Shown in pieces: positions 1-36,654 of a stretch of 36,654 nucleotides of DNA (the stretch's first letter is position 1; each line of letters begins with the position of its first letter). This DNA comes from Patescibacteria group bacterium (GTDB taxonomy: Bacteria; Patescibacteriota; Patescibacteriia; Patescibacteriales; WJLG01), in assembly GCA_028716485.1 (NCBI GenBank), contig JAQUPS010000010.1:16346-52999 (forward strand), in the 5' to 3' direction. The translations under genes were made by a program, and so were the position numbers. Under the pieces are notes generated by a model, which was not told the origin of the DNA, did no database searches, and saw only the letters and a program-made list of their open reading frames with translations.

Positions 1-380
1 GCGGCTTCGGCGGCGGCCTTGTCATCTTCGATCTTCTTTTTGTCCGCGGCTTCGTCCGCCAAAGCTTTAGCGGCGGCGGATTCTTTGTCAGCGCGGGCTT
101 TTACCAATTTCTCGGTATTCATCCGGCGGGATTTCATCTTATCACCCTTAACAATACCTTTATCAATAAAAAGATTATTAAGCGTGGCGGATAATTGCGC
201 GCCCTTGGCAATCCAGGCTTTGACTTTATCTTCCGCCAATTTCAAGTCTTTGGTAAAAGTGTTGTAAGTTCCCAAATTTTCCAAAATTTTGCCGTAATTG
301 TCGCGGCCTTTTTCGCTGATGATAATTCGATAGGTCGGCTTGCTCTTGGTGCCGATTCTGGCTAATCTGATGATTAACAT
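1..380 (-). CDS. rpsP: 30S ribosomal protein S16 (bS16), 3' end outside window
   Basis: Translating the minus strand from the ATG at 380 gives MLIIRLARIGTKSKPTYRII and continues open to the window edge (126 codons seen). The N-terminal RLARIG..KPTYRIIISE block, the GTYN segment and the later GAQLSATLNNLFIDKGIV segment are the bS16 signature; this protein binds 16S rRNA in the small subunit body. The core is complete by about residue 80. It continues into a Lys/Ala/Glu-rich tail (KARADKESAAAKALADEAA and onward), a low-complexity C-terminal extension of a kind common in bS16. There is no Shine-Dalgarno before the ATG. A near-consensus promoter lies about 70-100 bases upstream, so it probably heads its own transcription unit running out of the window. 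Confidence 0.93.
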   Translation of the reverse strand, partial: MLIIRLARIGTKSKPTYRIIISEKGRDNYGKILENLGTYNTFTKDLKLAEDKVKAWIAKGAQLSATLNNLFIDKGIVKGDKMKSRRMNTEKLVKARADKESAAAKALADEAADKKKIEDDKAAAEA

Positions 381-411
381 GTGGTATTTTCTTTATTTTA
401 TAAAATAAATT

Positions 412-447
412 GCCGATAAATTTGACTTTTTGACGATTTTTATCGGC
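412..447 (-). promoter_or_regulatory. 5'-UTR hairpin of rpsP
   Basis: On the minus strand GCCGATAAA (439-447) is followed 18 bases later by its exact complement TTTATCGGC (412-420). It lies in the predicted 5'-UTR of rpsP, just downstream of the promoter, and has no U-tract, so it is not a terminator. A leader structure for translational control or mRNA stability is possible; its function is inferred only from position. Confidence 0.45.
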
Positions 448-454
448 TTTAAAT

Positions 455-483
455 ATACTATCTGAATTACTGATAAAAGTCAA
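455..483 (-). promoter_or_regulatory. Sigma70-type promoter of rpsP
   Basis: The minus strand has TTGACT (478-483) and TAGTAT (455-460) separated by exactly 17 bases. Each matches its consensus hexamer at five of six positions. Transcription would start near 448, giving an rpsP leader of about 68 nucleotides that contains the 412-447 hairpin. Confidence 0.75.
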
Positions 484-513
484 GAAAATCTTTTATATTT
501 CTTTATCGGTCAC

Positions 514-700
514 TTTTGCCACTTTTTTCGAAAAAAGTGGCGCAAAAAACAGCTCGCAGGAAAAATTTTGGCGCACTCGATAGGAAGCCTAGCAAAATTG
601 CTATACTTGTCGGCTCGGCTGATGCCTCGCCGCCTTCGGACAACGCAATTTTGCACGGCTTCTACGCTCGCACTTATCCCAAAATTTTTCAATGCTCGCG
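514..700 (+). repeat. Dispersed ~180-bp folded repeat, copy A
   Basis: This non-coding block recurs in opposite orientation at 14665-14841. It opens with a perfect 24-bp palindrome at 518-541 (arms GCCACTTTTTTC / GAAAAAAGTGGC). Subterminal inverted arms follow: GCTCGCAGGAAAAATTTTGG at 552-571 and CCAAAATTTTTCAATGCTCG at 679-698. Inside, GCAAAATTGC and GCAATTTTGC face each other, so the unit can fold into a long imperfect hairpin. Overlapping ORFs of 62 and 69 codons exist here but look like by-products of the repeat. It fills most of the 417-base gap between rpsP and the Gmad2 gene. A MITE-like or REP-like element is the best description; no transposase is nearby. Confidence 0.8.
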
Positions 701-729
701 ATGATAAATTAATACGCATCTCATAATTA

Positions 730-761
730 AAATAGCGCTCTTATGTAAAAAAGCGCTATTT
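730..761 (-). terminator. Intrinsic terminator-like hairpin after the Gmad2-GerMN gene
   Basis: AAATAGCGCT (752-761 read on the minus strand) pairs perfectly with AGCGCTATTT (730-739) across a 12-base loop. It is followed on the minus strand by a T-rich run (TTAATTATG). It lies 37 bases past the stop codon of the 798-1745 gene and would end that transcript before the dispersed repeat. Confidence 0.55.
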
Positions 762-797
762 AAAATATTCTTTAATTTTTAATTTTAATTGATCAAA

Positions 798-1745
798 CTA
801 TGGCTGCAGAGCTTCGCCGACATTGCCGTTGACGGAAATTATCACATTTTTCACCGTGGGAAATTGTTCCAGAGTTTGGGTAATTTGCGCGCGAATCGCG
901 GCCACGCGGCAAGAACCGCCGAGCTGGTATTCGATTTGCGAATCAAAATCTACTTTAGCCGTGCCGTTTTTTATAGTTAGAGAATTTATTTTTACGCCCG
1001 GGTTGATTGAGGTAAAATATCCCTGAGCTTTTTCCGCGTCAGTCGCGCCGGCTAATAATTGCTCCAAAGAAGCGCGCGCCGTAGTTTGCGTTTTGGCGAT
1101 CAGCCGTTCAACCGAAAAAACCAAACTGCAATCGGCCGTATTTTTATTTAAATCCGTATTGCCGAAATAAATTTTCACCGGCATTTGTTCCACGGCGCTA
1201 AGACGGACCGGAACGCCGAATTGTTTTTCGTTTTGCGGCATACCGCTGGGATTGTCATTGGCAAAAACCAGCATGCCGATGGTGGAAGAACCTGGATTAA
1301 AAGAAAGTGTCGCTTTGAACGGCACAAAATCAGTCGTCATCCAATCTGCTTGCGCGGTTGCCGGCACTTGGGCGAGCACTTCGCCTTTATCGCCGATTAA
1401 TTTAATCGGGAAGCTGGCTTCAAAATACCAAGTACCCTTAGCCTGTCCGGTTATTTCCAGCGGGCTGGTGATAATTTGATTGGAAGTTGGCGAGGTGATA
1501 TTTATTTCCGAAGCCACATTGTCGGCGGTCGGCTGATTTTCGGTCGTCGTCGCAACCGGCGTCTTAACTATCGGATTATGTTTCAGACAAACGCCAACCG
1601 GAGGATTGCTCGGTTTTCCGTGCGCCACCCACTCGCCATTCTGGCAGAGCCAAGTATCTTCCGGCCCGGAAATCAGCCGAAGATTTATAATCGCCAGAAA
1701 AACGATAATAATTAGCGCGACGAGATAAATTAAAATGCGTTTCAT
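798..1745 (-). CDS. Membrane-anchored Gmad2-GerMN domain protein
   Basis: This 315-residue protein has an N-terminal hydrophobic anchor (residues 4-25, no clear cleavage site), so the rest should lie outside the membrane. A Cys-containing linker (WLCQNGEW, GVCLKH) follows. An immunoglobulin-like Gmad2 domain starts at INITSP (81-86) and runs to about 180, with GTWYFEASFPIKL and DWMTTDFVPFKA typical of the family. A GerMN domain runs from about 189 to the end (PVKIYFGN, LLAG.TDAEKAQGYFTSIN, VKNVIISVNG). These domains are known from spore-germination and cell-envelope proteins. This lineage is not expected to sporulate, so an envelope role is inferred. The gene starts 25 bases after the restriction gene and may be cotranscribed with it. 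There is no Shine-Dalgarno. Confidence 0.82.
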   Translation of the reverse strand: MKRILIYLVALIIIVFLAIINLRLISGPEDTWLCQNGEWVAHGKPSNPPVGVCLKHNPIVKTPVATTTENQPTADNVASEINITSPTSNQIITSPLEITGQAKGTWYFEASFPIKLIGDKGEVLAQVPATAQADWMTTDFVPFKATLSFNPGSSTIGMLVFANDNPSGMPQNEKQFGVPVRLSAVEQMPVKIYFGNTDLNKNTADCSLVFSVERLIAKTQTTARASLEQLLAGATDAEKAQGYFTSINPGVKINSLTIKNGTAKVDFDSQIEYQLGGSCRVAAIRAQITQTLEQFPTVKNVIISVNGNVGEALQP

Positions 1746-1770
1746 AAAAAATGATAATTAAATTTTTTAA

Positions 1771-2457
1771 TTAACTTTTCAAATTTACAAGATGGACAAC
1801 TTTATCTAAAAAATTATTTAGGGAAAAATCGTTTTGAAGCAATTTTTTTGTTTCATTCGAAAAATCAAAATCGTCCAAATTAACTAATTTTGCTTTTTTA
1901 TTTTTATCAAAATCCAACAGACAAATGCCCAGTAAATCAGGTTTGTGAGGGAAATCCATATCTTTAAACAATTTGATGTATTTTTGCAAATATTTTTCAC
2001 TGATAACCTCGTCATTCTTTTTCTTGCCCCGTAAATTATACTTATTCTTCAAATAATAAGGGGTATAGCCCCGCAATACCAAAAAATGAGCAAAACCGAC
2101 ATTTTGCCGCCTGATATTAGCTGTTTCACCCATCATCTCTTCAAAATAATTATTAGCGTTTTGCTTATAATTGGAAGTAACGAATTTAAAACTTACGGTC
2201 GCGATAATCTTGCCTTTTTTGAAAATGGCAACATCCAATCTTTTCGGATAATATTTTCCCTCAAACCTCGCCTCTTTACCATCGCCGATTCCTAATGATT
2301 TTATTATAAAATTTTTACCTATTCTGTCCGAAATTTCTTCCGATAAAAATTTATGAATTGGTATTAATTTTTTCGGACTCCTTGCCCCTCCTTTTTTGTT
2401 ATAAGCAATAAAAGATAAATTTATCGCATCTAAAAAATCCTTTTGTGTATTATTCAT
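1771..2457 (-). CDS. Putative type II restriction endonuclease
   Basis: The gene lies 11 bases after an adenine-specific methyltransferase on the same strand, the usual R-M arrangement. The 228-residue product has no family I recognise outright. It contains a PD-(D/E)xK-like core, PKRLDVAIF (D75) followed by TVSFKFV (S89-x-K91), in which Ser takes the place of the usual acidic residue. Glu106/107 follow 15-16 residues after the Lys, resembling the relocated Glu in Cfr10I/Bse634I-type enzymes. I chose the ATG at 2457. A longer reading from a TTG at 2496 would overlap the methyltransferase by 28 bases and has no better ribosome site. Base composition is visibly more AT-rich than in gyrA or ftsK, consistent with horizontal gain. 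The call rests largely on context. Confidence 0.62.
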   Translation of the reverse strand: MNNTQKDFLDAINLSFIAYNKKGGARSPKKLIPIHKFLSEEISDRIGKNFIIKSLGIGDGKEARFEGKYYPKRLDVAIFKKGKIIATVSFKFVTSNYKQNANNYFEEMMGETANIRRQNVGFAHFLVLRGYTPYYLKNKYNLRGKKKNDEVISEKYLQKYIKLFKDMDFPHKPDLLGICLLDFDKNKKAKLVNLDDFDFSNETKKLLQNDFSLNNFLDKVVHLVNLKS

Positions 2458-2468
2458 AAATACATTGG

Positions 2469-3929
2469 TTAAAATAAGACTGGTTGCGCTTTGCAAAATT
2501 GAGGATGAACGAAATCTTTCAAGAAACTCTTGGCGTAAGATTTGTAACCGCCCCGATAACTTTTGGAAACCGAGGCGATGTGCTCTTTCATTAGATCGGA
2601 ATTTAAAGCTTCACACAGATCTTCAAGATTAGTGCTATTTTTCGGCTTGATGCAATAACCTGCGTAAAAGCTGGCTTTTTCGTCTTTAATTATATAAAAA
2701 CGGGGTTTTAAATTCATGGTGCTGGTTATAATTTTCTTACCGAAGCTCGTTTTTAACCCCTGGTTTCTGCCAAAAGCGTAAAATTCATCATAATTTTTAC
2801 CGCCGCCCTTATCTCTCATTTCCAAAATATCCCGCTGGCTCAGAAAATATTTATATGCTTCCGGATAATCTTTTTGAAAAATATTTTTTGGGATTATTTT
2901 TTCATTCCGATAGGGAAAGATTAAAAAAAGATTTTGGTTTTCTCCTTTATAGGTTGACGCCTTAACAATAGGAACGCATAAACTTTTTTCTATTTTAAAA
3001 GCGTCAAAATAAAGATATTTGCTGTCTATGCGATGCGGAGAAAAAATATAAACATCATCTTTAAGGGTGGCTATTCCATAGTGAATTTCGGCAACTTCTT
3101 GCAATGTAGAATATTTTTTATTAAGTTTGATTATTTTATCTAAATATTTTTGGTCAAAAAACTCCCACCTGTCTCCGCGCATATGCATTGCCGATATTTT
3201 TTTAAACTTAATGTCTTGAAAATCTTTTTTAAAATTTTCCGCATAAAGGAATTCTGTCGTCTTTTCTTTTTGCAAAAATGAGATTGCCGTATAGGCAGTA
3301 GCATCTTTAAAAACCTGCCAATGATCAAAATTTATTATCTTTGCCAAGTGTGGCAAAATTAAATCGCGCAAATTTTTACCAGCCTGGGAGTAAAAGTGAG
3401 AATTCGGGGTAATAAAAGAAATTCTGCCTTTTTCGTTAAGCAATTTTAACGCTTTCTCAAAGAAACAAAAATATAAATCAATTGACCCGCTAACGGCGGC
3501 CGCATAGTTTCTTTGTAATTGTTCTTTCCTTTCATTTAAATTTTGAATACGGACATAGGGCGGATTGCCGATTATAAAATCAAATTTTTCGTCAAAATTA
3601 TGAAAACAAAAATCATCTGTTATGTCGTGAAATTCTGTAATTTTATTTTTTGATAATTTTTGTAAGTTTTGCTTAGTTTTTTCTATCGATTCTTTTGATA
3701 TATCGGTAAAATATATATTTTCTTCAACCACCTTTTTTATTGGCTTGCCTGACAATTTCGAAAATTTTCGCGCCGCTATGACCGCAAAAATTCCCTCGCC
3801 GCATCCAGCGTCTAATATTTTTTCATCTCCGGTAATTTTTTTTCCGCCCAGCGCTTCTTCAACCATAAAATCTACTACCCACTCGGGGGTAAGGACAACA
3901 CCATTTTGTTTTTTTAGTTTTGCGTTCAT
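2469..3929 (-). CDS. Type II N6-adenine DNA methyltransferase (TaqI/Eco57I-like)
   Basis: The 486-residue protein has the gamma-class order of motifs. Motif X-like GVVLTPEWVVDFMV is at 10-23, and the SAM-binding motif I ILDAGCGEGIF at 38-48. An acidic motif II (FTDIS) is at 74-78, and the catalytic motif IV NPPY at 122-125 is preceded by FDFIIG. The C-terminal half (about 230-470) should be the target-recognition domain (CVPIVKASTYKG, KSYRGGYKSYAKSFLKDF). It transfers a methyl group from SAM to adenine N6 in a recognition site I cannot predict. It is the first gene of the R-M unit and is followed 11 bases later by the likely endonuclease. Sequence is AT-rich like its partner. The start ATG has no Shine-Dalgarno. 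Confidence 0.9.
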   Translation of the reverse strand: MNAKLKKQNGVVLTPEWVVDFMVEEALGGKKITGDEKILDAGCGEGIFAVIAARKFSKLSGKPIKKVVEENIYFTDISKESIEKTKQNLQKLSKNKITEFHDITDDFCFHNFDEKFDFIIGNPPYVRIQNLNERKEQLQRNYAAAVSGSIDLYFCFFEKALKLLNEKGRISFITPNSHFYSQAGKNLRDLILPHLAKIINFDHWQVFKDATAYTAISFLQKEKTTEFLYAENFKKDFQDIKFKKISAMHMRGDRWEFFDQKYLDKIIKLNKKYSTLQEVAEIHYGIATLKDDVYIFSPHRIDSKYLYFDAFKIEKSLCVPIVKASTYKGENQNLFLIFPYRNEKIIPKNIFQKDYPEAYKYFLSQRDILEMRDKGGGKNYDEFYAFGRNQGLKTSFGKKIITSTMNLKPRFYIIKDEKASFYAGYCIKPKNSTNLEDLCEALNSDLMKEHIASVSKSYRGGYKSYAKSFLKDFVHPQFCKAQPVLF

Positions 3930-3988
3930 TTTTTTATATTACGAAGGGGTTAACCGCGTTTCAGCATGGTTAATGATGAATATAATCT

Positions 3989-3997
3989 ATTATATCA
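3989..3997 (-). promoter_or_regulatory. Extended -10 promoter upstream of the R-M genes
   Basis: The minus strand reads TGATATAAT, an extended -10 element with a perfect TATAAT hexamer, about 60 bases before the methyltransferase ATG. The TTGACA just upstream is only 11 bases away, too close to act as its -35. The leader then contains TTAACC/GGTTAA arms (near 3949-3972) that could be an operator, though no controller gene is present. Confidence 0.55.
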
Positions 3998-4060
3998 TTT
4001 TCTCTTGTCAAAGTCTTGTGGTTTAAACTTACTGATAATTGTGCTAAATGTTGGCCAAAC

Positions 4061-4128
4061 AAAAAAAACAAAGAGTCATTCTCTTCGCCTTTTATTGCGC
4101 CGCAGTCCGAGGTGAGACTGCGGCGCAA
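4061..4128 (-). terminator. Terminator region after gyrA (two hairpins and a T-tract)
   Basis: A perfect 13-bp GC-rich stem (4095-4107 with 4116-4128, arms TTGCGCCGCAGTC / GACTGCGGCGCAA, 8-base loop) lies 39 bases beyond gyrA. Further along the minus strand a weaker AAGAG/CTCTT hairpin (4071-4085) is followed by eight Ts (4061-4068). The first hairpin has no U-tract of its own, so the pair together is read as the gyrA terminator. Most of the 238-base gap is made of this and the R-M promoter. Confidence 0.5.
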
Positions 4129-4167
4129 CCAATTCGTAATTCGTAATTTTTAATTCTTAATTGATAT

Positions 4168-6798
4168 TTAGGCCCAGGTCACGCAGGCGACTTTGTCGTC
4201 CGGTTCTTTGAAGCGCATGACGCGGACGCCTTGGGTGTCGCGGCCGAGTTCGTTGACCTGCTGGAACGGCAGGCGGATCACCTGGCCTTTTTCGGAAATA
4301 ATTATCAAGTCGCGGTCGGCCATGGTTTCGGCGTTGACTACGAAAGCATTGGTGAGCTTGCCGGTTTTGTCGGTGACATGCGCGGTTCTGATTCCCGAAC
4401 CGCCGCGGCCCTGGACTTTATAAAGATTAAGCGGCGACCGTTTGCCGAATCCGTTGGCCATAATGCTGATCAATTGATATTTTTTCACCCTTTCTTTGTC
4501 AGTGGAAATTACGCCCATCCCGACCATAATATCCTTGCCTTTCAGACGGATGCCGCGGACGCCGGCGGCATTGCGGCCCATTTCGCGCACATCGTCTTCG
4601 GCAAAACGGATGGACTGGCCGTCGGAAGTGATCAGTTGGATTTCATCCGTGCCCGAAGTCGGCTTGGCCCAGATCAATTTATCATCGCCTTTGATTTTAA
4701 TGGCAATCAAACCGGAGCGCCGGACATTGGCAAAAGCTTCCAGCTTGACTTTTTTCACCAAGCCCTGTTCGGTGGCGAAGAATAAATATTCCGCGCCGGC
4801 GATCTTGTCCAGCGGCAAAGTCGAGGTGATTTTTTCTTCCGATAATAATTGCAGGAAATTGACGATCGGCGTGCCCTTAGCCGTGCGGGAGGCCACGGGA
4901 ATTTCGTGCGCCTTTAATTGGAAAACGCGGCCCTTGGTGGTGAAGAAAAGCAAATCCGTATGCGTCATGGTGGTGAACATAAATTCCACCGTGTCTTCTT
5001 CTTTGGTCGACAAGCCGATAACGCCTTTGCCGCCGCGCTCTTGCTGTTTGAAAGTGTCGGGCGAAAGACGTTTGATGTAGCCGTCGCGGGTCATCATCAC
5101 GATCGCTTCTTCATTGGGCACCAGATCCTCGATGCTGAAATCCTTGACCCCGCGGGCGACGACTTGCGTCCGGCGCTCATCGCCGTATTTGTCGGCCAAT
5201 TCTTTCAATTCGGTTTTGACAATGCTTAAAATCCTGGTTTTGGATTTCAAAATCGCTTCCAGTTCGGCGATTAACTTTCTTTTTTCTTTCAATTCTTCCT
5301 CAACGCGCAATCTTTCCAGGTTAGCTAATTGCTGGAGCTTCATTTCCAAAATCGCCACGGCCTGCCGTTCGGTGAGTTTGAATTTCTTGATCAGATTTAT
5401 TTTCGCGTCATCTTTATCTTTGGAGGCTTTGATGGTTTTGATGATGGCGTCGATATTTTCCAAGGCGATCATCAAACCTTCCAAGATATGAGCGCGGTCT
5501 TTCGCCTTGTCCAAATCATATTGGGTGCGGCGGCGGACGACGACCTCGCGATGTTTGATGTATTCTTCCAAGATCGATTTCAAGTTCAGAACTTTGGGCT
5601 GGATGCCGTCCACCAGAGCGAGCATATTGACGTGGAAAGTTGATTGCAGGGCGGTCATCTTGAACAAGGCGTTCAAAACTTTTTTCGGGTAGGCGTCTTT
5701 TTTCAATTCCACGACGATACGCACGCTCTTCTCGCGGTCGGATTCATCGCGCAGATCGCGGATGCCCTCGATTTTTTTATCCGTCACCAATTCGGCGATT
5801 TTTTCCACCAAGGTAGCTTTGTTCACCTGATAAGGAATTTCAGAAATGACAATCTGGAATTTTTCGCCTTTCGTTTCTTCGATTTCCGCCACGCCGCGCA
5901 TCACGATGCCGCCCTTGCCCGTACCGTAAGCCGACTCGATGTCTTTCTGGTTATAAATAATCCCGCCAGTCGGGAAATCCGGACCTTTGACGAACTTGCA
6001 CAAATCCTCGACAGTCGCTTCGGGATTTTCAATCAAATAAGCGATGGCGTCGGACAATTCGCGCAGATTGTGCGGGGGAATTTCCGTCGACATGCCGACG
6101 GCGATGCCCATCGTGCCATTCAATAATAGATTCGGGAGCTTGGCCGGCAGGACGCTCGGTTCCTGATGCGAGCCATCGTAAGTCGGCACGAAATCAACGG
6201 TATTTTTATCGATATCGAAAAGCATTTCCTCGGAAATGGCCGACAATTTCGCTTCAGTATAACGCATGGCCGCGGCCGAGTCGCCATCCATCGAGCCGAA
6301 ATTTCCCTGGCCCTTCACCAGCGGATAGCGCATGGAAAAATCCTGCGCCATGCGGACCATGGATTCGTAAGCGGCCGTATCGCCGTGCGGATGATATTTG
6401 CCCAAAACTTCGCCGACGACGGTAGCGGACTTGCGGAATTTTCCGCCGGCTCGCAGACCGATCGCCCACATCGCGTATAAAATTTTGCGGTGCACCGGTT
6501 TCAAGCCGTCGCGGACATCCGGCAAAGCGCGCGAAACAATCACGCTCATCGCGTAATCAAGATAGGAGCGGCTCATTTCCTCGACGATCGGCTGAGACTG
6601 CACCAAACCATACATAGTGCGGGACTGTCCCATGCCGGCTCGGGGCTGCAGACCGACATTTTCGTCTTTAACTGAATTTTCCAGCATCGGCTGCTCCTTT
6701 TTATCTTCTGTCTTTTTTTCCGCCTTCTCCTTCTTGTCCTTGTCCTCCGAAGCCTTAGCGGAGGAGGACGCTTTAGCGATTTTTTTATTCTTGGGCAT
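4168..6798 (-). CDS. gyrA: DNA gyrase subunit A
   Basis: GyrA breaks and reseals both DNA strands in the A2B2 gyrase that introduces negative supercoils. Numbering from the ATG at 6798 (876 residues), the winged-helix breakage-reunion domain begins near residue 60 ([20 protein letters not shown]). The quinolone-resistance region is [12 protein letters not shown], with Thr141 and Glu145 at the positions of E. coli Ser83 and Asp87. The active-site Tyr is Tyr180 in AAMRYTEA. The C-terminal beta-pinwheel contains the gyrase-specific box QERGGKG, which marks it as gyrase and not topoisomerase IV. The first ~60 residues are an unusual Lys/Glu/Ser-rich extension that includes a palindromic-element-encoded peptide (SSAKASEDK). 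A TTG 12 bases upstream is in frame, but ATG is preferred. gyrB is not in the window. Confidence 0.96.
6739..6765 (-). repeat. In-frame palindromic element in the gyrA N-terminal extension
   Basis: The minus-strand core CTCCGCTAAGGCTTCGGAGG (flanking arms CTCCG/CGGAG) continues into ACAAG and is translated as SSAKASEDK in GyrA. The same ~25-base core, with one base changed, occurs in the opposite orientation relative to translation inside ftsK (9243-9267). It lies outside the conserved gyrase fold, as expected for an element tolerated in coding DNA. Confidence 0.7.
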
Positions 6799-6851
6799 AT
6801 CTATAAACAATTAAAAATGAAAAGTTAAAAATGGAAAATTATTTTTAACTC

Positions 6852-7175
6852 TTAATTTTTAATTGACGATGTGGTAGCCGGAATTTGCGCCTGATATTTT
6901 TGTAGTTCGCTTTCGTCGATTTTTTTCAGCTCATTAATTTTCGTTCCCGCTTCGTTGAAAGCATTCTGGAAATCCTGGCTCAGCTTATTGATATTTACTT
7001 GGCTGCTTTGTCTTGCCGGAACGCCTTTGAAAACCATGCCCAAATTCATTATCCACAAAACAACGATCAAAATCATGAAAAAAATAACTCCGGCAAAAAG
7101 GGCGTTATTCTTATCCTTTTCTTCTTTGGGCGATTCCGGCGGCGGAGTCGATTTTTTCTCCTCATCAATAGACAT
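6852..7175 (-). CDS. Small single-span membrane protein, unknown function
   Basis: The 107-residue product starts MSIDEEKKSTPPPESPKEEK, a charged Pro/Glu/Lys-rich cytoplasmic segment. A single membrane helix (NNALFAGVIFFMILIVVLWIM, about residues 24-45) follows, then a roughly 60-residue, likely coiled, polar C-terminal part (KLSQDFQNAFNEAGTKINELKKIDESELQKY). I do not recognise a family. The ATG at 7175 is preferred over an in-frame TTG at 7181. It sits 53 bases before gyrA and 33 bases after the MBL-fold gene on the same strand, with no promoter evident between, so the three probably share a transcript. Confidence 0.7.
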   Translation of the reverse strand: MSIDEEKKSTPPPESPKEEKDKNNALFAGVIFFMILIVVLWIMNLGMVFKGVPARQSSQVNINKLSQDFQNAFNEAGTKINELKKIDESELQKYQAQIPATTSSIKN

Positions 7176-7208
7176 AGTCAAAAATTTTCAATTTTGAATT
7201 CAGCTAAA

Positions 7209-7859
7209 TTATGCGGCGATTTCCAAAATTACCAAGTCCATTCCTTCCTGGGGCAGATCTTTTTTGGCGATTTTCAGTTTTTCCTCCCGCTTGGGTTCAA
7301 CGCCCAGCTCTTTGACGAATTTTTCCACCGCATCAAGGTCGGATTTTGAGCCGGATAATTTATAATGCATCGGAATAACCACCCGGGGTTCAAGCTGGCC
7401 GATAACTTCCACGGCAATTTTTGCGTCAATTGTATGTTTTCCGCCGACCGGAATAAATAAAATATCAATATCATCCAGCTGCTCCAATTGTTCGTCGGAT
7501 AAAATATGCCCCAAATCCCCCAAATGCACCAGAGTCAAATCATCCATCTCCATGCGATAAACGATATTTTTGCCACGCTCGGCACCGTTTTTCGCATCAT
7601 GAAAAGTTTCAATGCCCTGCGCCATTACTCCCTTGATATCATATTCCCCCGGAGTATCGATAACGAAAGGACTGGCGCGTAAAGCATCAGCATTGTTATG
7701 ATTAGCATGCTGATGGCTTACTGTCACGATGTCAGCTTCAAAATTAGGCACCTTCAAGCCCAGCTCTTTGCAGAATGGGTCAGTAACCAGCGTCACGCCC
7801 TCCGGCCCGAGTTTATCTTGCAATTTGAAACACGACTGGCCTAAATAAGAAATCATCAT
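7209..7859 (-). CDS. MBL-fold (UlaG-like) metal-dependent hydrolase family protein
   Basis: The 216-residue protein has the short metallo-beta-lactamase fold of the UlaG-like/Lactamase_B_3 group. It starts MMISYLGQSCFKL, with VTDPF.KELGLKVPNFEADIVTVSH next. The metal motif reads S-H-Q-H-A-N-H where H-x-H-x-D-H is expected, so the metal-binding Asp is replaced by Asn. Later motifs are present: VHLGDLGH, DILFIPVGGKHTID and PMHYK. Such proteins bind one or two metal ions and hydrolyse phosphodiester or lactone bonds; the substrate here is unknown. It is the first gene behind the 7969-7996 promoter. Two consecutive ATGs start the frame and neither has a Shine-Dalgarno. Confidence 0.85.
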   Translation of the reverse strand: MMISYLGQSCFKLQDKLGPEGVTLVTDPFCKELGLKVPNFEADIVTVSHQHANHNNADALRASPFVIDTPGEYDIKGVMAQGIETFHDAKNGAERGKNIVYRMEMDDLTLVHLGDLGHILSDEQLEQLDDIDILFIPVGGKHTIDAKIAVEVIGQLEPRVVIPMHYKLSGSKSDLDAVEKFVKELGVEPKREEKLKIAKKDLPQEGMDLVILEIAA

Positions 7860-7968
7860 AAAGTTATAAAGTAGAAAATTTTAAAGTTATAAAATTTTTC
7901 GGCAGCCATGACAATCCAACAATTTTACCGATTATAAACGAAAAAAGGCGCTTATTTTGCCTATCAAT

Positions 7969-7996
7969 ATTATAGCAAATGCAGCTATTATGTCAA
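7969..7996 (-). promoter_or_regulatory. Consensus sigma70 promoter for the MBL-gyrA unit
   Basis: On the minus strand TTGACA (7991-7996) and TATAAT (7969-7974) are both perfect, 16 bases apart. It is about 110 bases upstream of the MBL-fold gene and is the only strong promoter seen ahead of that gene, the small membrane protein and gyrA. The leader is AT-rich and contains no recognisable riboswitch. Confidence 0.82.
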
Positions 7997-8052
7997 CGAA
8001 AAAATGCTTACAAATCTTCTTTAAAATAAGCTAAAATTAAGCTGATTTTTCA

Positions 8053-8080
8053 CAAAAAAAGAAAGCTCTTTTTTGCTTTC
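8053..8080 (-). terminator. Bidirectional intrinsic terminator
   Basis: GAAAGC (8061-8066) pairs with GCTTTC (8075-8080) over an 8-base loop. It is flanked by an A-run on the left and a T-run on the right, so either strand yields a stem plus poly-T. It would end transcription of the ftsK-linked gene whose stop is at 8122. Confidence 0.75.
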
Positions 8081-8121
8081 GTTTTTTTCTGATAATTACT
8101 CATTTTTGTCTACCTGAAAAA

Positions 8122-8910
8122 TCATATTTCGCGGTCAACCAGCCTTCTAATATCATCTTGAAGCAAAACTTGGCCGGCAAAAGATTTTAAAATTTTTCTT
8201 GCCTCGCCATCGATTTTTTCCGGATCCAGGCCGAGCAGATTAGTCATGCCGGTTCGCGGCCGCAGCGCTTGTAAAACTTCCACGGACAAAGAAGCGACTT
8301 GGCTTAAATCAAGATAGCCGGAATCTTTGGCAAAAAATTTCGCCGCTTCGCCATTACTGAATTGGCCGGGAACATTAAAATCTTCCGGATGAAATTCTTT
8401 TTTTTCGCTTGCTGTTTCAACCGCCGCGGAACCGCCGGAAAATATTTCTGCTTCAGCCGCTTCGGGCGGGCTGATTACCGGCGCGCCGGGATTATCAAAA
8501 ATTTTCTCTTGCCGGCCGTCGGAGTAAACCAGGCTGATGTCGCCGTCAAAACCGAAAATAACTTCTGCCGCGCCAGCCTCGAAGGCGATTTCCTCCCGCA
8601 GCGCGCTTATTTTTTGAAAAATCCGATTTTTTTCATTCTTGTCGGCCGCCGGATCAAGATATTCGCGCCACATTTCCGATAACCCGGCTAAGTCTGAATT
8701 TTCTTCTTCCACCGCCGCTTCCGGCTCTTCTTTTGCAAAGACTTCCGCCGCACCGGAAAACGGGACTAACTTTTCGCGCGGAGCAGCCAGAATTTCAGAT
8801 AAACTTTTTATCGAATCATCGATTTTTTCCTTTGCCAAATCAGGAGCCAAAATTTTTTCCTGCTCTTCCGCGGGCGGATTAAAATAATTAGACTTTCCTC
8901 CTGTTTCCAT
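8122..8910 (-). CDS. Acidic protein of unknown function, ftsK-linked
   Basis: This 262-residue protein has no signal peptide or membrane segment and no motif I recognise. It is rich in Glu, Ala and Ser. Charged stretches (EEPEAAVEEENSDLAGLSEMW, DPAADKNEKNRIFQKISALREEI) alternate with a short segment resembling a beta hairpin (AEVIFGFDGDISLVYSDGRQEKIF). A C-terminal helical part (LDLSQVASLSVEVLQALRPRTGMTNLLGLDPEKIDGEARKILKSF) follows. It begins 17 bases after the ftsK stop on the same strand and ends in a strong terminator, so it is the last gene of an ftsK operon. The start is ATG at 8910 without a Shine-Dalgarno. Confidence 0.7.
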   Translation of the reverse strand: METGGKSNYFNPPAEEQEKILAPDLAKEKIDDSIKSLSEILAAPREKLVPFSGAAEVFAKEEPEAAVEEENSDLAGLSEMWREYLDPAADKNEKNRIFQKISALREEIAFEAGAAEVIFGFDGDISLVYSDGRQEKIFDNPGAPVISPPEAAEAEIFSGGSAAVETASEKKEFHPEDFNVPGQFSNGEAAKFFAKDSGYLDLSQVASLSVEVLQALRPRTGMTNLLGLDPEKIDGEARKILKSFAGQVLLQDDIRRLVDREI

Positions 8911-8927
8911 GGAATTTTAGTTGAATT

Positions 8928-11606
8928 TTATCTTGAGAAAAACATTCCTCCATCTTCGATGTCGCTTAAAGATTTGCTGTCTTTTTTCAAATTGAGAATT
9001 TTTTTATTTTTCGGGGCAACCGGCTTTTTTTCAATCATATCATCCGGGACTTCAAAATTCGGCTCATTAGTTTCAGCCTTAGCAGGAACAGATTCCGCTT
9101 CGGAATTATCAACTTCTATTTCTGACTCTTTGGCAACTTCTTCCTTGGCCGATTCATCTTCTTCAACTGAATTTTCTTCCGGCTCCTCGTCTTCTTCCGG
9201 TTCATCCTCGTCTTCGTCTCCCTCCTCCGCTAAAGTTTCCCCCTCCGCCAAGGCTTCGGAGGACAAGCCGGCGGACGAGCCGGCAAAAACCGTCGTATCA
9301 TCGTCAGGCGCTTCGCCCAGCGAATTGGCTTCGCCTAAGAAATTATCCGGCATTTTGGCGGACGCGCGATTATGCAAAGACGCTCCGGCGGTGGGCTGCG
9401 CTTCCATGGCCGCATATTGATCCTGGGTAACCATTATTTCCCGGGGCTTGGCGCCGTTGGACGGACCGATAATTCCGGCTTCTTCCAGCTCATCAAGCAA
9501 ACGGGCGGCGCGGGCATAGCCAACCGACAAACGGCGCTGCAACATAGAGGCCGAGGCCTTGCCGGATTTGATAATCAAATCTTTAGCTTCGACCAATAAT
9601 TCATCTTCGTCGCCGGTCTGGCCGTCGATGCCGACCGAAGCGATGCCGTGCACGGCTTGTTTTTCCGTCACGCCTTCGACATATTCAAAATCGCCGCCCT
9701 TGTCTTTGATATAATCGACGATTCTTTTTATCTCATTATCGGAAACAAACGCGCCTTGCAATCTTTTCGGCTTGGAAATTTCCGGCGTCTGGAAAAGCAT
9801 ATCGCCCTTGCCCAAAAGTTTTTCCGCGCCCATGCCGTCCAAAATAGTTTTAGAATCGATGCTGGAAGCGACCGAAAAAGCGATGCGTGCCGGCATATTG
9901 GCTTTGATCAAGCCGGTGATTACGTCAACGCTCGGCCGCTGGGTGGCCAGCACCAAATGGATGCCGACCGCGCGAGCCATCTGCGCCAAGCGGATCACCG
10001 AAGCCTCGATATCGCGCCCGGCTGCCACCATCAGATCAGCCAATTCATCGACGATGAAAACGATATACGGCATTTTTTCTTTGGCCGCGGCATTATACGA
10101 TTGGATATTTCTTTTCTTAAAATTCTGCAAAACTTCGAAACGGCGATCCATCTCGTTCAAACACCAGCGCAAAGCGTTGATGGTCTTGGGAACATTGGTG
10201 ATGACCGGCGTGAGCAGATGCGGAATACCGTCGTAAACAGTGAGTTCGACTCTTTTCGGGTCGATCAAAATAAAGCGCAGGTCTTCCGGATTATTCTGAT
10301 ACAAAAGCGAAATGACGATCGAATTCAGGCAGACGGATTTTCCCGAATTGGTCGCGCCGGCCACGAGCAAATGCGGCATGCGGGTGATGTCATAGCACCA
10401 GGACGCGCCGGAAACATCGCGGCCCAAAGCGACGGTCAGATTATTTTTCCGCGCCTTGAATTCGCCGGATTCCAAAATTTCTTTCAAGCCGACGATCGCC
10501 TTGGTTTTATTGGGCACTTCCACACCGACTAAGGGCTTGCCCGGAATCGGCGCCTCAATCCTGATCGGATGGGCGGACAAGGCCAGCGCCAGATCATTGC
10601 TCAAAGTGGTGATTTTGGAAAGTTTGACGCCTTCGGCCGGACGGAAAGAATATTGCGTGACGGTCGGGCCGACCACGGTATCGGCCATCGCTACCGGGAT
10701 GCCGAAATTTTCCAGCGTCCGCTGGATGATCAAGGCATTGCCCTTGGTATCGCCGGCAGTCGCCTTGCTGTTGTTGTTATCCAGCAAATCCAGCGGCAGA
10801 TCAATCTTGATATTGCTCGTTTTCCAAATTTCTTTTTCGCTTTTCTTTCTCGCCGGCTTTTCCGCCCGCTCTTCGAATTCCTCCTCCTCGTCCTTTTCTG
10901 TCGGTTCATCTTCCGCTATTTCATTTTCGCCATCCTCCTCGACGATGCTTTTTTTGGCAAATAAATTTTCCTGATTTTTTTCCTCGGCTTCTTCCGGCTC
11001 TTCTTCCTCTTCATCTCCCTTGTTGCCGAACAAGCGGCCGAACAGGGCGCGGAAAGGGTGAGTTGATCTGGCGAAAACGCTTTCGCCGCCGATTAATTTA
11101 AACAGCGAGGTATTAAAAATCAACAAGCCGGCCACAATCAATAGCGCGGTGAGCACGGCCAAGCCTCCCCAAAATCCCAAGACTTTGATAAAAATGGAAG
11201 CGAGAAACAGGCCGATATAACCGCCGCCCTGCCCGGTTTTGATCGAATCGTTCCATTCGGACAGCGGAATAAAAATCTGAAAAAATGCCTGCAAGGTTAT
11301 AAAGCCCAGAAAAATTCCCAAAATTCCGGCGCCACGGAAATATCTTCGGTCCTTCTTATATAATAAGAAGCCCCACCAAAAAAGCAGGATGGGGAAAATC
11401 CATTTGCCCCAGCCAAAGGCCAGGCTCTGCCCTTGCGCCAGATATTTGCCAAAAGCTCCGGCCAGATCAAACAGGCCAAGCAGGCAGAGCAAAGCCAAAA
11501 TCAGGATAAACAGGATCATCAGGCTTTTTTTGGTTTCCTGGCTGATTTCCAAATCGGGAATTTCCACGTAATCAAAAGGGTTTTTGGATTTTTTGCGGCG
11601 CGCCAT
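8928..11606 (-). CDS. ftsK: DNA translocase FtsK/SpoIIIE
   Basis: FtsK is a septum-located, ATP-driven DNA pump that clears chromosome termini during division. The 892-residue protein has about four N-terminal membrane helices (roughly residues 26-170) and an acidic linker rich in Glu and Asp (about 195-265). The motor domain has Walker A GATNSGKS at 417-424 and Walker B IVFIVDELADL ending at Asp520-Glu521. The gamma winged-helix domain follows (DELLVEAKDLIIKSGKASAS, LQRRLSVGYARAARLLDELE, about 660-725). Unusually the protein does not end there. A roughly 160-residue acidic tail follows, including the stretch [19 protein letters not shown] encoded by palindromic repeat DNA. The start is ATG at 11606 with no Shine-Dalgarno. 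Confidence 0.95.
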   Translation of the reverse strand: MARRKKSKNPFDYVEIPDLEISQETKKSLMILFILILALLCLLGLFDLAGAFGKYLAQGQSLAFGWGKWIFPILLFWWGFLLYKKDRRYFRGAGILGIFLGFITLQAFFQIFIPLSEWNDSIKTGQGGGYIGLFLASIFIKVLGFWGGLAVLTALLIVAGLLIFNTSLFKLIGGESVFARSTHPFRALFGRLFGNKGDEEEEEPEEAEEKNQENLFAKKSIVEEDGENEIAEDEPTEKDEEEEFEERAEKPARKKSEKEIWKTSNIKIDLPLDLLDNNNSKATAGDTKGNALIIQRTLENFGIPVAMADTVVGPTVTQYSFRPAEGVKLSKITTLSNDLALALSAHPIRIEAPIPGKPLVGVEVPNKTKAIVGLKEILESGEFKARKNNLTVALGRDVSGASWCYDITRMPHLLVAGATNSGKSVCLNSIVISLLYQNNPEDLRFILIDPKRVELTVYDGIPHLLTPVITNVPKTINALRWCLNEMDRRFEVLQNFKKRNIQSYNAAAKEKMPYIVFIVDELADLMVAAGRDIEASVIRLAQMARAVGIHLVLATQRPSVDVITGLIKANMPARIAFSVASSIDSKTILDGMGAEKLLGKGDMLFQTPEISKPKRLQGAFVSDNEIKRIVDYIKDKGGDFEYVEGVTEKQAVHGIASVGIDGQTGDEDELLVEAKDLIIKSGKASASMLQRRLSVGYARAARLLDELEEAGIIGPSNGAKPREIMVTQDQYAAMEAQPTAGASLHNRASAKMPDNFLGEANSLGEAPDDDTTVFAGSSAGLSSEALAEGETLAEEGDEDEDEPEEDEEPEENSVEEDESAKEEVAKESEIEVDNSEAESVPAKAETNEPNFEVPDDMIEKKPVAPKNKKILNLKKDSKSLSDIEDGGMFFSR
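9226..9267 (+). repeat. Palindromic element inside ftsK (partly duplicated)
   Basis: The plus strand carries CTCCGCCAAGGCTTCGGAGG then ACAAG at 9243-9267. This is the same core as in gyrA but antisense to the host gene. A degenerate second copy (CCTCCTCCGCTAAAGTTTCC) sits immediately to its left. In FtsK it encodes part of the acidic C-terminal tail (SSEALAEGETLAEE), a different peptide from that in GyrA. Confidence 0.65.
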
Positions 11607-11708
11607 ACGGAATTCAATTAAAAATTTAAAATGAAAAATTATTTAATACTTAAAAATAAGGATAATTTTATCCCCCTTGTTATCTTAATGATAACACATA
11701 AAAAACAT

Positions 11709-11742
11709 AAAAAAAAGATGATTATAAATAACGATAATCATC
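11709..11742 (-). terminator. Intrinsic terminator of the lamin-tail gene
   Basis: On the minus strand GATGATTAT (11734-11742) and ATAATCATC (11717-11725) form a perfect 9-bp stem followed by eight Ts (11709-11716). It starts 31 bases after the stop codon at 11774. Two further small hairpins in the same gap (TGTTATC/GATAACA and GGATAA/TTATCC) lack a tail as clear. Confidence 0.8.
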
Positions 11743-11773
11743 AAATAATAAAGAGTGGTAAAAATTTTGCCGC

Positions 11774-14551
11774 TTATTTGGAAAAATATTTCTTGGCCAG
11801 CCAGCCGGCTATAATGATGATTATCCCGCCAGCGGCGATGAGCGTATATATAAGAGGTGATGAATTGTTTTTTGAAGGGGGAATTGTCCAAGCGGAGGAT
11901 CCGGTAGCGGCGCCGAGAACAAGGCCAGCCGAGTCATCGGACGTTGTTGCCAAAATCAAGTCAGCTTGAGAGCGGGGCATAATGGCCAAACCGCCGGAAA
12001 TACCGCTTAATAACCCGACCGCAGTCAATTTTTGTCCGGCCTTGATATTTTTAACGTCAATGTTGGCATTGGTTTTAAAATACACGTTGATATCGGCCTG
12101 GCCGTCAAAGAGCTGCATTTGCTGGCCGGTACGCGATTCGACTTCGCCTTCGGCCTGGACGAATTTTCCCAGATTTTCTTCCTTAAATCCGGCGGCGGTG
12201 ATTTTTTCCGGCTCGCTTAAAACTCCCGACTTGATAATTTTGATATCGGCGGCGGTTTTGGTTTTCAAATACTTATCAGCTTCAGAGCCGCCGATCACGC
12301 CGCTCGCGGAAATCAAATCGCCCAAAGCGAGCGTTGGAAAATTTTTATAATAATTATAAATCTTGACCGCCGGTGAATTGGTGGCGGTCAGAATATAAAA
12401 ATACTGGCTACCGAAAATTCCGGGCAGAACCAGAACTTGGCCGGAAAGCTTGAGGCTGGCGCCAAGCTTATAATTATTTATCGGATGAGCAGAGGCGATT
12501 TTTACAATGGCATTTTTTTCAGCCGCGGCAACGGCTGATGATTTAACCCCGGCAGAATATCCTCCCGCGGCTTGCCCCGGGTTTGCCAAAGGTGATTCTG
12601 CCGTTTTGGTTGCCGTTTTGACTGCCACCTTTTTTTCGCCGGTAATTTTATCAGAGGAACTTTTCGGCAAAGTTAGCGGCTGGTTATTCGCGGAAATATT
12701 TTCATCTGTCGCGCCGCCGACAGCCAAAGCAACTCCGCCGACCTTGATGATCTTTTTCAAAGTCGCGGTTTCATTGCCGTCGCTGGCCGCTAATTTAATC
12801 GTATAATTTCCCGGCTTGATAAAAATATGGCTGGGGGTTTCAAAATTGAATTGCCCGCCATCGCCGAAATCCCAGGAAAAAGTCAGCGGGTCGCCGTCTT
12901 CGTCAAAACTGTCCGAGGCATCAAAGCTAACCGCCGCGCCGGTATTGATTTTTTCCGGCGTGGAAAAGCTGACGATCGGCGCGTGGTTGGGAGTTTTAAT
13001 CTGGTTGGCCGCGCCCGGGGTGGAAATTTCACTCCAAACCCAGCGGTTAAGCATTAACGAATTATTTAAAAAAGTTTTGGTCGCGCCGTTCGCATTTTTC
13101 AAATCAAGATTAAGCGTATCGCAATAGCTCAAGCCTTCCGCGGCCTCGCCGTATTGCAGGCTTTGCGCGGCGCGGCTTTTTGAGGGCGCGTATAATTTTA
13201 TTGTCCCGCCGTTATTATCTAAGACCAGATTGCTGTCAGCGCGCTTCAGCGTGAAATATCCGTACGCGGGAACAATGCCGGTTAAATTAAAATATTTGCC
13301 GAATTCAAAACTGCGGCCGCCCTCGATTTCAATCCGCCAGCCGGCCAAGTCAACCGCCGCGGCCGAGTTATTATAAAGCTCAATAAATTCTCCCTCCCGG
13401 TCAGAGCCGATCGGATTGGGAAAAATTTCCGTGATGGTAATTTTACTTGCGGTCACGCCGCTGGAAGTTGCCGTATCATTAATATTTACGGCGACCGGCG
13501 CGGAAATAATATTTGTTTTGCCTTTGGTCGGAGAATCAGTGAGAGCGTAGCTGTCTTTGTCGAATAATTCTTTCCGTCCGTCGCTTGGCAAGGCGGCCGA
13601 TTGGCCTTTACCCGGAGCAGGCGCGTTATTTTCCGGATGTTCGCCGTATTTTCCATAAACGGCTTTGTCAATCAAATTATGCGTATCGCTGTATAAAATA
13701 ATTTCATCGCCGTCGTTATTCAGCGCGCCCTTGAATTTTTCCGCGACAAAAAAATAATAATTGTTTTCATTAAAGCCCCCGGACAATGGCGTTTCCGCGC
13801 CCGAACCGTCGGCGATCGTCCAGCCTTCTAAATTTATTTCCCCGCCGCTATGATTGTATAATTCCACCCATTCATTTTCGCCCGTGTTCGGATCGCTGAC
13901 AAATTCATTGATCAGCACATCGCCATAACGATAAATCGGCGCGGAATTGCCGCCGGTTTCCGCCGGTGCCGGCATTGATTCATCCGTTGCCGGACTTTCG
14001 CCGGCGCAATCATTGGCCGCTCCGGGCGTACCGCCAACAACCTGACTAGTGCACCAAGAGCCGTCGGCTTTTCTTTCCATGGTTTGTCTGGTGCCGCTAT
14101 CGCCGAATATCCAGCCCTTGCTACCATCTGCCTTTTTTCCGTTTACTTCATCTATTTTAGTATCGCCGCCGTAAAGCGTTAAATTTTCACCGTCATTGCT
14201 GAGAGCGCCGCAATTATAATCATATAACAAGTCCGCGTCCGGCAACGGAGCAACTGTGCTGACTTTTCTTTCCAGTAAAAAATAACTGTTAGCTGAAATA
14301 TTTCCGCTTAAATTTATTTTCGGCGAACCATCCTCGGCAACGATACTCCAGCCGGTTAAATTAATATTCTGACCGGTTAAATTTTTCAACTCAACCCATT
14401 CGTCGTTAGTGCTTGACGCTCTTCCCATCCAGGCAATTTCATTAATCACGACATCGCCAGACTGAGCTGCCGAACATTTTTGGCCGACAAAAAATCCCGA
14501 GCACAGCAAAACGCCCAAGATTAAAAATATTTTCCCTCCTTTATTTTTCAT
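11774..14551 (-). CDS. Secreted, membrane-anchored lamin-tail/PKD/OB-like multidomain protein
   Basis: The 925-residue protein has a signal peptide ending near SAA29. Three lamin-tail domains follow, starting near 33 (VVINEIAWMG), 209 (DVLINEFVSDPNTGENEWVE) and 369 (ITITEIFPNPIGSDREGEFI). A PKD domain occupies about 520-605 (VSFDASDSFDEDGDPLTFSW, DFGDGG). An OB-fold-like region lies at about 684-870 (LGDLISASGVIGG, VQAEGEVESRTGQQMQLFDG). A C-terminal membrane helix (897-918) ends in KKYFSK. It should be displayed outside the cell. Lamin-tail and OB folds are often found with nucleic acid or nuclease functions, but no nuclease motif is seen. A TTG-led extension of 14 codons is rejected because it overlaps the promoter. 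The gene is divergent from the pilus cluster, so a surface or DNA-uptake role is an inference. Confidence 0.85.
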   Translation of the reverse strand: MKNKGGKIFLILGVLLCSGFFVGQKCSAAQSGDVVINEIAWMGRASSTNDEWVELKNLTGQNINLTGWSIVAEDGSPKINLSGNISANSYFLLERKVSTVAPLPDADLLYDYNCGALSNDGENLTLYGGDTKIDEVNGKKADGSKGWIFGDSGTRQTMERKADGSWCTSQVVGGTPGAANDCAGESPATDESMPAPAETGGNSAPIYRYGDVLINEFVSDPNTGENEWVELYNHSGGEINLEGWTIADGSGAETPLSGGFNENNYYFFVAEKFKGALNNDGDEIILYSDTHNLIDKAVYGKYGEHPENNAPAPGKGQSAALPSDGRKELFDKDSYALTDSPTKGKTNIISAPVAVNINDTATSSGVTASKITITEIFPNPIGSDREGEFIELYNNSAAAVDLAGWRIEIEGGRSFEFGKYFNLTGIVPAYGYFTLKRADSNLVLDNNGGTIKLYAPSKSRAAQSLQYGEAAEGLSYCDTLNLDLKNANGATKTFLNNSLMLNRWVWSEISTPGAANQIKTPNHAPIVSFSTPEKINTGAAVSFDASDSFDEDGDPLTFSWDFGDGGQFNFETPSHIFIKPGNYTIKLAASDGNETATLKKIIKVGGVALAVGGATDENISANNQPLTLPKSSSDKITGEKKVAVKTATKTAESPLANPGQAAGGYSAGVKSSAVAAAEKNAIVKIASAHPINNYKLGASLKLSGQVLVLPGIFGSQYFYILTATNSPAVKIYNYYKNFPTLALGDLISASGVIGGSEADKYLKTKTAADIKIIKSGVLSEPEKITAAGFKEENLGKFVQAEGEVESRTGQQMQLFDGQADINVYFKTNANIDVKNIKAGQKLTAVGLLSGISGGLAIMPRSQADLILATTSDDSAGLVLGAATGSSAWTIPPSKNNSSPLIYTLIAAGGIIIIIAGWLAKKYFSK

Positions 14552-14561
14552 AGATAAGAAT

Positions 14562-14590
14562 ATTTTAGCAAAATAAATAATTTCTGTCAT
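14562..14590 (-). promoter_or_regulatory. Promoter of the lamin-tail gene giving an almost leaderless mRNA
   Basis: On the minus strand ATGACA (14585-14590) and TAAAAT (14562-14567) are 17 bases apart, each one mismatch from consensus. A TG dinucleotide lies at the extended -10 position. The ATG is only 10 bases beyond the -10, so the transcript would have a leader of a few nucleotides. This fixes the gene start at 14551. Confidence 0.72.
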
Positions 14591-14664
14591 CAATTAATTA
14601 CCCAACCTCATTCCAAAAAGATATTAATAACAATTTTATTATAATTTTATATTAATTTCCTTGC

Positions 14665-14841
14665 TGCGAGCATTGAAAAATTTTGGCTAAGACGCGCAGC
14701 GTTGAAACCGTGCAAAATCGCGTTGTTTGAGGAGGCGCCGCGCCGACGAGTATAGCGATTTTGCTAGGTTTCTTAGCGGAGCGTCCCAAAATTTTTCCTG
14801 CTCGCGATTTTTGCGCCACTTTTTCTAAAAAAGTGGCAAAA
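14665..14841 (-). repeat. Dispersed ~180-bp folded repeat, copy B
   Basis: This is the reverse-complement partner of 514-700. It has the edge palindrome at 14815-14837 (arms GCCACTTTTT / AAAAAGTGGC) and the GCGAGCATTGAAAAATTTTGG-type arm at 14665-14685, whose complement lies near 14786-14806. It also keeps the internal GCAAAATCGC and GCGATTTTGC pair. The 78-codon minus-strand ORF across it shares short peptides with that in copy A (KPSKIAILVG, KIFQCS), as expected from related DNA. It occupies most of the 386-base divergent gap between the lamin-tail gene and pilB. The remainder is promoter sequence. Confidence 0.8.
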
Positions 14842-14894
14842 GATGTTTGATTATATTTAATGATGGTCAAAGATGAGATAAAAATCAAAAAATG

Positions 14895-14903
14895 TGTTAT
14901 AAT
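14895..14903 (+). promoter_or_regulatory. Extended -10 promoter of the pilB operon
   Basis: TGTTATAAT provides a TG motif plus a perfect TATAAT hexamer 35 bases before the pilB ATG. No good -35 is visible. Transcription would begin near 14910, at a GGAG that could serve a TTG start at 14926 better than the ATG at 14938. Confidence 0.6.
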
Positions 14904-14937
14904 AATAGCGGAGACAAATTAACGATTGCCTTGTTTT

Positions 14938-16674
14938 ATGTTTAATGAGCAACTGATAAAAAATATCCTTGTCGAAACCGGCCTGATCAGCAGTGAGGAT
15001 TTTGATAAATTAATTATCGAGGCGAAGGAAAATGACAAGAAACTGGGAGATCTTTTGGCGGAGAAAAAAATCATCGCCCCGGATGATTTGGCCAGAGCCA
15101 CGGCCAAATATTTCAAAGTGCCTTTTGTCAATTTGCGGGAGCAGGCCATCAGCAAGGAGGCGCTGCTCAATGTGCCGGAACCGATCGCGGTCGCCCATGA
15201 TCTGATCGCTTTTGATTTGACCGAAAAAACTTTAAAAATCGCGGTGCTTGACCCGGAGGATTTGGAAACTTTTGATTTCTTGCGGAAAAAAACCGGCCGC
15301 GAAATCGAAGTTAGTTTAACGACGCCGGAAAGCATCAAGGAAGGATTGAAGCAATATCGAGAAGTTCTTAATACCGAAATCGGCAGCATTTCCGAGCCAA
15401 AAGGAGATAGAGACGGCATTGGCGCCGAGCAGCCTGAACAGCTGGAAAAATTGGCCAAAGATCTGCCGATCGTCAGAATCGTCAATGACCTGCTGGAATT
15501 CGCGATGTTCAAAGATGCTTCGGACATCCACATCGAACCGGAAGAAAAGGACGTCATCATCCGCTACCGCGTTGACGGGATTCTTTATAATATGATGACC
15601 CTGGACAAAGGCCTCCAGCCGGGCATTGTCGCCCGGGTAAAAATTCTTTCCAACCTGAAAGTCGATGAACACCGTTTGCCGCAGGACGGGCGTTTCAAAA
15701 TTTATACCGACAAATACCGCGTCTCCTGCCGCGTTTCGATCATTCCCGCCTTTGATGGAGAAAAAGTCGTGATCAGATTGCTGGACGAAAAAGCGCAGGC
15801 ATTGAGCTTGGAAAATTTGGGGCTCCAGCCGCAAGCCCTGGCCATCGTCAAAAGAAATATCTCCAAGCCGCACGGGATGATCCTGGTCACCGGCCCGACC
15901 GGTTCGGGAAAAACCACCACGCTTTATACGATTCTCAGCGTTTTAAATACTCCCAAGGTCAACATCGCCACTGTCGAAGACCCTATCGAATACCGCATTC
16001 CGCACGTCAATCAATCTCAGACCAACCCGAAGATCGGCTTTACTTTCGAAGCCGGGTTGAGATCACTCTTGCGCCAAGACCCCAATATTATCATGGTGGG
16101 GGAAATCCGCGATGAAGAAACGGCCAAAATCGCGGTGCACGCCGCCATGACCGGCCACTTGCTTTTATCCACCTTGCACACCAACGATGCCGTCACTACT
16201 TTGCCGCGCTTGTCGCAAATGGGCATACCTTCCTTTTTGATCGCCTCAACCACAAATTTAATTATTGCCCAGCGCTTAGTCAGAAAAGTCTGCCCTTATT
16301 GCAAAGAGGGATATCGCCTAACCAAAAAAAATATCGAGGAAATCGAAAAACAGCTGGACATCTCCGGCATGCTGGCCAAATTGTCCAAAGAAAAAAATAT
16401 CAGTTTCCAGGGCGATCTGGAATTGCTCACTTTCTATCGCGGCAAAGGCTGTAAAAAATGCAATAACTCCGGCTATAAGGGCCGCATCGGCGTTTACGAA
16501 GTGGTGGAAATGACTCCGGAAATGGCCGAACTGGTAATCAACACGATTGACAGCGGCTCCCTGAAAAAACAAGCGGAAAAACAGGGGATGCTAACCCTGG
16601 TGGAAGATGGCTTTATCAAAGCAGTCTCCGGCGCCACTAATCTGGAAGAGGTGATGAGAGTAACGCGAGAGTAA
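14938..16674 (+). CDS. pilB: Type IV pilus assembly ATPase PilB (GspE family)
   Basis: PilB is the hexameric cytoplasmic ATPase that powers pilus extension. Numbered from the ATG at 14938 (578 residues), an N-terminal GspE-like domain occupies about 1-140. The ATPase core has Walker A GPTGSGK at 319-325, an Asp-box/Walker B region (IIMVGEIRDEE, 384-394) and a His box (HLLLSTLHTNDA). A tetracysteine zinc site is intact, with CPYC at 452-455 and CKKC at 505-508. The gene could also start at an in-frame TTG (14926) 12 bases after a GGAG, adding four residues. It heads a plus-strand cluster and is followed 43 bases later by pilC. Confidence 0.95.
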   Translation: MFNEQLIKNILVETGLISSEDFDKLIIEAKENDKKLGDLLAEKKIIAPDDLARATAKYFKVPFVNLREQAISKEALLNVPEPIAVAHDLIAFDLTEKTLKIAVLDPEDLETFDFLRKKTGREIEVSLTTPESIKEGLKQYREVLNTEIGSISEPKGDRDGIGAEQPEQLEKLAKDLPIVRIVNDLLEFAMFKDASDIHIEPEEKDVIIRYRVDGILYNMMTLDKGLQPGIVARVKILSNLKVDEHRLPQDGRFKIYTDKYRVSCRVSIIPAFDGEKVVIRLLDEKAQALSLENLGLQPQALAIVKRNISKPHGMILVTGPTGSGKTTTLYTILSVLNTPKVNIATVEDPIEYRIPHVNQSQTNPKIGFTFEAGLRSLLRQDPNIIMVGEIRDEETAKIAVHAAMTGHLLLSTLHTNDAVTTLPRLSQMGIPSFLIASTTNLIIAQRLVRKVCPYCKEGYRLTKKNIEEIEKQLDISGMLAKLSKEKNISFQGDLELLTFYRGKGCKKCNNSGYKGRIGVYEVVEMTPEMAELVINTIDSGSLKKQAEKQGMLTLVEDGFIKAVSGATNLEEVMRVTRE

Positions 16675-16717
16675 AAGTGATGAATTAAAAGTTAAAAATT
16701 AAAAATAAATATAATCA

Positions 16718-17863
16718 ATGCCTGTTATCGAACCCGACAATAAAATAAACCCGCAAGACTTGGGCCGGGCGAAGGCGGAAAAAAAATCTTTTTCTCAATC
16801 GCTGAAAAATTTTTTCCTGAATCTGCTGAGCGTCAGTCCCAAAGAAAAACTGGTCTTTATCCAGAATCTTTCGGTAATGATCAAGGCCGGCATTCCGGTG
16901 CTCACCTCCTTCCGCACCCTGGCTGAACAAAGCGAGAGTAAAACATTCGCCCGTATTCTGAAACAAGTCGCTCTCAAATTAGAGCAAGGCTCCACTCTGG
17001 CCGACAGCTTGAAAATGTATCCCCGGACCTTTAACGAACTTTTTATCAATATGATCGACGCGGGAGAAATGTCGGGCAAATTGGAAGAAGCGCTCGGGCA
17101 GCTTTATGTACAAATCAAAAAACAATACGAGCTTACTTCGCGCATCAAAGGCGCGCTGATCTATCCGGTAATCGTCGTGGCCGCTATGATCGGCATCGGA
17201 ATTTTTATGATGATCTTCGTCATTCCTAAAATAACTTCGGTTTTTACCGAAAGCAACGTCCCACTGCCGCTTTTCACCAGAATATTGATCGACATCAGTA
17301 ATTTCTTGGCCAATAACTGGATGGCTTCCTCAATCATCGCCGCGGTCTTGATTTTGGCGATCTGTAAAATTATGAGTACGGAAAAGGGCAAATACACTTT
17401 CCAGGGGCTGGTTTTGCGGATGCCGATTTTCGGACCGATTGCCAAGAAGATCAATCTGGCTCGTTTTTCGCGGACCGCCGGCTCGCTGCTGAAAACCGAT
17501 ATTATGATCGTCAACGCTTTCCGGATTACCGCCAACGTGGTCACCAATCTTCATTATCGCCGCGCCATTATGGAAATCAGCGAACAGATAAAAAAGGGCG
17601 GGCAGATAAATGAAATCATCAAAAATTATCCTAAATTTTTTCCGCCGATGGTGACGCAAATGATAGCGGTCGGCGAGCAAACCGGCGAGGTGAGCAGCAT
17701 CCTGACTGACTTGGCGGAATTTTATGAAGGCGAAGTCGACCAAATAATGCAAAATCTTCCTTCGATCATCGAGCCGCTTTTAATCTTGCTGCTCGGCCTT
17801 GGCGTCGGCGCGATCGCCATTGCCATTATTATGCCGATGTATTCTTTAACATCAGTCATCTAA
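16718..17863 (+). CDS. pilC: Type IV pilus inner-membrane platform protein PilC (GspF family)
   Basis: PilC is the polytopic membrane platform on which PilB acts. The 381-residue length is typical. Two repeated GspF domains are visible. The first begins near residue 45 (FIQNLSVMIKAGIPVLTSFRTLAEQ) and carries the INMIDAGEMSGKLEEAL signature. The second begins near 245 (INLARFSRTAGSLLKTDIMI) and carries VTQMIAVGEQTGEVSSIL. Membrane helices lie at about 147-172, 200-220 and the C-terminus (LLILLLGLGVGAIAIAIIMPMY). The ATG has no Shine-Dalgarno, and the upstream 40 bases are AT-rich word repeats. Confidence 0.95.
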   Translation: MPVIEPDNKINPQDLGRAKAEKKSFSQSLKNFFLNLLSVSPKEKLVFIQNLSVMIKAGIPVLTSFRTLAEQSESKTFARILKQVALKLEQGSTLADSLKMYPRTFNELFINMIDAGEMSGKLEEALGQLYVQIKKQYELTSRIKGALIYPVIVVAAMIGIGIFMMIFVIPKITSVFTESNVPLPLFTRILIDISNFLANNWMASSIIAAVLILAICKIMSTEKGKYTFQGLVLRMPIFGPIAKKINLARFSRTAGSLLKTDIMIVNAFRITANVVTNLHYRRAIMEISEQIKKGGQINEIIKNYPKFFPPMVTQMIAVGEQTGEVSSILTDLAEFYEGEVDQIMQNLPSIIEPLLILLLGLGVGAIAIAIIMPMYSLTSVI

Positions 17864-17950
17864 TTTAACGCGACACATAACACGGCAAGCGGAGGATTTT
17901 CTTCTATAAATAAACTTTGTACATAACCTATAGCCTGCCAAAAAATTGAA

Positions 17951-17979
17951 TTGACAAATCAATTTTTCTTCCTTCATAT
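17951..17979 (+). promoter_or_regulatory. Possible promoter ahead of the heptamer tract
   Basis: A perfect TTGACA (17951-17956) is followed after 17 bases by TCATAT (17974-17979), only three of six to the -10 consensus. If used, transcription would start near 17986. The leader would then be the purine run AAGGGGG followed by the 84-base heptamer tract. The surrounding AAAAATTGA/TCAATTTTT arms could instead be a weak terminator after pilC. Confidence 0.3.
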
Positions 17980-17999
17980 CGGAACGAGCAAGGGGGTCG

Positions 18000-18083
18000 T
18001 TACGTGTTACGTGTTACGTGTTACGTGTTACGTGTTACGTGTTACGTGTTACGTGTTACGTGTTACGTGTTACGTGTTACGTG
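18000..18083 (+). repeat. Twelve perfect tandem TTACGTG heptamers
   Basis: Exactly twelve uninterrupted copies of TTACGTG span 84 bases and run straight into TTATG, which contains the start codon of the prepilin-like gene (ATG 18086). The purine run AAGGGGG at 17990-17996 lies immediately upstream and is the only Shine-Dalgarno-like sequence near. Seven is not a multiple of three, so unit gain or loss would change both RBS-to-ATG spacing and the frame of any upstream start. Reading through it in frame gives repeated VLRVTCY, which is not considered real protein. Confidence 0.95.
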
Positions 18084-18085
18084 TT

Positions 18086-19888
18086 ATGAAAGATAACAAA
18101 TCAAAATCAGGCGACGCCGGTTTTACCCTGATCGAGGCCGTGGTGGGCATCGCCATTTTTTCGTTGATCGCCATCGGAGTCTATGAAACTTTTGCTCAAG
18201 CCAGCCACATGGTGGAAACATCGCGGCTGATGGTAACCGCCGCGGCGCTGGCCAACGAGCAATTTGAAATCGCCCATAATATGCCTTATGCCGATATCGG
18301 CTTGACCGCCGGCTTGCCGAGCGGAAAATTATCGCCCACCCAAAATATCACCCGCGATAATACCGATTTTCTGGTGCAAACGATAGTACAAAACATTGAT
18401 GATCCGTTTGACGGCACTATCGGCGGCAGTCCGAACGATAGCTCGCCGGCCGATTATAAACTGGTAGAAATAAAAATTTCCGCGCCAAGCAATCCGCGCC
18501 TGGCGCCGTTAACCTTTACCGAATATATCGCTCCGAAAAATCTGGAAAATACGACAAACAACGGAGCGCTCTTTGTCCGCGTCTTTGATGCCAACGGCCA
18601 GCCGGTTTCGGAGGCGAACGTCCATATTGCCAATAGCCAAACCTCGCCGATAGTCGGTGTTAACGACACCACCAACAACGATGGTATTCTGCAAATCGTC
18701 GATGTGCCGCCCAGCATACAGAGTTATAAAATTACCGTCAGCAAAAACGGCTATTCCCAAGACCGGACTTATCCAGTCGGGTCTTCAACCAACCCCAATC
18801 CAATCATGCCTGACGCGACAGTAATCGCCCAGCAAGTGACGCAAACCAGTTTTATGATCGACCGCACCGCCACGCTCAATGTCAGCAGCGTGACCGAAAC
18901 TTGCGCGCCGGTAGCCAATATCGGCTTTGACTTGAAAGGCAGCAAGCTGATCGGCTCAACTCCCGACATTTATAAATATCAAAATAGTTTTGACACCGGC
19001 CCCTCGGGAACAAAAGTCATCGACAGTCTGGAATGGGACGCTTACAATTTAACCTTCAACGACAGTACGCATGATTTGGGCGGAGCGATTTCGCCGGTCC
19101 TTTTCAGCCTGACGCCCGGCAGCGTCCAGGACGTAAAAATTATCGCGGTTCCCAAAAATCCCCGCAGTCTTCTGGTGAGCGTCAAGCAAGGAGGAACGAC
19201 GCAGCCGCTTTCCGGCGCCACCGTGCAATTAACGATCGGCACTTCCACCAAGCAATTGATTACCGGCCGGGGTTTCTTGCGGCAAAGCGATTGGTCGGGC
19301 GGTTCAGGCCAGGAAAACTTCACTAATCCGGCCGCCTTTTACAGTTCTGACGGAAATATTGAAACCGCCGACCCGGCCGGCGAAATCAAGCTTAAAGAAG
19401 CTTTCGGCCTATACGCCGCGGCCGGAAACCTGACATCTTCGACTTTCGATACCGGCTCGGCCAGCGACTTTTACCGGCTGGAATTTTTGCCGCTGGACCA
19501 GCCGCCGGAAGCCGGCACCAGCAGCGTCCTGCTCCAAGTCGCCGCCAATAATGATAATTCAACTTGGAACTTCTTGGGCCCGGACGGCACTAACGCGACC
19601 TTTTATTCCGCGGCCAACGGCAATATCAATCCGATCAATAACGGCAACCGCTACTTGCGTTATAAAATTTATTTGGCCACTGCCAGTTCCACCTATACGC
19701 CCAACGTCGGCGAAGTCAGCTTTGCTTTCACTTCGCTTTGCGTCCCGCCCGGGCAGGTGCTATTCGACGGATTGGCCGAGGGCGACTACACGCTTAATGT
19801 TTCCAAATCCGGCTTTCAACCCAGCGAGGGAACGATTCATATTTCCGACCCCTCGAATCAGCAAGAAGTTATCTTAATGCCGGAATAA
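18086..19888 (+). CDS. Prepilin-like protein with a large C-terminal beta-rich domain
   Basis: The ATG at 18086 gives a 600-residue protein with a class III signal, AG12|FTLIEAVVGIAIFSLIAI. Cleavage after Gly12 would leave Phe1 and Glu5, the classical prepilin pattern, followed by the hydrophobic pilin helix. It is far larger than a major pilin. A carboxypeptidase-regulatory-like beta domain is visible in the middle (VRVFDANGQPVSEANVHIAN, ITVSKNGYSQDRTYP), and a similar motif appears at the C-terminus (GLAEGDYTLNVSKSGFQPSE). A minor pilin or tip adhesin is the natural reading. A longer frame from a TTG at 17951 passes through the heptamer tract and is rejected. The next prepilin gene starts 5 bases after the stop. 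Confidence 0.85.
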   Translation: MKDNKSKSGDAGFTLIEAVVGIAIFSLIAIGVYETFAQASHMVETSRLMVTAAALANEQFEIAHNMPYADIGLTAGLPSGKLSPTQNITRDNTDFLVQTIVQNIDDPFDGTIGGSPNDSSPADYKLVEIKISAPSNPRLAPLTFTEYIAPKNLENTTNNGALFVRVFDANGQPVSEANVHIANSQTSPIVGVNDTTNNDGILQIVDVPPSIQSYKITVSKNGYSQDRTYPVGSSTNPNPIMPDATVIAQQVTQTSFMIDRTATLNVSSVTETCAPVANIGFDLKGSKLIGSTPDIYKYQNSFDTGPSGTKVIDSLEWDAYNLTFNDSTHDLGGAISPVLFSLTPGSVQDVKIIAVPKNPRSLLVSVKQGGTTQPLSGATVQLTIGTSTKQLITGRGFLRQSDWSGGSGQENFTNPAAFYSSDGNIETADPAGEIKLKEAFGLYAAAGNLTSSTFDTGSASDFYRLEFLPLDQPPEAGTSSVLLQVAANNDNSTWNFLGPDGTNATFYSAANGNINPINNGNRYLRYKIYLATASSTYTPNVGEVSFAFTSLCVPPGQVLFDGLAEGDYTLNVSKSGFQPSEGTIHISDPSNQQEVILMPE

Positions 19889-19893
19889 CAACT

Positions 19894-20517
19894 ATGGACA
19901 AATCCACTCTGAACAAATCAAACGCCGGCTACACCCTGGTGGAAACAATGGTGGTGATGTTTATTTTTCTGATCTTACTTGATGGCATTTGGCTGTTTTA
20001 TAACAACTCCGTAAATACTAATAATATTTTGACGGGCAATCTTAACGCCCAGCAAGAAACGCGGAAAGCCTTTACTTCGATGCTGGCCGATATCCGCAGC
20101 GCTTTACCCGCGAGCAACGGCGCCTACGCCATTGATGCCGCCAGCTCGACCGGTTTTATTTATTATTCCGATATTGATAATGATGGTTTGAAGGAAAAAA
20201 TCCGCTATTTTTTAAGCAATAAAATCTTGAAGGCCGGCATCACCAAGCCGGTTGGCAACCCGTCAGTCTATAACAGCGCTGACGAAAAAATCACCGGCTT
20301 GATTCATGATGTGATTAATTTTCCATCACAGCCGATCTTCTCTTATTTCGATGAAAACTACAACGGCGCGGGCGCGCCGCTGCCTGCTCCGGTGAACATC
20401 ACCGCCATCAGGCTGATTAAAATAGACATATTTATCGACCATGACCCGCTCAAGCCGCCGGCCGCGCTGGAATTTACCACCCAAGTATCAATCAGGAATT
20501 TGAAAGATAATCTGTAG
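19894..20517 (+). CDS. Prepilin-like protein (PilW/GspJ-type minor pilin)
   Basis: The 207-residue protein carries the class III prepilin signal NAG12|YTLVETMVVMFIFLILLDGI, with Glu at position +5 after cleavage. The body resembles GspJ/PilW-type minor pilins: a long N-terminal helix (NAQQETRKAFTSMLADIRSA) followed by a beta-rich domain (STGFIYYSDIDNDGLKEKIR, ITAIRLIKIDIFIDHDP). It starts only 5 bases after the previous stop, so the two are translationally linked. Its role is probably in priming or capping the pilus. Confidence 0.85.
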   Translation: MDKSTLNKSNAGYTLVETMVVMFIFLILLDGIWLFYNNSVNTNNILTGNLNAQQETRKAFTSMLADIRSALPASNGAYAIDAASSTGFIYYSDIDNDGLKEKIRYFLSNKILKAGITKPVGNPSVYNSADEKITGLIHDVINFPSQPIFSYFDENYNGAGAPLPAPVNITAIRLIKIDIFIDHDPLKPPAALEFTTQVSIRNLKDNL

Positions 20518-20564
20518 CAAACGCCAAAACGCAAATTAACAAATTTCCCCGGATATTTTGAACA

Positions 20565-20674
20565 TTAAATTCGAAACAAATTCAAAGCACAAAATCCGAA
20601 ATTCAAAACGTTTCGACTTTTGAACATTTGGATTTTAAATTTGTTTTGGATTTCGGATTTCGTGCTTCGGATTT
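20565..20674. repeat. AT-rich word-repeat element (type 1)
   Basis: The 204-base gap before the PilX-like gene is built from permuted words such as CAAATTC, AAAATCCGAA, GGATTT and CGTGCTTCGG. Words in the left half are complementary to words in the right half, so it can fold back imperfectly. It resembles the element at 26046-26171, sharing GTGCTT(C/A)GGATTT near the right end. Confidence 0.6.
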
Positions 20675-20721
20675 GATGACGACATTAAATAGGATGTTGG
20701 ATAAATTAAAATTAAAATATC

Positions 20722-22200
20722 ATGAAGCTAAAAATAATCAACAATCGAGACGGGATGATTCTGCCTTTAGTGCTCGTCCTGGGAACAATCTGTATGATTA
20801 TTCTGGGCGGAATCGTCAGCTGGGGGATGCTCAATCTGCGCGCCGCGCGGCAGGCGGTAAAACGCGAGGCGGCTTTTCAGATTGCCGAATCGGGTCTGGA
20901 ATATTACCGCTGGCATTTGGCGCACGCCGCGACCGATTATCAGGACGGCACTGCCGGAGCCGGACCCTATGTCCATCAATTTTACGACAAGGCCGGCAAC
21001 TTGATCGGCAGTTTTTCTTTGGATATTACGCCGCCGCTGACCGGTTCAACTGTCGTTACCGTGCAATCAGCCGGCAGAACCGTCAGCGACTTTTCCGGCG
21101 CGCGAACCATAAAAACTCAGCTGGGCAAGCCTTCGCTTATTAAATTCGCCGTGGCCGCCGGCGATGACATGCGTTTTGGCCAGGGCACGGAAGTGTGGGG
21201 GCCGATTCATTCCAACAACGGCATCCGTTTTGACGGCATTGCCCACAATCTGATTACCAGCGCCGTAGCCAGCTACAATGATCCGGATCATTCCGGCACG
21301 AAAGAATTCGGCGTCCACACCCACGTCAATCCGCCGCCCGGCAGCGGCGTTAATGATAATTTCCGCCCGCAAGAAGCTCCGCCCAACCCTGTTCAGCCCC
21401 GAACCGATGTTTTTCTTGCCGGCCGACAATTTCCCGTTCCCGCGATTGACTTCACCGGATTAACCATCGATATTTCGCAAATGAAAACCGATGCCGTCGC
21501 CCATGGTTTTTATCGCGCCGGCTCGGGCGCGCTCGGCTATCACGTAGTTTTGAAAACCGACGACACTTTCGATCTTTATAAAGTTACCTCGATGAAAGCC
21601 GCGCCGAACGGCTGCATCAACGGCGACAGCCAAGGCCATAACAAACAAGACGGCTGGGGAACCTGGAGCATTAACAATGAAATAGTGCTGGGCACCTATC
21701 CTTTTCCCGATAATGGCCTGATTTTTCTGGAAGACGATGTTTTTGTCGACGGACAAATCAATACCGCCCGGGTAACCATTATCGCGGCCGCGTTTCCCGA
21801 CAATCCCTCCTCCCGAAAAAATATCATCGTTAATAATAATCTTCTTTACACCAACTACGACGGCCGCGATGTTGTCGGCCTGATCGCGCAGAACAATATC
21901 AATGTCGGATTGTTCAGCTTGGACGTTTTGCGCATTGATGCCGCGCTGATCGCCCAAAACGGACGCGCCGGCCGCTATTATTACAACAAAAACAAATGCC
22001 TGGCCGACGCTACCAAACAAACCTTAACCCTCTATGGCATGATCGCTTCCAGCAAGCGCTACGGATTCAGTTATACCGACAACACCGGCTATCAGATCAG
22101 AAATATCAATTATGACGACAAGCTGCTTTACGGTCCGCCGCCCAGCTTTCCGCAAACTTCCGATCAATACACCACTATTTTTTGGCAGGAAATACAATAA
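20722..22200 (+). CDS. PilX-like pilus-associated protein
   Basis: The 492-residue protein begins with a short basic segment and a hydrophobic helix (GMILPLVLVLGTICMIILGGIV, about 11-32). The stretch QAVKREAAFQIAESGLEYYRWHL follows, the hallmark of PilX N-terminal domains (..A..AAESG.EY). It lacks the Glu5 of true prepilins. The remainder (VWGPIHSNNGIRFDG, PVPAIDFTGLTIDISQM, LIFLEDDVFVDGQI) looks like a beta-solenoid or polymer-forming surface domain. It follows the two prepilin genes after a word-repeat gap and precedes pilM. The function in pilus assembly is inferred from the N-terminal domain and context. Confidence 0.82.
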   Translation: MKLKIINNRDGMILPLVLVLGTICMIILGGIVSWGMLNLRAARQAVKREAAFQIAESGLEYYRWHLAHAATDYQDGTAGAGPYVHQFYDKAGNLIGSFSLDITPPLTGSTVVTVQSAGRTVSDFSGARTIKTQLGKPSLIKFAVAAGDDMRFGQGTEVWGPIHSNNGIRFDGIAHNLITSAVASYNDPDHSGTKEFGVHTHVNPPPGSGVNDNFRPQEAPPNPVQPRTDVFLAGRQFPVPAIDFTGLTIDISQMKTDAVAHGFYRAGSGALGYHVVLKTDDTFDLYKVTSMKAAPNGCINGDSQGHNKQDGWGTWSINNEIVLGTYPFPDNGLIFLEDDVFVDGQINTARVTIIAAAFPDNPSSRKNIIVNNNLLYTNYDGRDVVGLIAQNNINVGLFSLDVLRIDAALIAQNGRAGRYYYNKNKCLADATKQTLTLYGMIASSKRYGFSYTDNTGYQIRNINYDDKLLYGPPPSFPQTSDQYTTIFWQEIQ

Positions 22201-22294
22201 ATTATTCCTCTGATTGATTACTGATAAGGCAAAAACATGGCCGCCGCCTGGCTGTGTTTTTTTAATAACCTGATTTTCAAATTTTTCAATTTCG

Positions 22295-22303
22295 TGCTAT
22301 AAT
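22295..22303 (+). promoter_or_regulatory. Extended -10 promoter of pilMNO
   Basis: TGCTATAAT, a TG motif with a perfect TATAAT, lies 35 bases before the pilM ATG. No convincing -35 is present. It would make pilM-pilN-pilO a separate unit from the pilB-prepilin part. Confidence 0.6.
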
Positions 22304-22337
22304 TTTTTTATAAAATTACGCCGCAAAGAAGAACACT

Positions 22338-23504
22338 ATGTCTTTCTTCAACGATGCCGCCTGCCCGATCGGGCTGGACATTTCCGACTTGTCGGTAAAG
22401 CTGGTCCAGCTTAGAAAAGCGGGAAAAAAAATAAAAATTCAGGCTTGGGGAAAAATCGATCTTCCCCGGGGCCTTTTGGAAAACGGGGAAATAATCAACC
22501 AAAAAGAATTGGCTAAATTCATCAGAAAATTGATCAGCCATCCCGATCATGGAAAAGTAACCGCTAACGAGGCGGTTATTTGCCTCCCGGAAGGAAAAAC
22601 TTTTCTAAAAATCGTGGAGATCGACAAACAAATTCAGGACAAAAACGCGGCCATCAAAAACGAGCTGGGAAAACACGTGCCCTTGCCAATCGAGGAATTA
22701 TATTTTGACTCGCAAATTATCGGCGATTCCGGCCGATCCCAATTGGTCTTGATCGGCGCCGCCCCGAAAAAATTGATTGATGGCCATCTGGCGCTGCTTG
22801 CGGAATCCCGGCTCTCGGCCAGCGCCGTGGAAACCGAGCCGGTTTCGGTCTGCCGCTGCCTGCTTGACGCGGAAAATCCGAAATATCGCGGCGCCGGCCG
22901 GAATAACAGCGCCATCATCGATATCGGCGCCACGGACGCCAGCCTGACTTTTTATTCGAAGAATACCATACTTTTTTCCGTCAATCTGCCTGTCTCGGGC
23001 GAAGAAATCACCAAAAAAATCGCTGCGGCCCTGGAGATAGATCCTGAGCAGGCGGAAAAAGTTAAAATCCTTTACGGTTCGGTCAAAAATACCCAGGAAA
23101 CGGCGGCGGCAAAAATCATCGCCGAGCAAGCCGGCGAATTAAGATCCAAGTGCCTGGAGGCGATAACTTTTTTCAATCATCATTTTTCCGCCTGGGGGCC
23201 GGTTGAAAAAATAATTTTATGCGGCGGCGGCGCCAACATCGCCGGCTTGGATAAATTTATCGCCGAAGAAACGGGCATTATTACGGTTAACGGCGACATT
23301 TTCGCCAACTTTCCGGGAAATAAAAATAATCTGCGCGACAAATTCCGCCATACTTTCGGATTAAACACCGATTTTCTCGCAACTGCTCAAAACAATAAAA
23401 CCAGGGCGAGCCAAAGCAAGACCGTCAAAATTTCCCAGGATACGAGCTTGTGCTACGCCACCGCGATGGGCTTGGCTCTGCGCGGAATATTCATTGACGA
23501 GTAA
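22338..23504 (+). CDS. pilM: Type IV pilus assembly protein PilM (actin-like ATPase)
   Basis: PilM is a cytoplasmic actin-fold protein that binds the N-terminus of PilN. The 388-residue sequence shows the fold's nucleotide-binding motifs: phosphate-1 GLDISDLSVKLVQL near residue 13, phosphate-2 IIDIGATDASLTFY (193-206) and the adenosine motif IILCGGGANIAGL (292-304). The PilM-type segment IKNELGKHVPLPIEELYFD is present. An AAGAAG stands 6 bases before the ATG, a modest ribosome site. It lies downstream of the 22295 promoter and 145 bases before pilN. Confidence 0.94.
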   Translation: MSFFNDAACPIGLDISDLSVKLVQLRKAGKKIKIQAWGKIDLPRGLLENGEIINQKELAKFIRKLISHPDHGKVTANEAVICLPEGKTFLKIVEIDKQIQDKNAAIKNELGKHVPLPIEELYFDSQIIGDSGRSQLVLIGAAPKKLIDGHLALLAESRLSASAVETEPVSVCRCLLDAENPKYRGAGRNNSAIIDIGATDASLTFYSKNTILFSVNLPVSGEEITKKIAAALEIDPEQAEKVKILYGSVKNTQETAAAKIIAEQAGELRSKCLEAITFFNHHFSAWGPVEKIILCGGGANIAGLDKFIAEETGIITVNGDIFANFPGNKNNLRDKFRHTFGLNTDFLATAQNNKTRASQSKTVKISQDTSLCYATAMGLALRGIFIDE

Positions 23505-23607
23505 ATCCATAACCAACGAAATAAATACATTATATCTTAACTCGCCGCGCTGGCTGGCGCTGACCGGAAATTAGAAATTTGTCTTTAAAATATACCAATT
23601 TCAAATT

Positions 23608-23633
23608 TTGCCTGCTTGCCGGCAGGCAGGCAA
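23608..23633. repeat. Palindromic element upstream of pilN
   Basis: The sequence beginning TTGCCTGCTTGCCGGCAGGC (26 bases, ending GGCAGGCAA) is a near-perfect palindrome with one asymmetric base pair. It sits 16 bases before the pilN ATG. Read in frame from TTG it would add PACRQAG to PilN. The GC-rich palindrome contrasts with the AT-rich flanks and is probably an inserted element. Confidence 0.65.
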
Positions 23634-23649
23634 TCTCAAATTATTAATT

Positions 23650-24192
23650 ATGCTGAGTTTAAATCTGACCGCCGAAGAGGCGAAGCAAAAACTTAAATTC
23701 CAGCGGCTCTATCTCCTTTTGGTTAAAACAGAGCTGTCCTTGCTTATTCTCCTTTTGCTGACCGGAATAATAATTTTCACGGCGGAAAAAATGCTGGCGA
23801 ATAATATTCTTAAATCCGGCCAGGAAACGGCCAAATTAATCAGCGCTACCAGCGCCGAATATACCGCCAAAGCCGCCTCGCTAAATGATAAAATAACCGC
23901 GGTTTCACAAATCGAAAATGGCTTTATCCCCTATTCGATGATCTTGCGCGATCTCATCGCCCTGATGCCGGAGAGCGTTTCCTTATCCTATTTGAATATC
24001 AACTCAAAAACAAAGGCCATCAAAATAAGGGGCTTGGCTCCGACCAGGGAAAATCTGCTGGACCTGGAAAAAATTCTCAAAGAAACCCCGTGGCTGACGA
24101 AGGTAAATATTCCTTTTGGCGAAAAACTGCAAAAAAATAATATCAATTTCGATATTGACTTGGAATTTGACCCGGCGAAAATGCCCTCTTAA
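23650..24192 (+). CDS. pilN: Type IV pilus assembly protein PilN
   Basis: From the ATG at 23650 the protein is 180 residues. A short cytoplasmic N-terminus begins MLSLNLTAEEAKQKL; in PilN this region is the PilM-binding peptide. One membrane helix follows (about 20-45, LSLLILLLLTGIIIF), then a coiled segment and a small ferredoxin-like domain (LRDLIALMPESVSLSYLNIN, IKIRGLAPTRENLLDLEKIL). The longer TTG-led frame beginning 14 codons earlier runs through the palindromic element and is rejected. It is followed 17 bases later by pilO. Confidence 0.9.
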   Translation: MLSLNLTAEEAKQKLKFQRLYLLLVKTELSLLILLLLTGIIIFTAEKMLANNILKSGQETAKLISATSAEYTAKAASLNDKITAVSQIENGFIPYSMILRDLIALMPESVSLSYLNINSKTKAIKIRGLAPTRENLLDLEKILKETPWLTKVNIPFGEKLQKNNINFDIDLEFDPAKMPS

Positions 24193-24209
24193 TTTTTATC
24201 GGCGATCAT

Positions 24210-24791
24210 ATGCCTGACAAAATATCATATCCGGCCAAAATATCTTTAAGCGCGCTGATTTTCTTGCTCGCCGCTTTTGGTTTGATTTTCTGGCTGATCG
24301 CGCCGGCAGTAAAAGATACCCGAGCGATAAAAATCCAAATGGAGAGCCAGAGCCTGGAGCTGGAAAAAAATTACGCGCAAGGAAAAAATTTGAAAAAATT
24401 GGCGGACAACCTGAAAGCCGTCGAGCCCCGCTGGGGAGAAGTCGAGCAAATCTTCATTAAAAATGATGACGATGATGCTTTGGCGTTTTTCACCTTGCTG
24501 GAAACGGCCGAAGGAAAAAACAATGTCGCGGAAATCGAACCGTACAGCCTGGGCGGTGAAATTCCGCTGGGGCAATTTTACAGCCAGAGAGCGCTGGATC
24601 TTAACTTGCGCGGCAATTTCACCGGCCTAATCGGTTTTATCTCTGGTTTGGAACCGCTGAAAAATTATATCAATATCAATTCGCTGCAAATAACCGCGCT
24701 CAACTCGGATCTTTTGTCGAAAGCCGGAACCAGTACGCCGCAAAAACTTTTAACAGCGCAGATTTCCGCCGACACCTATTGGATAAAATAA
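24210..24791 (+). CDS. pilO: Type IV pilus assembly protein PilO
   Basis: The 193-residue protein has one N-terminal membrane helix (about 10-32, ISLSALIFLLAAFGLIFWLI) and a coiled-coil stretch (AIKIQMESQSLELEKNYAQ, LKKLADNLKAVEPRW). An extracytoplasmic alpha/beta domain follows, with FYSQRALDLNLRGNFTGLIG and FISGLEPLKNYININSLQIT typical of PilO. It forms the PilNO heterodimer that aligns the pilus machine across the membrane. Its position directly after pilN supports the call. Confidence 0.9.
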   Translation: MPDKISYPAKISLSALIFLLAAFGLIFWLIAPAVKDTRAIKIQMESQSLELEKNYAQGKNLKKLADNLKAVEPRWGEVEQIFIKNDDDDALAFFTLLETAEGKNNVAEIEPYSLGGEIPLGQFYSQRALDLNLRGNFTGLIGFISGLEPLKNYININSLQITALNSDLLSKAGTSTPQKLLTAQISADTYWIK

Positions 24792-24806
24792 TGGTTTCTT
24801 AAATTT

Positions 24807-25070
24807 ATGATGATTAACGCAAAAAAAATCAGACCTTACGCGAAAGTTCTGTTCATCGCCGCCTTAATCGCCGCCGGCGCTTATATTTTTTTCTTTTTAA
24901 ATTATTATTTTTATCCCGCTCTTACCGGCTCGCAAGTCGTTTTTACTTTGCAAAAAAATACCGTCGCCCAGATTATTGATGTTGATAAATTCAATAATCT
25001 CCTTGATAAAATTTCCCAAAAGACTCTGCTCTTGCCCGAATCATTATCCATCAATAATCCGTTTAAATAA
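24807..25070 (+). CDS. Small membrane protein at the end of the pilus cluster
   Basis: The 87-residue protein has a basic N-terminus (MMINAKKIRPYAK), one membrane helix (VLFIAALIAAGAYIFFFL, about 14-32) and a short external tail (VVFTLQKNTVAQIIDVDKFN). It begins 15 bases after pilO, at the place where pilP often lies. I see no PilP domain and do not recognise a family, so a pilus accessory role is positional inference. It converges with the pseudouridine synthase gene, with 15 bases between the stops. Confidence 0.7.
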   Translation: MMINAKKIRPYAKVLFIAALIAAGAYIFFFLNYYFYPALTGSQVVFTLQKNTVAQIIDVDKFNNLLDKISQKTLLLPESLSINNPFK

Positions 25071-25085
25071 GCGGCTGGCCGGCGC

Positions 25086-26021
25086 CTATTTGGCGCTTTG
25101 CAAAAAATCTTCCAGTTCTTCCGGCAATCCAACGCGGAAAGAATTTTTTTTACCCGACAAATCTTTGAACGACAATCGGCTCGCCACCAAGAAAATCCGG
25201 CCCAAATCGATTTTCCGGTTTGCCTGCCGCGTTTTCACAGTGCTGTATAAATTATCGCCGACCAAGGGGAAGCCGTAAGCGAATAAATGGACGCGGATCT
25301 GGTGCTTGCGCCCGCTTTTTATTTTTACGGACAATAGAGTATAGTTGACCATTCTTTTCAAAATCTGGAATTCAGTGAAAGCCTCGCGCAATTCCAAAAA
25401 ATTTTCCTTGAAATTATAACCTTCCGGAACCGCCGCTTGCCGGTGTCCGCCGGCAGAACGCTTGAGGGAAAAATTAATCTTGTCATTTTCCTTGGCAATC
25501 TGGCCATAGACCAGAGCGGTATAAATTTTTTCCACTTCGCGGTTTTGAAATTGTTTTTTTAAATTATAAAAAGAGTCGTTGGTTCGGGCAATCACCAATA
25601 AACCGCTAACATCTTTATCCAGCCGATGCATAATTCCTGGCCGAGCTTTGTCTTCGCCGACTTTTTTCAATTCCGGATATTTTTTTACCAGCCAATCAGC
25701 CAGCGTCGGCTCCTTGATATGCGGCGCGCCATGCACAATCAATCCGGCCGGCTTGTTCACCACGATAAATTCCTTGTTGGCAAAAATTACTTCCGGTTCG
25801 ACCAAAACATCCTTGCTCATTATCGTCGCTTTGCCGCTTTTAACTTCAATTATTTCGTTTTCTTTAAGCGCGTAATGATTGCTCAAAATTTTTCCATTGA
25901 CCAAAACAGCGCCGTTCGCAATCATCTGCTGCGCCTGTCCGCGGGTCTTATTTTTCAGCTTGGCCACTAAAAATTTATCCAATCGGACGCCGGCTTGCTC
26001 TTTCTTTATTCTAAGTTTCAT
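25086..26021 (-). CDS. RluA-family pseudouridine synthase (RluD-like)
   Basis: The 311-residue enzyme should convert uridine to pseudouridine in rRNA. An S4 RNA-binding domain spans about 1-65 (VRLDKFLVAKLKNKTRGQAQ, GAVLVNGK). The catalytic domain contains the motif MHRLDKDVSGLL, with catalytic Asp135. Later family motifs are present (KIYTALVYG, KSGRKHQIRVHLFAYGFPLVGDNLY). The S4-plus-catalytic layout and length fit RluD/RluC rather than RluA or RluB; the exact target cannot be told from sequence. The start ATG has no Shine-Dalgarno. Confidence 0.93.
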   Translation of the reverse strand: MKLRIKKEQAGVRLDKFLVAKLKNKTRGQAQQMIANGAVLVNGKILSNHYALKENEIIEVKSGKATIMSKDVLVEPEVIFANKEFIVVNKPAGLIVHGAPHIKEPTLADWLVKKYPELKKVGEDKARPGIMHRLDKDVSGLLVIARTNDSFYNLKKQFQNREVEKIYTALVYGQIAKENDKINFSLKRSAGGHRQAAVPEGYNFKENFLELREAFTEFQILKRMVNYTLLSVKIKSGRKHQIRVHLFAYGFPLVGDNLYSTVKTRQANRKIDLGRIFLVASRLSFKDLSGKKNSFRVGLPEELEDFLQSAK

Positions 26022-26045
26022 AATGTTAAAATTATTGTATACTTA

Positions 26046-26171
26046 AAATCCGAAGCGCGAAATCCTAAATCCTAAACAAATTCAAATGTTCAAAGCCCTA
26101 AATTCAAAAAGTTTCAAATTTTAAATATTTAGATTTCGGATTTGTTTAGGATTTAGTGCTTAGGATTTCGA
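26046..26171. repeat. AT-rich word-repeat hairpin (type 1)
   Basis: GAAATCCTAAATCCTAAACAAAT on the left matches the complement of the right side (ATTTGTTTAGGATTTAGTGCTTAGGATTTC) with one bulge, making a long imperfect hairpin. It fills most of the 209-base gap between the flippase and pseudouridine synthase genes and resembles 20565-20674. Confidence 0.68.
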
Positions 26172-26230
26172 ATTTTTATATGTTCGCCACGGCATTTACA
26201 CTGCACTTTGCTTATTTCTCAACATTTCTT

Positions 26231-27688
26231 TTACAAGAATTCATTTTCCTGCGGCTCCTGATTAAGCAATAGCGCCATGTCTTTCGGGCTGATGCCGCGC
26301 GCCAAATATAAAGCGAAAAAATAAAGAGCCGAGGCGCCGGCAATCGCCATGAGCAGATACCAGCCGTTCTGATAAAAATCGCGCGGAACAAAATATAGCG
26401 CCGCGCCCATAATCAATGAGGCTAAAATCGCTTTGGAAAGAATATTCAGGCGCGGAAAAAACTTGGCATAGCGAACAGTGTAAAAAATCATAAATAAAGT
26501 TATGGCGGCCTCGGAGTAAACCGTCATTGCCGCCGCGCCGAAATAAGAAAAGCGGGGAATGAAAATCAGATAGCCGATGACCGAAGTGATGGCGGTAAAA
26601 ATATAAGCGGGGATTATTTTGCGCTGTTTGTCCAAAGCAACCATCACGTGCGCCAAGAAACTGCTGACAAAAACAAACCCGGCGGCAAAGATCAAAATTT
26701 TCAGAACCGTCCCGGCAACGGCGAATTCCCGGCCGGCCACCAAAATCATTACCGGCTGAGCCAGCGCTTGCGCTCCGACCACCAAGGGAACGGCCAAAAT
26801 CACCATCAAATCAAAAGATTTTTGCAAAATTTTCTTGAACCGCTCTTCATCATGTTTCGCCCAATCGGCGGCCAAGATCGGCAAAACCACGCCGGCGAAT
26901 AAAAACGGAATCATCGTTAAAATATCGATGACTTTATAAGCGGCGCCGTAAATACCAACTTCGGATTGGCTTTTTAAAACTGACAAGAGCAAGGTGTCGG
27001 TTTTCAAATAGATCAAATTGAAAAAAATAGTGATGGCCAGGGGCCAGGATTTGCGCGCCACCTCGCGCCATAGGAGAAAATCAAAAGCAAAGCCAAGGCG
27101 GACGAATTTCCTCGCCGAAAAAAACAAGACGACGAATTGGGTCAAGCTGCCGGCCACGATCGAAACCAAAACCCCCGACAGGCCGAAATTCAAACGGACG
27201 GACAAAAATGTTCCGCCAAGCAAGATTAAGCGGCTGGCGCACTCGGCGATGGAAACCTTGTCCATCCTTAAATTTTTCTGGAAAACGGCGGTAAAAATCT
27301 GATTAAGAGCGATGAAGAAAAAAGAAAAAACCGTAATCATTATTCCCGCCTTAATGTCATGATTATAAGGGAAAAACCAGGCGGCCGCCGGAGCGATTCC
27401 CAAAAAAACAATGGCGGTTAAAAAACGCAAACTGAACAAATTATCCAGAATTTTCTTTTCATCCGCGCCAGGCTGAGAGATCATCTGCACGGTAACCAAA
27501 GTTAAGCCCAGATCGGCCAGCACGCCGAAAAATCCCAAAAACGTGATAATGGTCGTGTATTCGCCAAATCCGTTCGTGCCCAAATAACGGGTGATCAAGG
27601 CCACGGCCAAAAGACCCAGCGCGGTCGTCACGATCTTGCTGACCACTTGAATAATCGTATTGTAAGCGACTTTAGTGCCGATACGCAT
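26231..27688 (-). CDS. Polysaccharide/lipid-linked oligosaccharide flippase (MOP superfamily)
   Basis: The 485-residue protein is hydrophobic throughout, with about 12-14 predicted membrane helices. It begins with the Wzx/MurJ-like segment NTIIQVVSKIVTTALGLLAVALITRYLGTNGFGEYTTI. Conserved features include a YLGTNGFGEY loop near residues 35-45 and LLSVLKSQSEVGIYGAAYKVIDI in the middle. It should translocate a lipid-linked sugar across the membrane. No glycosyltransferase cluster is present, but a glycosidase-like gene lies just beyond on the other strand. It ends in a charged tail (QEPQENEFL). Confidence 0.88.
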   Translation of the reverse strand: MRIGTKVAYNTIIQVVSKIVTTALGLLAVALITRYLGTNGFGEYTTIITFLGFFGVLADLGLTLVTVQMISQPGADEKKILDNLFSLRFLTAIVFLGIAPAAAWFFPYNHDIKAGIMITVFSFFFIALNQIFTAVFQKNLRMDKVSIAECASRLILLGGTFLSVRLNFGLSGVLVSIVAGSLTQFVVLFFSARKFVRLGFAFDFLLWREVARKSWPLAITIFFNLIYLKTDTLLLSVLKSQSEVGIYGAAYKVIDILTMIPFLFAGVVLPILAADWAKHDEERFKKILQKSFDLMVILAVPLVVGAQALAQPVMILVAGREFAVAGTVLKILIFAAGFVFVSSFLAHVMVALDKQRKIIPAYIFTAITSVIGYLIFIPRFSYFGAAAMTVYSEAAITLFMIFYTVRYAKFFPRLNILSKAILASLIMGAALYFVPRDFYQNGWYLLMAIAGASALYFFALYLARGISPKDMALLLNQEPQENEFL

Positions 27689-27689
27689 A

Positions 27690-27729
27690 AAATTCGTATT
27701 TCGTATTTGGTATTTCGTATCTCGTATTT
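27690..27729. repeat. Iterated (C/G)GTATTT words in a divergent promoter region
   Basis: TTCGTATTTCGTATTTGGTA continues into TTTCGTATCTCGTATTTTG, giving five degenerate copies of an 8-base word. It sits directly upstream of the flippase start, in the place of a leader. It is the same style of word iteration as other gaps here, but simpler. Confidence 0.65.
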
Positions 27730-27767
27730 TGTCAAATTTTTATCTAAATGCCTTTAAAAACTTGTTA

Positions 27768-27796
27768 TTGAAAAAATAGATAATTTTAGCTATAAT
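27768..27796 (+). promoter_or_regulatory. Sigma70 promoter of the VirB2-like pilin gene
   Basis: TTGAAA (27768-27773) and a perfect TATAAT (27791-27796) are separated by 17 bases, 38 bases ahead of the pilin ATG. It is among the best promoters in the window. Confidence 0.82.
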
Positions 27797-27834
27797 TAAA
27801 TTATCTTATACTATTATAACATAATAATCAATCT

Positions 27835-28278
27835 ATGAAGAAAATAATTTTATTTCTGGCATTGCCGATTTTTTTGCTTAATTTATCGGCCATGACCCTG
27901 ATTTTTCCGGCGCAGGCGCAAAGTCCGACTGATATTAACAGCCAGCAAGGGTTTGGCAATTCCGGCGCCATTGCTAATGCTTTTGGCCAGAGCGGCGAGC
28001 CGACCGACATCAGAACCATTGTCGCCAACATTATCGTGGCGATTTTGGGCTTGCTGGGAACTATTTTTATCGTACTCATCCTTTATGCCGGTTTTAAATA
28101 TATGACCAGTATGGGCAACGAGGAACAAACCAGCGAGGCGAGGGGGCAAATTGTTTCGGCAGTTATCGGCTTGGCCATTATCTTGGCGGCTTACGCCATA
28201 ACCAGTTTTGTAACCAGCTGTTTGATCGGCGCAACCAGCACTTATATTTGGACAACCAGCATATGCGGACCTCACTAA
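27835..28278 (+). CDS. VirB2/TrbC-like pilin (T4SS pilin family)
   Basis: The 147-residue protein has a signal peptide ending at AQA28. A short polar segment follows, then two membrane helices (about 63-88, NIIVAILGLLGTIFIVLIL; about 105-127, IVSAVIGLAIILAAYAITSF) joined by a basic/polar loop with YMTSMGNEEQTSEARGQ. This is the layout of VirB2-type conjugative pilins. Many Patescibacteria encode such proteins outside any complete T4SS, and no VirB4-like ATPase is visible here. The next gene overlaps its last 16 bases, so the two are translationally coupled. Confidence 0.82.
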   Translation: MKKIILFLALPIFLLNLSAMTLIFPAQAQSPTDINSQQGFGNSGAIANAFGQSGEPTDIRTIVANIIVAILGLLGTIFIVLILYAGFKYMTSMGNEEQTSEARGQIVSAVIGLAIILAAYAITSFVTSCLIGATSTYIWTTSICGPH

Positions 28279-29279
28279 GAATATTAAAAAAAATTCTGGC
28301 TGTTTTGATTGTGGTGATTTTCTTGGCCGTCATCCTTTCCCAGGGAAAAATCTATCCCCAAGCCGAGTTGTCTTATGGCGTGACTTTTGCCAAGCCTTAC
28401 GCGCAATTCTTGGGATTGGATTGGCAGAAAACATATCTGGAAATCCTGGACGATCTGGGCGTGAGAAAATTAAGGCTCATCGCCTTTTGGGATGAAATTC
28501 AGGCCAAGGATAAAAACACTTATGATTACTCGGCGCTGGACTGGCAAATTGACGAAGCCGGTAAAAGAAACGCGGCGATAATTCTGGCAGTCGGCTATCG
28601 CCTGCCCCGCTGGCCCGAATGCCACTTGCCGGATTGGGTCGCAAATTTATCGGCCGCGCAAAAACAGCAAGACACGCTTGATTATATCAAGACAACCGTT
28701 GAGCGCTACAAAAATAAAGATAATATATTTGCCTGGCAAGTGGAGAACGAACCATTTTTGACTTTCTTCGGCGATTGCCCGCCGTTTGATCCGGCTTTTT
28801 TGGACAAAGAAATCGCCTTGGTGAAAAGTCTGGATTCCTCCCGGCCGATCATCGTCACCGACTCGGGCGAACTTTCTTATTGGGTTTCGGCGGCATCACG
28901 GGCGGATATTTTCGGCACCAGCATGTATTTAAATACTTATTCGGCCAATACCAAAAGCTATATCCATTATCCGATTCTGCCCGGATTTTTCCAGTTCAAA
29001 AAAAATATCGTCAGCCTGTTCGCCCATCCCAAGGATTGGATCGTCATCGAAATGCAGGGCGAACCCTGGGGTCCGGTCGGTGTCACGCAATTAAGCGATA
29101 AGGAAATGGCGCAGACGATGACACCGGATAAATTCAAATATCTGATAGAGTTCGGCCGCCAGGCCGGCTTCAAAGATTTTTATCTCTGGGGCGCGGAGTG
29201 GTGGGCGTGGGAGAGAGAGGTTAAGAATAATCCGGTTTATTGGGATTATGCTAAGACAATTTTTAAATCTCAAAACTAA
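28263..29279 (+). CDS. Membrane-anchored clan GH-A glycoside hydrolase-like protein
   Basis: From the ATG at 28263 the protein has 338 residues. A basic, hydrophobic N-terminal anchor (about 1-25) is followed by a TIM-barrel glycosidase-like domain. The VENEP motif places the likely acid/base at Glu163. Glu263 in VIEMQGEPW is the likely nucleophile, about 100 residues later, as in retaining clan GH-A enzymes. Aromatic motifs such as FWDEIQ and WGAEWWAWE would line the sugar site. The exact GH family and substrate are not determinable. An alternative TTG start at 28248 adds five residues. It overlaps the pilin gene by 16 bases. Confidence 0.82.
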   Translation: MRTSLRILKKILAVLIVVIFLAVILSQGKIYPQAELSYGVTFAKPYAQFLGLDWQKTYLEILDDLGVRKLRLIAFWDEIQAKDKNTYDYSALDWQIDEAGKRNAAIILAVGYRLPRWPECHLPDWVANLSAAQKQQDTLDYIKTTVERYKNKDNIFAWQVENEPFLTFFGDCPPFDPAFLDKEIALVKSLDSSRPIIVTDSGELSYWVSAASRADIFGTSMYLNTYSANTKSYIHYPILPGFFQFKKNIVSLFAHPKDWIVIEMQGEPWGPVGVTQLSDKEMAQTMTPDKFKYLIEFGRQAGFKDFYLWGAEWWAWEREVKNNPVYWDYAKTIFKSQN

Positions 29280-29360
29280 ATTTTAAAACAAATCACAAAT
29301 CAAAATTTTAAATTTTGGATTTATTTTAAAATTTAAAATTTAAATTTGAGATTTAAAAAT
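29277..29360. repeat. AT-rich word-repeat element (type 2, AAATTTTAAA)
   Basis: The gap between the glycosidase-like and ROK genes is almost entirely made of AAATTTTAAA, ACAAATC and GGATTTATTTT words. The left half is largely complementary to the right, so it can form a long A/T hairpin. The same words recur at 30609-30692. Confidence 0.6.
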
Positions 29361-29367
29361 CATAAAT

Positions 29368-30216
29368 ATGCCCTTTAAGCAATATTCAATCGGCATCGAC
29401 ATCGGCGGCACCAACATCAAGTCCGTCTTATTCAACGGTGAGAAGACTGTGATGGACTATTCTTTGGGCACGCCGAAAGATTCGCTGGAGCATTTGATTA
29501 TTATGATTCTCGCCCTAATCGAGCCGCTCGCCAAGAAAGCCGAAGAAGACAAAGTAAAAATAAAAGGTATCGGCCTGGGCGTTCCCGGCATTGCCGACCC
29601 TTATGGCGCCAAAGTCATTGACGCGCCCAATCTTCCCTTATTGAACGGAATAAAGTTGGCGGAAATCTTGGAGCAAAGAATCAATTTGCCGGTCAAAATG
29701 GACAATGACACCGAATGTTTTCTGCGCGCCGAAGCCACTTTTGGCGCGGCCGCCAAATTTAAAAATATTTACGGCATCACTGTCGGCACCGGCATCGGCG
29801 GCGCCTGGTGGATTAACGGCAACATTTATTACGGCGCCCACGGCTTTTCCGAACCGGGCCGGATGATTGTTGATTTTAAGGAACAAGTCAATCTGGAATC
29901 GGCTTATCAAAAATTAACGCAGAACAACCCGCTGAATCTGGCCATGGAAAATTACCGCGGCGACGAACTGGCCCGCCGCTCCTTCGACGAAGTCGGCCGT
30001 TTTCTCGGCTTAGCTTGCGCCAACATCATCAATCTGCTTGATCCGGAAGCGATTATCTTCGGCGGTGGAGTGATGGCCTCGGCTGACTTATTCCTCCCCG
30101 AACTGAAAAAAACCATCGATGAAAAAGTGGTCAAAACTTCCGGTAAAACCAAAATCCTAAAAAGCAAGCTTGGCTTAGAGGCAGGGGCGATCGGCGCGGC
30201 ACTTTTGATCAATTAA
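29368..30216 (+). CDS. ROK-family sugar kinase-like protein lacking the zinc motif
   Basis: The 282-residue protein has an ASKHA fold. The N-terminal phosphate motif IGIDIGGTNIK is at 8-18, a DNDTEC segment aligns with the catalytic-Asp region, and GITVGTGIGG is phosphate-2. AIIFGGGVMAS and LEAGAIGAALL lie near the end. ROK proteins phosphorylate glucose or N-acetyl sugars. The usual ExGH...CxCGxxGCxE zinc signature is missing: the segment reads FSEPGRM, with Arg for the zinc-binding His, and the Cys cluster is absent. Sugar kinase activity may therefore be altered. The protein is slightly shorter than typical ROK kinases because of this loss. Confidence 0.88.
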   Translation: MPFKQYSIGIDIGGTNIKSVLFNGEKTVMDYSLGTPKDSLEHLIIMILALIEPLAKKAEEDKVKIKGIGLGVPGIADPYGAKVIDAPNLPLLNGIKLAEILEQRINLPVKMDNDTECFLRAEATFGAAAKFKNIYGITVGTGIGGAWWINGNIYYGAHGFSEPGRMIVDFKEQVNLESAYQKLTQNNPLNLAMENYRGDELARRSFDEVGRFLGLACANIINLLDPEAIIFGGGVMASADLFLPELKKTIDEKVVKTSGKTKILKSKLGLEAGAIGAALLIN

Positions 30217-30229
30217 AAAACAAAAGGTG

Positions 30230-30272
30230 AAAAAGAAAAAATATCGGACAATACCGATATTTTTTCTTTTTT
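30230..30272. terminator. Bidirectional intrinsic terminator between ROK and thioredoxin genes
   Basis: A perfect 18-bp stem (30230-30247 with 30254-30271) surrounds the 6-base loop ACAATA. Its outer half is A-rich on one side and T-rich on the other, so it yields a stem with poly-T on both strands. It lies between two convergent genes and can end both. Confidence 0.9.
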
Positions 30273-30284
30273 AATTTTTCTTTT

Positions 30285-30599
30285 TTATTTCAATAAATCT
30301 AAAATCATTTCTTTTGCCTGCGGGCCGGAGATTGATTTTTCTACTTTGCCATCTTTAAACAAGGCGAAAGTCGGCAGGGAAAGAATTTCAAATTTCTCCG
30401 TGGCGTTCGCTGTTTCTTCGGCGTTGGCCTTGGCGAAAATAACTTTGTCGCCGGTTTCTTTGGCCACCTCCTCGAAGATCGGCGCCATCATCTTGCAGAC
30501 CCCGCACCAAGTGGCGTAAAAATCGACGAGGACAGGCTTGGATTTGGAAGCCTCGATCACTTCTTTTTCAAAATTAGCGTCATTAACCTCGATAATCAT
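30285..30599 (-). CDS. trxA: Thioredoxin
   Basis: The 104-residue protein has the thioredoxin fold with redox motif WCGVC at 31-35 (Cys32, Cys35) and the cis-Pro loop SLPTFALFK. Thioredoxin reduces protein disulfides in the cytoplasm. The central Gly-Val dipeptide replaces the usual Gly-Pro, which usually shifts the redox potential. No signal peptide is present. The start ATG is without a Shine-Dalgarno; the gene follows clpP on the same strand after a word-repeat hairpin. Confidence 0.93.
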   Translation of the reverse strand: MIIEVNDANFEKEVIEASKSKPVLVDFYATWCGVCKMMAPIFEEVAKETGDKVIFAKANAEETANATEKFEILSLPTFALFKDGKVEKSISGPQAKEMILDLLK

Positions 30600-30608
30600 A
30601 AAGAAAAA

Positions 30609-30692
30609 ATCTCAATTTTAAATTTTAAAATAAATTACAAATCTAAATTTTAAATTTGTGATTTTTAATTTATTTTAAAAATGAGATTTATG
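30609..30692. repeat. AT-rich long hairpin (type 2) between trxA and clpP
   Basis: AATCTCA followed by AAATTTTAAAATAAATTA words on the left is complementary to TAATTTATTTTAAAAATGAG on the right. The full ~40-bp arms pair with few mismatches. It is the whole gap and shares words with 29277-29360. Confidence 0.65.
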
Positions 30693-30701
30693 ATTTTAAA
30701 A

Positions 30702-31280
30702 TTACTTCCTGATTACTTTATCAATCAGCCCGTATTTCTTCGCCTCTTCCGCGCTCATAAAATTATCGCGGTCAGTATCTTTCTCAACGGTCTTGACGTC
30801 CTGGCCGGTGTGCGCAGCCAGAATGCCATTCATCTTGTCCTTGATTTTAAGGATATGTTCGGCGCGGATTTTCACGTCCGAAGCCTGGCCTTCGGCACCG
30901 CCCAAAACCTGATGGATCATAATTTCTGAATTAGGCAAAGCAAATCTCTTCCCCTTAGCGCCCGCAGCCAAAAGCACGGCGGCCATCGAAGCGGCCATGC
31001 CCACGCAGATTGTGGAAACCGGGCTCTTGATGTATTGCATCGTATCATAAATCGCCAAACCGGAAGTCACCGAACCGCCCGGGCAATTGATATAGAATTT
31101 AATGTCTTTGTCGCTTCCCTCGGCGTCCAAAAACAGCAATTGGGCAATGACGATATTGGCGACATGGTCGTCGATCGGCTCGCCCAAAAAGATTATCCGG
31201 TCCTTGAGCAAGCGCGAATAAATATCATAAGCGCGCTCGTATTGGCCGGTTTTTTCAATGACTGTTGGTATTAAAGGCAT
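30702..31280 (-). CDS. clpP: ATP-dependent Clp protease proteolytic subunit
   Basis: The 192-residue serine protease has the complete triad: Ser98 in GMAASMA, His123 in MIHQ and Asp172 in [10 protein letters not shown]. It forms the tetradecameric chamber fed by ClpX or ClpC unfoldases. The oxyanion region (CPGGSVTSG, 66-74) and the C-terminal [12 protein letters not shown] motif are intact. The N-terminal MPLIPTVIE is the mature start, without the long propeptide seen in E. coli. It starts at ATG 31280 behind a consensus promoter. Confidence 0.96.
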
Positions 31281-31330
31281 ATTTTTATCAATTAATAATT
31301 AGGAATTAAGAATTAAGAATTTGTATATAG

Positions 31331-31359
31331 ATTATAGACAAAATTCAGGGAAAAGTCAA
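31331..31359 (-). promoter_or_regulatory. Consensus sigma70 promoter of clpP
   Basis: On the minus strand TTGACT (31354-31359) and a perfect TATAAT (31331-31336) are 17 bases apart, about 50 bases before the clpP ATG. No CtsR-like or CIRCE-type operator is recognised. Confidence 0.83.
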
Positions 31360-31398
31360 AAGTCGCCTTGTCCTTTGCCCGATTCTGGCTTCAAAAAT

Positions 31399-31460
31399 GT
31401 AGTATGCAGTATGTAGTATGGCGCATGGGAGATAGCCCCATACTACATACTGCTTACTAC
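31399..31460. repeat. GTAGTATG word hairpin between clpP and trpS
   Basis: The 23-base arm at 31399-31421 (GTAGTATGCAGTATGTAGTA then TGG) is complementary to 31438-31460 at 22 of 23 positions, with a 16-base loop. Each arm is itself three degenerate copies of GTAGTAT. It sits in the divergent region between the clpP and trpS promoters. Confidence 0.85.
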
Positions 31461-31486
31461 TTACTACAATAATCCTGCTTTTCCCC

Positions 31487-31515
31487 TTGATTTTCCCTAA
31501 ATTTCGGACTAAACT
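31487..31515 (+). promoter_or_regulatory. Possible promoter of trpS
   Basis: TTGATT (31487-31492) and TAAACT (31510-31515) are 17 bases apart, each four of six to consensus. The ATG at 31524 would be nearly leaderless. This is a weak call. Confidence 0.35.
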
Positions 31516-31523
31516 TATCTTAT

Positions 31524-32519
31524 ATGCAAACTTCAATCAAAAAAACAATCTTCTCCGGCATCAAGCCCTCGGGCGATCTGCATTTGGGCAATTATCTCGG
31601 CGCGATCAAGCAATGGGTGGCGATGCAGGACGACGGCAACTGCATTTTTTGCGTGGTGGATTATCATGCCATTACGGTTGATCAAAATCCGGCCGAACTG
31701 GCCAAGCGAACTCTGGAAATCGCCAAAATTTATCTGGCGGCCGGCATTGATCCGAAAAAATCCACCATCTTCAAGCAATCGGACATCAAAGAACACACCG
31801 AGCTGGCCTGGATTTTGAATTGCGCTGCCGCCCGGATGAGCGATTTGGAAAATATGACGCAATTCAAAGACAAGTCGCAAAACGGCGAAGAAAATGTCGG
31901 CGTCGGGCTGTTTGATTATCCGGTTTTGATGGCCGCCGATATTTTGTTATACGACACCGATGCGGTGCCGGTTGGCGAAGATCAAGTCCAGCACGTGGAA
32001 CTTACCCGCGACTTGGCCAAAAGATTTAATAATAAATTCGGCGAGACATTTAGAATTCCTAAGGCGGAAACCTTGAAAGAAGGCGCGCGCATCATGGGTC
32101 TGGAAAATCCGCAGAAAAAAATGAGCAAGTCCGAAGGCGGAGATAATAATTGCGTCTATTTATTAGATGATCCGGAAAAGGCGGCCAAGAAAATTATGCG
32201 CGCCACCACCGATTCCGGTTCGGGAATAAAATATGATAAAGAGAATAAGCCGGGAATTTCCAATTTGCTCGTCATTTATTCTTTATTGGCTGACCGCAAA
32301 ATCTCTGATATCGAGGCGGAATTTGCCAATTCAGGCTATGGTGAATTTAAGGCAAAATTAGCCGAAATAGTCCAAAATTTCTTGACGAATTTTCAAAAAA
32401 GGTATTATAATATAAGCAACCCAAAAGCGCTAAACATCTTTAAATCAGGCGCCAAAACTTTAAACCGAAAGGCAAAGACAAAATTAGAAGTGGTCAAGAA
32501 AAAAATCGGGATTTTATAA
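31524..32519 (+). CDS. trpS: Tryptophanyl-tRNA synthetase
   Basis: This class I aminoacyl-tRNA synthetase charges tRNA-Trp. The 331-residue length is standard. The GIKPSGDLHLGNYLGA motif contains the HIGH-type signature (H20-L-G-N23), and KMSKS is at 199-203. Supporting segments are LMAADILLYDTDAVPVGEDQ, with VQHVELTRDLAKRFN following. The ATG has no Shine-Dalgarno and may be leaderless. The next plus-strand gene follows after 46 bases. Confidence 0.96.
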   Translation: MQTSIKKTIFSGIKPSGDLHLGNYLGAIKQWVAMQDDGNCIFCVVDYHAITVDQNPAELAKRTLEIAKIYLAAGIDPKKSTIFKQSDIKEHTELAWILNCAAARMSDLENMTQFKDKSQNGEENVGVGLFDYPVLMAADILLYDTDAVPVGEDQVQHVELTRDLAKRFNNKFGETFRIPKAETLKEGARIMGLENPQKKMSKSEGGDNNCVYLLDDPEKAAKKIMRATTDSGSGIKYDKENKPGISNLLVIYSLLADRKISDIEAEFANSGYGEFKAKLAEIVQNFLTNFQKRYYNISNPKALNIFKSGAKTLNRKAKTKLEVVKKKIGIL

Positions 32520-32552
32520 AAGTTCTTTCAAAAAAAATACTCACTTTCTTTC

Positions 32553-32560
32553 AAGGAGGA
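32553..32560 (+). promoter_or_regulatory. Canonical Shine-Dalgarno of the 32566 gene
   Basis: AAGGAGGA lies 5 bases before the ATG at 32566, a strong match to the anti-Shine-Dalgarno CCTCC at the 16S 3' end. No other protein gene in the window has such a site, which sets this gene apart. Confidence 0.85.
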
Positions 32561-32565
32561 CAACA

Positions 32566-33117
32566 ATGTTCGAATTGAACGATGGCATTGTTCGTATGCT
32601 CGAAAACGGGTATGAGGACATGAGGAAATTCTGCTGTGATTGCGCCTTGGCGGTTGTGAAAGATTTTGATCGGAAATTATTCAGAGTTACAACATTGGCC
32701 GACCAAGTGTGCATCGCGAAAACGCAGGCTCAGCTAATCGAATGTTGCTCGCGTTACAACGAAAAAAGGACCGAAGAAGACGAGCATCTATCCGAAGAAT
32801 CGATAAATAGCAATATTTTGGCTGATCATTACTTCAAGACAATGGCGTTCTCTGATTTTCGCCGGCGCTGGGCAGTGATGGTCGAAGAAATGTGGTCTGA
32901 TTTCAACCGGATCTCAACCCGGGAACACTTCCAAGTTTCCGAACCGGAGTTCATCCATCTTTTTCTCAACTATCGCCTGGGTCGCGCAATCTACACTTTC
33001 GGCGAAAGACATCATGATCTTTTCGTTTGTCCGGAAGAACGGGAAAGGGATCGCAGACTTATAGCCGAAACGTTGCATCAGACGGACGTGGCGCTGCACC
33101 AACAGGCAACGGCCTGA
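32566..33117 (+). CDS. Unrecognised 183-residue cytoplasmic protein
   Basis: I do not recognise a family. The product has no signal peptide or membrane segment. It is mostly helical and charged, with a Cys cluster near the N-terminus (FCCDCALAV, residues 23-31; IECCSRY further on) that could bind a metal or form disulfides. The centre is aromatic and Arg-rich (DFRRRWAVMVEEMWSDFNRI). The C-terminal half has YRLGRAIYTFGERHHDLFVC followed by PEERERDRRLIAETLHQ. Codon use and the strong Shine-Dalgarno differ from its neighbours, suggesting separate origin or high expression. It is followed by a clean terminator and faces the 16S gene. Confidence 0.72.
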   Translation: MFELNDGIVRMLENGYEDMRKFCCDCALAVVKDFDRKLFRVTTLADQVCIAKTQAQLIECCSRYNEKRTEEDEHLSEESINSNILADHYFKTMAFSDFRRRWAVMVEEMWSDFNRISTREHFQVSEPEFIHLFLNYRLGRAIYTFGERHHDLFVCPEERERDRRLIAETLHQTDVALHQQATA

Positions 33118-33129
33118 AAATAATTTACA

Positions 33130-33160
33130 GGCTCTAACTTAATCGTTAGAGCCTTTTTTT
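33130..33160 (+). terminator. Intrinsic terminator of the 32566 gene
   Basis: GGCTCTAAC (33130-33138) and GTTAGAGCC (33145-33153) form a perfect 9-bp stem with a 6-base loop, followed by seven Ts. It begins 13 bases after the stop codon. Confidence 0.93.
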
Positions 33161-33166
33161 GCCAAC

Positions 33167-33188
33167 AAAAAACAGCCTGTTGAGGCTA
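33167..33188 (-). terminator. Intrinsic terminator of the 16S transcription unit
   Basis: On the minus strand AGCCT (33183-33187) and AGGCT (33174-33178) form a short stem over a 4-base loop, followed by G and six Ts (33167-33172). It lies about 135 bases beyond the 16S 3' end and just past the trailer arm of the processing stalk. No 23S or tRNA sequence occurs between. Confidence 0.65.
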
Positions 33189-33199
33189 TTTCTTGCTAT

Positions 33200-33237
33200 A
33201 AATAATCTATTTTTTTGCTGCTAGCAGGCGTCAATTC
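33200..33237 (-). other. 16S trailer arm of the pre-rRNA processing stalk
   Basis: The transcript sequence here is complementary to the leader segment 36441-36479 at about 35 of 39 positions, including matching AAATAATCTATT and AGGCGTCAATTC blocks. Pairing would loop out the whole 16S and create the double-stranded stalk normally cut by RNase III. Confidence 0.8.
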
Positions 33238-33522
33238 TCCTTCTACCGGTTTCCCTTGCGGGACCTTGAAGAAAGCCGACTAAACTATAAATCGCTCACC
33301 GATTTATATTACATCTCCCTAGAAAGGAGGTGATCCATCCACAGCTTCCGCTACGGATGCCTTGTTACGACTTCGCCCCTGTCACCAGTCTTACCTTCGC
33401 TCCTGCAAATGCAGGACCTTTGGGTATTACCAGCTCCCTTGGCGTGACGGGCGATTATCTTCTTATGAACATAAGAATTGATGTTCCCACTCAGCGAGCG
33501 GATTTCCCGCACTGAGCGAGCT

Positions 33523-33951
33523 CTAATGCATTTTTTGCTTCAAATTGAACAATCTTTTAAGTCCGGCGTCGCTTAAATGTTCGTAGGCATTAATGGCCGC
33601 CATTATTTGGCAAAAGATTTTAAAATCTCTCGCTTTTGTTTTCAGCCGGACGGGATTCTTCTTAAAGAAAGGAATAATAATTTTATTCAAATCTTCTCGT
33701 TTCGTCACCTCGTACCGAAAACAATTTTGATGGTTCGGCCGTTTATCCTTCTGAAAGTAAACATTGCCGCACTTAAAATATTTTTTCAATTCACCGAGGA
33801 TATCTTTATCCTCTTCCACCAATTTAATATAGAATCTGGGTTCGATGCGCGTTCTTCTTACGCGTTCGCGGGAATTCTTACCGTCATTCACATAAACGGT
33901 AAAACTTCCTTCGCCATCGATCAACCCGACTACATAATTGGCGTTTAGCAT
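33523..33951 (-). CDS. LAGLIDADG homing endonuclease of the 16S intron
   Basis: The 142-residue protein has a single LAGLIDADG motif (YVVGLIDGEGSF, residues 6-17), with the catalytic acidic residue in IDGEG. The fold continues with PRFYIKLVEEDKDILGELKK, CGNVYFQ, FRYEVTKREDLNKIIIPFF and PVRLKTKARDF, all typical of single-motif enzymes that act as homodimers. It would cleave intronless 16S genes at the insertion site and may also aid splicing. The ORF is in the sense of the rRNA. Its AAGGAA ribosome-site candidate lies in the loop of a GAGAG/CTCTC hairpin just upstream of the ATG, so translation could be structure-gated. Confidence 0.93.
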   Translation of the reverse strand: MLNANYVVGLIDGEGSFTVYVNDGKNSRERVRRTRIEPRFYIKLVEEDKDILGELKKYFKCGNVYFQKDKRPNHQNCFRYEVTKREDLNKIIIPFFKKNPVRLKTKARDFKIFCQIMAAINAYEHLSDAGLKRLFNLKQKMH

Positions 33952-33976
33952 AACATTAGAGAGGTTCCTTCTCTCT

Positions 33977-34048
33977 CGGATGTCGGAAGTCTGATTTCGG
34001 ATTTCGGATTTTTTATCCGATATCTGATATCTGATTTCCGATGTCCGG
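33977..34048. repeat. Word-repeat hairpin inside the 16S intron
   Basis: ATCAGATATCAGATATCGGA on the minus strand pairs imperfectly with the AATCCGAAATCCGAAATCAG side around a short A-rich loop. The iterated ATCAGAT/ATCCGAA words match the style of the intergenic word-repeat elements. It lies directly upstream of the LAGLIDADG gene. Confidence 0.7.
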
Positions 34049-34365
34049 GATACTACGAACCAGCTGACTTCTGACGCTGCGTTAGTTCAATTATACCGCT
34101 CTTCAAGCGATATCGCAATGTCAGATCTCCCGAGGTTAGTTAATTCACTTTTCCCAGCATCCTAAATTAGGCTCTCTATCAGACTTTCCCAATGCTCACC
34201 ACCCGGTTCATTGGTCAGTCGCCTATTTTCGGGATTGTCAATCCCATTTTATTCAGGCTGTTGTTTGCTTCCGGATCCTTCTGCCAGTCTCCTCGCGGAT
34301 ACTGACTATCCTTCAGCTACTCTCCCTTTACGGTTAGGGAGGAACGGATTTTAACCGTTTAGCTT

Positions 34366-34527
34366 GAGCTCATCTTGAAAATAATTTCCGGCCGATTTGG
34401 CGCTAAACGGCCTAAAAATTATTCATCGCTCGTCGAAATATCAACCGATATTCCTTCTCGCGCTTCATAATTTTTCGGCTCGTTTATCATCCAAATCGCC
34501 TATGAAAACTATTTTCAAGATGAGCTC
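34366..34527. repeat. 162-bp nested inverted-repeat domain in the 16S intron
   Basis: A perfect 18-bp inverted repeat (GAGCTCATCTTGAAAATA at 34366-34383 and its complement at 34510-34527) encloses further nested arms: CGATTTGG/CCAAATCG, AAAAATTAT/ATAATTTTT and AATATC/GATATT around an AACC loop at the centre. The whole folds into one long peripheral hairpin near the intron's 5' end. Confidence 0.85.
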
Positions 34528-34746
34528 GAATTAACCTGCTCGGCGCAGATTTTGTGAGTACAAGACCCGAGAACGTATTCACCGAACCGTGGCTGATGTT
34601 CGATTACTAGCGATTCCGGCTTCATGAGGGCGAGTTGCAGCCCTCAATCCGAATTGGGGGGAATTTTTTGGGATTTGCTCCGCATTACTGCTTGGCGTCC
34701 CTTTGTATTCCCCATTGTAGCATGTGTGTCGCCCAAGGTGTAAGAA

Positions 34747-34780
<34 letters not shown>

Positions 34781-34854
34781 CATTTAAAACGGGCAGTCTC
34801 CCATGACATATAAAACATGGGATAGGGGTTGCGCTCGTTGTCCGACTTAACGGT

Positions 34855-34891
<37 letters not shown>

Positions 34892-34972
34892 TCTGTCTAG
34901 CACCCTCGAAGGCTTTCCTGTTTCCAGGAAATGCAGCTAGATGTCAAACCTTGGTGAGGTTCCTCGCTTATT

Positions 34973-35016
<44 letters not shown>

Positions 35017-35834
35017 TATTCCTTTGAGTTTTAAACTTGCGTTCGTACTACCCAGGCGGAATGCTTAACGTGTTAACTTAAAAGTGCAGCACTGGAGGGG
35101 TCGAAACCTCCAATACTCAGCATTCAACGTTTAAGGCGTGGACTACTAGGGTATCTAATCCTATTCGCTACCCACGCTTTAGTACCTCAGTGTCAGAACC
35201 GTCCTAGCAAACTGCCTTCGCATTTGGTGTTCTTGTTGATATTAACGGATTTAACCCCTACACCAACAATTCCGTTTGCCTCTTCCGGTCTCTAGTCTGG
35301 CCATCTCTTTCGCGGCCCCGAGGTTAAGCCTCGGGATTTAACGAAAGATGCGCCAAACCACCTACGTACCCTTTACGCCCAATAAATCCGGATAACGCTT
35401 GGAGCCCTCGTATTACCGCCGCTGCTGGCACGAGGTTAGCGGCTCCTTATTCCTCTGGTAAAGTCAAAATTCGTCCCAGAGAAAAGTATTTTACACTCCG
35501 AAGAGCTTCATCATACACGCGGCGTCGCTCCCTCAGCCTTTCGGCCATTGGGGAAGATTCTTGACTGCAGCCTCCCGTAGGAGTCTGGACAGTGTCTCAG
35601 TTCCAGTGAGGCGGGTCACGCTCTCGCGCCCGCTACTCGTCTTAGCCTTGGTGGGCTTTTACTCCGCCAACTAGCTGATGAGCCATAGGCCCCTCTCGAA
35701 GGGATAAATCTTTAAATGGGAATGACATACGTCCCCCCATCATCATCGGGTATTATTCCAGCTTTCGCCGGATTATCCCCGTCTTCGAGGTAGGTTACCA
35801 ATGTGTTACGCACCCGTTTGCCATGTCGCACCTT

Positions 35835-36095
35835 TTAGCTTTCATTAATTGAGTTTAACAGACGTCTTTTTAAATGCGCCCAAACTTTTCCATGATGCTT
35901 CAGCTGTTTTTCTCTTTCTTGCGCATCAATTTTGGAACGATACGATTCATAATAAACCAAATTCCACGGCTTGTACCTGTTCGTGTAATTTGATTTACCA
36001 GAATTGTGTTCGGCCATTCTCTGTTTTAGATCTGTTGAGTACCCAATATAAATATCGCCATTCACCTTGCTTTTTATTGCATAGACATAATACAT
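35835..36095 (-). CDS. GIY-YIG endonuclease encoded inside the 16S V1 loop
   Basis: The 86-residue protein is a minimal GIY-YIG domain. YYVYAIKS (2-9) and IYIGYS (15-20) are the two motif strands, followed by the catalytic-type Arg (LKQRMAEHNSGKS) and Glu (AQEREKQLK). The sequence (TNRYKPWNLVYYESY) is like the small YhbQ/UvrC-N-type proteins common in Patescibacteria. It has no extra DNA-binding domain, so homing specificity is uncertain. Its stop codon TAA lies within the 24-bp inverted repeat (AGCTAAAAGG), so the gene and the rRNA stem share bases. The ORF is in the rRNA sense. Confidence 0.92.
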   Translation of the reverse strand: MYYVYAIKSKVNGDIYIGYSTDLKQRMAEHNSGKSNYTNRYKPWNLVYYESYRSKIDAQEREKQLKHHGKVWAHLKRRLLNSINES

Positions 36096-36101
36096 AATAA
36101 A

Positions 36102-36110
36102 ATTGTATCA
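36102..36110 (-). promoter_or_regulatory. Possible internal promoter of the GIY-YIG gene
   Basis: The minus strand reads TGATACAAT, an extended -10 with one mismatch, six bases before the ATG at 36095. Transcription would begin at the start codon itself, giving a leaderless mRNA independent of the rRNA promoter. There is no recognisable -35. Confidence 0.4.
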
Positions 36111-36160
36111 CGCCATGAATAAAAGCTAAAAGGTGCGACATTCGACTTGCATGCCTTAGA

Positions 36161-36322
<162 letters not shown>

Positions 36323-36440
36323 TTTTCACAAGGATGATTTAGAACCGTAGCCCTAAACCATCAATATAGAGAATCTTGATTTCTCAAGACTATGCATATT
36401 ACTAATTTGCCTACCCGCCGCTAGACGGATAGGACTTTTT

Positions 36441-36479
36441 GAATTGACGCCTACTAGCGTCAAAAAGAATAGATTATTT
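36441..36479 (-). other. 16S leader arm of the pre-rRNA processing stalk
   Basis: This leader segment pairs with the trailer at 33200-33237 (about 35 of 39 positions). Alternatively it can fold on itself (TTGACGC/GCGTCAA with a 6-base loop), so a switch between local and long-range pairing is possible. Confidence 0.8.
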
Positions 36480-36519
36480 AATATTTTCAAGGAGCGTGAA
36501 CACATACAAATTAGGTGAG

Positions 36520-36553
36520 AAAAAAACAGCGATATAAATAATTTATATCCTGT
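36520..36553 (-). terminator. Terminator-like hairpin (possible attenuator) in the 16S leader
   Basis: On the minus strand ACAG-GATATAAA and TTTATATC-G-CTGT pair with one bulged G and a 3-base loop, and six or seven Ts follow. It lies about 45 bases after the predicted rRNA start, upstream of the processing stalk. If active it would stop rRNA synthesis unless antitermination occurs. No boxA-like sequence was recognised. Confidence 0.5.
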
Positions 36554-36599
36554 TTGCTCTTCCTCCTAATTTAATTGTAGTTTGTTCAATGTTGTTAAT

Positions 36600-36626
36600 A
36601 TTATAGGAAATTAAAAAATCTGTCAA
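36600..36626 (-). promoter_or_regulatory. 16S rRNA promoter
   Basis: On the minus strand a perfect TTGACA (36621-36626) is followed after 15 bases by TATAAT (36600-36605). The overlapping TAATAT gives the standard 17-base spacing. It is the only strong promoter in the 448 bases upstream of 16S. The rest of that stretch is leader with the elements listed separately. Confidence 0.72.
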
Positions 36627-36654
36627 TACCTTTTTTCAATAGAGCGAGCAAGCC

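Follow-up and report, generated by a model that had tools for sequence, protein, structure and literature searches.

A heptamer tract at the start of a prepilin-like gene is probably the expanded arm of a dispersed intergenic inverted-repeat element

The perfect heptamer tract that runs into the start codon of a prepilin-like gene in the window, the whole 36,654-nt stretch of DNA analyzed here, probably belongs to a non-coding element with heptamer-armed inverted repeats that is dispersed among intergenic sites. The tract would form the expanded right arm of one such copy, situated between pilC and the prepilin gene. The host appears to be a Candidatus Paceibacterota bacterium. The elements are composite and occur at dispersed sites, neighboring heptamer arrays are mostly paired as inverted complements with a polarity that is nearly fixed for each unit family, the arrays are not conserved between congeners, and the orthologous junction in a congener is near-empty. 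We interpret the array before the pilin gene as a heptamer arm that is prone to slippage and turns over rapidly, and any effect on pilin translation would be incidental and secondary to this.

Results

Geometry of the tract and the leader

Twelve TTACGTG units, all perfect, occupy positions 18000-18083 between a Shine-Dalgarno (SD)-like purine run, AAGGGGG (17990-17996), and the ATG of the prepilin-like gene, as the first-pass annotation had described. The full perfect period-7 run, flanking partial units included, extends over 88 nt on the plus strand (17999-18086; TRF, 100% matches, 12.6 copies), while in first-order shuffles of the window (n = 100) period-7 runs reached 18 nt at most. The closing TTA of the run joins a TG to give TTATG, and thus the repeat itself supplies the A of the start codon (18086-18088). 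Deletion of the twelve units would leave AAGGGGG-TCGTT-ATG, the 5-nt spacing that the same annotation had noted. The gene (18086-19888, plus strand) encodes a 600-aa protein with an N_methyl leader and a CarboxypepD_reg-like domain by Pfam and directly follows pilB (T2SSE) and pilC (T2SSF; 16718-17863, plus strand) in a pilB-pilC-pilin-pilMNO cluster; its ATG is corroborated by the congener G001, whose ortholog starts at the equivalent residue and shares 70% identity. Next to the pilus cluster, the minus strand encodes a protein of 939 aa that carries Lamin Tail and PKD domains (11774-14593).

Since GTG closes every TTACGTG unit and the first GTG (18004-18006) lies 7 nt downstream of AAGGGGG, the purine run is already served by a well-placed alternative start in the first unit. 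The outcome of that frame depends on the copy number n: with n mod 3 = 0 it reaches a stop 11 nt beyond the A of the ATG, with n mod 3 = 1 it stops in ATGA, and with n mod 3 = 2 it is fused in frame to the pilin; the mature pilin is lost in none of these cases. AAGGGGG can pair with CCUCCUU with one G-U, and A/T-rich sequence stands at its position in other copies of the element. The 16S rRNA gene in the window (34515-36206, minus strand) ends in a 3′ tail, GGATCACCTCCTTT, with the usual CCTCC anti-SD, yet only about 17% of genes outside the array-abutted set have an SD-like motif upstream.

The spacer is one copy of a composite element

The whole 222-nt pilC-pilin spacer (17864-18085, plus strand) can be read as one element copy, of which the tract forms the right arm. 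The left arm is a short, 12-nt inverted heptamer block, ACACATAACACG (17873-17884, plus strand), complementary to the array end together with the start codon (CATAACACG / CGTGTTATG). Between the arms lies a conserved core (17932-17989, plus strand) that includes TTGACA (17951-17956) followed by TTTTTCTTCC and is common to the dispersed copies; the region between core and left arm is longer here than in most of them. The predicted RNA duplex of the left segment with the array reached -26.0 kcal/mol, where the reverse-complement control gave -10.2 kcal/mol, and the predicted fold of the spacer gave z = -2.76. The TTGACA of the core resembles a -35 box, with no consensus -10, and a consensus scan for a sigma-70 promoter at the core returned no passing match. 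An Rfam scan of the window matched the 16S rRNA and no other known RNA family.

The same anatomy, an inverted CATAACACG-type block, a TTGACA...TTTTTCTTCC core and a forward TTACGTG-type array, recurs at eight or more sites in the sampled part of the genome and once in the sampled part of G001. The right arms range from roughly one to 16 units, at what are paralogous loci rather than alleles. An nhmmer core profile that excluded the window copy still retrieved it (E = 5.7e-5), and a five-copy core profile led to three further copies (L027:8260, L054:11761 and L061:786), all of which have the same heptamers on their flanks. The family thus combines terminal inverted repeats with dispersed homologous copies, as in MITEs. 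Comparison of filled and empty sites gave one clean case, which is near-empty, with a possible target duplication of TT, TA or TTA that is ambiguous among the three. A search for an autonomous partner or matching transposase covered three families, DDE_3, DDE_Tnp_1 and rve, all of them absent from both genomes of the genus; common DDE transposases were accordingly rejected as the mobilizer.

Inverted pairs in intergenic gaps, together with a single Y1_Tnp gene in the genome, might suggest REP/BIME-type palindromes mobilized by a RAYT transposase, and we consider this very improbable. G001 carries arrays without any Y1_Tnp gene, so that a cognate transposase does not accompany the arrays and mobilization by RAYT was rejected, while G021 has three Y1_Tnp genes but lacks period-7 arrays in its sampled stretch. 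The Y1_Tnp protein of the array-carrying genome itself matches strongly over the full Pfam model, as IS200-type genes do.

Period-7 arrays throughout the genome

The genome comprises 1.15 Mb in 28 contigs, of which 715 kb (~62%) was sampled; one third was sampled for G001, its single congener in the comparison, and 12-60 kb for each of the other relatives. Genes were called with a simple home-made finder, giving 84% coding density, and its choice of start codons adds noise to the distance tests below. Perfect tandem arrays in the 715 kb were dominated by period 7, with 49 arrays (43 without near-homopolymer units) built from ~25 different heptamers, and no other period from 2 to 30 exceeded 4 arrays. 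With TRF set permissively, merging left 223 approximate arrays, 194 of them intergenic, and heptamer arrays were present in about a quarter (149 of 544) of the called gaps of at least 20 nt in the sampled sequence. Within the window, a TTCGTAT-family array (27693-27729, plus strand; TRF) lies 4 nt upstream of a polysaccharide-synthesis gene encoded on the minus strand (Pfam), and an inverted pair, ATGTAGT / CATACTA, is situated between genes at 31397-31468 (plus strand). Elsewhere in the genome, a stretch of more than 1 kb without a called gene holds six heptamer arrays (L063, G000:C8, 17166-17979), mostly of the ATCCGAA/TTCGGAT type and in both orientations.

Arrays lay within 15 nt of a start codon in 73 cases, against 43.6 expected in the same gaps (sd 5.0), and equally close to a stop codon in 59, against 43.5 expected (sd 4.7). 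This enrichment on both sides indicates that an array abutting an ATG belongs to a general pattern at both edges of gaps. A scan of 30 array-abutted genes returned envelope and surface-type genes as well as many housekeeping genes, among them ribosomal proteins S20, L18, L14, S19, L2, S4 and L10, SecY, NusG, GreA, HisRS, CTP synthase, TIM and ClpP, which is not the association with surface rather than housekeeping functions seen for contingency genes. In the ribosomal-protein/SecY operon (L061, G000:C7:20001-40000), arrays occur in many gaps (near 2.3, 3.7, 5.4, 6.0, 6.5, 8.3, 11.3 and 12.3 kb), several as inverted-pair hairpins that abut starts. SD-like motifs preceded 1% of array-abutted genes and 17% of other genes, with a background of 6-7%.

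Inverted pairing, polarity and turnover

Neighboring arrays no more than 200 nt apart were inverted complements in 48 of 71 pairs and direct repeats in one; the corresponding counts in G001 were 14 and zero among 20 pairs, and about 9% inverted would be expected if units were paired at random. The order of the two arms is nearly fixed for each unit family (AAATGCT first in 7 of 7 pairs, AAATACG in 5 of 5, AAATTAG in 4 of 4 and 5 of 5, AATATCC in 4 of 4), with AAATCCG, at 1:2, as the exception. The inverted pairs give strong predicted hairpins able to fill stop-to-start gaps, those of the ribosomal-protein operon included. Neighboring inverted pairs were also present in the samples of G007, G003, G051, G034 and G015, and several other families of the order showed no period-7 enrichment within the sequence sampled.

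The pilC-pilin spacer measures 0-5 nt in six of the relatives examined, including G001, where the junction is reduced to 2 nt (TAG TT ATG) without an array and a composite copy lies instead upstream of pilB. In G007, from another family, a TTATGCG-type array of about nine units (L116, G007:C48, 8532-8596) runs into the orthologous pilin start, which may be a coincidence given the high array density of that genome. Inverted heptamers are present at the G003 junction. Among 36 syntenic gaps with arrays in either this genome or G001, nine had arrays in both, and the units were nearly always different.

Discussion

A tract of this kind before a surface-protein gene had suggested a phase-variation switch, in which 7-nt slippage would shift either the SD-to-ATG spacing or the phase of the GTG frame and so turn the pilin on or off. 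Part of that proposal stands, in that a perfect twelve-unit, slippage-prone tract lies in the 5′ leader, AAGGGGG would be well spaced from the ATG in the collapsed form and already precedes the first GTG closely, the GTG frame changes with n mod 3, and a heptamer precedent exists in H. influenzae hmw1A (PMC8262952); expression could be altered through this geometry. What does not hold up is the dedication of the switch to the pilin, because similar arrays abut many housekeeping genes and flank stop codons too, the congener junction lacks the array, SD use is weak in the genome, and the mature pilin survives all three GTG frames. With so many housekeeping genes abutted and SD-like motifs before 1% of array-abutted genes, a switch made for the pilin gene is unlikely, and we give the phase-variation account as a whole only a slim chance. 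The arrays might instead act as regulatory RNA, the paired arms punctuating operons through attenuation, RNA processing or occlusion of start codons, and perhaps replacing SD-based initiation. This would be consistent with the strong predicted hairpins in ribosomal-protein operon gaps, with the enrichment near start codons and the scarcity of SD motifs there, and with the TAACTGA precedent in Beggiatoaceae (PMC4679880). It is nevertheless quite doubtful as the explanation, since the arrays are not shared by most orthologous gaps, units differ between genomes, the stop side is enriched as well, and loss of the SD may be simple displacement by the array.

Replication slippage without any element, in which heptamers would arise from local sequence through a polymerase favoring 7-nt steps, agrees with the exclusive period of 7 and the variety of units, and a previous survey found heptanucleotides to be the commonest repeat class in the majority of SSR-rich genomes (Mrazek et al. 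2007, cited from PMC4679880). It leaves the inverted pairing, the fixed polarity and the shared cores unexplained, and we find it doubtful as a complete account, while slippage probably does account for the growth of arrays inside elements. The reading that we prefer is a dispersed heptamer-armed element. Such an element would have been gained at a 2-nt pilC-pilin junction, its arms would lengthen and shorten through replication slippage in 7-nt steps, and its exact fit between a stop and the next start codon would explain why it is tolerated. Three routes to an effect on the pilin can be envisaged from the sequence: the element may provide its own leader or a promoter-like core, the start codon may be held in a stem by pairing of the left block with the array end, or a GTG-started frame may have its phase set by copy number mod 3. 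More tentatively, the heptamer-armed elements of Paceibacterota might constitute a new class of small intergenic element, both spread and regenerated by a machinery with exact 7-nt steps and fixed polarity, and such elements would remodel the stop-to-start spacers of essential operons; we regard this as possible but hold it with less than even confidence.

Streamlined CPR genomes are expected to contain little repetitive DNA. Here, arrays occupy a substantial share of gaps, those of ribosomal-protein operons included, many are hairpin-paired, and they turn over between congeners, which raises the question of which process generates repeats of exactly 7 nt and how translation is initiated beside them. 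It is also a warning that a striking tract upstream of a surface gene is not necessarily a contingency switch. Searches of the open-access literature returned nothing that dealt with heptamers or inverted repeats in CPR/Patescibacteria.

Comparison with known systems

As small, dispersed, non-coding intergenic inverted-repeat elements, the copies described here resemble REP/BIME/REPIN and MITE elements and differ from them in that their arms are iterated heptamers and no matching transposase was found in the congener. Like the tract before the pilin gene, hmw1A and hmw2A of Haemophilus influenzae have a 7-bp tract upstream of a surface-protein gene, and more ATCTTTC repeats lower the expression of hmw1A (PMC8262952); allele variation and an effect on expression are proven there, whereas the present tract is known from sequence and is one member of a genome-wide family. 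Intergenic heptamer repeats whose length varies between close relatives also occur in Xanthomonas and Nostoc (PMC4692102, which cites the same for tandem heptanucleotides of cyanobacteria), with G-rich, G-quadruplex-type units in place of the A/T-rich inverted arms observed here. Slippage in 7-nt steps is itself a published proposal for heptanucleotide repeats generally, as described in PMC4679880 and PMC4692102. A further counterpart is found in the TAACTGA repeats of Beggiatoaceae (MacGregor 2015, PMC4679880), which are likewise intergenic tandem heptamers, often just upstream of starts, ribosomal-protein genes included, in a setting where SD motifs are rare. Those repeats consist of one unit in 2-6 copies, almost only as direct repeats, whereas the present arrays comprise many different units in up to 16 copies, mostly as inverted pairs of near-fixed polarity.
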